Assembly: GCF_900182635.1 (NCBI RefSeq)
Contig: NZ_FXTD01000004.1
Span: 186,001 to 250,000, forward strand
Direction of reading: 5' to 3'
DNA: 64,000 nucleotides
From: Halorubrum cibi
Lineage (GTDB): Archaea; Halobacteriota; Halobacteria; Halobacteriales; Haloferacaceae
Part shown: positions 1-64,000 of the stretch, one piece after another
Position numbering within the stretch: the stretch's first letter is position 1
Layout: each line of letters starts with the position of its first letter
Notes under the pieces: model-generated
The model's database searches: none
Seen by the model: the letters and a program-made list of their open reading frames with translations, nothing else
What the model was told of the DNA's origin: nothing
Translations under genes and position numbers: made by a program

Positions 1-253
1 GCCCGAGGCTGACGTCGGCGGGGAGGTCGTACAGCCGCAGCGCCTCCTCGGCGTACTCGCGCATCTGGTCGGGCTTCGTGAGGAAGTCCTCGGCGAGGTC
101 GCGGTCGAACTGGAAGAGGTCGTCGTACTCGACGTACAGCGAGCGCTGTTCGTTGGGGTACTTCTGTGCGAGGGTGCCTATCTCCTCGCGGTAGTAGTTC
201 CGGTAGAACTGGATGAACCGTTCGGTGAGGTCCTGATTCCCGGCCTGAGCCAT
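1..253 (-). CDS. mcm: Replicative DNA helicase MCM, N-terminal 84 residues (gene runs off the window)
   Basis: The minus strand from the ATG at 253 reads MAQAGNQDLTERFIQFYRNY and continues through YPNEQRSLYVEYDDLFQFD. This is the start of haloarchaeal MCM proteins, the hexameric replicative helicase that unwinds DNA ahead of the fork. Only the beginning of the N-terminal domain is present, so neither the zinc motif nor the AAA+ ATPase can be inspected. No clear TATA element is seen in the 118 bases up to the next gene. The identification rests on recognition of the family N-terminus. Confidence 0.85.
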   Translation of the reverse strand, partial: MAQAGNQDLTERFIQFYRNYYREEIGTLAQKYPNEQRSLYVEYDDLFQFDRDLAEDFLTKPDQMREYAEEALRLYDLPADVSLG

Positions 254-340
254 TACGCCACCCCTTCGTCGGCATCACGTATGAACCCCATGTTCGGGGC
301 GGAGGTGGTCCGATCGTCGGCCTTCCGCTCCTGCTCACGG

Positions 341-386
341 CGTCGTCCTCACGCCTCCGTCATCGTCGTCCTCACGCCTCCGTCAC
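341..386. repeat. 23-bp tandem duplication at the 3' end of the TRAM gene
   Basis: Two 23-bp units lie head to tail at 341-363 and 364-386 and differ only at the last base. The second unit contains the stop codon and last four codons of the TRAM protein gene; the first is a non-coding copy just beyond the stop. It looks like a recent slippage or unequal-exchange event. Confidence 0.8.
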
Positions 387-734
387 GAACGTCGCGTCCG
401 CGGAGGTCCGGCCCTCGTTGAACGAGAGCACCTTCGCGCGGATCACGTCGCCCTTCCCGATGCCGTTCGGTATGTCCTCGGTGAACACGACGAACCCTTC
501 GACCTTGCCGACGGCGACCTCATTCCCGGAGTGGTGGTCGGTGAGCTCCGTCACGCCGAACTCGTACGTCTCGCCGATCTCGACGGGGGGTTCACGCTCC
601 TGTGCGGCCTCGTGTGCTCGCTTGGACTCGCGTGCCTCGTTTGATGGGCCGCGTACGCGCCTGACGATCCCAATGAGGACGAGCAGAACGACCGCGGTTG
701 CGGCGACGACGGTGACCGGTGAGCTGGGAATCAT
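372..734 (-). CDS. Membrane-anchored TRAM domain protein
   Basis: A 120-residue protein. Residues about 4-24 (SSPVTVVAATAVVLLVLIGI) form one transmembrane helix, followed by a basic/acidic linker and a C-terminal TRAM domain ending in GDVIRAKVLSFNEGRTSADA. TRAM domains bind RNA, and haloarchaea carry several small TRAM proteins. This one appears tethered to the membrane with the domain most likely cytoplasmic. The ATG at 734 was chosen over an upstream ATG at 758 because it places the hydrophobic segment at the N-terminus. It is divergent from the helicase gene at 918. A role in RNA handling is inferred from the domain only. Confidence 0.7.
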   Translation of the reverse strand: MIPSSPVTVVAATAVVLLVLIGIVRRVRGPSNEARESKRAHEAAQEREPPVEIGETYEFGVTELTDHHSGNEVAVGKVEGFVVFTEDIPNGIGKGDVIRAKVLSFNEGRTSADATFVTEA

Positions 735-917
735 ACCTCTCCGTCGACCCGCGACCACCTAAACGGCCGGGGTCCGGACCGGCCTTCGGGGGGTCCGGAT
801 CGGCCTCTCGGAAGCGGCCCGGTCGCATGAGAAACGCCTTTGCCCTCGAGGCCCCCGTCTGGAAGTGATGCGAACCAGCCTCGGTCTCGGAGGGACTCCC
901 CACGGGCGTGGTACCGA

Positions 918-3260
918 ATGAAGGTCGCGGACGCGGTGCCGGAGTTCGCCGACGCCTTCGGGTTCGAGGAGTTCAACCGGATGCAACGCGAGGCGCTCCC
1001 CGGGATCGTCGAGACTGACCACAACGTCGTCGCGTCCGCGCCGACGGCCTCGGGGAAGACGGCGCTCGCCGAGCTCGCGATCTGTAAGACTCTCTCGGAG
1101 GGAGGGACGGCGCTGTTCATCGCGCCGCTCCGCGCGCTCACGAACGAGAAGGAGAGCGAGTGGGAGCGGTTCGAGGAACTGGGCTACTCGGTGTACGTCG
1201 TCTCCGGCGAACGCGACCTCAACCCCCGGCGGGCCGAGCGCGCCGACGTGCTCGTGACGACGCCGGAGAAGGCGGACAGCGCGACCCGCAAACATGATTC
1301 CGCGCGCTACTCGTTCATCACCGACGTCGACTGCGTCGTGATCGACGAGGTCCACCTCCTGGATTCCGAAAAGCGCGGCGCGGTGCTCGAGGTCACCGTC
1401 TCGCGGCTCCGTCGGCTCCAGGACCCCCGCGTCGTCGCGCTCTCGGCGACGATGCCGAACGTCGAGGACGTGGCCGAGTGGCTCGACGCGCCGCCGGAGA
1501 CGACCTACTCCTTCGGCGACGAGTACCGCCCGGTCGACTTGGAGACCGGCGTTAAGACGTACAGCCACGGCTCGAACGCGTTCGCGGACAAGTACCGCCG
1601 GCTCTACCGCGCGATCGACCTGGCCGAGCCGCACGTCCGCGAGGACGGACAGGCGCTCGTGTTCGTCTCCTCGCGACAGGACACGGTCCAGGCCGCGAAG
1701 AAGGCGCGCGACGAGATCACGGAGCGTGACGTCCCGATCGACTCGCGGGGCGACTACGACTTCCACAACGCGGCGAAGGAGCTCTCGAACGACACGCTCC
1801 GGCAGTCCGTCCTCGACGGAGTCGGATTCCACCACGCCGGGCTCTCCAAAGGCGACCGCGACCGCGTCGAGGAGTGGTTCAAGGAGGGAAAGATCAAGCT
1901 GCTCTTCTCGACGTCCACGCTGGCGTGGGGCGTGAACCTCCCCGCGCGCTGCGTCGTCATCCGCGACACGAAGTACCACGACCCGCTGGAGGGCGAGACC
2001 GACATCTCGCCGCTCGACGTGCTCCAGATGCTCGGGCGGGCGGGTCGGCCCGGCTACGACGACGTGGGGTACGGCTGGGTGGTGTGTGACCGCGCGGACG
2101 CCGACAAGTACCGGAAGCTCCTCCGGGAGGGCAAGGAGATCGAATCGCGGCTCGCGGCGGAGCTAGAGTCGCACCTCAACGCCGAGGTCGCGATGGGGAC
2201 GATCCGCGGGCTCGAGGACGTGATGGAGTGGTTGGAGACGACGTTCTACTACGTGCGCGCGCAGTCGGAGCCGGAGGCGTACGACTTCGGCACCCTCCGC
2301 GACCGCGTGCGCGACACTCTCGACTCGCTCGTCGCGGATGGGTTCGTCGCGGCCGACGACGACCTGACGATCGAGCCGACGACGCTCGGCCGGCTCGCCT
2401 CGAAGTACTACATGCGTCTGGAGACCGCCCGACAGTTCCGCGACCTCGCCGAGCACGACCGGCTCACCGTCGATTCGGTGCTCGAGACGGTCGCCGCCGC
2501 CGGCGAGTTCGACTCGGTCTCGGCGCGTTCCGCGGAGGCGGACGCGGTCGACCGGATCCTCGACGGCCGCGACACCGACCTCGAGGACGGCCACCGGAAG
2601 GTGTTCGCCATCCTGCTCGCGGGGATGGCCGACTCGACTCCCTCGGACCTCCGCTCGGACGCGTGGGTGATCCGCCAGAACGCCCTCCGGCTGCTCGCCG
2701 CGCTCTCGGAGTTCCTCGACCGCTTCTCGGGCCCGCGGGCGGCCAACCTCGCGTGCCGGGTCGAAGCCCGCGTCGAACACGGCGTCTCCCGCGAGGCGGT
2801 CGCGCTCACCGCGATCGACGGCGTCGGCTCCGGGCGCGCCGAGCGGCTCGCGAACGCCGGGCTGACTTCACCGGCCGAAGTCGTCGAGGCGGGTTCCGGT
2901 GCGCTGGAGAGCGCCGGAATGAGCGACTCCGTCGCCGAGCGGATCGTCGAGGCCGCACGTGAGTGCCCGCGGATCGAGGTCGACTGGGGCGCGTTCCCGG
3001 AGACCGTCGCCGTCGGCGAGAACGAGCTGTGCGAGGTCGCGGTCTCGACCGCCGGCGGGGGCGCGCGCGTCGGGATCCGCGTCACCGTCAACGACGTCGA
3101 GATGACCGAGACCGCGACGTACCTCGACGGGGAGACGACGACCCCGGTCGGCGTGTTCGGCCCCCCGGACGCCGACGAACTCGAGTTCGTCGTCGAGGCC
3201 GTCTTCCCCGACCTGCCGCTGATGCCCGTGCGCGCGAGCCGGACCGTTCGAGTGGAGTAG
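918..3260 (+). CDS. Hel308-like superfamily 2 DNA helicase
   Basis: A 780-residue Ski2/Hel308-type ATP-dependent helicase. Visible motifs are a Q-motif region (FEEFNRMQREALPGI), motif I (ASAPTASGKTAL), motif II as DEVH (VVIDEVHLLDSE), motif III (ALSATMPN) and a motif VI region (QMLGRAGRPGYDD). A winged-helix/ratchet region follows, then a C-terminal helix-hairpin-helix segment (IDGVGSGRAERLANAG). Hel308 enzymes act 3'-5' on stalled forks and recombination intermediates. The ATG at 918 begins MKVADAVPEFADAF, the usual family start; the 26 extra codons back to 840 do not look family-like. The tail after the HhH (about 750-780) resembles a beta-rich extension rather than the compact C-terminus of canonical Hel308, so it may be a haloarchaeal paralogue. 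Confidence 0.85.
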   Translation: MKVADAVPEFADAFGFEEFNRMQREALPGIVETDHNVVASAPTASGKTALAELAICKTLSEGGTALFIAPLRALTNEKESEWERFEELGYSVYVVSGERDLNPRRAERADVLVTTPEKADSATRKHDSARYSFITDVDCVVIDEVHLLDSEKRGAVLEVTVSRLRRLQDPRVVALSATMPNVEDVAEWLDAPPETTYSFGDEYRPVDLETGVKTYSHGSNAFADKYRRLYRAIDLAEPHVREDGQALVFVSSRQDTVQAAKKARDEITERDVPIDSRGDYDFHNAAKELSNDTLRQSVLDGVGFHHAGLSKGDRDRVEEWFKEGKIKLLFSTSTLAWGVNLPARCVVIRDTKYHDPLEGETDISPLDVLQMLGRAGRPGYDDVGYGWVVCDRADADKYRKLLREGKEIESRLAAELESHLNAEVAMGTIRGLEDVMEWLETTFYYVRAQSEPEAYDFGTLRDRVRDTLDSLVADGFVAADDDLTIEPTTLGRLASKYYMRLETARQFRDLAEHDRLTVDSVLETVAAAGEFDSVSARSAEADAVDRILDGRDTDLEDGHRKVFAILLAGMADSTPSDLRSDAWVIRQNALRLLAALSEFLDRFSGPRAANLACRVEARVEHGVSREAVALTAIDGVGSGRAERLANAGLTSPAEVVEAGSGALESAGMSDSVAERIVEAARECPRIEVDWGAFPETVAVGENELCEVAVSTAGGGARVGIRVTVNDVEMTETATYLDGETTTPVGVFGPPDADELEFVVEAVFPDLPLMPVRASRTVRVE

Positions 3261-3270
3261 GGGATCGATT

Positions 3271-3720
3271 GCGGTGCGGTGGCGTCGCCGGCGGCTCCGC
3301 CGCCGGCTTCAAGCGAGAGCTCCGCTCTCGCCCTGCGCCTCCGAGTGCCCCGGAGGGGCACGAGTAGCGAGGGACCGGAGGTCCCTCTGACAGCCGGCGG
3401 CAACGCCGCCGACGAGAGCCCGCGAGAGACGCTGCGAGCGCTTGGAAAGCGCGAGCAGCGAGGCTGGGGAGGCGTGAGGTGCGGATGCGGTTCGGTCGGG
3501 TAGGACTCAAAGGGGCAGTCGCCGGCGGCTTCGCCGCCGGCTGCCAGAGGCGCGGAGCGCCTCGCTGTCGCGATTCCCGCGAGCGTGAGCGAGCGGGAAG
3601 TCGAGAGACGAAGTCTCTCGGAAGGACGAAGCACGCTGCCGAAAGCACCGCAGCGAACGTAGTGAGCGAGGAGCGCAGCAAAGCGCGGGAGTCGTCGCGG
3701 CCGGGGCTTTGGAGGTGTTC
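3271..3720 (+). repeat. Modular hairpin-rich intergenic repeat, copy A
   Basis: This 450-bp element begins about 10 bases after the helicase stop codon. It shares ordered conserved blocks with copies at 6666, 52961 and 63339: GCGGTGCGGTGGCG (3271), GCGCCTCCGAGTG, GAGGCTGGGGAGGCGTGAGG (3470-3489), GGACTCAAAGGGGCAGTCGC (3503-3522), AGCACCGCAGCGAACG, and GGGGCTTTGGAGGTGTTC (3703-3720). Between blocks lie copy-specific perfect hairpins such as GCCGGCGG/CCGCCGGC, GTGCCCC/GGGGCAC and GAGGGACC/GGTCCCTC. Small ORFs inside have no recognisable product. It could be a structured RNA, a 3'UTR/terminator element or a MITE-like repeat. Confidence 0.75.
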
Positions 3721-3835
3721 TCCACGGTAGCAACGATCCAGAACCGCTCTCGATCACCTGTCGCTAGTGAATTCAGTGAAGTGGAGTTTTTGCGAGGGAA
3801 GAGCGCTCCGAGAGCGTCTTCCGCACTGTTGCCAG

Positions 3836-3861
3836 TGCGAGGGGAGGGATTTGAACCACGG
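3836..3861 (-). repeat. Duplicated tRNA-Leu 3' end (att-like remnant)
   Basis: Bases 3836-3855 repeat the last 20 bases of the neighbouring tRNA-Leu exactly (3924-3943), and the match continues to about 3861 apart from one missing C. An inverted, degraded version of the same segment (TTCAAATCTCTCCT) follows at about 3884-3897. The fragment has no anticodon arm and cannot be a functional tRNA. Duplication of a tRNA 3' end is the usual scar of integrase-mediated insertion, but only about 88 bases separate the copies and no integrase gene is nearby, so any element has been lost. Confidence 0.6.
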
Positions 3862-3923
3862 TCGCGCCGAAGGCGCTCCCTGATTCAAATCTCTCCTGCA
3901 CTCGCGCGCTGTGAGCACGCTCA

Positions 3924-4007
3924 TGCGAGGGGAGGGATTTGAACCCACGGACCTCTACAGGAGCGGATCTTGAGTCCGCCGCCGTTTCCGGGCTTGGCTA
4001 CCCTCGC
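3924..4007 (-). tRNA. tRNA-Leu (anticodon CAA)
   Basis: Read on the minus strand from 4007, the acceptor stem GCGAGGG pairs with CCCTCGC and is followed by discriminator A at 3924. The sequence contains a D-arm, an anticodon stem-loop GGACTCAAGATCC with anticodon CAA, a long variable arm typical of leucine tRNAs, and a T-loop GGTTCAAATCC. It is 84 nt long with no intron and no encoded CCA. One T-stem position appears as T-T by hand folding, so the exact T-stem register should be checked with a tRNA model. Confidence 0.9.
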
Positions 4008-4037
4008 ACGCGGTCGGGGGTTCGACACCGCTGCCCT

Positions 4038-5198
4038 TTATGTCGTCGGTTCCGCGCCGACCAGCCGCGCCTCGAACCCGCCCGCCCGCGACTCGCCGAT
4101 CTCCAGCGTCCAGCCGTGTGCGGCCGCGACGCGCTCGACGATCGCGAGTCCGATCCCGGTCCCGCCGTCCTTCGAGACGCCGAACTCGGTCACCGCGTCC
4201 CGCTCCTCCTCCGAAATCCCCGGCCCGTCGTCGGCGACGTACACGCCGCGGTCGTCGACGCCGACCCGAACCGTCGGATCCTTCCCGCCGTGCTCGAAGG
4301 CGTTCGAGAGCAGGTTCCCGAGCGCCCGCCGGAGGAGGGTCGGATCCCCGCACACCGGTCCCTCGTCCTCCACGACGAGGGCCGCGTCGGTCGGCGGATC
4401 GCCGAAGTCACCGGACTCCCGGCAGTCGCGCGCGAGGTCGCCCAGATCGACCGCGGTCTCGTCGACGTCTATCGCCGACGGGTCGCGCGCCAACACCAGC
4501 GCGTCGTCGATCAGGGCCTCGATCCGGTCGAGCGCGTCCTCCGCGGAGTCCAACCGCTCGAGGTCGCCGGTCTCGCGGGCCAGATCGACGTACCCCTGCG
4601 CGACTGAGAGCGGGTTCCGCAGGTCGTGTGAGAGGAACCCGGAGAGCCGTTCGAGCCGCTCGTTGAGTCGCTCCAGTTCACGCTCGCGCTCGACGCGTTC
4701 CGTGACGTCGCGGATGACTCCGACGACCCCGACGATCCGGGGGTCGTCCGGCGTGCCGTCGCGGCTTTGCTCTTCGCTCTCGACCCGATCGAGTTCGTCG
4801 GGGGTCAGCGGCGTGAGCCGCGTCTCCGTGGTCACCGACGACCCGTCGCCGAGCGTCGTCGTCAGCTGGATCCGCTCCTCCCGGGAGTCGCCGGCGAGGA
4901 CGCGCTCGACCGCCTCGCGGTATCGGTCGCCCTCGCCTTCGTTCCAGTAACCCGTCTCGACGAGCCGCTCGGGGTGTTTCGCGAGGAGGAGGTCGTCGTC
5001 GAAGCCCGTCACCTCCCGGAGCCGGTCGTTGACGAACACGCGAACCCGGTCGGCGTCGAGCACGTACGCCCCGTCGCGGATGGCGTCGACGACCGCGGCC
5101 GCGTACCGGGATCGCTCGTGGCCTCGCGCCCGAGTGTCGTCTGGGACCCGCGTGTCCGCCGAGACCCCGTCGTGATCCGGGATCCCTTCGTCGTCCAT
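4038..5198 (-). CDS. PAS-domain sensor histidine kinase
   Basis: A 386-residue soluble signalling kinase. Residues about 30-150 form a PAS domain (AIRDGAYVLDADRVRVFVND, then VTGFDDDLLL) with a PAC-like extension, then a coiled-coil linker. The dimerisation/phosphoacceptor H-box is FLSHDLRNPLSVAQGYVDLA, and the C-terminal HATPase domain shows the N-box LLSNAFEHG, G1 box DDGPGI and G2 box GTGIGLAI. There are no transmembrane segments, so it probably senses a cytoplasmic signal. No response regulator gene is adjacent. Haloarchaea have many such orphan kinases; the signal cannot be told from sequence. Confidence 0.88.
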   Translation of the reverse strand: MDDEGIPDHDGVSADTRVPDDTRARGHERSRYAAAVVDAIRDGAYVLDADRVRVFVNDRLREVTGFDDDLLLAKHPERLVETGYWNEGEGDRYREAVERVLAGDSREERIQLTTTLGDGSSVTTETRLTPLTPDELDRVESEEQSRDGTPDDPRIVGVVGVIRDVTERVERERELERLNERLERLSGFLSHDLRNPLSVAQGYVDLARETGDLERLDSAEDALDRIEALIDDALVLARDPSAIDVDETAVDLGDLARDCRESGDFGDPPTDAALVVEDEGPVCGDPTLLRRALGNLLSNAFEHGGKDPTVRVGVDDRGVYVADDGPGISEEERDAVTEFGVSKDGGTGIGLAIVERVAAAHGWTLEIGESRAGGFEARLVGAEPTT

Positions 5199-5278
5199 GG
5201 ACCGAGCACGGAGGCGAACGGTAAGTGTACGGCGATATCCGCGAAACGGTTAGGTCGGTGGCGGCTCGACGGGAGGGC

Positions 5279-5773
5279 ATGGACGACCACACCCGACATC
5301 CGGGCGTCGCTCCCCCGCTCTCCGGCGAGCCGGCGGGGTGGCGGCGCGACCGACCCGCGTCGAACGGGTGGGAACACGGGACGCTCCGGCGCGCGGTGGT
5401 CCACGGCGTCCGGCTGTACAACGACGGCGCGTACCACGAGTCACACGACTGCTTCGAAGACGAGTGGTACAACTACGGCCGCGGGACGACGGAGAGCGCC
5501 TTCCTCCACGGGATGGTCCAGGTCGCGGCGGGCGCGTACAAACGCGTCGACTTCGAGAGCGACGCGGGAATGCGGAGTCTCTTCGAGACCGCGCTCCAGT
5601 ACCTCCGCGGCGTCCCGCTTGACTACTACGGGGTCGACGTCGACGACGTGCGCGCCACGCTCGCGGCCGCGCTCGAGGACCCGACCGCCATCGACGGCTG
5701 GCGGATCGAACTCGACGGCGACCACCCGACTGCGGGCCCGGACAGCTACGCCTACGCCGAGGAACTCGACTGA
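5279..5773 (+). CDS. DUF309 family protein
   Basis: A 164-residue protein with the DUF309 signature of alternating histidines and acidic residues: [19 protein letters not shown] followed by [15 protein letters not shown]. The family is a small all-helical fold of unknown biochemical role found in bacteria and archaea. The ATG at 5279 (MDDHTRHPG) was preferred to the one at 5225, which would add a tract overlapping the likely promoter of the divergent kinase. The gene is divergent from the kinase and precedes the DUF192 lipoprotein by about 100 bases. Confidence 0.75.
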
Positions 5774-5874
5774 ATCGACTGGGCGTCGACTGAGCGACGC
5801 GGTGGTCGGAACGGGATCGGATCGCCCGCCCCGACGACCGGTTTATGCCGCCGGAGCGCGGAACGTGTACAACG

Positions 5875-6570
5875 ATGGAGCGCCCCGGATTCGACTCTCG
5901 GTCCCGCCGTCGATACCTCCGCACGATCGCCGGGATCGGGGGATGCTCTCTCGCCGGGTGTCTGAACCGCGGGAGATCAACGGAGCCGACGGGCGTCGAC
6001 GCGGGCGAAGTCGACGCCGAAAACGACGACGCCGAAATCGAGGGAGAGAACGCGACCGGAAGCGAGGACGGGGCGGTCGACGGGGACGAGAACGACGCCG
6101 ACGCCGACGGCGACAGCGACGGCAACGAGAGCGGCGGCGACTCTGCGGACGCGGAGGGCGACCCGATCCATCCCGAATACGAGACCCGCGAGGTAGTCGT
6201 CGAGACCCCCGACGGCGACGCACTCGGATCGGTGACCGCGGCGGTCGCGGACACGGACGACCTCCGAGAAATCGGTCTGAGCGACACCGAATCGCTTCCG
6301 GAGGACCGCAGCATGCTGTTCGTCCACGGCTCGATCCAAGAGCGGACGTACTGGATGCGCGAGATGGACTTCGGGATCGACATCGCGTTCGCGGACGCCG
6401 AGGGCGTCATCACGGAGATCCACCACGCGCCGGCTCCGGGGCCGGGGGAGGACGGGACGGAGCAGACGTACGGCGGCCGCGGGAAGTACGTCCTCGAGGT
6501 CACCTACCGATGGACCGAGGAGCGCGGCGTGAGCGTCGGCGACGTGCTCCGGTTCGATCCGATCGAGTGA
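5875..6570 (+). CDS. DUF192 family lipoprotein with Tat signal
   Basis: A 231-residue exported lipoprotein. The N-terminus has twin arginines (SRRRYLRTIAGIGG) and a lipobox LAGC, so Tat export and lipid anchoring are likely. Residues about 35-95 are a low-complexity acidic Asp/Glu/Gly linker typical of haloarchaeal surface proteins. The C-terminal half is a DUF192 domain with DREIGLSDTESL-like and MLFVHG/YWMREMDFGIDIAF segments. DUF192 proteins are small beta-rich proteins of unknown function. The ATG at 5875 (MERPGFDSRS) puts the Tat motif in the right place; an upstream ATG at 5845 would be too long. Confidence 0.78.
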   Translation: MERPGFDSRSRRRYLRTIAGIGGCSLAGCLNRGRSTEPTGVDAGEVDAENDDAEIEGENATGSEDGAVDGDENDADADGDSDGNESGGDSADAEGDPIHPEYETREVVVETPDGDALGSVTAAVADTDDLREIGLSDTESLPEDRSMLFVHGSIQERTYWMREMDFGIDIAFADAEGVITEIHHAPAPGPGEDGTEQTYGGRGKYVLEVTYRWTEERGVSVGDVLRFDPIE

Positions 6571-6665
6571 CCGGATCGAACCAACTGGACGGCTTCGCTG
6601 AACTCCGTGAGAGGGGATCGATCCCGATCCAGTTCGCCCAGTACAGACGAAGGAACAAGCGATCC

Positions 6666-6915
6666 GCGGTACGGTGGCGCGCCTCCGAGTGGCCGCGTGG
6701 ACGCGGCCACGAGGAGTCCGCGAGGGACGCGGCGAGCGGTGAAACCGCGAGCCGCGAGGCTGGGGAGGCGTGAGGTGCGGTTCGGGGGGGATTCAAAGGG
6801 GCAGTCGCGAAGGCGAAGTCCGACGAAGCAAGCACCGAAAGGAGCGAACGGAGTGTGCGACTGAGGAGCACAGCGAGTCGCACGAGTCCTCGCGACTGGG
6901 GCTTTGGCGGTATTC
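6666..6915 (+). repeat. Modular hairpin-rich intergenic repeat, copy B
   Basis: A shorter 250-bp copy starting about 95 bases after the DUF192 gene. Conserved blocks appear in the same order as copy A: GCGGTACGGTGGCG, GCGCCTCCGAGTGGCC, GAGGCTGGGGAGGCGTGAGG (6756-6775), ATTCAAAGGGGCAGTCGC (6791-6808), AGCACCGAAAGGAGCGAACG, and CTGGGGCTTTGGCGGTATTC. Copy-specific hairpins are TGGCCGCGT/ACGCGGCCA and GTGCGACT/AGTCGCAC. A long-range stem pairs CAGTCGCGA (6802-6810) with TCGCGACTG (6890-6898). The remaining 155 bases to the next gene are less G+C-rich and show no feature. Confidence 0.75.
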
Positions 6916-7070
6916 TTCCCAGTCGAGTTCACCGCCCCAGCAACTGTTCCCTTCTTCTCACCTCGATCACTTACGAAACACCCGTCCTACAAGCACGCAG
7001 ATCCGAACGGGGATCTCAGTAGAGAACGCATCCGAAGAACAGAATTCAACGGATCTCTCTCGTTCGAGTC

Positions 7071-7391
7071 TCACACGAACGGGTTCGCATCTTCACCGAA
7101 CCCGCTCCCGTACGCCTCGACGACCTCCGTGACGGTGACCTCGTACGCGTCGTACCACTCCGTCCACCGCCGTTTCGCGCGTTCGTGGTCCGAATCCGCC
7201 CCGAACGACTCGAGCGCGTCCAGCGACTCCCAGTAGTAGACGACGAGCACCTCCTCGCCGTCCGGCGCGTGCCAGGTCCGTTTGCCCAGATACCCCTCCG
7301 TGTCCTCGGCGGCCGCCTGTATCGCGTCGTTCAACTCGTGGAAATCCGCGTCGTACTCGCCCGGAGCGAGGCGGAACGTCACCAGATACAT
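7071..7391 (-). CDS. Putative antibiotic-biosynthesis-monooxygenase-like (ferredoxin-fold) protein
   Basis: A 106-residue protein beginning MYLVTFRLAPGEYDADFHEL. The size, the pattern VLVVYYWESLDALESFGADS and the central LGKRTWHAPDGEE resemble dimeric alpha/beta-barrel (ABM) proteins, which include small haem-degrading or quinol monooxygenases and many proteins of unknown role. Here the function is inferred from fold-like pattern only. The ATG at 7391 gives the compact domain; a longer frame back to 7781 crosses the divergent promoter region and is rejected. Confidence 0.6.
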   Translation of the reverse strand: MYLVTFRLAPGEYDADFHELNDAIQAAAEDTEGYLGKRTWHAPDGEEVLVVYYWESLDALESFGADSDHERAKRRWTEWYDAYEVTVTEVVEAYGSGFGEDANPFV

Positions 7392-7610
7392 CCAGCGTAC
7401 CCACTCGCCCACAGACCAAGACGCTTCCCCACGGCGCGGACGGAGATCGGCGACCGCCGACCCGCGATCGCGTCCGAGTCGGATACCTTCGAATCGGATC
7501 GGGGTTCTGGCCACCCTCGCCGGAAACTCCACGCCTATCCGACACGGCGGAGAACGTCTCCGTGAGCGTCCCCTCGATCGGGTTCGAGCGGGTCCCGTGG
7601 TGATCACTCG

Positions 7611-8798
7611 ATGACACGAAACGACGACGACCGATCCGACAGGAACCGATTCGCGACCGTCGCGGTCGGCGCGGCCGAAACCGAACCGCGCCGTTCCGGA
7701 GGCGGAGCGAACGACGTCGTCCCGCCGGTCCACCTCTCGACCACGTTCGAGTGGGCCACCGGGGAGGACGCCAACGAACATGACTACTCGCGCGAGAGCA
7801 ATCCGACGCGGGCGGCCCTCGAAGCGCGGTTAGCTCGCCTCGAGGGCGGCGAACACGGGCTGGCGTTCGCCTCCGGAATGGCCGCCACGTCGACGACGAT
7901 GCTGTCTCTCGTTCCCCCGGGCGGCCACGTCGTCTCCTCGGACTCGATCTACAGCGGAACGGAAAAACTGCTCACGGAACACCTGGTCGGGCGGCTCGGC
8001 GTCGACGTCGACTTCGTCGACGCCCGCGACCCCGACCGCGTCGCCGACGCGGTCGACGCAGACACCGATCTGATCTGGGCGGAGACGCCGTCGAACCCCC
8101 TGATCAGGCTCTATGATATTCGATCGATAGCCGACGTCGCCGACGAGTACGACGTTGCCTTCGCCGTGGACGGGACCTTCGCGAGCCCGTACTGTCAGGC
8201 CCCGCTCGAACTCGGTGCCGACGTCGTCGTTCACAGCACCACGAAGTACCTCAACGGGCACTCCGACTCGATCGGCGGGGCCGTCGTCACCGACGACGAG
8301 GAGGCGTTCGAGCGGTCGGCGTTCGCACAGCGGGTGGGACTCGGCAACGGGCTCTCGCCGTTCGACTGCTTCCTCGTCGCGCGCGGCGTCAAGACGCTGC
8401 CCGCGCGGATGGAACGACACGAGCGGAACGCGACGGCGGTCGCTCGGTTCCTCGAGGACCACGATCGAGTCGATCGCGTCCGGTATCCCGGTCTCGAGAG
8501 CCACCCGCAACACGATCTGGCGCGCGAGCAGATGTCGGGGTACGGCGGGATGTTGTCCTTCGAGTTCGACGGCACGCCAGTCGAACTCGAGGCGTTCGCG
8601 GAGGGCCTCGAGGTGTTCACGCCGGGAGCGAGTCTCGGCGGGGTCGAGAGCCTCGTCGAGGTCCCGTCGCTGATGCTCCCCGAGGAGTTCGCTCGAAGCG
8701 AGGAGTCGGCGGAGGTCCCGGAGACGCTGGTCCGAGTGTCGGTGGGCCTCGAGGACGTTCGCGACCTCCGCGAGGACCTCCGGAACGCGCTCCCGTGA
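7611..8798 (+). CDS. Trans-sulfuration PLP enzyme (cystathionine gamma-synthase/lyase family)
   Basis: A 395-residue Cys/Met-metabolism PLP-dependent enzyme. Visible hallmarks are the YSRESNPT motif that binds the phosphate of the neighbouring subunit's cofactor, a cofactor-stacking region (FASGMAATSTTM), VDGTFASPY with the cofactor Asp, and the Schiff-base lysine in VHSTTKYLNGHSD. Length is normal for the family. Members interconvert cysteine, homocysteine and cystathionine, or make methionine from acylhomoserine, and sequence alone does not separate synthase from lyase. The gene stands alone, divergent from the ABM-like gene and 75 bases before the SPFH gene. Confidence 0.85.
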   Translation: MTRNDDDRSDRNRFATVAVGAAETEPRRSGGGANDVVPPVHLSTTFEWATGEDANEHDYSRESNPTRAALEARLARLEGGEHGLAFASGMAATSTTMLSLVPPGGHVVSSDSIYSGTEKLLTEHLVGRLGVDVDFVDARDPDRVADAVDADTDLIWAETPSNPLIRLYDIRSIADVADEYDVAFAVDGTFASPYCQAPLELGADVVVHSTTKYLNGHSDSIGGAVVTDDEEAFERSAFAQRVGLGNGLSPFDCFLVARGVKTLPARMERHERNATAVARFLEDHDRVDRVRYPGLESHPQHDLAREQMSGYGGMLSFEFDGTPVELEAFAEGLEVFTPGASLGGVESLVEVPSLMLPEEFARSEESAEVPETLVRVSVGLEDVRDLREDLRNALP

Positions 8799-8872
8799 GC
8801 CGGCGCGCCGACTCGCGCTCCCGTCGTCGGTTTCGTGCGAACTGTTAACGTCGTCGAACCGTAACCTCGTGT

Positions 8873-10102
8873 ATGGGAACACAAGGTCCGCAGAGCGACC
8901 CTCCAGACCTCGGCGACCTGACGGGGCAGATCCCCGACTCCGTCTGGCAGTACACGGCGCTGGCGTTCGCGCTGGTCGTCGGACTGGCGGTGCTGAGCCA
9001 GAGCCTCACCCTCGGGGTCGGCGTGCTGGCGATCCTCCTCGCGCTCGTCACGCTCGCCAGCGCGGTCGAGATCGTCGACGCCTACGACAAGGAGGCGCTG
9101 ACGGTGTTCGGCGAGTACCGGACGCTGCTCGATCCCGGCGTCCACCTCATCCCGCCGTTCGTCTCGCGGACGTACGCGTTCGACATGCGGACGCAGACGC
9201 TGGACGTGCCCCGTCAGGAGGCGATCACGCGGGACAACTCGCCGGTGACCGCGGACGCGGTCGTCTACATCAAAGTGATGGACGCGAAGAAGGCGTTCCT
9301 CGAGGTCGACGACTACAAGAAGGCGACCTCGAATCTGGCACAGACCACGCTCCGGGCCGTCCTCGGCGACATGGAGCTCGACGACACGCTCTCGCGGCGC
9401 GAGCAGATCAACGACCGGATCAACGAGGAGCTGGACGAGCCGACCGACGAGTGGGGGATCCGCGTCGAGGGCGTCGAGGTCCGCGAAGTGAGCCCCTCCG
9501 AGGAGGTCAAACGCGCCATGGAACAGCAGACCGGTGCGGAGCGCCGGCGTCGCGCGATGATCCTCGAGGCGCAGGGGGAACGGCGCTCGGCGGTCGAGCA
9601 GGCGGAGGGTGACAAGCAGTCGAACATCATCCGCGCGCAAGGGGAGAAACAGAGCCAGATCCTCGAGGCGCAGGGAGACGCCATCTCGACGGTGTTGCGA
9701 GCGCGGTCCGCGGAGTCGATGGGCGAACGCGCCATCATCGAGCGCGGCATGGACACCCTGGCGGCGATCGGGAAGGGCGACTCGACCACGTTCGTGTTGC
9801 CTCAGGAACTCACGAGCCTCGTCGGCCGCTACGGCAAGGCACTCTCCGGCTCCGATGTCCAACAGATGGACGGCCTCGAAGGCAAGGAGTTCGACGAGGA
9901 GACCGAACAGCTGCTCGGCCTCGACGACATCGAGAGCGCGCTCGAACAGCTCGATACGGTGGCCGACAGCGACCTCCGGACCGACGAGACGCGCGACGCG
10001 GACACGGCCCGCGACGTCGACCTCGCCCGGCAGGCGGAGGAAACGCGCGAGGCCGACCGCGACATCGAACTGGAGTCGGAGTCCGAGAGTCCGGGGCGCT
10101 GA
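8873..10102 (+). CDS. SPFH (stomatin/prohibitin) membrane protein
   Basis: A 409-residue protein. Two hydrophobic stretches at about residues 24-60 anchor it, followed by an SPFH/PHB domain (AYDKEALTVFGEYRTLLDPG, then QTLDVPRQEAITRDNSPV). A long helical region rich in Glu/Gln/Arg follows (RRRRAMILEAQGERRSAVEQ), and the C-terminal tail is acidic. Stomatin-like proteins oligomerise into membrane microdomain scaffolds; bacterial and archaeal members are often paired with an NfeD protease partner, but no such gene is adjacent. The ATG at 8873 is the only sensible start. Confidence 0.85.
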   Translation: MGTQGPQSDPPDLGDLTGQIPDSVWQYTALAFALVVGLAVLSQSLTLGVGVLAILLALVTLASAVEIVDAYDKEALTVFGEYRTLLDPGVHLIPPFVSRTYAFDMRTQTLDVPRQEAITRDNSPVTADAVVYIKVMDAKKAFLEVDDYKKATSNLAQTTLRAVLGDMELDDTLSRREQINDRINEELDEPTDEWGIRVEGVEVREVSPSEEVKRAMEQQTGAERRRRAMILEAQGERRSAVEQAEGDKQSNIIRAQGEKQSQILEAQGDAISTVLRARSAESMGERAIIERGMDTLAAIGKGDSTTFVLPQELTSLVGRYGKALSGSDVQQMDGLEGKEFDEETEQLLGLDDIESALEQLDTVADSDLRTDETRDADTARDVDLARQAEETREADRDIELESESESPGR

Positions 10103-10138
10103 GACGGGACGTCCGGCTCCCGGCGTACCCTCGGCGTC

Positions 10139-11131
10139 CTACCAGTCGAGCGAGCCGCCGGACTGGTACTCGGTCACCTGTCGCTCGAAGAAGTTTGCCT
10201 CGCGGTTCAAATCGACCGCCTCGGACATCCACGGGAACGGGTTCTCGGTCCCGTACGCCTCCTTCATTCCCAACTGGGTGAGTCGGCGGTCCGCGATGTA
10301 CTCGACGTACTCGATGAACCCCTCCGCGGACATCCCCATCAGGTCCGGCGGGCACGCCTCCGCGGCGTAGGCCGACTCGAGTTCGACCGCCTCGCGGACC
10401 AACCCGTCGATCTCCGCCTCGAACTCGTCGGTCCAGACGCCGGGGTTCTCCTCGCGGACCGTGTTGATCAGCTCGACCCCGAAGTTGAGGTGGAGCGACT
10501 CGTCGCGCATGATGTACTCGAACTGTTCCCCGACGCCGACCATCTTCCCGCGGCGCTTCAACGCGAGCATCATCGCGAAGCCGGCGTAGAAGAAGATCCC
10601 CTCCATGATCACGTAGAAGCCGACGAGGTCGCGGAGGAACTCGCGGACGTCCTCGTCGGTCTCGATCGTGAAGTCGGGGCGATCGATCGCGCGGGTCAGG
10701 TCGACGACGAACTCGTCTTTCGCCTCGATGGCGGGGATGCGGTCGTACATCCCGTAGAGGTACTCGGGCTCGAACCCGAGCGAGTCACAGCAGTAAATGA
10801 ACGTGTCCGTGTGGACCGCCTCCTCGTACGCCTGCCGGAGCAGGTACTGGCGACACTCCGGAGCGGTGACGTAGTCGTAGACGGCGAGGACGAGGTTGTT
10901 CGCGGTCAGCGACTCGGCCGTCGAGAAGAAGCCGAGGTTCCACTCGACGAGCCGGCGCTCGGCGTCCGTCAACTCGTCGCCCTCCCACTGGTGGACGTCG
11001 TCCGCCATCGGGATCTCCTCGGGCACCCAGTTGTTGTTGACGCCGTCGCGGTAGTACTCGCGGGCCCAGTCGTAGTCGATCGGGAGGATCTTGTTCGGGT
11101 CGTGCTGGCTGTCGGTGTTGATGAGCGGCAT
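10139..11131 (-). CDS. nrdB: Ribonucleotide reductase small subunit, class Ic-like (Phe at the radical site)
   Basis: A 330-residue di-metal carboxylate R2 subunit that generates the oxidising equivalent for NrdA to make deoxyribonucleotides. Likely metal ligands are E73, E104, H107, E177, E211 and H214. The residue four after H107 is F111 (EEAVHTDTF), where canonical R2 carries the radical Tyr. All these positions equal the chlamydial class Ic residues (E89, E120, H123, F127, E193, E227, H230) minus 16, which argues for a Mn/Fe-type cofactor; this is inference. It is downstream of nrdA in the same direction, separated by a GT-rich repeat, so the two are probably co-transcribed. Confidence 0.92.
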   Translation of the reverse strand: MPLINTDSQHDPNKILPIDYDWAREYYRDGVNNNWVPEEIPMADDVHQWEGDELTDAERRLVEWNLGFFSTAESLTANNLVLAVYDYVTAPECRQYLLRQAYEEAVHTDTFIYCCDSLGFEPEYLYGMYDRIPAIEAKDEFVVDLTRAIDRPDFTIETDEDVREFLRDLVGFYVIMEGIFFYAGFAMMLALKRRGKMVGVGEQFEYIMRDESLHLNFGVELINTVREENPGVWTDEFEAEIDGLVREAVELESAYAAEACPPDLMGMSAEGFIEYVEYIADRRLTQLGMKEAYGTENPFPWMSEAVDLNREANFFERQVTEYQSGGSLDW

Positions 11132-11204
11132 GGTGTGTGTCGTGTGGGGTGTGGTTCGTGTGGGATGTGTGGTTCGTGTGGTTCGTGTGGGACGTGTGAG
11201 ACGT
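11132..11204. repeat. GT-rich low-complexity tandem repeat between nrdA and nrdB
   Basis: The spacer just upstream of the nrdB start is built from variants of GTGTGGTTCGTGTGGG, with GGTTCGTGTG occurring several times. On the coding (minus) strand it is a C/A-rich run that would be unstructured RNA. It leaves no room for a TATA box close to nrdB, consistent with co-transcription from nrdA. Such slippage-prone tracts vary rapidly in length. Confidence 0.7.
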
Positions 11205-11239
11205 GCGGTACGGTGTCGGCTGCCGTTCGCTCCTCCGAC

Positions 11240-13837
11240 TCACTGACAGGCGTCGCAGGTCGGGTCCTCGACGGTCGGGAGCCCGTCGACGCGGTTCCCG
11301 CCGCTCTCGTCGCTCTCGTCGTCGGCGGCGGCCTCCGCGTCGCCGCCGGGCTCGTCGTCCGCCTCATCTCCGCCGTCGAACCCGCCGCCGCGCGACTGCG
11401 TGTCGTCGTACTCGGCCATGTCCAGCGTCGACTGCTCGATGCTCGACGCGCCGAGCGTGCGCAGGTAGTAGGTCGTCTTCAGCCCCAGATCCCAGGCGGT
11501 CCGATACACGTCGTCGAGCAGCGAGCCGTCCGTCGACGGGAAGAAGACGTTGTGCGACTGGCTCTGGTCGATCCACGCGCCGCGGCGCGCGGTGAGCCGG
11601 AGCTGGTGGCGCGGGTCGATCTCGAACGCGCCGCGGTAGAGGTCGGAGAGCTCGCCGGGTAAGTCGAGGTCGCCGACCGCGCCGTCGTGGTACTTCAGGC
11701 GGTCGAGCGCCTCCGATCCCCACTGCCCCTCGGCTTTGAGATCGGCGACGAGCCGCTCGTTGACGACGGTGAAGTCGCCGGACATGTTGGATTTGACGTA
11801 GAGGTTCGAGTACAGCGGCTCGATCGACGGGGAGGTGCCCGCGATGGTCGAGATGGTCGCCGTGGGTGCGACCGCGGTGGTGTTGGAGTTGCGCATGCCG
11901 TGTTCGGCGATCCGCTCGCGGACCGTGTCCCACTCGAGGGTCTCCTCGCGGGCGACGGGGACCTCCCGGCCGCGCTCCTCGGCGAGGAGGTCGAGGGTGT
12001 CCTGCGGGAGGAGATCCCGGTCCCACTTCGAGCCCTCGAAGGAGTCGTACGCGCCGCGCTCGGCCGCCAGCTTCGCGGAGTTGTCGATCGCGTGGTAGCC
12101 CAGCAGCTCGCCCGCTCGTCCGGCGAACTCGAGCGCGCGCTCGGAGTTCATCGGGACGCGCGCGAGCTGGAGCGCCTCGTGGAAACCCATCATCCCGAGT
12201 CCGATGGGTCGGTGGCGCGTGTTGGAGCGCTCTGCCTTCTCCGTCGGGTAGAAGTTGAGGTCGACGACGTTGTCGAGCATCCGCATCGCGGTCTCGGAGG
12301 TGTCGGCGAACAGCTCGGCGTCGAGTTCGGCCGCCTCGCCGTCGACGCCGACGGCGACCCCTCCGCCCGCGTCCCCGTCCGCCCCGTCGCCCCGCGCCGC
12401 GACCGCGACGTCGTCGGGGGCGGGATGGGCCTCGGCGTCGCCGCGGAACGTCATGTGGCGCGCGAGGTTGACCGAGCCGAGGTTACAGACGGCGGTCTCC
12501 TCCTCGCTCGTGTTGAGCGTGATCTCCGTACAGAGGTTCGAGGAGTTGACGACGCCGACGTGATCCTGCGGCGACCGGACGTTACACGGGTCCTTGAACG
12601 TGATCCACGGGTGGCCCGTCTCGAAGAGCCGGGTGAGCGTCTCGCGCCAGAGCTCGCTCGCGTCGACGGTCTCGTACTGGCGTAACTCGCCGTTCTTCGC
12701 GGCCTCCTCGTACTTCTCGTACAGCTCCTCGAACTCCTCGCCGTAGGTCCCGTGGAGCTCCGGCACCTCGTCGGGCGAGAACAGCGTCCACTCCGCGTCG
12801 GCCTCGACCCGCTTCATGAACAGGTCGGGAACCCACGCCGCGGTGTTCATGTCGTGGGTGCGGCGGCGCTCGTCGCCGGTGTTCCGGCGGAGGTCGATGA
12901 ACGACGGGAAGTCCAGATGCCACGCCTCGAGGTAGGCGGCCGCGGCCCCCCGACGCTTCCCGGAGCGGTTGATCGCGCCGGTCACGTCGTTGGAGATCTT
13001 GAGGAAGGGGACCGTCCCGGTCGACTCGACGCCGGTCGAGGAGACTAACGCGCCGTCGGCCCGGAGCGGGGTCCAGTCGTTGCCGAGCCCGCCGGACCAC
13101 TTCGAGAGCTTCGCATGCTCCTTGTACGCCTCGAATATCCCCTCGAGGTCGTCGGGGACGGTGGTGAGGTAACACGAGGAGAGCTGCGGGTGGGTCGTCC
13201 CGGCGTGGAACAGCGTCGGCGTCGAGTGGACGAACCGCAGCGTCGAGAGGACCTCGTAGAACTCCTCGGCGCGCGCGGCCCGCTCCGACTCGTCCTCCCG
13301 GAGCGCGACCCCCATCGCCACCCGCATCCAGAAGACCTGCGGGAGCTCGAACGGCTCCGAATCCGGCTCCCGGAGGTAGTAGCGCTGCTCGAGCGTGTCG
13401 AGCGCGGTGTACTCGAACAGCTCGTCGCGCGCCGGTTCCAGCGCCTCCGCCAGCCGATCGAGGTCGTACTCGCCCATCCGTTCGTCGAGGAGTTCCGCCC
13501 CGAGGCCGCGGTCGATCGCCTCGCGGAAGGAGTCGCGGTACGCCGCCGCGAGCTCGCCCTCGTCGTCGGGCGGGCGCTCGCCGGTCACCCGACGGACGTA
13601 GTCCTCGCGGGCGACGCGGGCCGCCATCGCGTCGTAGGCGGGGTCGCGTTCGATCCGCGCGGTGAGCGCGTCGACAGTCGCCTCGGCCACCTCGTCGGCG
13701 TCGGCCCCGTCGTAGAGCGCGCGCTCGATCTCGGCGACCAGCCGGTCGCGTTCGTCGGCATCCAGTACGTCCTCGTTCCCCTCTCGGGCTCTGTCGAGTA
13801 GGTCGCGAACCGCGGTGTCGTGTGTCGTCGTGCTCAT
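11240..13837 (-). CDS. nrdA: Ribonucleotide reductase large subunit
   Basis: An 865-residue catalytic subunit reducing ribonucleoside diphosphates. Visible are an N-terminal ATP-cone-like helical region, SSCYLTTVPDD with the first active-site Cys, the loop KWSGGLGNDW, the finger-loop motif VNSSNLCTEI with the radical Cys, VCNLGSVNLARHM with the second redox Cys, the Tyr pair in KTTYYLRTLG, and a C-terminal CDAC that would shuttle reducing equivalents. A haloarchaeal Gly/Ala/Asp-rich insert follows NLARHM. The ATG at 13837 (MSTTTHDTAVRD) was chosen; a longer frame would need a TTG at 13978. The next gene downstream is nrdB. Confidence 0.93.
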   Translation of the reverse strand: MSTTTHDTAVRDLLDRAREGNEDVLDADERDRLVAEIERALYDGADADEVAEATVDALTARIERDPAYDAMAARVAREDYVRRVTGERPPDDEGELAAAYRDSFREAIDRGLGAELLDERMGEYDLDRLAEALEPARDELFEYTALDTLEQRYYLREPDSEPFELPQVFWMRVAMGVALREDESERAARAEEFYEVLSTLRFVHSTPTLFHAGTTHPQLSSCYLTTVPDDLEGIFEAYKEHAKLSKWSGGLGNDWTPLRADGALVSSTGVESTGTVPFLKISNDVTGAINRSGKRRGAAAAYLEAWHLDFPSFIDLRRNTGDERRRTHDMNTAAWVPDLFMKRVEADAEWTLFSPDEVPELHGTYGEEFEELYEKYEEAAKNGELRQYETVDASELWRETLTRLFETGHPWITFKDPCNVRSPQDHVGVVNSSNLCTEITLNTSEEETAVCNLGSVNLARHMTFRGDAEAHPAPDDVAVAARGDGADGDAGGGVAVGVDGEAAELDAELFADTSETAMRMLDNVVDLNFYPTEKAERSNTRHRPIGLGMMGFHEALQLARVPMNSERALEFAGRAGELLGYHAIDNSAKLAAERGAYDSFEGSKWDRDLLPQDTLDLLAEERGREVPVAREETLEWDTVRERIAEHGMRNSNTTAVAPTATISTIAGTSPSIEPLYSNLYVKSNMSGDFTVVNERLVADLKAEGQWGSEALDRLKYHDGAVGDLDLPGELSDLYRGAFEIDPRHQLRLTARRGAWIDQSQSHNVFFPSTDGSLLDDVYRTAWDLGLKTTYYLRTLGASSIEQSTLDMAEYDDTQSRGGGFDGGDEADDEPGGDAEAAADDESDESGGNRVDGLPTVEDPTCDACQ

Positions 13838-13997
13838 GTGTGTTCTGGGATTCCACGGGCCGGCGTGCCGGACGGCGTCGCCACTCGCGGTGCGTTCCTC
13901 ATCCGGCGCGAGCGTGCTGCTACCCGTGGAAACCGGGGGAATCGCTCCGGACGAACCGTCCCGTGTGAACCGTGTCAAACGTCTCCGGCCGCATCGA

Positions 13998-14006
13998 CAT
14001 AAACAT
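13998..14006 (-). promoter_or_regulatory. TATA-like element for nrdA
   Basis: Minus-strand ATGTTTATG lies in an AT-rich patch (about 13995-14045) within the otherwise G+C-rich 298-base gap between nrdA and the membrane-protein gene. Transcription would start near 13972, leaving a leader of about 135 nt before the nrdA ATG, unusually long for this genome and a place for regulation. The rest of the gap shows nothing recognisable. Confidence 0.4.
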
Positions 14007-14135
14007 TACCAACAGGATTTCAGTAATACAAATACAGTTGTTTAGCGCACAACTGAGCCCGTGTTGTCGCGAGTCGCTCGCGGCCCGAACCCGACGGTCC
14101 ACGTTCGACCGGGACTCGTCCCCGGCCGGCGCGGC

Positions 14136-14702
14136 TCACGGCCGCCAGCCCTCGGCGTCGAGGGTCCACAGGAGCGCGATCGCGAGCCCGCCGCCGAGCA
14201 GTCCCGCGGCCAGCGCGAGGGCGGGCGCGGGCGCGAGACCGACTCCGACGAACAGGAGGACGGCTCCGGCGAGCAGCGCGATCGTGTCCTCGCGGGTCGC
14301 CCCGAGGACGACGGGCGCGAGCGATCCGCCGATGGCCGCGCCGGCGACGACGAACGGCGTCACGCCCGAGACGCGCAGCGCCGGCACCGAGACGGCGGCG
14401 GGACCGACGTCGACGCCGAGGGCGACGCCGACGGCGACGCCGACCAGAGGCGACGCGAGGCTCGCGCGTGGGCTCAGCGTCCGACCGCGGACGGCCGCGA
14501 TCCCCGAGAGGAGCGTCACCGCCCCGGCGGCCACGAGCGCGGGCGGGGCCAGCCCGATCAGCGACCGCGGCTCCGCGAGCGCCGGAATCGCCGCGTCGGC
14601 GGTGACGGACCGAAGCGCGAGCGGTTGGGCGAGAAGTAGCGCCGCGATGACGAGTTGGACCGCCCCGAGCGCGCGGCGGGAGACGGAGGTGTCGGAGGTC
14701 AT
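14136..14702 (-). CDS. Hypothetical multi-pass membrane protein
   Basis: A 188-residue, Ala/Val/Gly-rich protein with about six predicted transmembrane helices, for example LGAVQLVIAALLLAQPLAL, LVAAGAVTLLSGIAAV, PFVVAGAAIGGSLAPVVLGA and the C-terminal ALALAAGLLGGGLAIALLW. No family was recognised and no catalytic motif is visible. The ATG at 14702 (MTSDTSVSRR) gives a short cytoplasmic N-terminus; the longer frame to 14783 reads through a G+C-rich spacer. It follows the lipoprotein gene at 14788-15315 in the same direction, so the two may be co-transcribed. Confidence 0.65.
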   Translation of the reverse strand: MTSDTSVSRRALGAVQLVIAALLLAQPLALRSVTADAAIPALAEPRSLIGLAPPALVAAGAVTLLSGIAAVRGRTLSPRASLASPLVGVAVGVALGVDVGPAAVSVPALRVSGVTPFVVAGAAIGGSLAPVVLGATREDTIALLAGAVLLFVGVGLAPAPALALAAGLLGGGLAIALLWTLDAEGWRP

Positions 14703-14787
14703 ATTCGTGCGACACCAGCGGGGCGTATATATTCGCCGAACCGCTCGAAGGCGTCGCCGGCTCCGCCGGCCGCGAGGGGCCACCGGT

Positions 14788-15315
14788 TCAGACCGTGACC
14801 CCGGCGCGGTCGCCCTCGATCGACACGACGACGCGCTCCGGCGGCCCGCGCTCGTCGGTCAGCCGGACGAGGAGCGTGTGGACCACGAGGTCGTCCTCGT
14901 CGCCCGGACGGTGACCGATCTCGTCGGCCGCGACCCGCAGCGCGCGGTCGCCGATCCGGCTCACCGACCCCAGGCGGACGTCGAGCCCCGGCGGGGCCAG
15001 CCGCTGGGCGATCACGAGCACGGCGTCTCCCGCGTCGTCGACGAACGGCGTCGATCCGACGAACGACAGCGTCCGCTCGGCGCCCGGGCGGATCGCCCGC
15101 CTCGCGGCCGCGGCCGACCGAAACGAGAGGGCGTGCGTCAAAAGCTCGGGCGGCTGGGTGCGAACGCTCTCTTCGGGAACCAGCGGGTCGGCGTCCACGT
15201 ACCGACTCCTGACCCCGATGTCTCCCGGCGCCGACGCCGCGAGGTCGTGGACGCGGTCCGTACACCCCGCGGTCGCGACGGCGAGGGCACCGGCAACGAC
15301 CGCGCGACGATACAT
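14788..15315 (-). CDS. Hypothetical lipoprotein
   Basis: A 175-residue protein with a short hydrophobic signal and lipobox (MYRRAVVAGALAVATAGC), so it is probably exported and lipid-anchored. The mature part is a small mixed alpha/beta domain with no recognised motif; it contains LSFVGSTPFVDDAGDAVLVI and a C-terminal VVSIEGDRAGVTV. It lies upstream of, and in the same direction as, the multi-pass membrane protein gene, suggesting a shared envelope role. Function unknown. Confidence 0.65.
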   Translation of the reverse strand: MYRRAVVAGALAVATAGCTDRVHDLAASAPGDIGVRSRYVDADPLVPEESVRTQPPELLTHALSFRSAAAARRAIRPGAERTLSFVGSTPFVDDAGDAVLVIAQRLAPPGLDVRLGSVSRIGDRALRVAADEIGHRPGDEDDLVVHTLLVRLTDERGPPERVVVSIEGDRAGVTV

Positions 15316-15382
15316 GCTCTCCGGTCGGTCGTCCGCCGATAAAAACTCCGTCGCCGAGGGTCGCTCGCGTGATAATCGGCCG

Positions 15383-15634
15383 TCATCCCGACGTCGACGC
15401 CGAGACGCCCCACGAGATCCGGTCCCAGGTCCGCTCGTAGAGGTAGTACGTCCCGGTCTTCACGACGTTCGCGACGATCCCGATGTTCACCGCGTCACTG
15501 ACGTCCCCCACGACCGCCCACGCGACGGTCACGGTGACGAGGACCATGATCAGCCGGTAACAGAGCGTCTTCACGATCGCGCGCCGCCGCGCCTGGAGCG
15601 CCGATCCCGCGAGGTGGTCCCCGAACATACGCAT
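15383..15634 (-). CDS. DUF2061 family membrane protein
   Basis: An 83-residue protein matching the DUF2061 pattern: RRRAIVKTLCYRLIMVLVT, a second hydrophobic helix VNIGIVANVVKTGTYYLYE, and RTWDRISWG near the end. Family members are short two-helix membrane proteins of unknown function, sometimes fused to or near sulfate-assimilation genes. Two ATGs lie two codons apart at the start (MRM); the first was taken. No operon partner is obvious. Confidence 0.78.
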   Translation of the reverse strand: MRMFGDHLAGSALQARRRAIVKTLCYRLIMVLVTVTVAWAVVGDVSDAVNIGIVANVVKTGTYYLYERTWDRISWGVSASTSG

Positions 15635-15745
15635 TCGTGGGACCGTAGGAACTAAGTAACTTCTATCGGCTACGGTTTCGATTCTATGTAATCTCTTTCG
15701 GGTTCATTACTCCGTGACGACCGACACGACGAAACCGATCTCCGG

Positions 15746-17800
15746 TCACTCCTCGAGCATCGGCGCGGGAACCCCCTCCTCGTCGCCGTCGAGTTCGAAC
15801 GCCCGGCGTAGCTCCGCGATCCGGTCGCGGATGTCGGCGGCCAGCTCGAACTCCAGGTTACTCGCGGCCTCGTTCATCCGGTCTTCGAGCGCCTCGATCC
15901 GCGCTTCCGCCTCCTCTTCGCCCTCCACGTCGCCGACGCTCACGCCGCTGGTGTCCGTCTTCGAGCCCGGTAGGTTCGTCTCGCCGACCGGCTTGTCAAT
16001 GGTGGTCGCCTCGTGGCCGTGCTCGGCGTTGTACTCGAGTTGGATCTCGCGGCGGCGCTGGGTCTCCTCGATGGCGGCCTCCATCGAGTCCGTGACCCGG
16101 TCCGCGTAGAGGACCACCTCGCCGTTGACGTTGCGGGCGGCCCGTCCCATCGTCTGGACGAGAGTCGTGGTGGAGCGTAAGAACCCCTCCTGGTCGGCGT
16201 CGAGGATGGCGACGAGGCTCACCTCCGGAATGTCGAGGCCCTCCCGCAGCAGGTTGATCCCGACGAGCACGTCGATGTTGCCGAGTCGGAGGTCGCGGAT
16301 GATCTCGTGACGCTCCAGGGTGTCCGTCTCGTCGTGCATGTACGCCACGTCGATTCCCGCCTCCTCGAAGTACTCCGTGAGGTCCTCTGCCATGCGCTTC
16401 GTGAGCGTGGTGACGAGGACGCGCTCGTCGCGCTCGATGCGCTCGTCGACCCGCTCGAGGAGGTCCTCGACCTGTCCGGTCGCGCCGGTCACCTCCACCT
16501 TCGGATCGACGAGGTGGGTCGGCCGGACGATCTGTTCGACGACGTTCGCCGACTCCTCGCGCTCGTACTCGCTCGGCGTCGCGGAGACGTACAGCGTCCG
16601 GTCGGCCTTCTCCTCGAACTCCTCGAACGTCAGCGGGCGGTTGTCGTAGGCGGTCGGGAGCCGGAACCCGTTCTCGACGAGCGAGTCCTTGCGGGACTTG
16701 TCCCCCTCGTACTGCCCTTTGATCTGGGGGATCGTCTGGTGTGACTCGTCGATGACGGTGAGGAAGTCGTCGGGGAAGTAGTCGAGAAGCGTGTAGGGGG
16801 CGTCGCCGGGGTCGCGGTCGTCCATGTGGACGGAGTAGTTCTCGATGCCCGAGCAGTAGCCCGCCTCCCGGAGCATCTCGACGTCGAAGGTGGTGCGCTC
16901 CTCGATTCGCTGGGCCGCGACGAGGTCGCCCTCCCGCTCGAAGTGCGCCACGCGCTTCTCCATCAGCTCTTCTATCTCCGCGATCGCCTGCTCCAGCTTG
17001 TCGTCGGGGATCGAGTAGTGCTCGGCGGGGTGGAGCATCACCGCGGGCTCCTCGCTCACGACCTCGCCCTTCATCGGGTCGACTTTCACCATCCGGTCTA
17101 TCTCCTCGCCCCACAGCTCGACGCGGACCGCGTACCGGCCGTACATCGGGTAGATCTCGACGGTATCGCCGCGCACCCGGAAGGTGCCCTGCGTGAAGTC
17201 CACGTCGTTGCGCTCGTAGTTCAGGTCGACCAGGTCCGCGAGCAGCCCCTCGCGACCGACCTCCTCGCCGACCTCCAGCCGGAGGGCCATCTCGCGGTAG
17301 TTCTCGGGGTCGCCGAGCCCGTAGATGGCCGAGACCGAGGCGACGACGATGACGTCGTCTCGCGTCAACAGGGAGCGGGTCGCGGAGTGCCGCAGCCGGT
17401 CGATCTCCTCGTTTATCGACATCTCCTTGTCGATGAACGTGTCCGTCTGCTCGACGTACGCCTCCGGCTGGTAGTAGTCGTAGTAGGAGACGAAGTACTC
17501 GACGGCGTTGTCCGGGAAGAGCTCGCGGAACTCCTCGTACAGCTGGGCGGCGAGCGTCTTGTTGTGTGCCAACACGAGGGTAGGCTGGTCCAACTCCTCG
17601 GCGACCCACGAGACCGTGTTGGTCTTGCCGGAGCCGGTGACGCCGAGCAGCGTCTGCTTTTTGGCGCCCGCCTCGAACCCCTCCACGAGCTGCTCTATCG
17701 CCTCGGGCTGGTCGCCCGCGGGCTCGAACGGGGCGTCCACCCGAAACGGTCGGTCGGCGGTCGGGCGGTCCTCCGAGAGGGGGGAGTCGGCGTCGCTCAC
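15746..17800 (-). CDS. uvrB: UvrABC excision repair helicase subunit UvrB
   Basis: A 684-residue nucleotide excision repair protein. Visible are Walker [10 protein letters not shown], the beta-hairpin region [20 protein letters not shown] that clamps damaged [23 protein letters not shown] (motif II), helicase motifs V/VI ([29 protein letters not shown]), and a C-terminal UVR domain ([20 protein letters not shown]) that contacts UvrC. It is bacterial in origin but common in haloarchaea. The start chosen is GTG at 17800 ([13 protein letters not shown]), because the 48 codons upstream are Arg/Pro-rich and read across the promoter of the divergent gene at 17938. Confidence 0.95.
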
Positions 17801-17937
17801 GATACGCCTCGTTGGTGGCCGAGACACTTGAGCGGCGCGCCCGGGGCGGCGGCTCGGGCGGCCTCGTGTCCTCTTCGAACCGAAGATCCACTCCCGTCGA
17901 ACCGAAGACCTACCCTCCTCGAACCGAAAGGGGACCC

Positions 17938-18303
17938 GTGTCACCCGCGTTCGCGCTCGTCATCACGTTCGGCGCGCTGCTGTTTCCGGTCGTCTGGGTC
18001 GCGACCGGCGCGTGGGTCGTCCTCGACGCCCGCGCCCGCGGGAGCGCCCACCCGTTCCTTTGGGGCGTCCTCGCACCGCTCTCCGGGATCCTCCTGCTGT
18101 ACTACATGCTCTGGTGGCGTCGCGGGCACGCCCGAGAGGCGGACCCGTCCCGGTGGGAGCGACGCGCCGCGGTCGTCGCGCTCGCCGGGTTCGGCGGGCT
18201 CATCGGTAGCATCGCCGCGTCGCCCGCCGACCCGGTCGTTCAGATGCTCGCGTGGCCCGTCGTCTTCGTCTGTTGTCTCCCCGTCGCGTCCCGGCTGATC
18301 TGA
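17938..18303 (+). CDS. Hypothetical small membrane protein
   Basis: A 121-residue protein with three to four hydrophobic helices: [56 protein letters not shown] and a C-terminal [17 protein letters not shown]. No domain recognised. A GTG at 17938 ([10 protein letters not shown]) gives a clean membrane topology; the earlier ATG at 17812 would add 42 Arg/Ser/Pro-rich residues overlapping the uvrB promoter region. The gene precedes hisG by about 100 bases. Confidence 0.6.
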
Positions 18304-18399
18304 GCGTACGAGCCGGATCGCTCGTGTGACCGCGGTCGCCCCGCGATCGCTACCGCCGCCGGACGAAAACGTTTCCCCCTCGCCGCGCGACCCTTCGGC

Positions 18400-19290
18400 A
18401 TGCGCATCGCCGTTCCCAACAAGGGCCGCCTACACGAGCCGACGCTCTCGCTTCTCGAGCGTGCCGGGCTCCACGTCGAGGAGACCGCCGACCGACAGCT
18501 GTACGCCGAGACGGTCGACCCCGACGTGACGGTCCTCTACGCGCGTGCGGCCGACATTCCCGAGTACGTCCGCGACGGCGCGGCCGACCTCGGCGTCACC
18601 GGGCTGGACCAGGCCGCCGAGTCCGGCGGCGTCGTCGGAGAGGCCGCCGACGCGACCGAGGGCGACCTCGTCGACGTGCTCGATCTGGGGTACGGCTCCT
18701 GTCGACTCGTCCTCGCCGCCCCCGAGGACGGCGAGGTGACGACCGTCGAGGACCTAGCCGGGAAGACGATCGCGACCGAGTTCCCGAACGTCACCCGAAA
18801 CTACCTCGAGCGCGTGGGCGTCGACGCCGACGTGGTCACCGTCACCGGCGCGACGGAGCTTACCCCCCACGTCGACATGGCCGACGCCATCGTCGACATC
18901 ACCTCCACGGGCACGACCCTGAAGGTGAACCGGCTCGCCGTGATCGACGACGTGCTCGACTCCTCGGTCCGGCTGTTCGCCCGCCCCGACGTCGTCGACG
19001 ACCCGAAGGTCGAACAGGTGACCACCGCCTTCGAGTCCGTGCTGGCCGCCGACGGCCGCCGCTACCTGATGATGAACGCGCCCAAGGAGCGACTCGACGA
19101 GGTGAAGGACGTGATCCCCGGGCTCGACGGCCCGACCGTGATGGACGTCGAGGCCGACGAGAACGGGAACGGGACGGTCGCGGTCCACGCCGTCGTCGAG
19201 GAGCGAGACGTGTTCGCGACCATCTCGGAGCTGAAGGGGGTCGGCGCGAGCGGCATCCTCGTCACCGAGATCGAGCGGCTCGTCGAGTAG
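18400..19290 (+). CDS. hisG: ATP phosphoribosyltransferase (long form)
   Basis: A 296-residue enzyme catalysing the first step of histidine biosynthesis, joining ATP and PRPP. The start [20 protein letters not shown], the central [20 protein letters not shown], and the PRPP-binding stretch [16 protein letters not shown] are diagnostic. The C-terminal ~75 residues ([15 protein letters not shown] to [18 protein letters not shown]) form the ACT-like regulatory domain of the long HisG, so feedback by histidine is expected and no HisZ partner is needed. The other his genes are not adjacent. Confidence 0.95.
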
Positions 19291-19312
19291 GACTTGCCGT
19301 CCCGCCGGGAAC

Positions 19313-19561
19313 TCACATCCCGCCGACCAGCGCCTCCTTCTCGGCGCGCGACAACGACTTGATCGCGTGCTCGCGCGACATCGCCGCCGACTTCGACTCG
19401 AACGACTCGACGTGCCGCAGCGTCACCGGCGTCCGCCCGCGGGTGTACTTGGCCCCCTCGCCGGCGTCGTGTTCGGCGACCCGCCGCTCCACGTCGGTCG
19501 TGTAGCCGGTGTAGAGCGTGCCGTCGGCACACTCGATCACGTACACGTGGTGGTCCGACAC
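19313..19561 (-). CDS. GIY-YIG domain protein (UPF0213-like)
   Basis: An 82-residue single-domain protein. The [20 protein letters not shown] segment contains the two conserved short strands with Tyr (YVI...YTG), followed by the conserved Arg in [12 protein letters not shown] and KYTRGRTPV, and Glu in [13 protein letters not shown]. Small GIY-YIG proteins of this class are putative nucleases of unknown biological role. It starts with GTG at 19561, just 4 bases after the stop of larB, so it is probably translated from the larB mRNA. Confidence 0.85.
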
Positions 19562-19565
19562 GACC

Positions 19566-20366
19566 TCAGACCCCGCCGTCGATCGCGCGGGCGATGAGCC
19601 CCGCCTGTGCGCCGGCGACGAACCCGGCGTCGACGTTCACGGTCGTGAGCACGGTACACGACTGGAGCGCCCCCGCGAGCGCGGCCGCGCCCTCGCCGCC
19701 CTCGCCGTACCCCGTCGAGACCGGGACCGCGATCACGGGCGCGGCGACCAGCCCGGCGACCACCGTGGGGAGCGCCCCCTCGCGGCCGGCCGCGACGACG
19801 ACGACGTCGGCCTCCCGGATCCGCGCCACCTGATCGAGTAGCCGATCGAGGTTCGCGACGCCCACGTCCTCGATCCGATCGACGCCCGCACCGATCTCGC
19901 GGGCGACGACCTCCGCCTCGCCCGCGACCGGCGCGTCGGCGGTTCCGGCGGTCACGACGGCGACCGTCGCGGAGAGCGCGGGCGGCTCGAACCCCGCGGC
20001 GTGGACGACGACGGTGCGGGTCACCTCGTCGTGGTCGACGTCGGCGTCCGGCGCGGCGTCCCCGACCGCTTCTCTGACCGCCGCCGCGTGGTCGGGGCTC
20101 GCGCGGGTCACGAGCGCCCGGCCCGTCGTCTCGAGGGCGGTCGTCGCGAGCGCCGCGGCCTCGGCGGGGCGTTTTCCCTCCGCGAGGACCGCCTCCGGGA
20201 TCCCGCGTCGGTCCTCGCGGGCGGCGTCGAACCGCCCCGCGGCCGTCGTCGCGTATCCCGCGATCCGAGACTCCGCCTCCGAGACGCCGATATCCCCGGC
20301 CGCGAGCGCCTCCAAGGTATCTCGCGTCCGCGAACCGTCCGTTTCGTTCGGGCTCTGCTCACGCAT
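19566..20366 (-). CDS. larB: Pyridinium-3,5-biscarboxylic acid mononucleotide synthase LarB
   Basis: A 266-residue protein with an N-terminal helical region ([31 protein letters not shown]) and a C-terminal PurE/AIR-carboxylase-like domain containing [40 protein letters not shown] and [13 protein letters not shown]. LarB carboxylates and hydrolyses nicotinic acid adenine dinucleotide, the first step to the nickel-pincer cofactor. LarC, LarE and the racemase LarA are not in this window. A TATA-like element (CTTATATATC on the minus strand, about 20466-20475) would give a leader of roughly 75 nt before the ATG at 20366. Confidence 0.85.
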
Positions 20367-20539
20367 GGCCGGACTCTCGAGACCCAGGGATTCGTAGCCG
20401 TCGATCCGTGTCGACCCCCTCCACCCCGCCGGTCCGATCCTCTTCACGGCTCGCCGCTCCACAAGATATATAAGTCGTCCGCTCGGCACCCCGCCGTGAA
20501 CCGCCCGCACGGCGTCCCTCGCGGGCGAATTCAGGAACT

Positions 20540-20547
20540 CTTATTAA
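20540..20547 (+). promoter_or_regulatory. TATA box of the DUF1931 gene
   Basis: CTTATTAA is centred 28 bases upstream of the ATG at 20572, the spacing expected for a leaderless haloarchaeal transcript. Confidence 0.55.
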
Positions 20548-20571
20548 CTCCCGACGGATACGCCAGATCGC

Positions 20572-20739
20572 ATGGCAGACCTCATTGTCAAAGCGGCAGT
20601 CAAGGAAGCCCTGGACGACAAGAACGTCGCTTCGGACTTCTACGACGCGCTGGACGAAGAAGTGGACGAGCTGCTCGAAGACGCCGCACGCCGCGCCGAG
20701 GCCAACGACCGGAAGACGGTCCAGCCTCGCGACCTGTAA
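20572..20739 (+). CDS. DUF1931 family small histone-fold-like protein
   Basis: A 55-residue acidic protein reading MADLIVKAAVKEALDDKNVA and ending AEANDRKTVQPRDL. The pattern matches the DUF1931 family, which is related to the histone fold (KAAVKEAL helix, a long central helix with DELLEDAARRAEAN, and KTVQPRDL resembling the histone loop/C-terminal helix). It carries many acidic residues and may not bind DNA like a true histone. It has its own leaderless promoter, is divergent from larB, and is followed by a T-rich tract at about 20757-20763 that could act as a terminator. Confidence 0.8.
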   Translation: MADLIVKAAVKEALDDKNVASDFYDALDEEVDELLEDAARRAEANDRKTVQPRDL

Positions 20740-20818
20740 GGCGTCCGACCCTGCCGTTTTCTTTCGATCCGCTCTCCTCCGATAGCGGCCGCCATCGGCG
20801 GATCACGGGTCGGTGCGG

Positions 20819-21520
20819 TCACGGCTCCAGTACGCGAACCCCGTCCGCGGTCCCGACGTGGACCTCGTCGGCGAGCCCGACGAACAGCCCGTGTTCGAGC
20901 ACGCCCGGGGTCCCCGCGAGCGTCGTCGCGAGCGCCGCCGGCTCCGGGATCGGTCCGAACGCGCAGTCGAGAAGGAGGTTCCCGTTGTCGGTGACGACGG
21001 GGCCGTCCTTGCGTTCGGCCCGACGGAGCGTCGCCTCGCCGCCGGCCGCCCGCACCGCGTCGGCGACGACGCCGCGGGCGCTCGCGAGCACCTCCACCGG
21101 AACCGGCCGGTCGAGGACCCCGGTCTCCTTCGAGGGATCGGCGACGACGACGAACCGGTCCGCGGCCGAATCGACGAGTTTCTCGCGAGCGTGTGCGCCC
21201 CCGCCGCCCTTGATCAGGTCGCCGCCGGCGACCTGGTCGGCCCCGTCGATGGCGACGTCGATCCCGGCCGCGTCCGGTCCCGTGACCTCGTCGAGGTCGA
21301 CGAGCGGGATCCGCTCCTCGATGGCGAGTTCTCGGCTCGCGAAGGAGGTCGCCACGCCCCGGATCTCTACTCCGGCGTCGACGCGTTCCCCGAGCGCGCG
21401 GATCGCGTGCGCGGCCGTGGACCCGGTCCCGAGACCGACCACGTCGCCGTCCTCGACCGTCTCGGCCGCCGACTCGCCCGCCCGTCGCTTCATCGCGTCG
21501 CTGCCGCCGCTCGTCTTCAT
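20819..21520 (-). CDS. rpiA: Ribose-5-phosphate isomerase A
   Basis: A 233-residue enzyme interconverting ribose 5-phosphate and ribulose 5-phosphate. Visible are GLGTGSTAAHAIRALGE (phosphate loop), DVAIDGADQVAGGDLIKGGG with the catalytic acid region, and REKLVDSAADRFVVVADPSK. Length is normal. The start ATG at 21520 lies 28 bases downstream of GATTTAAG on the minus strand (21545-21552), consistent with a leaderless transcript. It probably feeds nucleotide and aromatic synthesis in haloarchaea that lack a full oxidative pentose pathway. Confidence 0.95.
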   Translation of the reverse strand: MKTSGGSDAMKRRAGESAAETVEDGDVVGLGTGSTAAHAIRALGERVDAGVEIRGVATSFASRELAIEERIPLVDLDEVTGPDAAGIDVAIDGADQVAGGDLIKGGGGAHAREKLVDSAADRFVVVADPSKETGVLDRPVPVEVLASARGVVADAVRAAGGEATLRRAERKDGPVVTDNGNLLLDCAFGPIPEPAALATTLAGTPGVLEHGLFVGLADEVHVGTADGVRVLEP

Positions 21521-21544
21521 GCCTTCGCGTGCGGGCGGGGCTCT

Positions 21545-21552
21545 CTTAAATC
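21545..21552 (-). promoter_or_regulatory. TATA box of rpiA
   Basis: Minus-strand GATTTAAG is centred about 28 bases before the rpiA ATG, matching leaderless spacing. Confidence 0.55.
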
Positions 21553-21631
21553 CGGGAGCGTCGCGAGGCGTCGGAGGCCCTCGCCGGCGAGGCGTTTATA
21601 ACCCACCGGACACGTCACTCGATGGATACTG

Positions 21632-24595
21632 ATGGGTCCCTTCTCACGGCGGTCGGTGCTGGAGGCGTTCGCCGGAATCACCGCGGTTCCGGCGGTCGGC
21701 GGCGCTCGGGGAGTATCGTCGACGGCGGACGTCGATCCAACGGCGTTCCCGTCCGTCGGCGAGCGGGACAGGGGCGCGTGGGGCACGTACCACGGGAACC
21801 GTCGTCGAACCGGGTACGTTCCCGACGGGACCGGTCCGGAAGCGAACCCCCGGATCGAGTGGCTGTTCGAGACGGGGTTCACCGGCGGCGACGGGTCGCT
21901 TCGGCAGCAACACCCGATCGTTCGCGACGGAGTCGCGTACGCGTTCGCGGAGACCTCCTCGGAGACGACCGCCGACTCCGGCTCGTTTCGCCTCGCCGCG
22001 ATCGACCTCGAAACCGGATCCGAGTCGTGGCGCGTCGCCCCCGAAGTAAACGGAGCCACCGGACCGCTCGCGACCGACGACCGATCCCTCTATCTGAACT
22101 CGCTGAACGGCGTCCTCTCGCTGGGCCGAACCGACGGGGAGGTGGAGTGGGTTCAAGACGACTTCTTCCCGACGGGTGGGCCGGTGTCCGTCGGCGAGGA
22201 GGTGTACTCGATCGTCGAGGACCGATCGACCGGGGAGGGGCTGGTCGTCGCGCTCGACGCCGGCTCCGGAGAGCGTCTCTGGAACCACCCGGTCGGCGAG
22301 GTTCGTTCCGCGGCCTCGCCGGCGTACGCCGACGGGACGATCTACGCCGCGACTGGCCGCGGCGGGCGGCTCTACGCGATCGACGTCGAGTCGCGGAGCG
22401 AGGAGTGGGTCTTCGAGATCGACGGCGATCACGACTTCCAGGGAAGCGTCCCGGCTATCGCGCCGGGGGAGGCGTACGTCGCGTCCCAAGAGCGGCTGTT
22501 CTCGATCGACGCGGACGCCGGCGAGGAACGCTGGAGCGTCGAATCCGGGAACTCGTGGAACGCGCCCGCGGTGACCGGAGAACGCGTGCTCCACTCGGAG
22601 TCGCGAGGGTTGGTCGCGTACGATCGCGAATCGGGCTCGGAGCTGTGGCGAACGCGCCGGTTCACGGGACCGGAGTCCTCGTCGATCGCCGTCGGCGACA
22701 CCGCGTACCTCCACGACGGTTTCACCGGCGAGATCGGGGCGTTCGACCTCGAGACCGGCGAACGTCGCTGGCGGTTTCCGCTCGGGAGCCACAACGTTCG
22801 CGCCGACCTCTCGTTTCACGACGGGCGACTGCTTCTCAACGTCGCGGGACGAGTGTTCGCGATCGTGGGCGGAGACGTGGAGTCGACGCCGACCGCGACC
22901 GCGACCCACGACCCGGACCGTCCGGCCATAGGCCGGGAGGTCACGTTCGACGCGTCGGGCTCCGGAGGCGAGATCGACCGGTATCTCTGGAACCTCTCCG
23001 GGGGCCTCTTTCGGACCGGCGAGGAGGCCACCTACGCCTACGAGTACGACACCGGCGGGAATCGGCAGTACAGCCTCCTCGTGATCGATGAGAACGGTCG
23101 AACCGACGCGGTCTACTCCGAGGCGCTCGCGCCGAACGCCGAGTTCAGCGTTACCGTCACCGGGACGAACGGTCCGATCGAGGCGGGAGCGGAGTTGGAG
23201 GTCTCCTTCGACGTAACGAACGACGGGGACGCGGAGGCCGCTCGGACGATCGACGTCTCCGCGGACGGGATCGGGTCGACGTCGGTCCGGACGAGACTCG
23301 ACTCGGGAGAGACGAGCGCCGAGACGGCCACGCTCGCCACGGACTCCGAGAGCGTCGGGACGTTCGACGTCGCGGTCGACAGCGGGACGGACGGCGACTC
23401 GATATCGGTGACGGTGTCCGATCCGGCGGCCGAGTCCGGCGGCGGTGACGCAACGGACGGAACCGGCGGATCCGGATCGGAGGGTGACGACGCCACCACG
23501 GACGGGAACGCCGGCGACGATACCGCCGTGGACGGAACCGCTGCCGCCGGAACCGTCCTCTCTCCCGTCGACTCTCGTTACCTCCTCGGCGCCGGGACGC
23601 TCGCCGTGCTGGCCACGGGCGGCGCGCTCTTCCGTCGCTCGCAGGGAGGAGACGCCGACGGGACGGAGGTGGACGGGCTCGCCGACGACGGAGATTCGGC
23701 GGGTGATCCGTCGACGGCGGGCGATCCGAGCCCGGCGACCGGCGCGTCGGGATCGCACGCCGGCGGGGGTGCGGCGAGCGGTGGAGACGCCGATCCGGAC
23801 GACGCAGCGTCGAGTTCGTCCGATCCGGAACCGCCGGTCGACCTCGACGATCCCGCGGGTTCGGTCGAGGCGATCCGTACCGGGCTCGCCGAGGCCGCGA
23901 ACGCGGCCGAGAGCGCCGAGGAGGACGGCGACCTCGACGCGGCCGTCGCCCGGTACGAGCGGGCGGTTCGAACGTACGACGACCCGATCGAACGTCTCGA
24001 CGGCCCCGACGCAGCCGAACTCGCGGCCGCGCTCGACGACGTGAAAGCGGAGCTACACGCCGTCCGGACGCGTCGACGAGCCCGCGACACCCTCCGTGAG
24101 ACGCTCCGAAGCGCGGAGAAGAGCCTTCGGGAGGCTATCGACGCACACGTCGAGGGGCGATCCACGCTCTCGAAGCTCCGCTACCGGCAGGCGCGTGATC
24201 GGTTCGGGACCGCACTCGACGCGATCGACGACGCCGACGCGAACGTCCCGTCGTCTCCGATCGAGGTCTCCCCGGCGGGCGAAAGCGACCTCGCCGACGC
24301 GCCGCTCGCCGACCTCCCGGGCGTGTCGGACGGCGCCGCCGGGGCGCTGAGCGAGGCCGGATTCGAAACGGTAGCCGACCTGTACGCCGCGAATCCGGCG
24401 GCCGACGACGAGAGCGGCGATCTCGCCGCCGCGCTCGATTCGGCCCGCGGGCAGGGGGACCTCGAGGCGTCCGCCGTCTCCAGACTGACGGCGCTCTCGT
24501 GGCGCTCCGACGGCGACACGACCGCCTTCGGCGACCGGGCCGACGTCGAACGGCGGCGCGATCGAGCGGCCACCGGATTCGACGCGACCCGGTGA
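21632..24595 (+). CDS. Beta-propeller (PQQ-like)/PKD membrane protein with intracellular helical and HhH-like tail
   Basis: A 987-residue multidomain protein. It starts MGPFSRRSVLEAFAGITAVP, a twin-arginine-like signal. Residues about 40-430 are PQQ-type propeller blades (GERLWNHPVGE, RLYAIDVESRSEEWVFEID, GERRWRFPL). About 435-505 is a PKD domain (VTFDASGSGGEIDRYLWNLS), about 510-595 a CARDB-like domain (VSFDVTNDGDAE), then a Gly/Asp linker and a transmembrane helix at about 649-667 (YLLGAGTLAVLATGGALF). Beyond the membrane are an acidic linker, a helical segment with repeated YERAVRTYDDP-like units, and near residue 892 a helix-hairpin-helix-like LADLPGVSDGAAGALSEAG. The outside domain probably binds ligand or protein and the inside part may signal or scaffold; neither is proven. 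Confidence 0.75.
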   Translation: MGPFSRRSVLEAFAGITAVPAVGGARGVSSTADVDPTAFPSVGERDRGAWGTYHGNRRRTGYVPDGTGPEANPRIEWLFETGFTGGDGSLRQQHPIVRDGVAYAFAETSSETTADSGSFRLAAIDLETGSESWRVAPEVNGATGPLATDDRSLYLNSLNGVLSLGRTDGEVEWVQDDFFPTGGPVSVGEEVYSIVEDRSTGEGLVVALDAGSGERLWNHPVGEVRSAASPAYADGTIYAATGRGGRLYAIDVESRSEEWVFEIDGDHDFQGSVPAIAPGEAYVASQERLFSIDADAGEERWSVESGNSWNAPAVTGERVLHSESRGLVAYDRESGSELWRTRRFTGPESSSIAVGDTAYLHDGFTGEIGAFDLETGERRWRFPLGSHNVRADLSFHDGRLLLNVAGRVFAIVGGDVESTPTATATHDPDRPAIGREVTFDASGSGGEIDRYLWNLSGGLFRTGEEATYAYEYDTGGNRQYSLLVIDENGRTDAVYSEALAPNAEFSVTVTGTNGPIEAGAELEVSFDVTNDGDAEAARTIDVSADGIGSTSVRTRLDSGETSAETATLATDSESVGTFDVAVDSGTDGDSISVTVSDPAAESGGGDATDGTGGSGSEGDDATTDGNAGDDTAVDGTAAAGTVLSPVDSRYLLGAGTLAVLATGGALFRRSQGGDADGTEVDGLADDGDSAGDPSTAGDPSPATGASGSHAGGGAASGGDADPDDAASSSSDPEPPVDLDDPAGSVEAIRTGLAEAANAAESAEEDGDLDAAVARYERAVRTYDDPIERLDGPDAAELAAALDDVKAELHAVRTRRRARDTLRETLRSAEKSLREAIDAHVEGRSTLSKLRYRQARDRFGTALDAIDDADANVPSSPIEVSPAGESDLADAPLADLPGVSDGAAGALSEAGFETVADLYAANPAADDESGDLAAALDSARGQGDLEASAVSRLTALSWRSDGDTTAFGDRADVERRRDRAATGFDATR

Positions 24596-24637
24596 GTCCG
24601 CGGACTCGCGGGTCGACGCGAGCCGTCGCCGATCCGC

Positions 24638-25759
24638 TCACTCCAGCCGGTCCAACACCGCCTCGGTGTCGTACGCGAGCGTGAGTTCGCGCGAGCGCCC
24701 CCGACCGTCGACGTCGGCGTACTCGGCGTCGATCACGCCGAGCTGATCGAGCTTGTTGATGATCTCCGAGTAACGGGTGTAGCCGAGGTCCGTCTCCTCG
24801 CGGAACGCCTCGTACACTGCGCCGGCCTGTTCGCCGTCGTTGGCCGCGAGCACGCGGACGAGCGCGCGCTCGGAGTCGGAGAGGCCGCGGAGCGACCGCG
24901 AGAGGTGGACGTGTTTCGACTTGTCGTAGGCGGCCTCGACGTCCTCGATCGCGATCGTCTTCGAGGCGCGCATCTCGGCGTTGAGCCCGGCCCGACGCAG
25001 CAGGTCGATCCCGACGCGGAGGTCGCCGGTCTCGGCGGTCAGATCGGCGATCCGGTCCAGTTCGGCGTCGCCGACGACACCCTCGTGGAAGCCGCGTTTC
25101 GCGCGCTCGCCGAGGATGTCGGAGATCTCCGTCGCGTCGTACACCGGGAAGTACACCTCCTCGGGGCGGAACACGGACTGGACCCGGCCGTCGAGGTCGT
25201 CGATGACGTCGAGCGAGAGGTCCGAGGAGACGACGATCACCCCGATCTTCGCGCCGGAGTGCGCCTCGTGGGCGCGCAAGAGCGAGTAGAGCGTGTCGGA
25301 GGCCTCGTTCTCGTAGAAGAGGTAGTTCACGTCGTCCAAGGCGACCACGAGCACCTCGTCCTCCTCGACGAGCCGGTCGGTGATCTGTCCGAACAGCTTC
25401 TTGAAGGAGATCCCTGAAGAGGGCGGCTCGTACTCGAATATTCCCTCGAAGAGCCGGGAGAAGACGGCGTAGCGCGTCGAGTCGACCTGGCAGTTCACGC
25501 GGACGGTCCGCACCTCCGTCCGCGCGCGCAGTTCCGTGAAGAGCTTCTGGACCGCGGTGGTCTTGCCCGTCCCCGGCGGACCCCGGACGATGGTGTTGAG
25601 CGGGCGGGAGCCGCGGACGGCCGGCCGGAGCGCGTACTTCAGGCTCTCGAGCTGGCTCTCGCGGTGGCGGAACGTCTCGGGGACGTGGTCGATCTCGAAC
25701 ACGGACTCGTCGCGGAACACCGACTCGTCCCACGAGAGCATGTCGTCGTCCCCGGGCAT
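24638..25759 (-). CDS. Orc1/Cdc6 family replication initiator
   Basis: A 373-residue AAA+ protein. Walker A is RGPPGTGKTTA, Walker B VVALDDVNYLF, sensor 1 lies in VIVVSSDLSL, and sensor 2/lid in GDLRVGIDLLRRAG. The C-terminal winged helix (TDLGYTRYSEIINKLDQLGV) would bind origin DNA. Haloarchaea carry several Orc1/Cdc6 paralogues, only some tied to an active origin. I looked on both sides for paired ORB-like G-string motifs and saw none, so this may be a non-origin paralogue. The ATG at 25759 gives MPGDDDMLSWDESVF. Confidence 0.92.
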   Translation of the reverse strand: MPGDDDMLSWDESVFRDESVFEIDHVPETFRHRESQLESLKYALRPAVRGSRPLNTIVRGPPGTGKTTAVQKLFTELRARTEVRTVRVNCQVDSTRYAVFSRLFEGIFEYEPPSSGISFKKLFGQITDRLVEEDEVLVVALDDVNYLFYENEASDTLYSLLRAHEAHSGAKIGVIVVSSDLSLDVIDDLDGRVQSVFRPEEVYFPVYDATEISDILGERAKRGFHEGVVGDAELDRIADLTAETGDLRVGIDLLRRAGLNAEMRASKTIAIEDVEAAYDKSKHVHLSRSLRGLSDSERALVRVLAANDGEQAGAVYEAFREETDLGYTRYSEIINKLDQLGVIDAEYADVDGRGRSRELTLAYDTEAVLDRLE

Positions 25760-25901
25760 GGAGGTACCACTCCCCGCCGGTCACTTAATCGTTGCCCGGC
25801 CGCGGCGAAACTGAAAACCCGTTCTCCGGCGGTCGAATCCCTCGGTACCCGGGCGTTCGGTTTCACTCTCACGTCGCTCGGTCCCCGGTTCGCCGCCGCC
25901 C

Positions 25902-27041
25902 TCACGTCGTCCGGGACGGCCCCCGGTCGCGCTCTAAGACCAGCACGTGTCTCGTCAGCGACCGGTGAACCCGGCGCTCGAAGGCAGCGACGACGTCCCA
26001 CCCGGCCTCGCGAGCGAGCCGACGCCAGTCGCGGTCGGCGACCATCACGGCGCGGGGCGCGACGCGGGCGGCCTCCGCGAGCGCGCCGGCGACGAGGTCC
26101 GCGAGCTCGTGGCGAGCGATCTTGGACTGCCTGCCGTACGGCGCGTCGAAGGCGACCCCGTCGACCGCGTCGTCGACGAGCGGGAGATCCGTGGCGTCGC
26201 CGCGGGCGACGTGCCAGGTCGGCGCGTCGCCCGCATCGCTCTCGTCTCCTCCGTTCCCTCCGTCTCGGTCGCCGCCGCCCCCGCCGTCCCGACCGTCTCC
26301 CACGTACGTCCGGAGGTTCTCCCTCGTTCCGCGGACCATCTTCTCCTGGGCGTCGCAGGCGACCGTGTCCGCCCCGACGAGTCCCGCCTCGAGCGGGAGT
26401 CCGCCGGTCCCGCACATCGGGTCGAGCAGGGTTCGTCCGGGGGCCGCGCCGGCGAGGTTGGCGTACGCGCGAGCGTCGGCGGGAGCCATGCTCCCCGGCT
26501 GGAAGAAGGGCCGGTCGGTCGGGTCCGGCGCGAAGTCGCGGGCGGCCTCCCGAGCGACCCAGCCGAGCGCGCAGACGGAGGCGCTCCCTCCGTCCGCCCC
26601 CTCGACCGCGTCGTGGTCGGCGCGCTCGCCCGCCGCGAACAGCGCGCGCAGGACGTGATCGGGGTCCTCGAGGTCGACCGCGAACCCGCGGTCGACGAGG
26701 ACGCTCCCGAGCGCGCGCTCGGCGTCGGTCGTGGAGGCGTCCGTCGTGTTCCGGACGTTGCGGGCGCGGACCGCGACGCTCCCCGTCCGGTCGAGCGGCG
26801 CGGCCTCGAGGGCGGCGACCGCCGAGCCGACGGTCGCGTCGGTCCGAGCGATCGCCTCGTGGGCGGCGTGAGTATACGCGAGCCGCTCGACGCCCTCGCC
26901 GACGCTCCCCGCACCCGCGATCCCCGGCGCGAGGAGTTCGACGCCGGTCGCGGCCGTCGCCGCCTCACAGGCCGCGAACGCGTCCGTCTCCCCCGCGAGC
27001 TCGAGCCAGTACACGCCCGGTGGTCCGCGACGGCGTCGCAT
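25902..27041 (-). CDS. tRNA (guanine-N2)-dimethyltransferase, TrmG10 type
   Basis: A 379-residue protein with an N-terminal THUMP-like region (VYWLELAGETDAFAACEAAT, SVAVRARNVRNTTD) and a C-terminal Rossmann methyltransferase. The SAM site is LLDPMCGTGGLPLEAGLVGA and the catalytic motif IV reads FDAPYG in place of (D/N)PPYG, as in TrmG10-type enzymes that dimethylate G10 of tRNA. A Gly/Asp-rich insert (about residues 251-275) interrupts the domain, a haloarchaeal habit. An AT-rich block upstream (AATATTATTTTTGG, about 27076-27089) may carry the promoter. Confidence 0.85.
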   Translation of the reverse strand: MRRRRGPPGVYWLELAGETDAFAACEAATAATGVELLAPGIAGAGSVGEGVERLAYTHAAHEAIARTDATVGSAVAALEAAPLDRTGSVAVRARNVRNTTDASTTDAERALGSVLVDRGFAVDLEDPDHVLRALFAAGERADHDAVEGADGGSASVCALGWVAREAARDFAPDPTDRPFFQPGSMAPADARAYANLAGAAPGRTLLDPMCGTGGLPLEAGLVGADTVACDAQEKMVRGTRENLRTYVGDGRDGGGGGDRDGGNGGDESDAGDAPTWHVARGDATDLPLVDDAVDGVAFDAPYGRQSKIARHELADLVAGALAEAARVAPRAVMVADRDWRRLAREAGWDVVAAFERRVHRSLTRHVLVLERDRGPSRTT

Positions 27042-27560
27042 GAGGATGACGGATCCGGTCGACGGTCGCTGAAAGAATATTATTTTTGGATGATTATGAT
27101 ACGTGTCAAGAGATGTATATTCGAGAATGAGTCTTGCTCGGATCGTCTGATCCCACTTTTTCCGATTTTATACGGAGTATTCGAGCATATTTCGTGTTAC
27201 AGATCTCCTCTCGAACGCTTCGCGCGTTCACGTCGAATGTTCACGTGTACGCGGCATATACGGACGTTTCGAGAGTTCTCAGAGATAAAGACGGTATATG
27301 ATAGTCTATTATTTATAAATACGAGAGGTATATAAGATATCTGTAGTTTCGAACGGGACGTCGGCTACTCGAGCGCCGTGGTCGGTGGCGTTCGAGCGAT
27401 CCCGGTTCGTTTCCGGCGATCACTCGGTGCGTGTGCGCTCGAGCGCCGGAGATACGTGTGCCTCCTGTGACCGTTCTCGGTCGTCTCCGGGTCCCTCGGC
27501 TCGCGTCTCCCCTGTCGATCCGTTCGGCTCAGCGTCGCTTCGGCAGTCGATCGGTGAGAC
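27042..27560. other. Gene-free AT-rich gap between trmG10 and the FAH gene
   Basis: No credible gene was found in 519 bases. About 27065-27350 is far richer in A+T than its surroundings, with several TATA-like strings (TTATTTATAAATACG near 27307, GGTATATAAGA near 27329) and a short inverted repeat GAACGC/GCGTTC (27213-27229). The last ~200 bases return to high G+C and show nothing. It could be a long regulatory region or decayed foreign DNA. Confidence 0.5.
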
Positions 27561-28340
27561 TCACTGGTTCGGCATGAACCGGTGGTCGACGTCGCCGGAG
27601 AACTCCCCGGCACCCACGATGTCGTGTTCGAGCGTTCCGACGCCCTCGACGGTGACCGCGACCGTGTCGCCGTCGCTGAGCGGACTGATGCCCGAGGGCG
27701 TCCCCGTCGCGATGACGTCGCCGCGCTCGAGGGTGACCAGTTTCGTGATCTCGCTTATGAGTTCCGGGACGGAGAAGATCAGGTCGTCGATCGAGGAGTG
27801 CTGTTTCACCTCGCCGTTGACCGTCAGTTTGATCTCCGCGTCGTCGGGGACGTGTTTCGGGTCGGCGACGACCGGCCCGATCGGCGCGGCGTTGTCGAAC
27901 GCCTTCCCGCGGATCCAGTTCTGTTCTTTCTCCTGGTCGTCGCGGTTCGAGAGGTCGTTCACGCAGGTGTAGCCGGCGATGACCTCCTCGGCTCTGTCCT
28001 CGGGAACGTTTCGACACTGCTCGCCGATGACGACGCCGAACTCGGCCTCGTGGTCGACCCGCTCTTTCCCTTCGGGCAGCGAGATCGTGTCCCCGTGAGC
28101 GGCCAGCGTGTTCGGCCCCTTCAGGAACAACAGCGGGCGCTCGGGGATCTCCGAGTCGGTCTCCTCGGCGTGCGCCGAGTAGTTGAGACCGACGCAGACG
28201 ATCTTGCTCGGTTCGGTCGGCGGGAGTACGTCGACCTCGTCCGGATCGAACTTCTCCTCGCCGAAGCGAAGCTCGTCGTCGTCGGTCCACTCGCCGGTAC
28301 GGACGGATCCAGCCGGATCTCGAAATCTAACCTTTCGCAT
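27561..28340 (-). CDS. Fumarylacetoacetate hydrolase (FAH) family protein
   Basis: A 259-residue FAH-superfamily enzyme. Hallmarks are VCVGLNYSAHAEE, RPLLFLKGPNTL, the metal-binding DHEAEFGVVIGEQ with conserved acidic residues, GYTCVNDLSNRDDQ, NWIRGKAFDNAAPIGPV and the closing LERGDVIATGTPSGISPL. Members cleave or hydrate acylpyruvates and 2-oxo-diacids using Mg or Mn. It is the last gene of the minus-strand ABC importer block, 134 bases beyond the substrate-binding protein. Two T-tracts lie in that gap, so it may have its own promoter. Its substrate likely relates to what the importer brings in (inference). Confidence 0.88.
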   Translation of the reverse strand: MRKVRFRDPAGSVRTGEWTDDDELRFGEEKFDPDEVDVLPPTEPSKIVCVGLNYSAHAEETDSEIPERPLLFLKGPNTLAAHGDTISLPEGKERVDHEAEFGVVIGEQCRNVPEDRAEEVIAGYTCVNDLSNRDDQEKEQNWIRGKAFDNAAPIGPVVADPKHVPDDAEIKLTVNGEVKQHSSIDDLIFSVPELISEITKLVTLERGDVIATGTPSGISPLSDGDTVAVTVEGVGTLEHDIVGAGEFSGDVDHRFMPNQ

Positions 28341-28445
28341 GGCGAGTTACTGTGCGACACTCTCCCAAAAAAAGGTTCGGGGTCGTCGCCGCGGTTCCGC
28401 GACGTTCGGCGTCACGTCGTCGGAACTCGGCGGACGTCCGAACCG

Positions 28446-28452
28446 AAAAAAA
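28446..28452 (-). terminator. Oligo-T tract after the substrate-binding protein gene
   Basis: Seven consecutive T on the minus strand lie 23 bases past the stop codon of the ABC substrate-binding protein, and a second run of seven lies at 28367-28373. Archaeal termination commonly uses such oligo-T tracts; the second could alternatively be part of the FAH promoter. Confidence 0.45.
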
Positions 28453-28474
28453 CCGTCGCGGATCGCGACGCCGG

Positions 28475-30307
28475 TCAGAAGTTATCCGGGTTCGGCGTCT
28501 CGCCCTCGGGCCACGCCTCGAGGTCCGCGTCCTCGGGGTAGTAGAGGTTGCCGTCGTCGTCCCAGCCCCAGCCGGCGTCCTCGAGGACCTGCCGGGCGGT
28601 CTCGACGTCGCGGGTCTCCGGACCGGCCTCGCTGAGGTACTCCTCGTCGTACCACGGGTGCTGTTGGGAGTTGAACGTACAGTACGTCACCTCCTCGGAC
28701 TCGCCGAAGGCGTACGTCTCGTTCAGGCCCTGCCGGTCGACCATGTGAGAGAGCGCCTGGCGGAACTCGTGGTGCATGCCGGGCGCGTACGACATCTGCG
28801 GCATCATGCCGAACGGCAGGAACGCCGCCCCGTTGACGATCTGTGCGGTGTCGCCCATCGTCTCGTTGATCTGCCGGCCGGCGTCGGGCGTCAGCGTCAC
28901 CGCGATGGCGAGCTCCTCGTTCTCGAAGGCCCGGCGGACCGCGGAGACGCTGTCGTAGATCGACATGATGATCGACGACTCGACGTCGAACGCCGGGTTC
29001 CCGTCGTGGGGCACGAGTTCGATGTTCTCCTGGTTGTTGTACGTCGCGATCTCGTAGGGCCCCGCGCCGATCATGGGGTCCTCGAAGTCCGTCGGGTTCT
29101 CCTCGATCCCGGCGTCGACGTACGCGTCACGCGGAAGCACGCCGAACGTCGGCAGCTGTGCGGTCACCAGCGTCGGCGCCGGCTCCGGCGTCTCGAACCG
29201 GGCGGTGGTCTCGTCGACGGCCACGACGGTCAGCTCCTCCGGGAGGTCGGTCCACTGGTAGGGACCGTTGTGGTACTGCTCGCTCAGGAACTCGTAGGTC
29301 CACTTGACGTCGCTCGCGGTCACCGGCTCCCCGTTGTGGAAGGTGGCGTCGCGGAGGTTGAACGTCACCGCCGTCCCGTCGTCCGAGACCTCCCAGTCCT
29401 CCGCGAGGACGGGGACCCGCTCGTAGTTGGAGTCGTACAGCATCAGCGGCGAGTGCGTCAGCTGCGTGTACAGCCCCAGCGAGTCGGTGTCCCCGACGGT
29501 CGGGTAGAAGCTGCTCGTGAGGAACTCGCCCGGCAGGTTCGCCAGGATCGTGTCGGTCCCGCTCGTCGTCTGCGCGCCCGACTCGACCAGCGCGGCCCAG
29601 TTGACCGCGGAGAGACCCGCGCCGCCCGCCTCGACCGGTTCGACCATGTCCGTGTTGATCGCCGCCGTCGTCGGCCGCTCGATCGTCGGGATGAACGGCA
29701 GGTCCTCCGAGTAGAGGCTCATCGCCTCCCCGACGACCTCCCGCCGGTCGGAGGGAACCCCGATCGACGCCTGCTCGTCGGCGAGGTTCGAGAACTCCGT
29801 GTTCGCGTAGTTCGACGGGTTGTACTGTCCGTTCGAGCCGGCGTTGTCGATGCTGTAGGACTGTAACAGCCCGTTGGGATCGAGTCGACCCGGGTCCGGT
29901 CCGTGACTGTTCACGGCTAGGTGGAAGTCGCGCACGTCGTCGCTGACCGCCGTGATCCCCTCCGCGGTCGTCATTGGCTGCGTCTCGACTTGGATGCCGA
30001 TGTCGGATGCGACCGACTGAATGCTCGAGATGGTCTCCTCGAACAGGATCGTCGGCGGTCCCTGGTCAGACCAGTACTGGAAGGTCAGCGTGGGAACGCG
30101 CTCCCCGAGCCCTTCCGGACTGCTGCCGCCGCCGCCTCCGTCGCCGCCGCTTCCGTCGCCGCCGCCTCCGTCACCGCCACTTCCGTCGCCGCCCGACCCG
30201 TTCCCGCCACAGCCGGCGAGCGCCGCGGTTGACGCCACGGAGATGACTTTCAGTGCTTGTCGGCGATCGATACCCTCCCCTTCAACGCGGTTGCCACTTG
30301 GTGGCAT
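28475..30307 (-). CDS. ABC importer family-5 substrate-binding lipoprotein, apparently circularly permuted
   Basis: A 610-residue exported lipoprotein. It has a Tat signal (DRRQALKVISVASTAALAGC, Cys33) and a Gly/Ser/Asp repeat linker (34-63). Residues 72-243 read like the usual C-terminal part of OppA/DppA proteins: SVASDIGIQVETQP, SNYANTEFSNLADEQAS, RREVVGEAMSLYSEDLPFIP. Residues 251-610 then read like the usual N-terminal and middle part: SPLMLYDSNYERVPVLAEDW, TFNLRDATFHNGEPVTASDV, ending at DVETARQVLEDAGWGWDDDG, where normal members continue into the block found here at the front. The domain order is thus rotated. It has its own TATA box, separate from the permease/ATPase genes upstream. 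The ligand is unknown; the family binds peptides, nickel, sugars and other solutes. Confidence 0.88.
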   Translation of the reverse strand: MPPSGNRVEGEGIDRRQALKVISVASTAALAGCGGNGSGGDGSGGDGGGGDGSGGDGGGGGSSPEGLGERVPTLTFQYWSDQGPPTILFEETISSIQSVASDIGIQVETQPMTTAEGITAVSDDVRDFHLAVNSHGPDPGRLDPNGLLQSYSIDNAGSNGQYNPSNYANTEFSNLADEQASIGVPSDRREVVGEAMSLYSEDLPFIPTIERPTTAAINTDMVEPVEAGGAGLSAVNWAALVESGAQTTSGTDTILANLPGEFLTSSFYPTVGDTDSLGLYTQLTHSPLMLYDSNYERVPVLAEDWEVSDDGTAVTFNLRDATFHNGEPVTASDVKWTYEFLSEQYHNGPYQWTDLPEELTVVAVDETTARFETPEPAPTLVTAQLPTFGVLPRDAYVDAGIEENPTDFEDPMIGAGPYEIATYNNQENIELVPHDGNPAFDVESSIIMSIYDSVSAVRRAFENEELAIAVTLTPDAGRQINETMGDTAQIVNGAAFLPFGMMPQMSYAPGMHHEFRQALSHMVDRQGLNETYAFGESEEVTYCTFNSQQHPWYDEEYLSEAGPETRDVETARQVLEDAGWGWDDDGNLYYPEDADLEAWPEGETPNPDNF

Positions 30308-30330
30308 ACCTTGTGCGTTCGAAGGAACTA

Positions 30331-30340
30331 TTTAAAAAAT
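30331..30340 (-). promoter_or_regulatory. TATA box of the substrate-binding protein gene
   Basis: Minus-strand ATTTTTTAAA lies about 27 bases before the ATG at 30307. This suggests a strong separate leaderless transcript for the binding protein, which is usually needed in excess over the membrane complex. Confidence 0.6.
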
Positions 30341-30448
30341 TTGTGATAGTTAGAATTTCTGACGTACGTTGCGTCACGTCCCGCGTTACGGGCCGAAATC
30401 GACCACATGAACGGTCCAACGTGGCCGTCGGTGGTGAAACGGACTCCG

Positions 30449-31447
30449 TCAGTCCTCGTCGCCGGCGACGGACACGCGCGGGTCGAGCACGCCGTACAGG
30501 AGATCGACGAAGAAGTTCCCGATGATGACCCAGGTGGCCGCGATGAGGAACACGAACTGGATCACGGGGAAGTCTCGGGCCAGGACCGACGAGACCAACA
30601 GCTGGCCGATCCCCGGCCAGTTGAAGACGACCTCGATGAGGACGAGGCCGCTGATCGACGCCGCGAGCGAGATCGGGTACAGCGTGATGACCGGCAGCGA
30701 GGCGTGACGGATGATCTTCCGGAGCAGCTTCGACTCGGGAAGCCCCTTCAGCCGGTGGTAGTGGAGGTACTCCTGGTCGCTCACCTCGACGACGCTGTTG
30801 CGCATGATGAGCGTCGGGTACTGCATGAAGTAGAGGAGCACCGTCATGAACGGCAGCGTGTAGTGTCTCCAGAACTCCGGGATCAGGAACCGCTGCCAGT
30901 ACGGCTGGTCTCCGAGTTGGATCATCTCCGCCGGCGGGAGCATCCCCGAGGTCGGGAAGATACCCAGCGTCGAGGAGAACAGCGCGATCAGCATGATACC
31001 GAGGAAGAAGTCCGGGATCGAGTGGAAGATCGAGACCGAGATGATCCCCGACTTCTCGAGGGGACTCCCGCGGCGACGACCGATGTACGCGCCGAAGAGT
31101 CCGCCGACGATGTACGTCGCGGTGATCGCCGGCGCGACGAGCACGAACGAGTTCAGGATGCGCGGGGCCACGAGCTCCCAGACCGGCTGGCTGAAGCGGA
31201 AGGACTGCCCCGCGTTCCCGGTGAAGAGGTTGGTGATGTACTCGTAGTACTGGACGTATATCGGCTCGTCGAGCCCCCAATCCGCCCGCAGCTGTGCGAT
31301 CTGTTCGGGGTTCATCCCCTGTTGGACCAGAAGCGACGAGTAGTCTCCCGGCATCGCCCGGAAGAAGAAGAACAGCGCCGAGGCCACGAGGAAGATGAGC
31401 ACCGCCGTTATCGCCGTCCGGCGGACGAAGTAGCTCAGGCGGCTCAC
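30449..31447 (-). CDS. ABC transporter permease, DppB type
   Basis: A 332-residue inner permease with six predicted helices, the first being TAITAVLIFLVASALFFFF. The N-terminal MSRLSYFVRRT plus the ALFFFFRAMPGD segment is typical of the DppB subunit, as is the EAA loop YLHYHRLKGLPESKLLRKII that contacts the ATPases. It starts with GTG at 31447, overlapping the stop of a 39-codon ORF (31444-31563) by four bases. With the partner permease at 33665 and two ATPases it forms the importer's membrane complex. Confidence 0.9.
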   Translation of the reverse strand: MSRLSYFVRRTAITAVLIFLVASALFFFFRAMPGDYSSLLVQQGMNPEQIAQLRADWGLDEPIYVQYYEYITNLFTGNAGQSFRFSQPVWELVAPRILNSFVLVAPAITATYIVGGLFGAYIGRRRGSPLEKSGIISVSIFHSIPDFFLGIMLIALFSSTLGIFPTSGMLPPAEMIQLGDQPYWQRFLIPEFWRHYTLPFMTVLLYFMQYPTLIMRNSVVEVSDQEYLHYHRLKGLPESKLLRKIIRHASLPVITLYPISLAASISGLVLIEVVFNWPGIGQLLVSSVLARDFPVIQFVFLIAATWVIIGNFFVDLLYGVLDPRVSVAGDED

Positions 31448-31563
31448 GGACGCTCACCTCCGGCTCGGAGCCACGCTCTGTCGTCGCCGTCTCCGTCCGC
31501 GACGGTGTTCGTCGGTCGCTGCACGTCGGCTCGCGTGTTCGTGCTCGGGTCGTATCGAGTCAT
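31444..31563 (-). CDS. Possible 39-residue small protein in the ABC operon
   Basis: An ORF starting MTRYDPSTNTRADVQRPTNT and ending LRAGGERP. Its ATG overlaps the stop of the upstream ATPase gene (ATGA) and its stop overlaps the GTG start of the permease (GTGA). These exact 4-base overlaps on both sides are what translationally coupled genes in this genome show. It is hydrophilic, with no recognised domain. It could be a real small subunit or only a coupling ORF that carries ribosomes to the permease start; conservation would decide. Confidence 0.4.
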   Translation of the reverse strand: MTRYDPSTNTRADVQRPTNTVADGDGDDRAWLRAGGERP

Positions 31564-32624
31564 GTCGGTGTCTCCGGAGTGTGTTCCCCGGCCGGCTCGT
31601 CCGCCTGACCGGCCGTCGCTTCGTGATCGTAGTAGAGGTGGCAGGCGACCGTACGCTCCCCGTCACCGTCCGGATCGACGTCTCGCGGTTTCCGGTCACA
31701 GACGTCCATCCGCTCCGGACAGCGCGTCTTGAACCGACACCCCTCCGGCATGTCGATCGGGTCGCCCGGCTCCCCACCGATCGTCGCCCGCTCGCGCTTG
31801 TGGTGCGGGTCGGGGATCGGGATCGACTGGATCAACGCCTTCGTGTACGGGTGTTTCGGGTCCGAGAGCAGCTCTCGCGTCTCGGCCTTTTCGACGATCC
31901 GACCCAGGTACATCACGTTGATCTCGTCACAGACGTACGAGACCGTCGAGAGGTCGTGGGAGATGTAGATCATCGAGACGCCGAACTCGCTGGTCAGATC
32001 GTTCAGCAGGTTGAGGATCGACGCCTGCGTCGAGACGTCGAGCATCGACGACGGCTCGTCGGCCAGGATCACCTCGGGATCGGTGATGAGCGCCCGGGCG
32101 ATGGCGACCCGCTGTTTCTCCCCGCCCGAGAGCTGGTTCGGGAACTGCTGGATGTACTGGCTCGCGGGCGTCAGTCCGACCTTCTCGAGCATCTCCTCGA
32201 TGTCGGACCGCTCGTAGTCGATGTCGTGTATCTCCAGCGGCTCGGCGATCGTCCGCCGAACGCTGAACTTCGGGTCCAGGGAGTTGAACGGGTCCTGGAA
32301 CACGATCTGGACCTTCCGACGGAACTCCTTCCAGTCGGCCTTGCCGAACTCGCTCGTCGACTTCCCCTGGAACCGGATGTCGCCGTCCGTTGGGTCGTAC
32401 AGACCCATCACGGTCCGAAGGAGCGTCGTCTTTCCACAACCGCTCTCGCCGATGACGCCCTGGACCTGGTTCTGCTCGAGCGTCATGTCCAGGTCGTCGA
32501 CGGCGCGAACCAGCTTCGGCCCCTCCCCGAAGATGCGTTCCTTGACCGACTCGACGAAACTCGACGTCGTCTGGAAGTGTTTATCCACCGACTCGAGTTC
32601 GAGAACGGGGTCGGTCGCGCTCAT
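31560..32624 (-). CDS. ABC importer ATP-binding protein, OppF/DppF type
   Basis: A 354-residue ATPase with Walker A GESGCGKTT, signature LSGGEKQRVAIARAL, Walker B ILADEPSSMLD and switch His in ISHDLSTVSYVCDE. The C-terminal oligopeptide-transporter extension has CRFKTRCPERMDVCDRKP, a Cys cluster that in some family members binds an iron-sulfur or metal site. The ATG at 32624 (MSATDPVLELES) overlaps the stop of the upstream ATPase by 4 bases. It energises import together with the DppD-type partner. Confidence 0.92.
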   Translation of the reverse strand: MSATDPVLELESVDKHFQTTSSFVESVKERIFGEGPKLVRAVDDLDMTLEQNQVQGVIGESGCGKTTLLRTVMGLYDPTDGDIRFQGKSTSEFGKADWKEFRRKVQIVFQDPFNSLDPKFSVRRTIAEPLEIHDIDYERSDIEEMLEKVGLTPASQYIQQFPNQLSGGEKQRVAIARALITDPEVILADEPSSMLDVSTQASILNLLNDLTSEFGVSMIYISHDLSTVSYVCDEINVMYLGRIVEKAETRELLSDPKHPYTKALIQSIPIPDPHHKRERATIGGEPGDPIDMPEGCRFKTRCPERMDVCDRKPRDVDPDGDGERTVACHLYYDHEATAGQADEPAGEHTPETPT

Positions 32625-33664
32625 TCTCCTCCCCCCAGGATGCTCTCCTCCTCGGCCTTCGGCTCGAGGTGTTCGGCCGCCAGTTCCTCCATCTCGTCGG
32701 CCCGGACGCACCAGGCCTGATGGTCGTCGTCGCCGGCGACGGCCTGGGCGTCGGGAGCACCCTCGCGGCACTCGGGTTGGGCCCACGGGCACCGGTCGGC
32801 GAACGTACAGAAGTCGACCTCGCCGCGCAGCTGCGGCGGGTGGCCGTCGATGACCGCCAGCTCGCGGTCCGGGAACCGGACGTCCGGGAACGCGTTCTGT
32901 AACAGGATCGCGTACGGGTGACGCGGCCTGTCGTACACGTCGACGACGCTTCCGGTCTCGGCGACCTGCCCGCCGTGCATCACGGCCATCGAGTCGCAGT
33001 TCTCGAAGACGACCGAGATGTCGTGGGTGATCATCAGCATGCTGATGTCCCAGTCGTCTTTGAGGCCGTTGATGTAGTCGATTATCTGGTCCTGCATGAT
33101 CACGTCCAGCGCCGTCGTCGGCTCGTCGGCGATGATGAGGCTGGGCCGGAGGTACAGCGCGAACGCGATGATCGCCCGCTGTTGCATCCCGCCGGAGAAC
33201 TGATGCGGGTAGTCGTGGATCCGCGACTCGGAGAGTCCGACGACCTCGAACAGCTCGCGAAGCCGGTCGATCGCCTCCGTTTTCGTGAGATCGGTGTGGT
33301 ATTTGGCCATCTCAACCGCCTGGTTGCTCAGCTTCATCACCGGGTCCAGGCTGTTCATCGACGATTGGGGAATGACCGAGATCTCCTTCCAGCGGACGTT
33401 CTGGTTGAACTCCTTTTCGGAGTAGTCCTGGATCTCCTCGCCCTTGTACCGGATCGTCCCGGAGGTGACTTCGCCGTTGGCGTCGAGACCGCCCACGATG
33501 GCGTCCGCGATCGTGCTCTTGCCGCAACCGCTCTCGCCGACCAGCCCGAAGTAGTCGTGCCGGTTTATCGAGAACGACGCGTCGTTGACCGCGTGTACGT
33601 CGTTTCCTTTCTCCGTCCGGTAGCGAATGTCGACGTCTTCGAACTCGAGTATTGGGTCCGTCAT
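32621..33664 (-). CDS. ABC importer ATP-binding protein, OppD/DppD type
   Basis: A 347-residue ATPase. Visible are Walker A GESGCGKSTIADAI, signature FSGGMQQRAIIAFAL, Walker B LIIADEPTTALDV and switch His in MITHDISVVFENCD. The C-terminal Cys-containing motif VDFCTFADRCPWAQPECRE is typical of oligopeptide-type ATPases. Its ATG at 33664 directly abuts the stop of the permease gene (33665), and its stop overlaps the next ATPase start. This is the first ATPase of the operon. Confidence 0.92.
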   Translation of the reverse strand: MTDPILEFEDVDIRYRTEKGNDVHAVNDASFSINRHDYFGLVGESGCGKSTIADAIVGGLDANGEVTSGTIRYKGEEIQDYSEKEFNQNVRWKEISVIPQSSMNSLDPVMKLSNQAVEMAKYHTDLTKTEAIDRLRELFEVVGLSESRIHDYPHQFSGGMQQRAIIAFALYLRPSLIIADEPTTALDVIMQDQIIDYINGLKDDWDISMLMITHDISVVFENCDSMAVMHGGQVAETGSVVDVYDRPRHPYAILLQNAFPDVRFPDRELAVIDGHPPQLRGEVDFCTFADRCPWAQPECREGAPDAQAVAGDDDHQAWCVRADEMEELAAEHLEPKAEEESILGGGE

Positions 33665-34567
33665 TTACACAACCACCTCGTCGTCTCCGCTCCCCTCGTA
33701 TCCGCGACCGAGGAGGTACAGCGACAGCACGGTCAACGCGATCATGATGCCCGGCGGGAACGTCCACCACCAGGCTTCAGCGATACGACCCGCTTGGTTG
33801 GCGTTCCGGATCATGATCCCCCACGTCGGCGTGAACGGGTCGGTGACGCCGATGAACGAGAGACCGGCCTGCTCGAGGATCGCCAGGCCGACCCCCATCG
33901 CGAAGAACAGCGCGGCCATGTTCGCGATGTTCGGGAGGATGTGTTTCCGCATGATCCACGGGGTGCTCGCCCCGGTCGCCCGCGCGGCCATGATGTACGG
34001 CCGTTGGTTTATCTGAAGCACCTGGGATCGTATCACCCTGGCTATGAACCGCCAGAGCACGAGTCCCAGGATGGCAACCGTGGTGTAGAATCCCGCCCCG
34101 AAGAACGTGATGAGAACGATCGCGAACGGGATGAAGGGGATCCCGTACATGAAGTCGACGAATCGCATGAGGAAACTCTCCGTCCGTCCGCCGACATATC
34201 CGGCCGTCATCCCGACCGTCAACCCGATCGTCATCATCAGGCCGCCGGCGAGCAGTCCGGTGATCAGCGTCGCGCGCGCCCCGTACAGCAGTCGCGAGAG
34301 GACGTCCTCGCCGCGGTCGTTCGTGCCGAGGGGATGCTCGAGCGACGGCTCGGCGTAGCGCATCAAGTCCCCGTCGTCGGTCGTCTGCTGGGTGTTGTAC
34401 GAGTACGGTGCGATCGCCGGGCCGATCAGACCCATGACGAGGATGATCGCCAGGATCACGAAGGCGGCCCTCGTGATTCGCTCCTCCAGGAGGTTCCCTA
34501 GCGCCCGTCTCGCGATGATCGCGAGATCGCTATTGCGGTACGCGTGAACCTTGTCAGCGATGCTCAT
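33665..34567 (-). CDS. ABC transporter permease, DppC type
   Basis: A 300-residue permease with six helices and the DppC-specific N-terminal region (AAFVILAIILVMGLIGPAIA; HPLGTNDRGEDVLSRLLYGA). The EAA loop is YIMAARATGASTPWIMRKHI. It is the first gene of the importer operon. Upstream on the minus strand, an AGTATACACA string about 30 bases before the ATG and a TTTTATTAAG string about 80 bases before it are both promoter candidates. Confidence 0.9.
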   Translation of the reverse strand: MSIADKVHAYRNSDLAIIARRALGNLLEERITRAAFVILAIILVMGLIGPAIAPYSYNTQQTTDDGDLMRYAEPSLEHPLGTNDRGEDVLSRLLYGARATLITGLLAGGLMMTIGLTVGMTAGYVGGRTESFLMRFVDFMYGIPFIPFAIVLITFFGAGFYTTVAILGLVLWRFIARVIRSQVLQINQRPYIMAARATGASTPWIMRKHILPNIANMAALFFAMGVGLAILEQAGLSFIGVTDPFTPTWGIMIRNANQAGRIAEAWWWTFPPGIMIALTVLSLYLLGRGYEGSGDDEVVV

Positions 34568-34729
34568 CGGTCTGTGCGGACCTCTCGATAGTGTGTATAC
34601 TCTCCGTTATCGCCATTGTGGGGTGTATGTCGGCTTCTCACAATACTTAATAAAAGTTCGGGTGGGTGGGGTCGTTAGTCCGGGACGGCTCGGCGGTCCC
34701 GATCCGGACTCGGATCCGGTCGGACGGAT

Positions 34730-35392
34730 TCACCGCCGATGTCGCTCGAGCTCCGTCTCGATGGTACCGGGACCGTGGGCTCCGTACAGTCGCGCCTCGA
34801 CCGCGCCGTCACGCGTGAACAACACCGCGGGACCCGCGGTCAGGGAGTACTCCCGGTCGAGGAACTCCTTGTACGCCGAGCCGTACACCGCGAACGGCAT
34901 CACGTCCTGTGGTTGCTCGAACACCGTCTCGAGGTCGCGTTTCGCGAGGTCGCATTTCTCGGAGTCGTCGAGCCACACGTACACGAGCGCCGGCGAGTAG
35001 ATCCGCAACAGCTGCGGGAGCTGCGTCGCGGGAACGGGAACGAACGACTCGGGTGCGCCGTCGGACCGAACGTCGTCGTCTCGAAACAGCCGCAGGGACG
35101 GAAGCAGCTGTATCGGGTTTCCGTCCGTCTCGGCGTCGGCCCCCAGGCGCTCGGCGAGGACGCACAGCTCGGCGATCGTTCGCGGGTCCTCCTCGCCGAG
35201 CGCCGCGAGCGGTTCGACCGCGACGTCGTCGCCGACGGCCGCCTCGATCTCGGCGACGAAGTCCTCGTTCGTGTGTCCCTCGAATCGCGACAGGTGCGTT
35301 TCGACCGCTTCCTCGAATCCCTCGGAGAGCGTCACCGATCCCCCCTGGGTGGTGAGGACGCCGGACGCGAAAAGCGAGTTGTCGGCTGACAT
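34730..35392 (-). CDS. Thioredoxin-fold-like protein (haloarchaeal, function unknown)
   Basis: A 220-residue soluble protein. The C-terminal ~90 residues look like a thioredoxin fold: strand ALVYVWLDDSEKCDLAKRDL with a single Cys at the usual active-site position, then a cis-Pro-like segment LTAGPAVLFTRDGAVEARLY. The N-terminal half is acidic and helical without a known domain. With only one Cys it is unlikely to be a classical disulfide reductase. A TATA-like GCGTTTATG (minus strand, about 35420-35428) lies about 30 bases upstream. It is divergent from the universal stress protein gene. Confidence 0.55.
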   Translation of the reverse strand: MSADNSLFASGVLTTQGGSVTLSEGFEEAVETHLSRFEGHTNEDFVAEIEAAVGDDVAVEPLAALGEEDPRTIAELCVLAERLGADAETDGNPIQLLPSLRLFRDDDVRSDGAPESFVPVPATQLPQLLRIYSPALVYVWLDDSEKCDLAKRDLETVFEQPQDVMPFAVYGSAYKEFLDREYSLTAGPAVLFTRDGAVEARLYGAHGPGTIETELERHRR

Positions 35393-35598
35393 GGTGTCCC
35401 TACCCGGTCACCGTACCCACATAAACGCTTCCGCAGCGGAATCGCCCCGACACCGGCGGACGTAGCGGATTCCACGTTCGCCTTGATCCTCCAGAGACGG
35501 GTTCCTCACAGGCGTCCTCCGAATACGGAGTCGTTGAATACGGGGTCTTCACGGCGTATATCCAGAGTACGCGGACTCGTGGGGATCCCGGGGCCAAT

Positions 35599-35606
35599 CT
35601 ATATTA
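35599..35606 (+). promoter_or_regulatory. TATA box of the universal stress protein gene
   Basis: CTATATTA is centred 28 bases before the GTG start at 35631, consistent with a leaderless transcript. Confidence 0.55.
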
Positions 35607-35630
35607 CAGGGGGGATCGATCACCACGGGT

Positions 35631-36077
35631 GTGACCGTTCTGATAGCTGTCGGCGAGACCGAGGCCATGAACCGCGTCATCCCGCTCGGCTACGAGCTCG
35701 CGGAGAAATACGACGACACCGTCACCGCGTTCCACGTCGTTCCGCGAGCGGAGTTCGAGGACCACAAGGAAACCATCGAGAGTTCGAAACGATTTCACGA
35801 CATCTCGATCACCCAGGAGAAGGAGAGCGCCGCCCGCTTCGCTCGCCGTGCGGTTCGGGATGCCGTCCCAGACTCCGACACCGCCCGCATCGACGCGCGT
35901 GGGGCCGTCGGAGAACCGTCCGATGAGATCGTCTCGATCGCGAACGAGGTCGATCCACGGTTCCTCGTGCTCGGCGGTCGGCGCCGGTCGCCCGTCGGGA
36001 AGGCGCTGTTCGGGAGCATCACCCAGGACGTGCTGCTTGACGTCGACTGTCCCGTCGTCACCGTGATGACGGACTGA
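35631..36077 (+). CDS. Universal stress protein (UspA family)
   Basis: A 148-residue single-domain Usp. The start is GTG (VTVLIAVGETEAMNRVI). The C-terminal nucleotide-binding pattern G-2x-G-9x-G-S/T is visible in LGGRRRSPVGKALFGSITQD, followed by VDCPVVTVM, so ATP binding is likely. Its location inside the catabolic block may be incidental, though Usp genes often sit beside transporters in haloarchaea. Confidence 0.88.
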   Translation: MTVLIAVGETEAMNRVIPLGYELAEKYDDTVTAFHVVPRAEFEDHKETIESSKRFHDISITQEKESAARFARRAVRDAVPDSDTARIDARGAVGEPSDEIVSIANEVDPRFLVLGGRRRSPVGKALFGSITQDVLLDVDCPVVTVMTD

Positions 36078-36218
36078 TCGGTCGGGCCGTTACTCGACGT
36101 TCCTCCGAAGGCTCCCCCTCCGAGTGCGTTCCTTCGAACGCCCTTCTCACGACGAAGTGCCCGTTCTCGCGAGCGAACCCGCCGGTACGTTCTTGACCCG
36201 TCGACGAAACGCGACGGT

Positions 36219-36902
36219 ATGGTCGTGGTGAGGGACTTCGAACGGCCGGACGGGGAAACGATCGACGCGCTCGACGACTCCGATTCCGCGAGCGTTCACG
36301 AGGCGCTGGGGGAACGGACGGCGATGGACCCGGAGATCGGGCCGATAAACGAGGAGGTCAGGGTCTGTGGCCCGGCCTGTACGGTCCGGGTCCCGCCCGG
36401 CGACAACGCGATGGTCCATCTCGCGTCCGACCTGGCCGAACCGGGCGACGTCCTCGTCGTCGCCACGGAGTCGCGTCGGGCGGCCGTCTGGGGGGAGCTC
36501 CTCACGCGCAACGCGAAACGACGGGGGCTCGGCGGAGTCGTCACCGACGGGAACGTCCGGGACACGGACCACCTCGCGGAGAGCGAGTTCCCGGTGTTCT
36601 CCGCGGCCGTCTCGCAGGCGGGCGCGGTGAAGGAGACTCCCGGGTCGGTGAACGTACCGGTCTCCGTCGGCGGCGTCGCCGTCCGGCCGGGCGACGTGGT
36701 GGTCGGCGACCGGGACGGCGTCACCGTTGTTCCACGTGAGACGGCCGACGCCACCGCGGCGGCCGCGGCGGACGTCGCCGACCACGAGGCCGACCTGCGC
36801 GAGCGGATCGACGGCGGGGAGACGCTGGCCGACCTGCTCGGCGTTCACGACATGATCGACGACGCCGACGTCCGCGTGGTGGACTCGCCCGACGACGTCT
36901 GA
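36219..36902 (+). CDS. RraA family protein (putative aldolase/decarboxylase)
   Basis: A 227-residue protein of the RraA/4-hydroxy-4-methyl-2-oxoglutarate aldolase family. The signature loop GGVVTDGNVRDTDHLAESEF carries the conserved D-G-x-x-R-D that binds metal and pyruvyl substrate, preceded by PPGDNAMVHLASDLAEPGDV and followed by VRPGDVVVGDRDGVTVVPR. Members cleave C4/C5-branched oxo-diacids or decarboxylate oxaloacetate; some only inhibit RNase E, which archaea lack. Its neighbours (AKR, IclR, CitE-like lyase, FAH hydrolase, importer) point to an organic-acid catabolic role. Confidence 0.85.
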   Translation: MVVVRDFERPDGETIDALDDSDSASVHEALGERTAMDPEIGPINEEVRVCGPACTVRVPPGDNAMVHLASDLAEPGDVLVVATESRRAAVWGELLTRNAKRRGLGGVVTDGNVRDTDHLAESEFPVFSAAVSQAGAVKETPGSVNVPVSVGGVAVRPGDVVVGDRDGVTVVPRETADATAAAAADVADHEADLRERIDGGETLADLLGVHDMIDDADVRVVDSPDDV

Positions 36903-36996
36903 GCGGGACCGGCGATCGCCTCGCCACACGACGGCACGCGCCGTTTGTCACACGACAACACTTACTATCGTCGTTCCGCATGTGTGAATCGGACGC

Positions 36997-37815
36997 ATGA
37001 CAGCGGACATCCCTGCGCCGGGGCTCGGGACGTACCGGGTCACGGACCACGACGACTGCGTCCGGAGCGTCCGGACCGCACTGGAGGAGGGGTATCGACA
37101 CGTGGACACCGCGGAGGCGTACGGGAACGAGGTCCCCGTCGGCGAGGGGATCGCCGCCGCCGACGTCGACCGCGAGGACGTCTTCCTCGCCACCAAGGTG
37201 TTACACCCGAAGTTCACCGACGACTACTCGGCGACGAGCGTCAAGGAGAACGCACGCGCGTGTCTCGACCGGCTCGGGGTCGACCGCGTCGACCTCCTCT
37301 ACGCCGTCCACTGGCCGGCCGACGGCTACGATCCGGAGGTGACGTTCGACGCCGTCGCCGACCTCCACGAGGAGGGGCTCTTCGACCGGCTCGGCGTCTG
37401 TAACATGACGCCAGCTCAGATCGACGAGGCACGCGAGGCGTCCGCCGTCCCGATCGACGCGCTTCAGGTGGAGCTACACCCGCTTCTCCCTCAGCCTCGG
37501 CTCCGGTCGTACTGTGAGTCACACGACATCGACCTCGTCGCGTACGCGCCCCTCGGGAACGGACGCGTCCTCGACGTTCCCGAACTCGCGGAGGTCGCCG
37601 ACGCTCACGGCGTCAGTCCGGCGCGCGTCAGTATCGCGTGGGCCATCGAGAAGGGCGTCGTCCCCATCCCGAAGGCGACGAGCCGCGAGCACATCGCCGA
37701 CAACGTCCGCGCGCGAGACCTCGACCTCTCGGCGGCGGACGTAGAGCGGATCGACGGGATCGACCGACGCGACCGCCAGTACGACCCGCCGTACGCCCCG
37801 GCCTGGTCGGGCTGA
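36997..37815 (+). CDS. Aldo/keto reductase
   Basis: A 272-residue AKR-fold NAD(P)H oxidoreductase. The catalytic tetrad is visible: Asp and Tyr in HVDTAEAYGNE, Lys in FLATKVLHP, His in LYAVHWPADGYD. The nicotinamide/phosphate region near the C-terminus reads VVPIPKATSREHI, and the closing motif is DGIDRRDRQYDPP. It starts at ATG 36997, 94 bases after the RraA gene in the same direction, so they may form one unit. The substrate is not predictable; reduction of an aldehyde or ketone intermediate of the cluster's pathway is plausible. Confidence 0.88.
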   Translation: MTADIPAPGLGTYRVTDHDDCVRSVRTALEEGYRHVDTAEAYGNEVPVGEGIAAADVDREDVFLATKVLHPKFTDDYSATSVKENARACLDRLGVDRVDLLYAVHWPADGYDPEVTFDAVADLHEEGLFDRLGVCNMTPAQIDEAREASAVPIDALQVELHPLLPQPRLRSYCESHDIDLVAYAPLGNGRVLDVPELAEVADAHGVSPARVSIAWAIEKGVVPIPKATSREHIADNVRARDLDLSAADVERIDGIDRRDRQYDPPYAPAWSG

Positions 37816-38141
37816 CGGCGATCGAATCCGACCGAGTCCCACCGAAGGCGACGTTGGGCCTCCGTCTTCTCCGATCCCGTTCCACCACCTCCGCTTCGAG
37901 TCTCCGTTCTCGCTCCCGTCGCCACGTCCTTCCAGATCCGCGGTGCCGAACCGCTATCGCCGCGCTGCCGTGGGTGTGTTCAACATATCTGAACGCATGC
38001 GGTTCGGCGGCGGCGCTCGAGCCGACGATCCGGTCCCTGTAGCGGAGAACAGTCATTTCACTGTCCGTACGTCCCGAATCCCAGTATGGATTGTGAAACC
38101 ACCACACGATTTCGTTCTATCATAATGAACGACCATGCGGT

Positions 38142-38163
38142 ATCGCGGTTCCGGAACCGCGAT
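38142..38163. promoter_or_regulatory. 22-bp perfect palindrome upstream of the IclR gene (candidate operator)
   Basis: Each half ATCGCGGTTCC is mirrored exactly by GGAACCGCGAT. It lies 82 bases upstream of the IclR start in the 430-base gap after the aldo/keto reductase gene. IclR-family dimers bind palindromes of this kind, often in front of their own gene. The rest of the gap (37816-38141) shows nothing recognisable. Confidence 0.5.
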
Positions 38164-38245
38164 TTCGCCGTCCTCGTCCCCGATCGACTCCGATCGCGGG
38201 GAGACACACATCACTGATTTAGCATATCCGAACAGATTAGTATCC

Positions 38246-39085
38246 ATGGATCGATCGTTACGTATGACCGAACCATCGCGGAACCGGGTGGGAACCACCG
38301 AGAAGTCGCTCACGATCCTGGAGCACCTCCAGCAGGAGGACGGCGCCGGCGTCACCGAAGTCGCCACGACGCTCGATATGAGCAAGAGCACGGTCCACAG
38401 CCACCTGACGACGCTCGTCGACTGCGGGTACGTGACCCATCACGACAAGCAGTACCACGTCTCGACGAAGCTCCTCCGGCTCGGTGGCAGACTCCGCGAT
38501 CAGTCACCGCTGTATCAGGCGGCGCGGATCGAGATGAAGTCGCTGGCCGCCGAGACCGACGGCGTGGTTCGTCTCTACCTCAAGGAGGGCGACGACGCGA
38601 CGATGATCGCCCAGGAGGGGTACCATCCGGGTATTCGCGAACGACACCTCGGGGAACGAACCCCGCTCACCGAGTCGATCGCGGGGCCGGTGATGCTCGC
38701 CGAGCACGGACGGAGCGACGGAGAGTACTCCGACGACGGGGAAGAAGCCGATGACGCCGGGAATCCCGACGACGACGGGACCGTTACTCACTCCGAGATC
38801 GACGAGGCGGTCCGGGACCGGTTCGATCGCATCCACCGTCGCGGGTACGCGGTCGAGACGGGTGCGACAGGCTCCGATCGAACGTTCGCGGGCGCGCTCT
38901 CGCGTCGGGACGGCACCGTCATGGGCGCACTGACGGTGACGGTCCCGGGTGACGCCGCCAGCCCGCTCTCGGCGGGCGACCGCCTGCTCGAAGCGGTCGA
39001 GCGCGTCGAACTCTCGCTCACCTCCTGGTACGACTCCCACGCGACGTTCTCGCCGAAACACTCCTGGCACGTCCACTCGAACTGA
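38246..39085 (+). CDS. IclR family transcriptional regulator
   Basis: A protein of 279 residues (or 273 from the ATG at 38264). An N-terminal winged helix-turn-helix (TTEKSLTILEHLQQEDGAGV, VATTLDMSKSTVHSHLTTLV) is followed by an IclR effector domain (YQAARIEMKSLAAETDGVVR, GALSRRDGTVMGALTVTVPG). A haloarchaeal acidic loop of about 25 residues interrupts the effector domain. The 38246 start lies about 27 bases after an ATTTAGCATA element, favouring a leaderless message. IclR proteins sense small carboxylates; its position among RraA, AKR and CitE genes suggests it controls this catabolic block. Confidence 0.88.
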   Translation: MDRSLRMTEPSRNRVGTTEKSLTILEHLQQEDGAGVTEVATTLDMSKSTVHSHLTTLVDCGYVTHHDKQYHVSTKLLRLGGRLRDQSPLYQAARIEMKSLAAETDGVVRLYLKEGDDATMIAQEGYHPGIRERHLGERTPLTESIAGPVMLAEHGRSDGEYSDDGEEADDAGNPDDDGTVTHSEIDEAVRDRFDRIHRRGYAVETGATGSDRTFAGALSRRDGTVMGALTVTVPGDAASPLSAGDRLLEAVERVELSLTSWYDSHATFSPKHSWHVHSN

Positions 39086-39090
39086 GCCCC

Positions 39091-39993
39091 TCAGAGGTCG
39101 GACAGTTCGTCCGCCTCGGTCGCCTTCTCGACGATCTCTCTGGCCATCTCGAACGTCTCCTCGTCGATCACCTGTCCGTCGATCTCGATGGTCCCTCGCT
39201 CGTCGTGATCGGACGCGGTGTACGCCTCGTAGATCCGGCGTGCGCGTCGGACGTCCTGTGGACTCGGCGTGAAGATCTCGTTCGCGATGTGGATCTGGTT
39301 CGGGTGAACGACCGTCTTCCCGTCGAATCCGAGTGCACGGCTTCGCTGACACGCCGTTCGGAACCCCTGCGTGTCGCCCGTTTCGGGATACATCCCGTCT
39401 ATCACCTGGATCCCCACCTCCCTCGCCGCGTTCACCACTCGGGAACGCGCGTACTCCCAGTGTTGTCCCGGCTCGGATTCCCCTCCGGTCTCTCCGACTC
39501 CGATGCTCGCCGCGTAGTCACCGGGACCGAACAGGAGCGCGGTCAACCGATCCACCGACCGGGCGATCCGCGTCGCGTTGTTGACCGCCGTCGCGCTCTC
39601 GAGCTGTGGAATCAGGCCGATCTCCCCCGTCTCCACCCCGGCGTTCACTTCGACCTGCCGCAACAACAGGTCGACGGCGTGGAGCTGTTCGACCTTCGAG
39701 ACCTTCGGGACGATGACGCTGTCGATGCGGTCTCCGCCCGCGGTGACGGTCTCGATCAGATCGTCGTACCACCACCGCGTGGTGACGGCGTTGATCCGCA
39801 CGGCGATCGACTTGTCCACGTCGGGATCCGAGGCGAGGAACTCGACGAGATCGCTCCGAGTTCGATCCTTTCGTTCCGAGAGGATGGCGTCCTCCAGATC
39901 GAGGAACAGCGCGTCCGCGTCCGTCGTGCGACCCTTTCGAATCAAGTCCTCGTCCGAAGCGGGCGTGATGAGGAGCGTGCGCCTGAGGTTCAT
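39091..39993 (-). CDS. CitE-like HpcH/HpaI aldolase family lyase
   Basis: A 300-residue TIM-barrel lyase of the citrate lyase beta/malyl-CoA lyase group. Hallmarks are LRRTLLITPASDEDLIRKG, DALFLDLEDAILSERK with the metal-binding acidic residues, IAVRINAVTTRWWYDDL, VIVPKVSKVEQ, LIPQLESATAV and the closing GFDGKTVVHPNQIHIANEIF. Members cleave malyl-, citramalyl- or related CoA thioesters; the exact substrate is unknown. The ATG at 39993 is 27 bases from ATTTTTACA on the minus strand. It converges on the IclR gene, with a 5-base gap between the two stops. Confidence 0.88.
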   Translation of the reverse strand: MNLRRTLLITPASDEDLIRKGRTTDADALFLDLEDAILSERKDRTRSDLVEFLASDPDVDKSIAVRINAVTTRWWYDDLIETVTAGGDRIDSVIVPKVSKVEQLHAVDLLLRQVEVNAGVETGEIGLIPQLESATAVNNATRIARSVDRLTALLFGPGDYAASIGVGETGGESEPGQHWEYARSRVVNAAREVGIQVIDGMYPETGDTQGFRTACQRSRALGFDGKTVVHPNQIHIANEIFTPSPQDVRRARRIYEAYTASDHDERGTIEIDGQVIDEETFEMAREIVEKATEADELSDL

Positions 39994-40015
39994 AGCTATC
40001 GGATCCACACCCCGA

Positions 40016-40024
40016 TGTAAAAAT
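40016..40024 (-). promoter_or_regulatory. TATA box of the CitE-like gene
   Basis: Minus-strand ATTTTTACA is centred 27 bases before the ATG at 39993, matching leaderless spacing. Confidence 0.55.
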
Positions 40025-40042
40025 CCACGTGCGCGACGAATA

Positions 40043-40102
40043 TTCGCGTCCGATCGCGCCGCCCGCCGTTCGTTCGCGTCCGATCCCACCGCCCGCCGTT
40101 CC
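40043..40102. repeat. Two 30-bp tandem units upstream of the CitE-like gene
   Basis: Units at 40043-40072 and 40073-40102 share TTCGCGTCCGATC and CCGCCCGCCGTTC and differ at three positions. They lie between the CitE promoter and the 3' end of the SMC-like gene and could be a regulatory direct repeat or simple duplication. Confidence 0.6.
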
Positions 40103-40135
40103 CGTATTCGCGGCCCACTCGCGAACGGCGACCGT

Positions 40136-42076
40136 TCAGATGTCGGAGACGACGTCGTAGCCGTCGTCGAGCGCGGCAGCGTCTTCCGGGAGGAGAGCGA
40201 CGACGAGGTGTTCGGCGTACTCCTCGAAGTACTCGACCACGCGCGCGATCCGGTCGGCGTCGATGACCTCGAGGGAATCGAGCAGCACGAACGGGACGTC
40301 CTCGTACACCTCGTGTGCCAGGTATCCCGCCAGCGCGAACACCAGCCCCGTCACGGCGCGCTCGCTTTCGGAGAGATGCGTCACGGAGTCCTGATAGCTC
40401 GTGCCCTCGTCGTTGGACCGGACGACGTGGAGTTCCGATTCCGTTCGAACGGCACCCGCCCCGCTCGGGTTTCGTTTCCGTCGTTCGATCCAGATCCGCT
40501 CGATGTTGTCGTACTCGAGGATGTCGAGGACGGCGGCCATGTGCTCGTTGAACGACTCCACCGCGTCCGCCTCGATGCGGTCGACGCGCGTTCGGAGGTC
40601 GACCAGTTCCTCCGTGAGCGTCTCGCGCTCGTCCTCGAGGCGCTCCCGCTCTCCGATCGACGCTTCCGCCTCGTCGATCTCGTCGTCGACCTCCTCCATC
40701 TCGGTCTCGAGCCGATCGATTTCGAGTTCGAGTTCGGTGGCATCGCGGTGGAGCCCGATGACCTCGTCGTAGTCGGGACCGCCGGTGTTCCGCGCTTCCG
40801 ATTCCAACCTCTCGATCTCGGCCTCCTTTTCGTCGATATCCGCGTTCAACTCGTCGATCCGTGCGTGACACCGTTCGAGTTCGGCGATCACGTCGGACAG
40901 CCGATCCTCCGCCCTCTCGATCTCGCGAGTCCGATCGACGACCGTCGACCGGCGTTCGGAGAGGTCATCGATCCGCGTCTGGAGTTCGTTCCGGTCGGAG
41001 AGCTTCTCCTCGTGAAGGCTCCGAAGCCGCTCGATCGTCTCCTCGATCGCGGCCCGCTCGACCCGTGACCCACACGACCAGCAGACGGTCCGATCCCCGT
41101 CGGTGACCAGCGCGTCGGTCACCTCCTCGTCGGTGTCCTCGCGTTCGTCGCCGAGATCGACGTCGAGCTTCCCGTCGGTCAACATGTCCTCGTTGAAATT
41201 GACGACGCTCCGAAGCTCCCCGAGCGTGTCGTCGAGGTCTCGCTTCCGTTCACGTAGATCGTCGATGCGGTCGTCGATCCGATCCGGATCGGTCTCCGGT
41301 ACATCGACCTGCTCGAGTTCGGACTCGAGTTCCGTACGCTCCGTCTCGAGTTCCTCGACGGTCGCCTCCTCCGTCGAGCGCTCGAATCGAAGGTCTTCCA
41401 GCTCCGATCGTGCCCGTCGAACCGTTTCGAACGCGTCGTCGATCTCCTCGCGTCGCTCGCGGCTCTCCTCGATGTCGGCGTCCGCCCGCTCGATGGCGTC
41501 TTCCACCTCCTCGAGTTCCGTCCGTTTCCGATCGAGCTGTTCGCGGAGGTCGTTCCGTTCCGATTCGAGCCGCGGCAGCTCCGTTTCGATCCCCTCGAGT
41601 TCCGCGATGCGATCGTCGACCGCGTTCCGCTCGCGCGTTCGCTCCTCGATGGTCGCTTCGATCGCGTCCACGTCGATCGGGCGCATGATCACTTCCCGGA
41701 GGTCCTCTCCGCGTGCGACGGCCGACCGTGCCTCGTTATCCCCGAGCAGGAACGCGAACAGGTCCGCGGCGGTCGGGTCGTCGAGGTACGGATCCCCCTC
41801 GAAGACGACCCGCCCGTCCCGTCGCGTCAGCGTCCGCGAGTACGTCTCACCGTCGACGTCGATCGTTACCTCCCCCTCGTCGGCGTCGCCCTTCAGCGAG
41901 GGGCGAGTGCTTCCGAGTCCCGCCATGATCGCCTGTAGGAACGAGGACCGATGCGTGGCGTTTCGCCCGCGTAACAGGGTCACGCCGGAAGAGAGGTCGA
42001 CCGTGGTCCGGTCGATCCCGCCGATGTTCCGCGCGCGTACATGAACGGACTCCAGCGCCACTTCACTCCGTGACAT
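40136..42076 (-). CDS. sph3: SMC/Rad50-like coiled-coil ATPase (archaea-specific SMC-related, Sph3-like)
   Basis: A 646-residue protein. The N-terminal head has a modified Walker A (LLRGRNATHRSSFLQAIMAG), followed by a long Glu/Arg-rich coiled coil. At about residue 330 a CWSCG motif resembles a zinc hook, then a second coil follows. The C-terminal head has a signature-like VTHLSESERAVTGLVFALAG and Walker B VPFVLLDSLEVIDADR. The ATP loop lacks the canonical GxxxxGKS lysine (NATHRSS), a known feature of haloarchaeal Sph-type proteins as I recall them. It lies 46 bases downstream of rdfA in the same direction, the pairing reported for rdfA-sph3 in Haloferax volcanii, which affects cell shape. 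Confidence 0.8.
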   Translation of the reverse strand: MSRSEVALESVHVRARNIGGIDRTTVDLSSGVTLLRGRNATHRSSFLQAIMAGLGSTRPSLKGDADEGEVTIDVDGETYSRTLTRRDGRVVFEGDPYLDDPTAADLFAFLLGDNEARSAVARGEDLREVIMRPIDVDAIEATIEERTRERNAVDDRIAELEGIETELPRLESERNDLREQLDRKRTELEEVEDAIERADADIEESRERREEIDDAFETVRRARSELEDLRFERSTEEATVEELETERTELESELEQVDVPETDPDRIDDRIDDLRERKRDLDDTLGELRSVVNFNEDMLTDGKLDVDLGDEREDTDEEVTDALVTDGDRTVCWSCGSRVERAAIEETIERLRSLHEEKLSDRNELQTRIDDLSERRSTVVDRTREIERAEDRLSDVIAELERCHARIDELNADIDEKEAEIERLESEARNTGGPDYDEVIGLHRDATELELEIDRLETEMEEVDDEIDEAEASIGERERLEDERETLTEELVDLRTRVDRIEADAVESFNEHMAAVLDILEYDNIERIWIERRKRNPSGAGAVRTESELHVVRSNDEGTSYQDSVTHLSESERAVTGLVFALAGYLAHEVYEDVPFVLLDSLEVIDADRIARVVEYFEEYAEHLVVALLPEDAAALDDGYDVVSDI

Positions 42077-42122
42077 CGTGTACGCACACACTCCCCCGTC
42101 GGTAAATACTTGTGTCTCGTCG

Positions 42123-42734
42123 TCACTCGGTCGCACAACCGCACCCGCCCCGTTCGAGCAGCTCTCCCACCCGGTAGTCGGTTCCGCAAGCGCCGCACGT
42201 CACTCGAACGTCCACGAACACCTCGTACGGGCGGTCGGCGAGTTCGTCCGCGTCCGCGAGCGAATCGACAGCCGAGTCGGCGACCGCCTCCGTCCGCCCC
42301 GCGAGTCGTTCTATCGTCTCTCGCCGCTCGTCGAGACGGTTCCCGTTCCCCTCCGGCGGACGGGCGTTCCGATCGGTCGTGAGGTAGGTGTGGACCGTCT
42401 GGTGGCTCACGAAGTCCTCGAGGACGGCGTCCACGTCGACCCCGCGTCGTTCGAGCTCCCGCCGCGTCCGGAGCGTCTCCGATCGTGGGACGTCATCGGC
42501 GGTGAGCGTCCGATGGGCGCTCTCGACGTCGGACTGCGTTACCGATCCGCCGGCCTCCCGCATGGCGGTTCCGAGAACCGTTCGGTTGAACTCCTCGGCG
42601 AGCGACCGGAGGCTGGTCCGTTCGCCGTCCTCGGCCGTCCAGGCCGCCTCGAGCTCCGTACCGAGCCCCTCGAGGTCGTATTTCTCGATCATCCGCTCGA
42701 CCTTGCTCGTCGAACCGGATCCGGCGTCGTCCAT
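42123..42734 (-). CDS. rdfA: Rod-determining factor RdfA
   Basis: A 203-residue protein recognised by KVERMIEKYDLEGLGTELEA, SLRSLAEEFNRTVLGTAMRE, VDVDAVLEDFVSHQTVHTYL and a C-terminal zinc-ribbon-like tail VTCGACGTDYRVGELLERGG with CGC. RdfA was described in Haloferax volcanii as needed for rod-shaped cells. The central segment resembles a small DNA- or protein-binding helical domain. The ATG at 42734 is preferred to a frame extending to 42839, which crosses the promoter. An inverted repeat sits just upstream (42755-42778), and the SMC-like gene follows. Confidence 0.85.
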   Translation of the reverse strand: MDDAGSGSTSKVERMIEKYDLEGLGTELEAAWTAEDGERTSLRSLAEEFNRTVLGTAMREAGGSVTQSDVESAHRTLTADDVPRSETLRTRRELERRGVDVDAVLEDFVSHQTVHTYLTTDRNARPPEGNGNRLDERRETIERLAGRTEAVADSAVDSLADADELADRPYEVFVDVRVTCGACGTDYRVGELLERGGCGCATE

Positions 42735-42754
42735 ACGCCCGATCCGACCTTTTG

Positions 42755-42778
42755 CTTTACAAAAGTACTGATGTAAAG
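42755..42778. promoter_or_regulatory. Inverted repeat CTTTAC-N12-GTAAAG before rdfA
   Basis: The arms CTTTAC (42755-42760) and GTAAAG (42773-42778) start 21 bases upstream of the rdfA ATG, exactly where the TATA/operator region should be. A repressor bound here would block the rdfA promoter. No regulator gene is adjacent. Confidence 0.4.
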
Positions 42779-43250
42779 TGACTCGACCGCCGAAGGTCGA
42801 CCGTGCCGGATCTGAAACATACGATATCGTACTATTCAATCGACTATTACTAAGACATACATTACTTCGACACCCGATCGGCGTTCAGGTGACAGCCGAT
42901 CGAACCTCGCGGAGTGGAAAGCGTACTCCGCCGGCACGTTCGAGGGTTCGGTCCTACCGATTCGTGTCCGGTGATCCCACTCGATCGTAGAACCGGCCAG
43001 AAATCCGTTTCTTCGACGATATCAGTACACTTCTCTCGAACGCTAACGATCCGATCGGTTCTCGGAGGAAGTGTCACCGCTGGTGTCGGTGGCGTCGTCG
43101 ATGGTGTCGGTGGCGTCGCCGGCATCGTCCGGATAGTCAGCCGGCGATCTCTCTGTCTATAACGTATCAGAAAAAAGTGTATCAAATTATATTGATAATT
43201 CTGGATCGTCCGTGGACCCGCCGACGCGGTCGGCGTTCCCGGCTACCGAC
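42779..43250. other. Gap between rdfA and tbp without a convincing gene; contains a 21-bp tandem repeat
   Basis: About 470 bases of uneven composition with AT-rich patches near 42815-42870 and 43155-43200. Two 21-bp units (43082-43102 and 43103-43123) begin GGTGTCGGTGGCGTCG. Short frames on both strands (a plus frame ending 43162, a minus frame starting 43185) have no recognisable product and are not called. Confidence 0.45.
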
Positions 43251-43260
43251 CTTTTTAAAA
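43251..43260 (+). promoter_or_regulatory. TATA box of tbp
   Basis: CTTTTTAAAA is centred about 30 bases before the tbp ATG at 43286, a strong leaderless promoter pattern; TBP itself would recognise this box. Confidence 0.65.
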
Positions 43261-43285
43261 CCCTGACCGCCATACTTTCGGAAGA

Positions 43286-43846
43286 ATGGCCGACCCGAAG
43301 GACACGATCACGATAGAGAACGTCGTCGCCTCTACCGGGATCGGACAGGAACTCGACCTTCAGAGCGTCGCGATGGACCTCGAGGGGGCGGACTACGACC
43401 CCGAGCAGTTCCCCGGACTCGTCTACCGGACCGCGGAGCCGAAGTCGGCGGCACTCATCTTCCGTTCCGGAAAGATCGTCTGTACCGGCGCGAACTCGAC
43501 GGAAGCGGTCCACGAGAGCCTCGATATCGTCTTCGAGAAGCTCCGCGCGCTCGACATCCCGATCGAGGACGACCCCGAGATCACGGTCCAGAACATCGTC
43601 ACCTCCGCCGATCTCGGCGAGAGCCTCAACCTCAACGCGATCGCCATCGGACTCGGGCTGGAGCACATCGAGTACGAGCCCGAGCAGTTCCCCGGACTGG
43701 TCTACCGGATCGACGAGCCCGACGTCGTCGCCCTGCTCTTCGGCAGCGGCAAGCTCGTCGTCACCGGCGGAACCGACCCGTCCGACGCGGCCGCCGCCGT
43801 CGACGTGATCGTCGAGGAGCTGTCGGGGCTCGGCCTCCTCGAGTGA
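43286..43846 (+). CDS. tbp: TATA-box binding protein
   Basis: A 186-residue basal transcription factor made of two imperfect repeats, each with a strand pattern ending FPGLVYR (QFPGLVYRTAEPKSAALIF and QFPGLVYRIDEPDVVALLF), matching the saddle that binds TATA elements. GKIVCTGA and GKLVVTGG are the conserved turns. Haloarchaea often have several TBP genes; this one is intact with both repeats and an acidic surface. It stands alone with its own TATA box. Confidence 0.95.
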   Translation: MADPKDTITIENVVASTGIGQELDLQSVAMDLEGADYDPEQFPGLVYRTAEPKSAALIFRSGKIVCTGANSTEAVHESLDIVFEKLRALDIPIEDDPEITVQNIVTSADLGESLNLNAIAIGLGLEHIEYEPEQFPGLVYRIDEPDVVALLFGSGKLVVTGGTDPSDAAAAVDVIVEELSGLGLLE

Positions 43847-43902
43847 CGCGACGCGCGTCCGGATCCCGTCGGCCCTTTTAGCCTCCGCCGCCTACGCCGG
43901 GT

Positions 43903-44262
43903 ATGCCCGCTCAGACGGTGACGCCGCTGTCGGTGCTCGTGACGACCGTCACCTTCGCGCTGTTCCTCTCCGTCACCGCCCACGTGGCCGCCCGGAACGT
44001 CCTCGGCGACGTCGACCCGCGGCGCGCGCTGTACGTCGGTCCGCTCCCCGCCGTCGTCAGCGTCGTCGGCGGTGGGTTCGCCGTCCCGGCGGCCGTGACC
44101 GTGACGGTCGCGTTCGCCCTCGACGCCGTCATGTTCAAGTGGAGCTACGAGCAGCCGCCGCGGGTCGTCGCGGTCATGACCGTTATCCACGCCGCCGTCA
44201 CGATCCTCGTCGGGGTCGTTCTCGGCGGGATCGCCCTGCTGCTCTCGACGCGTCCGGCGTGA
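43903..44262 (+). CDS. Hypothetical membrane protein
   Basis: A 119-residue protein with three or four helices: PLSVLVTTVTFALFLSVTAH, YVGPLPAVVSVVGGGFAVPA, AVTVTVAFALDAVMFKWSYE and a C-terminal ILVGVVLGGIALLLS. No family could be named with confidence. A CCTTTTAGCC string 27 bases before the ATG gives a leaderless promoter. It converges on the XPD-type helicase gene, and nothing else hints at its role. Confidence 0.65.
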   Translation: MPAQTVTPLSVLVTTVTFALFLSVTAHVAARNVLGDVDPRRALYVGPLPAVVSVVGGGFAVPAAVTVTVAFALDAVMFKWSYEQPPRVVAVMTVIHAAVTILVGVVLGGIALLLSTRPA

Positions 44263-44300
44263 CCCGGCTTCATGCCCTCGATGCCGGCTGAGACGGCCGT

Positions 44301-46517
44301 TCACGGCTGCGGCGGTGACCCCTCGTAGGCGTCGTGATCGCCGTAGAAGTTCAACGTCGCGAACTTCAGCTTCTCGGGGTCGACGTCGAGCAGTTCCTCG
44401 CGCTCCTCGGGAGGGAACGCCCCGCGCACGGAGTACTTTCCCATGTCGGCGGTCGTGTACCGCCGGTCGGCGAGGATCCGAACGCCGAAGTCGTCCGGGC
44501 CGCGGATCACCCGGCCGATCGCCTGCCGCGTCTTCCGGACCGTCGGGATCTCGACGGCGTACGCCCAACCGGGGTCCCGGGCGCGGTCGCGGTCGGCGAA
44601 CGCCCGGTCGTAGGCGTCCTGAACCGCCTCCATCCGGTCCGAGAGGTGCGGGTACGGGACGCCGACCACGACGACCGTCCGGGCGTCGTCGCCGTCGAAG
44701 CTCACCCCCTCCGCGAGCGTCCCCCACAGCGAGGTGAAGAGCGCGGCGTCGTCGCTCGCGACGAACCGCCGACGCAGCTCCTCCTCGTCCTCGGCGGGGC
44801 CGTCGAGGTACAGCGAGCCGAGGTCCGCGCCCGCGAGGCCGCCGTCGCCGCCGAGCCGTTCGTGGTAGCGTTCGGCCTCGCCGTACGAGGGGAAGAAGAC
44901 GAGCGTGTTTCCCGGTGTGAACCGGATCGCGTCGCGGAGGAGCCCGGCCACCGCTTCCTGGGTCTCCGGGTCGTTCCGCTCGGAGGCGAAAAGCGGCGGC
45001 GTGTCGACCGCGAACGTCCGCCGGTTCTCCGCCGGGTACCCCATCCCGTACGCGAGGGTGGCGACGTCCTCCACGCCGAGCACGTCCTCGGTCACGTCGA
45101 AGGGGCGGAGCGTCGCGCTCATCAGCACCGAGGCGGCGACCTCATCGAACAGCGCCGAGGTGACCGAACGCGGGATACAGGTGTAGAGCTCGGCGCGCCC
45201 GTACACCTCGTCGGTGCCGCCGTCGCGGCGCACGGAGACCACCGGGTACTGCCCGAGCGCGGTCCCCTCCTCCATCCACGTCGAGACGAACCGGGCGGCC
45301 TGGAGGGTGCGACACTCCGCCCGGCTCGTCACCTCGCCCTCGCGGTAGGCCCGCTCGTACTCCTCGTCGATCGCCTTCCCGAGCTGGACGGCCAACTCGA
45401 GCTCGGCGTCGATTCCCCGGCCCTCGTACCGCTCGAGGAAGGCGAGCGTGAGGTCGTCGCGGCGGTCGTCGTTGGCGATCGACACGTCCTCCCAGCCCTC
45501 GCCGACGGACTCGCGCGCGCCGAAGCCGAGCGCCCCGTCGTACGCGTCGACGAGGGCGTCGCGGAACGCCGAGAGCACGTTTTCGGCGGGCTCGGCGCGG
45601 GAGTCGTCGCTGTCGGCGAGCTCCTCGAGGGCGGCGTCGAGGGTGTTCTCCGTGAGCGACCGGGAGGCGTGTTCGCGGGCGGCGTCCTCGACGTTGTGCG
45701 CCTCGTCGAACACGGTGATTATCTCCGAGGGATCGCGGTCGATCCACCGGAAGAACTGCTCGCGGATGTTCGGATCGAGCAGGTGGTGGTAGTTACAGAC
45801 GACGAGGTCGACGCCCTCCATCCCCTCCTTCAACAGCTCGTAGCCGCACAGGTCGCGCTCCTCGGCGTAGTCGTAGACGTCCTCTGGGGTCCGCACGTCC
45901 TCGAAGAGCCACTCGAAGAAGCCGTCCGTGTCCCGCGTCAGGTTGTTGTGGTAGCGCTCACAGACGTTGGCCGACTCGAACTCGTCGATCTCGTCCTCGA
46001 GGTCGTCGAGCTCGTCCATGATCGCCTCGCGGGCCTCCGCGGCCCCCGCGTCGCCCTCGCGGCTCTCCGCGAGGAGTTCGCGCTGGCGCTGCTCGAGTTC
46101 GCGCTTCTCGGACTCCGTCTCCACCATCGAGCGGGTGGCGTCCCGGAGGGTCTGACACTCCTGGTAGTCGACGCCGATGTGACACATCGAGGACTTCCCC
46201 TTGAAGACGACCGCGCGGATCGGTTCGGTCCGCGTGATCGCCCGCGCGTCCTCGACGAACTGGCGCATCTGCTGGTGGACGTTCGTCGTGATGACGACCG
46301 TCCGGTCGTTCTCTCGTGCGTGCTCGAGCGCGGGAACGAGCGCGGAGAGGGTCTTCCCCGTCCCCGGCGCGCCCTCGAACAGCACGTCTTGGCCCCGAGA
46401 GAGCGCGTTGGCGACTCGATCCATCGCCTCGCGCTGGTTCGGGTACGGCTCCTCGTAGGGGAAGAACCGAAGGTGCGGCGACTCTGACACGGTCGCGGCT
46501 TCGTCGGCATCGGGCAA
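44301..46517 (-). CDS. XPD/Rad3-family iron-sulfur DNA helicase
   Basis: A 738-residue SF2 helicase. Motif I is FEGAPGTGKTLSAL and motif II DEAH in TVFDEAHNVED. Four Cys between motifs Ia and II (in SSMCHIGV, YQECQTL, NVCERYH and RDLCGYELL) form the 4Fe-4S domain that wedges DNA strands apart. C-terminal motifs include LMSATLRPF, LFTSLWGTLAEGVSF and the motif VI region RQAIGRVIRGPDDFG. XPD-type helicases unwind 5'-3' in repair; haloarchaea also have DinG-like members. A Glu-rich insert lies within the Fe-S region. No operon partner. Confidence 0.9.
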   Translation of the reverse strand: MPDADEAATVSESPHLRFFPYEEPYPNQREAMDRVANALSRGQDVLFEGAPGTGKTLSALVPALEHARENDRTVVITTNVHQQMRQFVEDARAITRTEPIRAVVFKGKSSMCHIGVDYQECQTLRDATRSMVETESEKRELEQRQRELLAESREGDAGAAEAREAIMDELDDLEDEIDEFESANVCERYHNNLTRDTDGFFEWLFEDVRTPEDVYDYAEERDLCGYELLKEGMEGVDLVVCNYHHLLDPNIREQFFRWIDRDPSEIITVFDEAHNVEDAAREHASRSLTENTLDAALEELADSDDSRAEPAENVLSAFRDALVDAYDGALGFGARESVGEGWEDVSIANDDRRDDLTLAFLERYEGRGIDAELELAVQLGKAIDEEYERAYREGEVTSRAECRTLQAARFVSTWMEEGTALGQYPVVSVRRDGGTDEVYGRAELYTCIPRSVTSALFDEVAASVLMSATLRPFDVTEDVLGVEDVATLAYGMGYPAENRRTFAVDTPPLFASERNDPETQEAVAGLLRDAIRFTPGNTLVFFPSYGEAERYHERLGGDGGLAGADLGSLYLDGPAEDEEELRRRFVASDDAALFTSLWGTLAEGVSFDGDDARTVVVVGVPYPHLSDRMEAVQDAYDRAFADRDRARDPGWAYAVEIPTVRKTRQAIGRVIRGPDDFGVRILADRRYTTADMGKYSVRGAFPPEEREELLDVDPEKLKFATLNFYGDHDAYEGSPPQP

Positions 46518-46660
46518 AAGGGGTGGGGTACCTCGGCGGAAGTGGTCGATCGACGAAACCCCGTGTAATTAGGACTCACCGTATATATCCGTTGAGGTTC
46601 CGTGCGGCGCGAACGCACATTTCCGGCATATATTACCGGTTGTCGGGCGACGAGCGGGGT

Positions 46661-47131
46661 ATGGCGACCGAAACCGCGACGGCGACGGACGTATCGACCG
46701 ACACCAGACACTGGCAAGCGGGGGTGGCCGGCGGACTGTTCGGGGGACTCGTGTTCGGCGCGATGATGTCGGTGATGACTCCCGGCGTCCTACAGATGGG
46801 GATCCCCGCGATGTACGGCATCGAGGGCCCTGCCGGCGCCCTCGGCTGGGTGATCCACATGTCCCACGGTGCCGTCATCGGTCTCGGATTCGCCGTGATC
46901 GCGGGTCTAAAGCCGGATATCGGCGACTCGATCGGAACGAGTCTCGGCGTCGGCGCGGGCTACGGTCTCCTCGTCTGGGTCGCGCTCGCCGTGATCGTGA
47001 TGCCGATCTGGCTCGGTGCCGTCGGGTTCCCGGGCACACCGCCGCTGCCGAACGTCGGCGTCGAGAGCCTCGTCGGCCACGTCGTCTACGGTGTGGTCCT
47101 CGGCGGCGTCTACTCGACGATGGCGAACTGA
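46661..47131 (+). CDS. Hypothetical membrane protein with four helices
   Basis: A 156-residue integral membrane protein: VAGGLFGGLVFGAMMSVMTP, LGWVIHMSHGAVIGLGFAVI, GAGYGLLVWVALAVIVMPIW and a C-terminal HVVYGVVLGGVYSTM. Two His and two Met lie in or near helices, but no known metal-transport motif is evident. The ATG at 46661 lies 29 bases from ATATATTAC, a leaderless promoter. Related haloarchaeal proteins are sometimes annotated as histidine-kinase-like, which nothing here supports. Confidence 0.6.
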   Translation: MATETATATDVSTDTRHWQAGVAGGLFGGLVFGAMMSVMTPGVLQMGIPAMYGIEGPAGALGWVIHMSHGAVIGLGFAVIAGLKPDIGDSIGTSLGVGAGYGLLVWVALAVIVMPIWLGAVGFPGTPPLPNVGVESLVGHVVYGVVLGGVYSTMAN

Positions 47132-47187
47132 TCGGTGCGACAGGATCCCGTTTTTTAACCCTTCACGGCTCGGATCCGTAGCAACGA

Positions 47188-47688
47188 ATGTTCGACGAGA
47201 TCCTCGAGAAGTTCGAGGGGTCCCCGAGCCAGCAGGCCGTCATCCGGCTGTTCTTGGAGCGCGGCTTCTCCGTCAACGAGGGGGGACGGGTCGTCTCCGG
47301 TGGGATCGAGATCCCGTACACGGGGATCGCCCGCGAGCTCGACGTCGACCGGCGCGTCGTCGACTCCACGACCGACGCGATCCTGGCGGACCCCGAACTG
47401 AAACGCATCTTCACCAACATCTCGTCGATCCCGAGCCTAATGGATCTGGCCCCCGTCCTCGATCTCACCGTCCTCACGATCGAGGTCGCGGCGGCCGACG
47501 AGGCGGGGATCGTCGCCGAGGTCACCGGGATCCTCGCGGACCACGACGTCCCCATCCGCCAGGTGTTGAGCGACGACCCGGAGTTCACCGACGACCCCAA
47601 GCTGTACGTGATCACGGACGCCGAGCTTCCCGGCGAACTGCTCGTCGAGATCCGCGACCTGGGGTACGTCCGCCGCGTCGGGTTCTAG
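47188..47688 (+). CDS. ACT-domain regulatory protein
   Basis: A 166-residue protein. The N-terminal half has a helix-turn-helix-like segment (SQQAVIRLFLERGFSVNEGG; GIARELDVDRRVVDSTTDAI). The C-terminal half is an ACT domain, VLTIEVAAADEAGIVAEVTG with the turn DHDVPIRQVLSDDPEF. ACT domains usually bind amino acids, so this may be an amino-acid-responsive transcription regulator. It begins about 30 bases after GTTTTTTAAC, which can serve both as its promoter and as the terminator of the preceding gene. It lies just before radA. Confidence 0.75.
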   Translation: MFDEILEKFEGSPSQQAVIRLFLERGFSVNEGGRVVSGGIEIPYTGIARELDVDRRVVDSTTDAILADPELKRIFTNISSIPSLMDLAPVLDLTVLTIEVAAADEAGIVAEVTGILADHDVPIRQVLSDDPEFTDDPKLYVITDAELPGELLVEIRDLGYVRRVGF

Positions 47689-47754
47689 CGCGCGTTCGGA
47701 ACGCCACGGCTCCCGATCGCTCCACATTTCACTTTCACTCGGGTGTTAACCAGG

Positions 47755-47762
47755 GTTTATAT
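47755..47762 (+). promoter_or_regulatory. TATA box of radA
   Basis: GTTTATAT is centred 29 bases before the ATG at 47788, giving a leaderless radA transcript. Confidence 0.65.
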
Positions 47763-47787
47763 CCGAAGCCGCACAAGCCGGGTGTAC

Positions 47788-48819
47788 ATGCCTGAAGACG
47801 AACTCGAGGACCTCCCAGGAGTCGGCCCGGCGACCGCGGACAAACTCGTCGAGAACGGATTCGAGAGCTACCAGTCGATCGCGGTCGCGAGCCCCGGCGA
47901 GATGTCGAACACGGCCGACATCGGCGAGTCGTCCGCCTCCGACATCATCAACGCCGCCCGCGACGCGGCCGACGTCGGCGGATTCGAGACGGGCGCGACC
48001 GTCCTCGAACGCCGTCAAGAGATCGGCAAGCTCTCCTGGCAGATCGACGAGGTCGACGACCTGCTCGGCGGCGGCATCGAGACACAGTCGATCACCGAGG
48101 TGTACGGCGAGTTCGGCTCCGGGAAATCGCAGGTCACCCACCAGATGGCCGTCAACGTCCAGCTCTCGAAGGAGAACGGCGGCCTCGAAGGCGGCTGTAT
48201 CTTCGTCGACTCCGAGGACACGTTCCGCCCGGAGCGCATCGACGACATGGTCCGCGGGCTCGACGACGAGATCCTCGCCGACGAGATGGAGCGCCGCGAG
48301 ATAGAGGGAACGCCGGGAAGCGAGGAGGCCATGGAGGAGCTGATCGACGCCTTCCTCGATCAGATCCACGTTGCGAAGGCGTTCAACTCCAACCATCAGA
48401 TCCTGTTAGCCGAGAAGGCCAAGGAGCTCGCGGGCGAACACGAGGAGGGCGAGTGGCCCATCCGGATCGTCTGTGTGGACTCTCTCACCGCCCACTTCCG
48501 CGCCGAGTACGTCGGTCGGGGGGAACTCGCGGAGCGCCAACAGAAGCTCAACAAACACCTCCACGACCTGATGCGGATCGGCGACCTGTTCAACACCGCC
48601 ATCCTCGTCACCAACCAGGTCGCGTCGAACCCCGACTCCTACTTCGGGGACCCCACGCAGGCGATCGGCGGCAACATCCTCGGTCACGCCTCGACGTTCC
48701 GGATCTACCTCCGGAAGTCCAAGGGCAACAAGCGGATCGTCCGGCTCGTGGACGCGCCGAACCTCGCCGACGGCGAGGCCGTGATGCGCGTCCAAGGCGA
48801 GGGACTGAAACCGGAGTGA
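47788..48819 (+). CDS. radA: DNA repair and recombination protein RadA
   Basis: A 343-residue RecA/Rad51-family recombinase. An N-terminal helix-hairpin-helix ([20 protein letters not shown]) precedes the ATPase core with Walker [12 protein letters not shown], Walker [13 protein letters not shown], the L1 region [20 protein letters not shown] and the L2 region [20 protein letters not shown]. An insertion between Walker A and B ([18 protein letters not shown]) is typical of haloarchaeal RadA. The chosen ATG is the one following the TATA box. It catalyses homologous pairing and strand exchange. Confidence 0.97.
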
Positions 48820-49238
48820 TCGCGGCGATCGGCTCCGCGTAGTCCGTCACTCGACGGTCTCGTCCCGGCCGGTCGCGATGGTCGGTGTACGAACGTCAAC
48901 TTCTCCGTACATCGGGTGTATCGTCCGTAATCCGCGGACTCGACGGATATCCCGCGTCAACGCCGACTCCTCGGCCGGCAATATTCGCAAAAGGGGGTCG
49001 CGCCCGGCGCGATGGCCGACGATCGCCGCCGTTCCCGCGAGAGTAGTTAGAAAAACAACACTATATTCGGTCAGTTCCCTCGCAACGATTGCCGAACGAC
49101 CGGTCGGAATACGTCCTTAAACACCATAGTGTCCTCCTTATATTTGACACTGGCAGTATTATTAAAGAGATTTCTTTCGAAACCCAACTCAAACGTTTAT
49201 ATATTCGTGATACCTGACCCGAAAACGTGATTCAACAC
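48820..49238. other. Gap between radA and the ammonium transporter unit
   Basis: No credible gene. The first ~200 bases are G+C-rich; from about 49040 the sequence becomes AT-rich, with a near-palindrome AAAGAGATTTCTTT (about 49165-49178) and the TATA-like GTTTATATATT at 49195-49205. The near-palindrome immediately before the promoter is a candidate nitrogen-control operator. Confidence 0.45.
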
Positions 49239-49301
49239 ATGAACACGGATGAAAAGACTCGTGTGGTAGACGTACGTTCAACTGAGGTGCGTTCGGCGTG
49301 A
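49239..49301 (+). CDS. 20-residue leader ORF coupled to the ammonium transporter
   Basis: [20 protein letters not shown] starts about 35 bases after the TATA box, so it is at the front of the transcript. Its TGA overlaps the GTG start of the transporter (GTGA). It may be a leader peptide that carries ribosomes to the weak GTG start, or a chance ORF. No attenuation hairpin was identified. Confidence 0.4.
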
Positions 49302-50983
49302 CGATCGGCGTCCTCGCCAGCATCGATCCGAGCGTGCTCGCGGAGGGGGTGAACCTGATGTGGGTCGCGGTGGTGTGTTTCCTCATCTTCTTCATGCACG
49401 CCGGCTTCGCGATGCTCGAGGCGGGGCAGGTCCGCGCGAAGAACGTCGCGAACCAGCTCACGAAGAACCTGCTCACCTGGAGCATCGGCGTCCTCGTCTA
49501 CTTCCTCGTCGGCTTCGGGATCGAGGGCGTCGCCGGCGGCGGCGGCTTCTCATCGGCCGCGGCGCTCGGCGACGGTAGCTGGGTCAACAGCTGGCTGTTC
49601 GGTGCCGTCTTCGCGATGACGGCGGCCACCATCGTCTCCGGTGCGGTCGCCGGCCGCGCGAAGCTCCGCGCGTACGTGGCGTACACGGTCGCCATCTCGG
49701 CGGTGATCTACCCGGTGGTTGCGGGGATCACCTGGGGCGGCGGCTTCCTCGGCGGCGCCGGGCTCGGCTTCACTGACTTCGCCGGCGGGATGATCGTCCA
49801 CGGCGTCGGCGGCATCGCCGGTCTCACCGCGGCGTACGTGCTCGGCCCGCGCATGGACCGCTACGCCGAGGACGGCTCCACGAACGTCATCCCCGGTCAC
49901 TCGATGACGTTCGCCGTGCTCGGCACGCTGGTCCTGGCGTTCGGCTGGTACGGCTTCAACGTCGGCACGACCGCAACCGTGTTCTCGGTCACCGACGCGG
50001 GCGAGCTCGCGCTCGGCGGCTACGCGTCGGTCGGCCGCGTCTCGCTGGCGACGACCCTCGGAATGGCCGCGGGCGGTGCCGGTGCGGCGCTCGCCTCCCT
50101 GTACGCCACGAAGAAGGTCGACACGCTGTACGTCGCGAACGGCCTGCTCGCCGGGCTCGTCGGCGTCACGGGCATCGCGAACGTCGTCACGTGGTGGGGA
50201 GCGATCCTGGTCGCGCTCGTGTGTGGCCTCCAGCTCCCGCTCGTCTTCGAGTTCGCCGCCGACCGGATGAAGATCGACGACGTCTGTGCGGTGTTCCCCG
50301 TCCACGGCTCCGCGGGCGTCATCGGCGTGCTCGCGCTGCCGTTCGTCCACGTCGACGGCTTCTCCACCGGCCTGCTCGTCTCGCAGGTGATCGGCGTCGC
50401 CGTCATCACGGTCTGGACGGTCGCCGCGACCGCCGCCGTCTTCGGGGCGTTCAAGGCGGTCGGGCAGGCGCGCGTCACGCCGGAACACGAGCGCGACGGG
50501 CTCGACGTCAGCGAACACGGCGTCGAGACGTACCCCGAGTTCGGCAAGCCGACCGTCAGCACCGACGGCGGGACGGTCGCCGCCGACGCGTCCTCGCCCG
50601 ACGGCTCGCCGCGGGCCGACGGTGGCGAGGAGGGCGGCACGGAGATCAAGATGGTCACCGCGATCGTCCGTCCGGACAAGCTCGGCGCGATAAAGCAGGC
50701 GCTCGCGGAGATCAAGGCCCCGTCGCTCACCGTGACGAACGTCTCCGGCCGCGGCAGCCAGCCCGCGAAGACGGGCCAGTGGCGCGGCGAGGAGTTCACG
50801 GTCGACCTCCACCAGAAGGTGAAAGTCGACGTCGTCGTCGCCGACATCCCGGCCGACGAGGTCGCGGAGGCGATCCGCGGGGCCGCGGAGACCGGCGAGC
50901 CGGGCGACGGCAAGGTGTTCGTCCTGCCCGTCGAGGACGCGATTCAGGTCCGCACCGGCGCGACCGGACCGGAGGCGGTGTAG
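49298..50983 (+). CDS. amt: Ammonium transporter with fused C-terminal PII (GlnK) domain
   Basis: A 561-residue protein. Residues 1 to about 405 are an Amt/MEP/Rh channel with about 11 helices, including [40 protein letters not shown] and [17 protein letters not shown], whose two His match the twin-His pore pair. After an acidic Asp/Gly/Ser linker, residues 450-561 are a complete PII domain: [21 protein letters not shown]-loop [11 protein letters not shown], and the signature [19 protein letters not shown]. The usual uridylylated T-loop Tyr is replaced by Trp. PII normally binds ATP/ADP/2-oxoglutarate and plugs Amt; here it would gate the channel in cis. The GTG start overlaps the leader ORF stop. 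Confidence 0.9.
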
Positions 50984-51077
50984 TCCGCGAGCGCGGTTCG
51001 CCTCGCGAAACGACCCGCCTCGCGGGATCGACACACGACCGACCAACCCTTTTGTTTCCGCCGTCGCCACGTACCGC

Positions 51078-51533
51078 ATGGTCTCGGACACGCGGCTGTA
51101 CGGCGCGGCGATCGCGTTCGCCTCCGGCGGCTACTCGATCGCGAGCGCCGCCGGCGCGACGCGAACGACGCTGACCGCGTGGCTCATGCTCGCGCTCGGA
51201 GCGGTGGTCGTCGTCCACGGCGCCCTCCTGCTCGTGCCGGCCGTTCCCCTCGACGACGCGACGAGCGGGGAGCTAATGCTCGCGTACGCCGTCGTCATGC
51301 TCGCGAACCAGGCGGCGCTGGCGACCGGCATGGCGGGTGGGACGACCGGCGGCGGAACGGACGGCGGCGGAATGACCGGCGGGTCGATGGGCGGCGGAAG
51401 CGGGACGATGGGGAGCATGGGCGGCGACGCGACGATGACCGCGGCGATGCCGTGGGACCTCGGGATGGCCGTGCTCGCGCTGCTCATGCTCGTCAGCGGC
51501 GCGATAATGCTCCGGAGCGACGACGGAATGTAG
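51078..51533 (+). CDS. Hypothetical membrane protein with Gly/Met-rich loop
   Basis: A 151-residue protein with four hydrophobic stretches (YGAAIAFASGGYSIASAAGA, LMLALGAVVVVHGALLLVPA, YAVVMLANQAALATGMAGG, LGMAVLALLMLVSGAIML). Between the last two lies a low-complexity loop of Gly, Met, Ser and Thr (GMTGGSMGGGSGTMGSMGG). Methionine-rich exposed loops can bind copper(I) or silver, but no known transporter motif is present, so this is only a possibility. Family not recognised. Confidence 0.6.
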   Translation: MVSDTRLYGAAIAFASGGYSIASAAGATRTTLTAWLMLALGAVVVVHGALLLVPAVPLDDATSGELMLAYAVVMLANQAALATGMAGGTTGGGTDGGGMTGGSMGGGSGTMGSMGGDATMTAAMPWDLGMAVLALLMLVSGAIMLRSDDGM

Positions 51534-51611
51534 CCGACCGATGCCGGAGGGACCGAGGCGACCGAAGCCGACTCGGTAACACCTTTCCACGGGGCGTTCG
51601 AAGCGCCGGAC

Positions 51612-52949
51612 ATGAACCACGAGCGCTCCCGCGAGCTGTACGACCGCGCGCTGTCGGTCATGCCGGGCGGGGTCAACTCCTCGGTCCGGGCGACGATGCC
51701 GCACCCGTTCTTCGTCGAGCGCGGTGACGGCGGCCACGTGATCGACGCCGACGGCAACCGGTACGTCGACTGGGTGATGGGGTACGGTCCACTGCTGTAC
51801 GGCCACGACCTGCCCGAGCCGGTCGAGGCGGCTATCCAGTCGCACGTCGCGGCCGGACCGATGTACGGCGCGCCCACGGAGGTGGAGGTCGAACACGCGG
51901 AGTTCGTGGCGCGACACGTCCCGAGCGTCGAGTCGATCCGGTTCGTCAACTCGGGAACGGAGGCGACGGTGTCGGCGGTGCGGCTGGCGCGGGGCCACAC
52001 CGGCCGCGACAAGATCGTCGTGATGGAGGGGGGCTACCACGGCGCACAGGAGTCGACCCTCGTCGAGGGGAGCCCCGAGAACCCTCACCCCTCGACGGCG
52101 GGGATCCCCGAGTCGTTCGCGGAACACACCCTTCCGATCCCCTTCAACGACCCCGCGACCGCGAAGGAGGTGTTCGCCGAACACGGCGACGACATCGCCG
52201 CGGTCCTCGTCGAGCCGATCCTCGCGAACACGGGGATCGTCGCCCCGATCGACGGCTACCACGAGACGCTCCGGGACCTCTGTGACGACCACGGGTCGCT
52301 GCTTATCTTCGACGAGGTGATCACCGGGTTCCGTGTCGGCGGCCTCGGCTGCGCGCAGTCGAAGTTCGGCGTCACCCCGGACGTGACCACCTTCGGGAAG
52401 ATCGTCGGCGGCGGGTTCCCGGTCGGCGCGATCGGCGGGCGCGCGGACGTCATCGAGGGGTTCACCCCGTCCGGCGACGTCTTCCAGTCGGGCACGTTCT
52501 CGGGGCACCCGGTCACGATGGCCGCGGGGAAGGCCACCCTCGAGTACGCCGCAGAGAACGACGTGTACGAGCACGTGAACCGCCTCGGCCGGAAGCTTCG
52601 GGAGGGGATCGCGGAGATCTGCGCCGAGCGCGCCCCCGAGTACACCGTCGTCGGCACCGATTCGATGTTCAAGACGGTCTTCACCCGCGAGGCCCCCGAC
52701 GACCCCGACGCCTGCTGTGCGGGCGGCTGCCGGCAGAACCCCGACTGCGACCGCTACGACGCCTGTCCGAAGACCGGCGCGGACGTCGCGAACGCCGCCA
52801 CTGACCGCTGGGAGCGGGTGTTCTGGCAGGAGATGAAGGATCACGGCGTCTTCCTCACCGCCAACCAGTTCGAGTGCCAGTTCACCTCCTACGCGCACAC
52901 CGAGGAGGACGTCGAGACGACCCTTGAGGCGTACCGCGAGGCGATCTGA
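51612..52949 (+). CDS. hemL: Glutamate-1-semialdehyde 2,1-aminomutase
   Basis: A 445-residue PLP enzyme making 5-aminolevulinate for haem and cobamide synthesis. Visible are [10 protein letters not shown] near the start, the cofactor segment [33 protein letters not shown] with the PLP-binding Asp, and the Schiff-base Lys in [18 protein letters not shown]. Near the C-terminus is a Cys-rich insert ([20 protein letters not shown]) absent from bacterial enzymes; spacing could suit metal binding. The structured repeat copy C begins 11 bases after the stop codon. Confidence 0.95.
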
Positions 52950-52960
52950 GCACGCCACTT

Positions 52961-53400
52961 GTGGTGGCGCGTGCCGTGAGCGGCCCGTCGGGCCGCGAAC
53001 GCACCGCGCGAGGGAGTCAGTCGCCTTCGGCGACTGACGAGGCTGGGGAGGCGTGAGGTGCGTTCCCGCGAGCGATAGCGAGCGGGAGCACGGAAGTCGC
53101 AGCGCCGAGCGAAGCGAGGCGACCGTTTTCCGGCGGTTGCGGTCGGGCGGGACTCAAAGGGGCAGTCGCGAGGCGGGCGCAGGCGACGTAAGCACCGCAA
53201 CGAGAGAGTGAGCGAAGCGAACGATCGAGTGAGGAGCGCAGCGAGCGTGCGCCCGCCTCGCGGCTGGGGCTTTGGAGGTGTTCATCGCAGTCACGTTTTC
53301 AGCAGCGTACAGCCGAGCGACTGGGGTTTTGGCGGTGTTTACCGCGACGGCAACTGCGTACAGCCGAGCGGCTGGAACTCCGGTGGTGATCGTCGTCGAG
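52961..53400 (+). repeat. Modular hairpin-rich intergenic repeat, copy C, with tandem tail
   Basis: Starts 11 bases after hemL. Conserved blocks: GTGGTGGCGCGTGCC, GAGGCTGGGGAGGCGTGAGG (53039-53058), GGACTCAAAGGGGCAGTCGC (53150-53169), AAGCACCGCAACGAG, GTGAGGAGCGCAGCGAGC and CTGGGGCTTTGGAGGTGTTC (53264-53283). Copy-specific hairpins: GCGGCCC/GGGCCGC and GTCAGTCGCC/GGCGACTGAC. An 18-bp long-range stem pairs 53163-53180 with 53249-53266, with one G-T pair. After 53283 the terminal block recurs twice more in degraded form (about 53310-53335 and 53365-53395). Confidence 0.75.
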
Positions 53401-53490
53401 TCGTCGCCGTTCACGTACGGGCCTTCTCGAGAGCCGCGCTCGTCGGAAGTACGCAACCTTTTTATGCCGAACCGGAATTACGTCCTAGTG

Positions 53491-53610
53491 ATGACCGCGG
53501 AGGCTCGTCGCGACCTCGCCCTCTTCCGACAGCGACGAGCCCCGCGACCGCGACGAGCAGTCCGACCGCCGCGACCGGCTTCCGGCGCGGCGCGACGACC
53601 GGCCCCCTGA
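53491..53610 (+). CDS. Doubtful 39-residue Arg/Pro-rich ORF behind a promoter-like sequence
   Basis: MTAEARRDLALFRQRRAPRP and a further Arg/Pro/Ala-rich run to the stop. It begins 30 bases after ACCTTTTTATG (about 53456-53466), the spacing of a leaderless gene. The composition is what random G+C-rich sequence gives, and no homology is recognised. It may be a gene remnant or the start of a non-coding transcript. The rest of the gap to argG (53401-53751) is otherwise featureless. Confidence 0.25.
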   Translation: MTAEARRDLALFRQRRAPRPRRAVRPPRPASGAARRPAP

Positions 53611-53718
53611 GGCCGCAGATTTCACTCGTCGCGTTCGCGCCGTTTCGTCCCGGAGAGTCGTCGCTGTATCGTTCGTCAGCGTCGGCTTTTCCACTTCATT
53701 ACAACATCTAAATCGATG

Positions 53719-53726
53719 AATTTAAG
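53719..53726 (+). promoter_or_regulatory. TATA box of the argG-argH unit
   Basis: AATTTAAG is centred 29 bases before the argG ATG at 53752, consistent with a leaderless operon start. Confidence 0.6.
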
Positions 53727-53751
53727 GCCCTAAGGCGGGTCTTCTCCGGTA

Positions 53752-55011
53752 ATGACAAGCGTTGCACTCGCGTTCAGTGGCGGACTCGACACGACCGTTT
53801 GCGTTCCGATCCTGAAAGAGGAGTACGGCTACGACGAGGTCATCGGCGTCAACGTCGACGTCGGCCAGCCGACCGACGAGTTCGACGAGGCGGAAGAGAC
53901 CGCGGAAGCGCTCGGGCTCGACCTCCACGTCGTCGACGCGAAGGCGGAGTTCGCTGACCTCTGTTTCGACGCGGTGAAGGCGAACGCGACCTATCAGGGC
54001 TACCCGCTCGGGACCGCGCTCGCGCGTCCCGTCATCGCCGAGGCCATTCTCGGCGTCGCCAAGGAGCAGGGCTGTGACGCCATCGCGCACGGCTGTACGG
54101 GCAAGGGGAACGACCAGCTCCGGTTCGAGGCCGTCTGGCGCGGCTCCGACCTCGAAGTGATCGCGCCGGTCCGCGAGCTGGGGCTCACCCGCGAGTGGGA
54201 GATCGAGTACGCCGCCGAGAAGGAGCTGCCCGTCGAGGCCGGCGACGGCGGCGTCTGGTCCATCGACGAGAACATCTGGTCGCGCGCGGTCGAGGGCGGG
54301 AAACTGGAGAACCCGAACTACGAGCCGCCGGAGGACATCTACGAGTGGACCGCCGAGCCCGAGGGCGAGACGACCATCGAGATCGCCTTCGAGGAGGGCG
54401 TCCCCGTCGCCGTCGACGGCGAGGAGATGGACCCCGTCCCGCTCATCCAGTACCTCAACGAGTACGCGGGCGAGTTCGGGATCGGCCGCACCGACGTGAT
54501 GGAGGACCGCATGCTCGGGCTCAAGGTCCGCGAGAACTACGAGCACCCGGCCGCGACCGTCCTGCTCACCGCCCACCAGGCGCTCGAGGACCTCGTCCTC
54601 ACCAAGAACGAGCGCTCGTTCAAGAAGGGGATCGAACACGAGTGGTCCGAGAAGGCGTACCAGGGCCTCGTCTTCGCACCCGTCGTCGACGCGCTGGACG
54701 CCTTCATCGACGAGACCCAGGACGTGGTGACCGGCACCGCGACGGTCAAGGTCTCCGGCGGCAACTGCCGCGTCGTCGCTCGCAACTCCGAGTACGCCGT
54801 CTACTCCGAGGAGATGGCCTCGTTCAACACCGAGGACGTCGCCGGCATCGCCCAGGAGGACGCCACGGGCGTCGCGAAGTACCACGGGCTCCAGGAGCGC
54901 CTCGCCAACGACGTGAAGAAGGCGGTCTCGAAGCCCGAGATCGCCACGGACGGCGGTGCCGCGTCCGACGACGGCACCGACGACGGCTCCGGCGAGACGG
55001 ACGAGAACTGA
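53752..55011 (+). CDS. argG: Argininosuccinate synthase
   Basis: A 419-residue enzyme joining citrulline and aspartate with ATP. The N-terminal ATP-binding loop LAFSGGLDTTVCVPILKEEY is diagnostic; GCTGKGNDQLRFEA and WSIDENIWSRAVEGGKLENP follow as expected. The C-terminal 25 residues are a haloarchaeal acidic Asp/Gly tail. It leads the arginine block and abuts argH with no spacer (TGAATG), so both are one transcript. Confidence 0.97.
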   Translation: MTSVALAFSGGLDTTVCVPILKEEYGYDEVIGVNVDVGQPTDEFDEAEETAEALGLDLHVVDAKAEFADLCFDAVKANATYQGYPLGTALARPVIAEAILGVAKEQGCDAIAHGCTGKGNDQLRFEAVWRGSDLEVIAPVRELGLTREWEIEYAAEKELPVEAGDGGVWSIDENIWSRAVEGGKLENPNYEPPEDIYEWTAEPEGETTIEIAFEEGVPVAVDGEEMDPVPLIQYLNEYAGEFGIGRTDVMEDRMLGLKVRENYEHPAATVLLTAHQALEDLVLTKNERSFKKGIEHEWSEKAYQGLVFAPVVDALDAFIDETQDVVTGTATVKVSGGNCRVVARNSEYAVYSEEMASFNTEDVAGIAQEDATGVAKYHGLQERLANDVKKAVSKPEIATDGGAASDDGTDDGSGETDEN

Positions 55012-56487
55012 ATGACTGACGACGACGACTCCGGAACCGCCGTCCGCCGCGACCGCTTCAGCGGCGGCCCCGCCCGCGCGTTCCTCTCGAGTCTGGCGGC
55101 CGACGAGGCGATATTCGCGGCGGATCTCGCGGTCGACCGCGCGCACGTGGTCATGCTCGCGGAGAGGGGGATCGTCGACGACGCGGTCGCCGGCGAGGTC
55201 CTCGAAGCCCTCGACGACGTGGAGGCCGCCGGCCACGGCGCTCTCCCCGACGGCGAGGACGTCCACGAGGCGATCGAGACGGCCGTCATCGACCGAGTCG
55301 GCCCCGACGGCGGTCGGATGCACACGGCGCGCTCGCGCAACGACGAGGTGGCGACGTGTATCCGCTACCGCCTGCGCGAGGACCTCCTTGCGGTCGTTGA
55401 GGCGACGCTGACGCTGCGGGAGGCCCTACTCGACGTGGCAGACGAGCACGCGGAGACGGTGATGCCCGGGTACACCCACCTCCAGCCCGCCCAGCCCACG
55501 ACCGTCGGCCACTACCTGCTCTCGTACGAGGGCGGGATCGGTCGCGACACCGAGCGCCTGCTCGGCGCGTACGACCGGACGAACCGCTCGCCGCTCGGCG
55601 GGGCCGCCTTCGCCGGCACGCCGTTCGACGTCGACCGCGAGCGCACCGCCGATCTGCTCGGGTTCGACGGGCTCGTCCACAACTCGATGGACGCCTCGTC
55701 CGCCCGTGACTTCCTTGCCGAGGCATCGACCGCCTGTGCGACGCTGTCGACGACGTTGTCGGGGCTCGCGGAGGACCTGATCCTCTTCTCGAACAAGGGC
55801 TTTCTCGAGCTGTCCGACGACTACTCGTCGACGTCCTCGATCATGCCCCAGAAGAAGAACCCCGACACGCTGGAGCTGACTCGCGGCGTCGCCGGCGACG
55901 CGATCGGCGAGGCGACGGGGACGCTGAGCCTGCTGAAGGGGTTGCCCCGCGCGTACAACCGCGACCTCCAGCGCGCGCACGCGAGCGTGTTCGAGACCGC
56001 CGACGACGTGCGGGAGGCGGCGGAGGTCGCCGCCGGCGCGGTCGCGACCGCCGATTGGGCGGTCGAGGAGCTCGCGTCGGCCGCCGGCGACGGTTTCTCG
56101 ACGGCGACGGGCGTCGCCGACCTGCTCGCGATGGGCGGACTGCCGTTCCGGACCGCCCACGAGATCGTCGCGGCCGCGGCCGAGTCGATCGACGACGCCG
56201 ACGACCCGGCGACCGCGGCCGCAAAAGTTGACGAGGCCGCACGAGAGGTCACGGGCGAGCCCCTCTCGGCGTACGTGAGCCGCGAGGACGTGGAGGCCGC
56301 GCTCGATCCGGCGGAGAGCGTCGCGAGTCGCGATTCGACCGGCGGGCCCGCCCCCGACGCGGTCGCCGAGGCGCTCGCGGCGAGCGAGGCCGGTCTCGAC
56401 GACGACGCGGAAGCGCTGGCCGCACGCCGCGACACGCTCGCCGCCGCGACCGACCGGCTGGAGACGGAGGTGGAGACGTATGCGTGA
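55012..56487 (+). CDS. argH: Argininosuccinate lyase
   Basis: A 491-residue fumarase/aspartase-superfamily enzyme releasing arginine and fumarate. Visible are HTARSRNDEVATCIRYRL, the catalytic His region MPGYTHLQPAQPTTVGHYLL, and the mobile signature loop SSIMPQKKNPDTLELTRG with the catalytic Ser and Lys. The start directly follows the argG stop. The C-terminal part contains an Ala/Asp-rich linker common in halophiles. It is followed by a 217-base regulatory gap before argW. Confidence 0.97.
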   Translation: MTDDDDSGTAVRRDRFSGGPARAFLSSLAADEAIFAADLAVDRAHVVMLAERGIVDDAVAGEVLEALDDVEAAGHGALPDGEDVHEAIETAVIDRVGPDGGRMHTARSRNDEVATCIRYRLREDLLAVVEATLTLREALLDVADEHAETVMPGYTHLQPAQPTTVGHYLLSYEGGIGRDTERLLGAYDRTNRSPLGGAAFAGTPFDVDRERTADLLGFDGLVHNSMDASSARDFLAEASTACATLSTTLSGLAEDLILFSNKGFLELSDDYSSTSSIMPQKKNPDTLELTRGVAGDAIGEATGTLSLLKGLPRAYNRDLQRAHASVFETADDVREAAEVAAGAVATADWAVEELASAAGDGFSTATGVADLLAMGGLPFRTAHEIVAAAAESIDDADDPATAAAKVDEAAREVTGEPLSAYVSREDVEAALDPAESVASRDSTGGPAPDAVAEALAASEAGLDDDAEALAARRDTLAAATDRLETEVETYA

Positions 56488-56625
56488 GTCGACTCGTGAC
56501 GCGGACTCGACGCTCCGACAGCCGCCGCGACCGCCGCGATCGCCGCCGTCCCCGCGAGGGGACAACTAATTACTGAAATCTGTCATCGGATTTCACACGA
56601 CGGCTGAATTGGCTTTTCGAACCGT

Positions 56626-56639
56626 TAGAGTCGACTCTA
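56626..56639. promoter_or_regulatory. 14-bp perfect palindrome TAGAGTCGACTCTA upstream of argW
   Basis: It lies about 66 bases before the argW start and 30-40 bases upstream of its TATA box, inside an AT-rich patch of the 217-base gap after argH. This is a plausible site for an arginine- or lysine-responsive regulator; no regulator gene is nearby. Confidence 0.4.
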
Positions 56640-56669
56640 TTTATTGTAAACAAAATTATATTTTCGAAG

Positions 56670-56677
56670 GGTTTATG
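56670..56677 (+). promoter_or_regulatory. TATA box of the argW-X-C-B-D-E unit
   Basis: GGTTTATG (56670-56677) lies about 31 bases before the argW ATG at 56705, giving a second promoter for the arginine block. Confidence 0.5.
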
Positions 56678-56704
56678 TTTTATCGGAGGCGAGTATCGCC
56701 CACG

Positions 56705-56893
56705 ATGACGACCGATACCGATCCGGTGCTGGCAGAGGACCCGATCACGGGCGAGGAGATCGAGCTTCCGGCCGACGTCGAGGTTGGCGAGATAATCGAC
56801 AGTCCGGTCACCGGGACCGAACTGGAGGTCATCTCGCTGGATCCCGTCACGCTGGAGGAGGCTCCCGAACTCGAGGAGGACTGGGGAGAGTAG
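56705..56893 (+). CDS. argW: Amino-group carrier protein ArgW/LysW lacking zinc cysteines
   Basis: A 62-residue acidic carrier protein, MTTDTDPVLAEDPITGEEIE, then ELPADVEVGEIIDSPVTGTE and LEVISLDPVTLEEAPEL, ending EEDWGE. In LysW-type pathways the C-terminal Glu is isopeptide-linked to glutamate or aminoadipate, which is then phosphorylated, reduced and aminated while attached. The canonical CPxCG pairs that bind zinc read DPITG and SPVTG here: there is no Cys in the protein. The fold may be held by salt-adapted contacts instead. It heads the argX-argE run. Confidence 0.88.
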   Translation: MTTDTDPVLAEDPITGEEIELPADVEVGEIIDSPVTGTELEVISLDPVTLEEAPELEEDWGE

Positions 56894-56934
56894 ATGGTGA
56901 CGAACCTCACGACGTCGACACGCGAGTGGTCGGC

Positions 56935-57870
56935 ATGCGCATAGGGATCCTCTACTCGCGGATCCGCCGCGACGAGAAGCTGCTGCTCGAGGAACTGCGC
57001 GACCGCGACCACGAGATCGAGAAGATCGACGTGCGCAAACAGCGGTTCGGGCTGGAGTCGACGACGGCGAACGTTGCCGACCTCGACATCGTCGTCGACC
57101 GGTGTCTCTCCACGAGCCGGTCGCTGTACGCGACGAGGTTCCTCGACAGCTACGGCGTTCCCGTGGTGAACTCCCCCGAGACCGGCGACGTCTGTGCGGA
57201 CAAGGCGAAGAACTCGCTCGCGCTCGCGGAGGCGGACGTCCCCACGCCCGCCACGGAGGTCGCGTTCACGAAGGAGGCCGCGATGGAGGCCATCGAGTCG
57301 TTCGGCTACCCCTGCGTGTTGAAACCCGTCGTCGGATCCTGGGGGCGGCTGATGGCGAAGATCGACACCCGCAGCGCCGCCGAGGCGATCTTAGAGCACA
57401 AGGAGACGCTCGGCCACTACGAGCACAAGGTGTTCTACGTCCAGGAGTTCGTCGACAAACCCGGCCGCGACATCCGGGTGGTTTCGGTCGACGGCGAGCC
57501 GGTCGCCGCGATGACGCGCTCGTCGGACCACTGGCTCACGAACGCCGCGAAGGGCGGGACGACGGAGCCGTTCGACCTCGACGACCGGGCGCTCGAGCTC
57601 GTCGAGCGGGCCTCTGAGGCGGTCGGCGGCGGGATGCTCGGCGTCGACCTGATGGAGGTCGGGGGCGAGGGCTCCGGCGAGTACACCGTCCACGAGGTGA
57701 ACCACACAGTCGAGTTCAAGGCGCTCACCGAGGCCAGCGACGTCGACGTCCCCGCGCGGGTCGTCGACTGGCTGGAGACGAAAGCCGAGGCGTTCGCGGC
57801 CGACGGCGACGACTCGAGCGGTGACACGAACGTCGACGACGCGACCGACGCCGACGAGGTCGTCCTATGA
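56935..57870 (+). CDS. argX: ArgW-glutamate/aminoadipate ligase (ArgX/LysX, RimK-like)
   Basis: A 311-residue ATP-grasp ligase joining the C-terminal Glu of the carrier protein to the alpha-amino group of glutamate (arginine route) or aminoadipate (lysine route). MRIGILYSRIRRDEKLLLEE, VVNSPETGDVCADKAKNSLA, the ATP-grasp stretch VLKPVVGSWGRLMAKIDTRS and the metal-site region VHEVNHTVEFKAL are seen. The ATG at 56935 is the first sensible start. It overlaps argC by four bases (ATGA). Position among arginine genes favours the glutamate role. Confidence 0.93.
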   Translation: MRIGILYSRIRRDEKLLLEELRDRDHEIEKIDVRKQRFGLESTTANVADLDIVVDRCLSTSRSLYATRFLDSYGVPVVNSPETGDVCADKAKNSLALAEADVPTPATEVAFTKEAAMEAIESFGYPCVLKPVVGSWGRLMAKIDTRSAAEAILEHKETLGHYEHKVFYVQEFVDKPGRDIRVVSVDGEPVAAMTRSSDHWLTNAAKGGTTEPFDLDDRALELVERASEAVGGGMLGVDLMEVGGEGSGEYTVHEVNHTVEFKALTEASDVDVPARVVDWLETKAEAFAADGDDSSGDTNVDDATDADEVVL

Positions 57871-58943
57871 GCGGGACGGGTTCGGGAGCGGACGCCGCGA
57901 CCGACACGTACACCGCGAGCGTCGTCGGCGGCACGGGGTTCACCGGCGGCGAGCTGTTGCGCTTACTCGCCGGTCACCCGAACTTCGAGGTCGTTCAGGC
58001 CACCTCGCGGTCGGCGGACAACATGACGGTCGGCCGCTCGCACCCGAACCTCCGGGACCTCGATCTGCGCTTTTCTTCCCCCGACGACCTCGAGTCCGTC
58101 GACGTGCTCTTCTCGGCGACGCCACACGGTGTCTCGATGGGGCGGGTCGACGACTACTTCGAGGTCGCGGACACGGTCGTCGACCTCTCGGCGGACTTCC
58201 GGCTGCCGGAGGCGACCATGTACGACGAGTGGTACGACGGCCACGAGTCGCCGGAGTACCTTGAGCGCGCGGAGTACGCGCTGCCCGAACTCAACCGCGA
58301 GAACCTCCCCGGGGCGGACCTCATCGCCGGCGGCGGCTGTAACGCCACGGCGACGATCCTCGGGCTGAAGCCGCTCGTCGACGCGGGCGTGCTCGGCCCC
58401 GAGAGCGGCGAGGTCGTCGTCGACGTGAAGGTCGGCTCCTCGGAGGGTGGCGCCGGCGGCGGCGCGGCCTCCTCGCACCCCGAGCGCTCGGGCGTCGTGC
58501 GCCCGTACGCGCCCACCGGCCACCGCCACGAGGCGGAGATCGAGGCGTACCTCGGGCTCTCCGTCTCCTTCACCGTCCACGCGGTCGACATGGTCCGGGG
58601 CGCGTCCGCGACCTGCCACGTCTTCCCCGACGAGCCCGTCTCGAAGGGCGACCTCTGGAAGAGCTACCGCGGCGCGTACGCCGACGAGCCGTTCATGCGG
58701 GTCGTCTCCGGCGGGGGCGGCGTCTACCGCTACCCCGAGCCGAAGTCGGTCGCCGGCACCAACCACGGCGAGGTCGGCTTCGAGCTCGACCCCGGGAACC
58801 GGCGCGTCGTCGTCTTCTCGGCGATCGACAACATGACCAAGGGGTCGGCGGGGCAGGCGGTCCACGCGGCGAACGTCGCGCTCGAGCTGCCCGAGACCGC
58901 CGGCCTCGAGTTCGGGGGGCTTCACCCCGTGGGGTCGCCATGA
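57867..58943 (+). CDS. argC: ArgW-glutamyl-phosphate reductase (ArgC/LysY)
   Basis: A 358-residue NADPH-dependent reductase turning the carrier-bound acyl phosphate into a semialdehyde. The Rossmann motif is VVGGTGFTGGELLRLLAGHP, the catalytic Cys lies in IAGGGCNATATILGLKPLVD, and the substrate region is GSSEGGAGGGAASSHPERSG. It overlaps argX upstream and argB downstream by four bases each, so translation is coupled. The enzyme acts on the carrier-linked rather than the acetylated intermediate (inferred from argW and argX nearby). Confidence 0.94.
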   Translation: MSGTGSGADAATDTYTASVVGGTGFTGGELLRLLAGHPNFEVVQATSRSADNMTVGRSHPNLRDLDLRFSSPDDLESVDVLFSATPHGVSMGRVDDYFEVADTVVDLSADFRLPEATMYDEWYDGHESPEYLERAEYALPELNRENLPGADLIAGGGCNATATILGLKPLVDAGVLGPESGEVVVDVKVGSSEGGAGGGAASSHPERSGVVRPYAPTGHRHEAEIEAYLGLSVSFTVHAVDMVRGASATCHVFPDEPVSKGDLWKSYRGAYADEPFMRVVSGGGGVYRYPEPKSVAGTNHGEVGFELDPGNRRVVVFSAIDNMTKGSAGQAVHAANVALELPETAGLEFGGLHPVGSP

Positions 58944-59875
58944 GCGGCTCCGACGCGGTCGCCGACGGCGGAAGCGACGCCGCCGGCGATCCTCCCGTCG
59001 TCGTCAAGATCGGCGGCGCGAGGGCGGTCGACCCGGCGGGTGCGGTCGGCGACGTCGCCGACCTCGTCGCCGACGGTCGCGCGGTCGTCGTCGTCCACGG
59101 CGGCTCGACGGTCGTCGACGAGACCATCGAGCGGCTGGGCATGGAGCCCGAGTACGTCGAGTCCGCCTCCGGCGTCACGGGTCGATTCACCGACGCCGAC
59201 GCGATGGAGGCGTTCACGATGGCGATGGCGGGCAAGCTCAACACCGAGCTGACCGCGCTGTTCCGCGAGGCCGGCGTCGACGCGGTCGGCCTCTCCGGCG
59301 TCGACGGCGGGCTCCTCTCGGGGCCGCGCAAGTCGGCGGTCCGCGTGGTCGAGGACGGAAAGAGGAAGATCAGGCGCGGCGAGCACTCGGGGACGATCGA
59401 GTCGGTGAACGCCGACCTGCTCGCCGGCCTGCTCGCGGACGGCTACACCCCCGTCGTCTCGCCCCCGATGGAGGGGAAAGAGGGCGACGGCGGCGTCACG
59501 CCGGTCAACGCCGACGCGGACCGGGCGGCCGCCGCGGTCGCGGGCGCACTCGGCGCGGACCTGGTCCTGCTGACCGACGTGGCGGGCGTCTACGCCGACC
59601 CGGACGACCCCGACACGCTGATCGAGTCGGCCGCGACGCCCGCGGACCTGGAGGCGGTCGAGGACGCCGCCGAGGGGTTCATGGGCAAGAAGGTGATGGC
59701 GGCCAAAGAAGCGCTCTCGGGCGGCTCCGGCCGTGTCTTTATCGCCGATGCCAACGCCGACGACCCGATCCTCGCCGCGCTCGACGGCTCGGGGACGACG
59801 ATCGAGCGGTCGGCGGTCGACGGAACGGACGAGGACGCGGAGGATGCCGAGGAGACGGAGGCGGTCGACGCATGA
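58940..59875 (+). CDS. argB: ArgW-glutamate/acetylglutamate kinase (ArgB/LysZ)
   Basis: A 311-residue amino-acid kinase fold enzyme phosphorylating the side-chain carboxylate of carrier-bound glutamate. VVVKIGGARAVDPAG, VVVVHGGSTVVDETIERLGM, VNADADRAAAAVAGALGADL and LLTDVAGVYADPDDPDTLIE are the nucleotide and substrate loops. The Glu/Asp-rich C-terminal tail is a halophile feature. ATGA overlaps link it to argC and argD. Confidence 0.94.
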   Translation: MSGSDAVADGGSDAAGDPPVVVKIGGARAVDPAGAVGDVADLVADGRAVVVVHGGSTVVDETIERLGMEPEYVESASGVTGRFTDADAMEAFTMAMAGKLNTELTALFREAGVDAVGLSGVDGGLLSGPRKSAVRVVEDGKRKIRRGEHSGTIESVNADLLAGLLADGYTPVVSPPMEGKEGDGGVTPVNADADRAAAAVAGALGADLVLLTDVAGVYADPDDPDTLIESAATPADLEAVEDAAEGFMGKKVMAAKEALSGGSGRVFIADANADDPILAALDGSGTTIERSAVDGTDEDAEDAEETEAVDA

Positions 59876-60999
59876 GCGGCTTCGTCTTCTCCGAGAAGCC
59901 GATCGAGATCGCCTCCGGCGACGGGGTCCACCTCACCGACACGAACGGCAACGACTACCTCGATTTCGGCGCGAGCTACGCGTGTACCCCGGTCGGCCAC
60001 TGTCACCCCGAGGTCGTCGACGCGGCCACGAGCCAGTTGGAGGAGCTCATGTACGTCCAGGCGTCGTACCCGCACGCGACGCGGACGGCGCTGTACGAGC
60101 GGTTGGCCGAGGTCGCGCCCGGCGACGTCGGGAACGTCTGGCTCTGTAACTCCGGGACCGAGGCCAACGAGGCCGCCCTGAAGTTCGCGCGGCACGCGAC
60201 CGGCCGCGAGAAGATCGTTGCGACCACTCAGGGCTTTCACGGCCGGACGATGGGCGCGCTCGCGACCACCTGGAAGGCGAAGTACAAACAGGGGTTCGAG
60301 CCGCTCGCCGGCGGCGTCGAGTTCGTCGAGTACGGCGACGAGGCGGCAATGCGCGAGGCCGTCGACGAGAAGACCGCGGCCGTGATCCTGGAGCCCCTCC
60401 AGGGCGAGGGCGGGATCAATCCCGCCTCGACGGCGTACCTCGAGGCGGTGCGGGAGGCCACGGCGGAGGCGGGGGCCGCGATGGTCCTCGACGAGATCCA
60501 GACCGGGCTCGGCCGCACGGGCTCGATGTGGGCCGCGGAGCGTCACGGCGTGGTCCCGGACGTGCTCACGACGGCGAAGGGGCTCGCCAGCGGGCTCCCG
60601 ATCGGCGCGACGCTGTGTCGCGACTGGATCGCGGCGGAGTCGGGCGACCACGGCTCGACGTTCTCGGGCGGCCCCGTCGTCTCCGCGGCGGCCGGCGCGA
60701 CCCTCGACGTCATCGAACGCGAGGGGCTGGCCGATCACGCGGCCGACGTGGGCTCGTACCTCCGCGAGGAGATCGAAACCCGCCTCGGCGACGACGTGCG
60801 CGAGGTCCGCGGCGAGGGGCTGATGGTCGGCATCGAGGTGAAACGCGGCTCCAACCGGCTGCTCCGCGACCTCGCGATCGACCACGGGATCCTCGCGCTG
60901 CCGGCCGGTCGCACCGTGTTGCGCCTGCTGCCGCCGCTGACGGTCGAGCGCGACCACGTCGACAGCGTGGTCGACGCGCTCGAGGAGGTGATCGCGTGA
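59872..60999 (+). CDS. argD: Acetylornithine/carrier-bound ornithine aminotransferase (ArgD/LysJ)
   Basis: A 375-residue class-III PLP aminotransferase converting the carrier-bound semialdehyde to ornithine (or lysine). Hallmarks are YLDFGASYACTPVGHCHPEV, VWLCNSGTEANEAALKFARH, VLDEIQTGLGRTGSMWA with the cofactor Asp, and the Schiff-base Lys in LTTAKGLASGLPIGATL. ATGA overlap with argB; its stop overlaps the GTG of argE. Confidence 0.95.
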   Translation: MSGFVFSEKPIEIASGDGVHLTDTNGNDYLDFGASYACTPVGHCHPEVVDAATSQLEELMYVQASYPHATRTALYERLAEVAPGDVGNVWLCNSGTEANEAALKFARHATGREKIVATTQGFHGRTMGALATTWKAKYKQGFEPLAGGVEFVEYGDEAAMREAVDEKTAAVILEPLQGEGGINPASTAYLEAVREATAEAGAAMVLDEIQTGLGRTGSMWAAERHGVVPDVLTTAKGLASGLPIGATLCRDWIAAESGDHGSTFSGGPVVSAAAGATLDVIEREGLADHAADVGSYLREEIETRLGDDVREVRGEGLMVGIEVKRGSNRLLRDLAIDHGILALPAGRTVLRLLPPLTVERDHVDSVVDALEEVIA

Positions 61000-62198
61000 C
61001 CGCCGCGCCCGACTCGGCCGGGAACGCGGAGGCTCCCGCGGCGGGCGACGGTGACGCTGCCGACAACGGCGACGCTGCCGGCACCGACGTGGTCGCCGGC
61101 GGCGGCTACCCCGAGGCCTGCGACACCCCGGCGCGCAAGCTGCTTTTCGACCTGGTCTCGATCCCCTCGCCCTCCGGCGAGGAGACGGCGGCCGCCGAGC
61201 GGCTCGTCGACTTCTTCGAGGCCAACGGCCGCGAGGCGTGGATCGACGAGGTCGGGAACGTCCGCGCACCCGCGGACGACGCGGTCCTCCTGACCTCGCA
61301 CGTCGACACCGTCCCCGGCGACATCCCCGTCGAGGTGCGTCCCGCTCCCGAGGACGTGGACGACCTCGGCGGGACCGACGTCCGGGTCGGCGAGCCGGGC
61401 GAGCCCGTGTTGTGGGGCCGCGGCGCGGTCGACGCGACCGGCCCGCTCGTCTCGATGGCGGTCGCCGCCGTCGAGACCGGCGTCTCCTTCGTCGGGGTCG
61501 TCGGCGAGGAGACGAACTCGCGGGGCGCACGCCACCTCGTCGCCGACCGCGACGCGCCCGAGGCGGTGGTGAACGGCGAGCCGTCGGGCTGGGACGGCGT
61601 CACGCTCGGCTACCGCGGCTTCCTCGCGGGCACGTACGTGAACACCAGCGAGTCGGGCCACTCCTCGCGGCCGGAGCCGAACGCGATCCAGCACGCGATC
61701 GACTGGTGGCACGGCGTCGAGGAGGCATTCACGCCGGCGGACCCGGAGACGCCCGTCTTCGAGCAGGTGACGACGAAACCCGTCTCGATGGATGGCGGGC
61801 TGACCGACGACGGCCTCGCCGTCGAGGCCGCGATGGACGTCCAGCTCCGGGTGCCGCCGTCCCGCACCGTCGACGAGGTCCACGAGCTGGCGGAGGCGGA
61901 GCTGACCACGGGGTCGGTCCACTGGAAGGAGCCGATCCCGCCCGTGATGGAGAGCCCCCGGACCGACCTCGCGCGGGCGTTCCGCGTCGCGATCCGCGGG
62001 GCCGGCGGCGACGTCCGCCTACTCAGAAAGACCGGCACGAGCGACATGAACCTCTTCGCGGCCGAGTGGGACTGCCCGATGGTCACCTACGGCCCCGGAA
62101 ACTCCGAGCTGGACCACGCGCCCGACGAGCGGCTCCCGCTCTCGGAGCTCGACCGGGCGACGACCGTCCTCGCCGACGTCTGTCGCGACCGACGATAG
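60996..62198 (+). CDS. argE: ArgW-ornithine/lysine hydrolase (ArgE/LysK)
   Basis: A 400-residue M20-family metallopeptidase freeing ornithine from the carrier protein. Metal-site motifs are TSHVDTVPGDIPVEV (His), GRGAVDATGPLVSMAVAAVE (bridging Asp), VGEETNSRGARHL (catalytic Glu) and a C-terminal RKTGTSDMNLFAAEWDCP. It begins with GTG at 60996 overlapping argD, after an Ala/Asp/Gly-rich N-terminal extension of about 30 residues that is unusual for the family. An upstream frame back to 60528 is a shadow of argD. Confidence 0.93.
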   Translation: MTAAPDSAGNAEAPAAGDGDAADNGDAAGTDVVAGGGYPEACDTPARKLLFDLVSIPSPSGEETAAAERLVDFFEANGREAWIDEVGNVRAPADDAVLLTSHVDTVPGDIPVEVRPAPEDVDDLGGTDVRVGEPGEPVLWGRGAVDATGPLVSMAVAAVETGVSFVGVVGEETNSRGARHLVADRDAPEAVVNGEPSGWDGVTLGYRGFLAGTYVNTSESGHSSRPEPNAIQHAIDWWHGVEEAFTPADPETPVFEQVTTKPVSMDGGLTDDGLAVEAAMDVQLRVPPSRTVDEVHELAEAELTTGSVHWKEPIPPVMESPRTDLARAFRVAIRGAGGDVRLLRKTGTSDMNLFAAEWDCPMVTYGPGNSELDHAPDERLPLSELDRATTVLADVCRDRR

Positions 62199-62317
62199 GC
62201 GTCGCGGCCGCGGGCCGCGGCGCTCCCTTCTCTCCGAAGCCTCCCGTATCGACCCATCACCGAATCCGAACCATCGACGCAGATCAACCACGTCTCAGCC
62301 ATCGAACTCACCCACAC

Positions 62318-63232
62318 ATGCCACTCGCTACCGACGACTTCCTCGACATCGACGACGTAACGCCGGCCGAACTGGACGCCCTGCTCGACCGCGCGGCCGC
62401 GATGAAGGCCGGCGAGACGGAGCCGCGGCTCCCCGACGCGACGCTCGGGATGATATTCGAGAAGCCCTCGACGCGGACGCGGATCTCCTTCGAGACGGGG
62501 ATGACGCGGCTCGGCGGCCACGCCATGTTCCTCGGGCCGGACGACCTCCAGCTCGGGCACGGCGAGCCGCTCCGGGACACCGCGCGGGTGCTCGGCCGGT
62601 ACGTCGACGCCGTGATGGCGCGGCTGTTCGACCACGCCGACGTCGAGACGCTCGCCGAGCACGCCGACTGCCCCGTGATCAACGGGCTCACCGACGAGGC
62701 ACACCCCTGCCAGACGCTCGCGGACCTGCTCACGATCCGGGAGTTCGTCGGCGAGGATGCCACCGTCGCGTGGGTCGGCGACGGCAACAACGTCGGGCAG
62801 TCGTTCGTCGTCGGCGCGGCGATGGCCGGCATCGACGTGCGGGTGGCGACGCCCGACGAGTACGGGATGGATCCCGCCGTCTTCGAGCGCGCGGCCGCCT
62901 TCGGCGCGGACGTGGAGCCGACGACGGACCCCGAGAGCGTCCTCGACGGGGCCGACGTCGTCTACACCGACGTGTGGATCTCGATGGGACAGGAGGACGA
63001 ACGCCACGAGAAGCTGGCCGCCTTCGACGGATTTCAAGTGAACGCCGACCTGCTCGCGGGCACGGACGCGAAAGTGATGCACTGTCTGCCCGCCCACCGC
63101 GGCGAGGAGATCACGAACGACGTGCTCGAGTCCGACCGCGCGCTCGCGTGGGAGCAGGCTGAGAACCGGATGCACGCGCAGAACGCGCTGCTCGTCGAAC
63201 TGCTCGAGGACGAGGCCGGAAACGGGTCGTAA
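62318..63232 (+). CDS. argF: Ornithine carbamoyltransferase
   Basis: A 304-residue enzyme making citrulline from ornithine and carbamoyl phosphate, closing the loop to argG. IFEKPSTRTRISFETGMTRL carries the carbamoyl-phosphate loop STRTR, and NGLTDEAHPCQTLADLLTIR and MHCLPAHRGEEITNDVL are the other signature motifs. The ATG at 62318 follows a 119-base gap after argE, so it may have its own promoter. The partial repeat copy D lies downstream. Confidence 0.96.
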   Translation: MPLATDDFLDIDDVTPAELDALLDRAAAMKAGETEPRLPDATLGMIFEKPSTRTRISFETGMTRLGGHAMFLGPDDLQLGHGEPLRDTARVLGRYVDAVMARLFDHADVETLAEHADCPVINGLTDEAHPCQTLADLLTIREFVGEDATVAWVGDGNNVGQSFVVGAAMAGIDVRVATPDEYGMDPAVFERAAAFGADVEPTTDPESVLDGADVVYTDVWISMGQEDERHEKLAAFDGFQVNADLLAGTDAKVMHCLPAHRGEEITNDVLESDRALAWEQAENRMHAQNALLVELLEDEAGNGS

Positions 63233-63338
63233 CCGATCCGGCCGATCCGGCCGACCCCGCCGGCACCGTCGTCCCCCCGACCGCCCGCTTCGGCGCGCGC
63301 GACCCGCGAGGACGACCGGCGGGAGTCCGCGGCGGACC

Positions 63339-63413
63339 GCGCGCGAGGGAGCACCCGGCCGCGCCGTCGCGGTCCGGCGGCGCGGCCGGTGCGAGGCTGG
63401 GGAGGCGAGAGGC
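63339..63413 (+). repeat. Modular hairpin-rich intergenic repeat, partial copy D
   Basis: Contains CCGCGCGCGAGGGA, a copy-specific hairpin whose arms GCACCCGGCCGCGCCG and CGGCGCGGCCGGTGC are complementary apart from one extra base, and the core GAGGCTGGGGAGGCGAGAGG (63393-63412). The later blocks found in copies A-C are missing. It lies about 105 bases after argF, again 3' of a plus-strand gene. The rest of the gap (63233-63474) is very G+C-rich and shows nothing else. Confidence 0.65.
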
Positions 63414-63474
63414 CACGCTTCGCCGGCCGTCGCTTACCAGGGACGACCGGAGCTTACCGGGGACGACCGCCGGC

Positions 63475-63873
63475 CTACCGAAGCCGCCACCACAGCGATC
63501 GCAGTTTGTACCCGATCGATCCGGCCCGGTAGCCGTTCCAGCCGCTCATCCCGCCCGCGAGCGTCCTCGCGTCGTATCCCTCCTCCTCGAGCACCGTCGT
63601 CGCCTGCTTCGCGACGATCCCCATCTTACACACCGTGACGATCTCCCGGTCCCGCGGGACCTCGTCCAAACGCGCCCGGAGCGCCGACTCGTCGCCGCCG
63701 CGGAGGTCCTCGTAGACGGGGAGGTTGTGGCTCCCGTCGATCGCGTCCGCCTCGTACGCGTCCGCCGGGCGAACGTCGAGGACGAACGGTTCGTCTCCGC
63801 TCGTCCCTTCGCTTCCCTCTCCGCTCCCGCCCCCGAGACGCTCGTCCAACTCGTCCGGGCGGATCCCGTTCAT
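63475..63873 (-). CDS. Rhodanese-like domain protein
   Basis: A 132-residue single rhodanese domain: MNGIRPDELDERLGG, DEPFVLDVRPADAYEADAID, the active-site loop VTVCKMGIVAKQAT with the catalytic Cys, and LAGGMSGWNGYRAGSIGY. Single-domain rhodaneses transfer sulfane sulfur; the acceptor is unknown. An acidic Gly/Ser-rich insert follows the first helix. The ATG overlaps the stop of the upstream partial gene by four bases (ATGA), so the two are probably co-translated. Confidence 0.88.
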   Translation of the reverse strand: MNGIRPDELDERLGGGSGEGSEGTSGDEPFVLDVRPADAYEADAIDGSHNLPVYEDLRGGDESALRARLDEVPRDREIVTVCKMGIVAKQATTVLEEEGYDARTLAGGMSGWNGYRAGSIGYKLRSLWWRLR

Positions 63874-64000
63874 CCTCGTAGCCGTTCCGCGTGTTCGGTC
63901 ACGATCCGGCCGAGCCGCTCGGTCCGCTTGCGGAGGTCCTCGTCGGAGATCCGTCCCTCGTCGTCGATCTCGGAGGACGCGCCGCGGATCCCGACCTCGT
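63870..64000 (-). CDS. C-terminal fragment of an unidentified protein
   Basis: Only the last 42 residues are present: EVGIRGASSEIDDEGRISDE, then DLRKRTERLGRIVTEHAERL, ending RG. The frame stays open to the window edge and its stop overlaps the rhodanese start, the arrangement of operon partners. The helical charged tail gives no family clue; the N-terminus lies outside the window. Confidence 0.55.
   Translation of the reverse strand, partial: EVGIRGASSEIDDEGRISDEDLRKRTERLGRIVTEHAERLRG

Follow-up and report, generated by a model that had tools for sequence, protein, structure and literature searches.

A gene on the minus strand of a 64,000-nucleotide stretch of the Halorubrum cibi genome (hereafter the window) very probably encodes the lipid-anchored binding protein of a Dpp/Opp-type ABC importer, with a cluster C fold that has been circularly permuted in nature. 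In its single unbroken frame of 610 aa, a secretion signal and a linker are followed by the part with which canonical family-5 proteins end (block B) and, after a short junction, by the part with which they begin (block A; Table 1). The two arginines of the signal, R15 and R16, are invariant in the ortholog alignment and C33 is nearly so, while at the other end of the protein the new C-terminus lies shortly past DAGWGWDDDGNLYYPE.

Table 1. Parts of the permuted binding protein, neighboring genes in the window and spirochaete-type proteins (positions of the last row are those of the respective loci)
Feature	Position	Strand	Basis or remark
Permuted family-5 substrate-binding protein, whole ORF	28475..30307	-	610 aa, stop included; conserved in L001-L008
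Residues 1-33: twin-arginine (R15 R16) signal and lipobox LAGC ending at Cys33	30209..30307	-	sequence
Residues 34-71: Gly/Asp/Ser-rich linker	30095..30208	-	alignment; length varies among orthologues
Residues 72-243: block B, C-terminal part of canonical family-5 protein, now in front	29579..30094	-	canonical-only profile; 7ofw
Residues 244-250: junction, old C-terminus to old N-terminus	29558..29578	-	gap between B end and A start across permuted proteins
Residues 251-610: block A, N-terminal and middle part	28478..29557	-	PF00496; canonical-only profile
DppC/OppC-type permease	33665..34567	-	PF00528, PF12911 OppC_N
DppD/OppD-type ATPase	32621..33664	-	PF00005, PF08352
DppF/OppF-type ATPase	31560..32792	-	PF00005, PF08352 oligo_HPY; ORF start uncertain
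DppB/OppB-type permease	30449..31447	-	PF00528, PF19300
Fumarylacetoacetate hydrolase family protein, directly downstream of binding-protein gene	27561..28340	-	PF01557
Spirochaete-type permuted proteins	L009 1-1590; L010 4793-6418; L011 5134-6774; L108 1498-3204

Swapped order of the conserved blocks

The sole Pfam family detected in the window protein is SBP_bac_5 (PF00496), with a score of 171.1 bits against a gathering score of 32.4, and the 60 listed PDB matches bear family-5 type names. The Pfam match covers only residues 298-588, corresponding to profile positions 3-286 of 368, and the missing end of the profile is located in front of the matched part. Paralogues present the same picture clearly: within one frame, HMM positions 287-364 or 289-366 are matched ahead of 3-279 or 2-286. 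When compared with PDB sequences, residues 251-592 found their counterpart in the N-terminal to middle region of family-5 chains and residues 104-210 in the C-terminal region (7ofw 393-496, E 2.5e-7); among the best 60 PDB matches the best stretch of every chain falls in the head-and-middle block, and none crosses the junction.

To avoid circularity, the test profile was made from canonical-order proteins only (n=56), and a second version of it was rotated at the cut. The canonical-only profile matched the window protein with its positions 30-333 at 288-600 (E 2.7e-53; block A) and with its positions 338-464 at 97-232 (E 4.9e-17; block B, whereby the C-terminal part of the family is present), the match positions being numbered in the stop-to-stop frame, which equals ATG numbering plus 8. 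The canonical OppA/DppA order, in which the N-terminal and middle part is followed by the C-terminal part, is thereby reversed, as block B precedes block A. The rotated profile gave one match, at 98-588 (E 7.1e-72), and it scores better than the canonical version in 78 of 85 permuted proteins and in none of 61 canonical ones.

The original prediction had read this protein as circularly permuted, with segments at residues 72-243 and 251-610 whose two ends would fit together as one normal protein. The swapped profile matches, the single rotated match, the order kept across species and the close canonical/permuted pairs described below all bear out the permutation; the residue ranges are right to within a few residues, and the strand, which had not been given, is the minus strand. 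A duplicated C-terminal lobe had been named as the case that would overturn this reading, and it is excluded, for profile searches detected no second A or B block in the window or in the L001-L008 flanks. The survey of orthologues that had been called for recovered eight haloarchaeal species from the genera Halorubrum, Halorussus, Halegenticoccus and Halalkalicoccus, at 63-96% identity and mostly aligned over residues 1-610 in the same order; this shared order rules out an assembly artefact. In the Halorussus salinisoli orthologue (L007 5986-7812) the lipobox LAGC is replaced by GLAGY, and this protein may be without a lipid anchor, or the sequence may contain an error.

The strongest single indication of permutation is a pair of proteins that differ in order, the permuted L114 and the canonical L073, which share 62.6% identity over 417 aa of block A and 66.1% over 180 aa of block B, with the blocks swapped. 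Likewise, in the two blocks L073 is 61.6% and 64.6% identical to the permuted L034 and 58.0% and 55.9% identical to the permuted L020, L034 is 62.3% and 58.0% identical to the canonical WP_247995043.1 of Halocatena salina, and the permuted L146 is 47.2% and 35.2% identical to the canonical L162. Each block of L073 and of the Halocatena protein is about 50-66% identical to the permuted group comprising L020, L034, L046, L076 and L114, yet both proteins have the canonical order, and this provides a natural before-and-after pair.

Phyletic spread of the permuted order

A permutation of this kind had initially been taken to be unusual, a view that has to be abandoned: it is frequent in Halobacteria, has several origins, and extends to alphaproteobacteria and another archaeal family. 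In a sample of 59 Halobacteria genomes, at least 43 hold a permuted family-5 protein (G008 adds an identical copy, which was merged in this tally), and the Halorubrum cibi genome encodes at least five (the window protein, L013, L014, L015 and L020). The distinct SBP5 ORFs that we fetched (n=170), a non-random set gathered with permuted queries, comprise 101 permuted, 55 canonical and 14 undecided proteins. Permuted relatives lie within ordinary opp/dpp operons on alphaproteobacterial plasmids of Nitratireductor, Ketogulonicigenium, Maritalea and Roseomonas, with a complete DppBCDF operon at the loci L190-L192, and Neorhizobium has one too, at a locus without annotation. A phylum-wide search recovered the permuted order in one archaeal family outside Halobacteria (f12, L194-L197), the other loci examined being canonical. 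No relative was found on viral contigs.

Multiple origins and differing breakpoints

For the construction of trees all sequences were first rotated in silico to a common order. In the resulting 136-row tree the permuted order needs three changes, and the AU test rejects a single permuted clade (p 9e-33). The 150-row tree, to which the phylum sequences were added, has four permuted origins, all forced by well-supported branches, and four are likewise obtained from a 58-row mixture-model tree, with a bootstrap range of 4-5 and no bootstrap tree with one; such counts of changes cannot alone separate gain of the permuted order from its loss. The permuted order thus appears to have arisen at least four separate times in family 5, in addition to the spirochaete type described below. 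The four permuted groups are a large clade that unites the window protein with the alphaproteobacterial sequences (group A), L146, L149 and L151 beside the canonical L162 (group B), L020, L034, L037, L046, L076 and L114 beside the canonical L073 (group C), and L194-L197 (group D). Chains of group A end past DAGWGWDDDGNLYYPE and those of group C past AEELLEEMAAEYGESS. In group B the pre-cut helix is N-terminal (AEELIQQGF...), which places the cut of this group upstream of that in groups A and C.

A further type of permutation occurs in spirochaetes (L009, L010, L011 and L108), in which the leading part of the chain matches the canonical profile from 243-254 to about 464 and the trailing part matches it from 32-34 to 240-248. 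Its cut is situated about 70 DppA residues further upstream, in the loop ...NVQKKP/LDDVKVRQAL (DppA ~273-276). With a cutoff of E 1e-40, this type was recovered in 2 of the 149 genomes of the phylum, one of them being that of the query, and it possibly keeps just one covalent link between the lobes. The loop that is cut precedes DVRVRQA and lies beside the first hinge strand.

Fold, cut site and membrane tether

The cut of the window protein lies between residues 339 and 348 of mature DppA (DppA 340-347). In EppA, a member of cluster C, domain III is one continuous stretch, and the chain begins in domain I and finishes in domain IIb (PMC7312458). When combined with this domain scheme, the position of the cut places the new chain ends inside domain III, and the positions of the EppA ends, together with the gap between the end of block B and the start of block A (median 10 residues, n=101 permuted proteins), suggest that the old termini would be joinable by a short linker. 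AlphaFold2 reached a pLDDT of 32.5 with the window protein and its eight orthologues and of 37.5 with three spirochaete relatives added, both on shallow alignments and both too low for a usable model.

For the fold, ligand binding, tether position and evolutionary route we infer that the old N- and C-termini, which are expected on the same side of the molecule, would have been linked by the short junction, and that the chain would have been opened anew in the loop that leads from the helix with EAG at its end to the following strand of domain III. On folding, the two chain ends would together make up domain III and the middle of the chain would supply domains I and II, with a two-strand hinge and a cleft expected as in DppA/OppA. 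Ligand would be bound and then handed to DppBC in the ordinary way, and the membrane attachment would be via domain III and not domain I, such that the product would be a normal two-lobed protein with its tether moved to the other lobe. The likely route would be a tandem gene duplication, followed by fusion of the tail of the upstream copy to the head of the downstream copy and loss of the outer pieces.

Relocation of the tether was considered as a general driver of permutation and rejected, because the permuted alphaproteobacterial members have no lipobox; the tether is therefore not the whole reason for the permutation. A tentative and, on the whole, doubtful extension is that selection has repeatedly favored cuts within or beside domain III of cluster C binding proteins (the four origins of this order and the spirochaete type), where a tether or free end on the other lobe would alter docking or opening on the DppBC permease. 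In the permuted archaeal protein L197 (1133-2896; family f12) block A is followed by a hydrophobic, membrane-anchor-like C-terminus with a basic tail, which would again put an anchor on the domain III side.

Alternative explanations

Tandem genes that could serve as precursors in the above route are known from Phyllobacterium, in which four canonical family-5 binding-protein genes lie in a row upstream of oppB (L214 101-6798). They could also be invoked for a fusion, with block B and block A contributed by separate binding-protein genes that had diverged beforehand; a permuted query does match across two adjacent genes of this array in tblastn. The Phyllobacterium genes indicate only that possible raw material for fusion-type permutation exists, and among the ORFs examined there was no B-A-B or A-B-A-B intermediate. 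A fusion of diverged genes is nevertheless unlikely, since wherever close canonical relatives exist the two blocks resemble one and the same canonical protein to about equal degree (62.6% and 66.1%), as would be expected of a single lineage source. We consider it quite improbable that a single ancient permutation was followed by a return of some lineages to the canonical order: the inability of change counts to distinguish gain from loss leaves room for it, but it requires more steps, the outer groups are canonical, and the breakpoints differ, with L146, L149 and L151 starting with the AEELIQQGF helix and P0001 and L020 ending with it.

The order of segments by itself does not demonstrate that they pack within one molecule, and it is conceivable that the chain does not refold into one bilobed unit, with block B either pairing with block A of a second chain in a domain-swapped dimer or forming a separate module. 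The shortness of the junction, the retention of both blocks over long divergence and the monomeric, bilobed state of the permuted TpMglB-2 (PMC4990184) make this very improbable. The chance of an assembly artefact, frameshift or pseudogene is practically negligible, given an open frame of this length and an order that recurs in many genomes besides those of the eight species.

Relationship to known binding proteins

To our knowledge, TpMglB-2 is the one natural permuted binding protein for which a structure has been solved. This protein (Tp0684) of Treponema pallidum and its relatives have been proposed to constitute a 'Cluster Bc' (PMC4990184). Like the window protein, TpMglB-2 is a lipid-anchored ABC binding protein whose segment order has been circularly permuted in nature; it retains the bilobed fold and ligand-induced closing (PMC4990184). 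TpMglB-2 has a cluster B sugar-binding fold of unrelated sequence, and its moved block comprises about 70-100 residues, with a fourth crossing between the lobes. The window protein belongs to cluster C and is cut within one domain, for which reason the number of its lobe crossings should be unchanged; it shares with Cluster Bc a permuted order, at the level of sequence, and neither Pfam nor the 60 listed PDB matches connect it with cluster B (MglB). Its affinities are with the SBP_bac_5 proteins of cluster C (DppA, OppA, AppA, NikA and EppA), which are homologous to both blocks over nearly their full length and have the same type of permease/ATPase operon, and whose canonical haloarchaeal members carry the same secretion and anchoring signals. 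It differs from them in that canonical chains have their termini on the domain I/II side, while its own chain has both ends within domain III. The open-access papers that were searched yielded no precedent other than the one from cluster B, and their silence is weak evidence; permutation of family-5 binding proteins seems to have gone unreported.

Permutation is now seen to be widespread within one of the very large families of transporters, and related organisms have canonical and permuted versions that are more than 60% identical. This constitutes a rare natural experiment on how permutation arises, on its effect on folding and on the anchor-bearing lobe, and on whether it is selected. Pfam annotation hides the permutation, annotated members being plain 'ABC transporter substrate-binding protein', and sequence alignments of the family will go wrong at both ends. 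The positions of permutation also represent naturally tolerated cut sites for engineered biosensors.

Operon context and possible substrates

The permuted gene is encoded together with OppB/OppC permeases and two oligo_HPY ATPases, in the same-strand order DppC, DppD, DppF, DppB, permuted binding protein and fumarylacetoacetate hydrolase. As it thus sits in an ordinary Dpp/Opp operon, its product most likely works as a normal binding protein. The neighboring fumarylacetoacetate hydrolase gene may be a sign that an organic acid is imported. In DppA the ligand is held by the pair R383/D436 (PMC12136057); the window protein has no obvious equivalent of this pair at the aligned positions, and its ligand, therefore, may not be a dipeptide. 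Two of the permuted alphaproteobacterial binding proteins (L190 5824-7500 and L192 4824-6509) adjoin M28/M20 peptidase genes, and L190 also has hydantoinase/oxoprolinase genes nearby, hinting at peptide-like or cyclic amide substrates.
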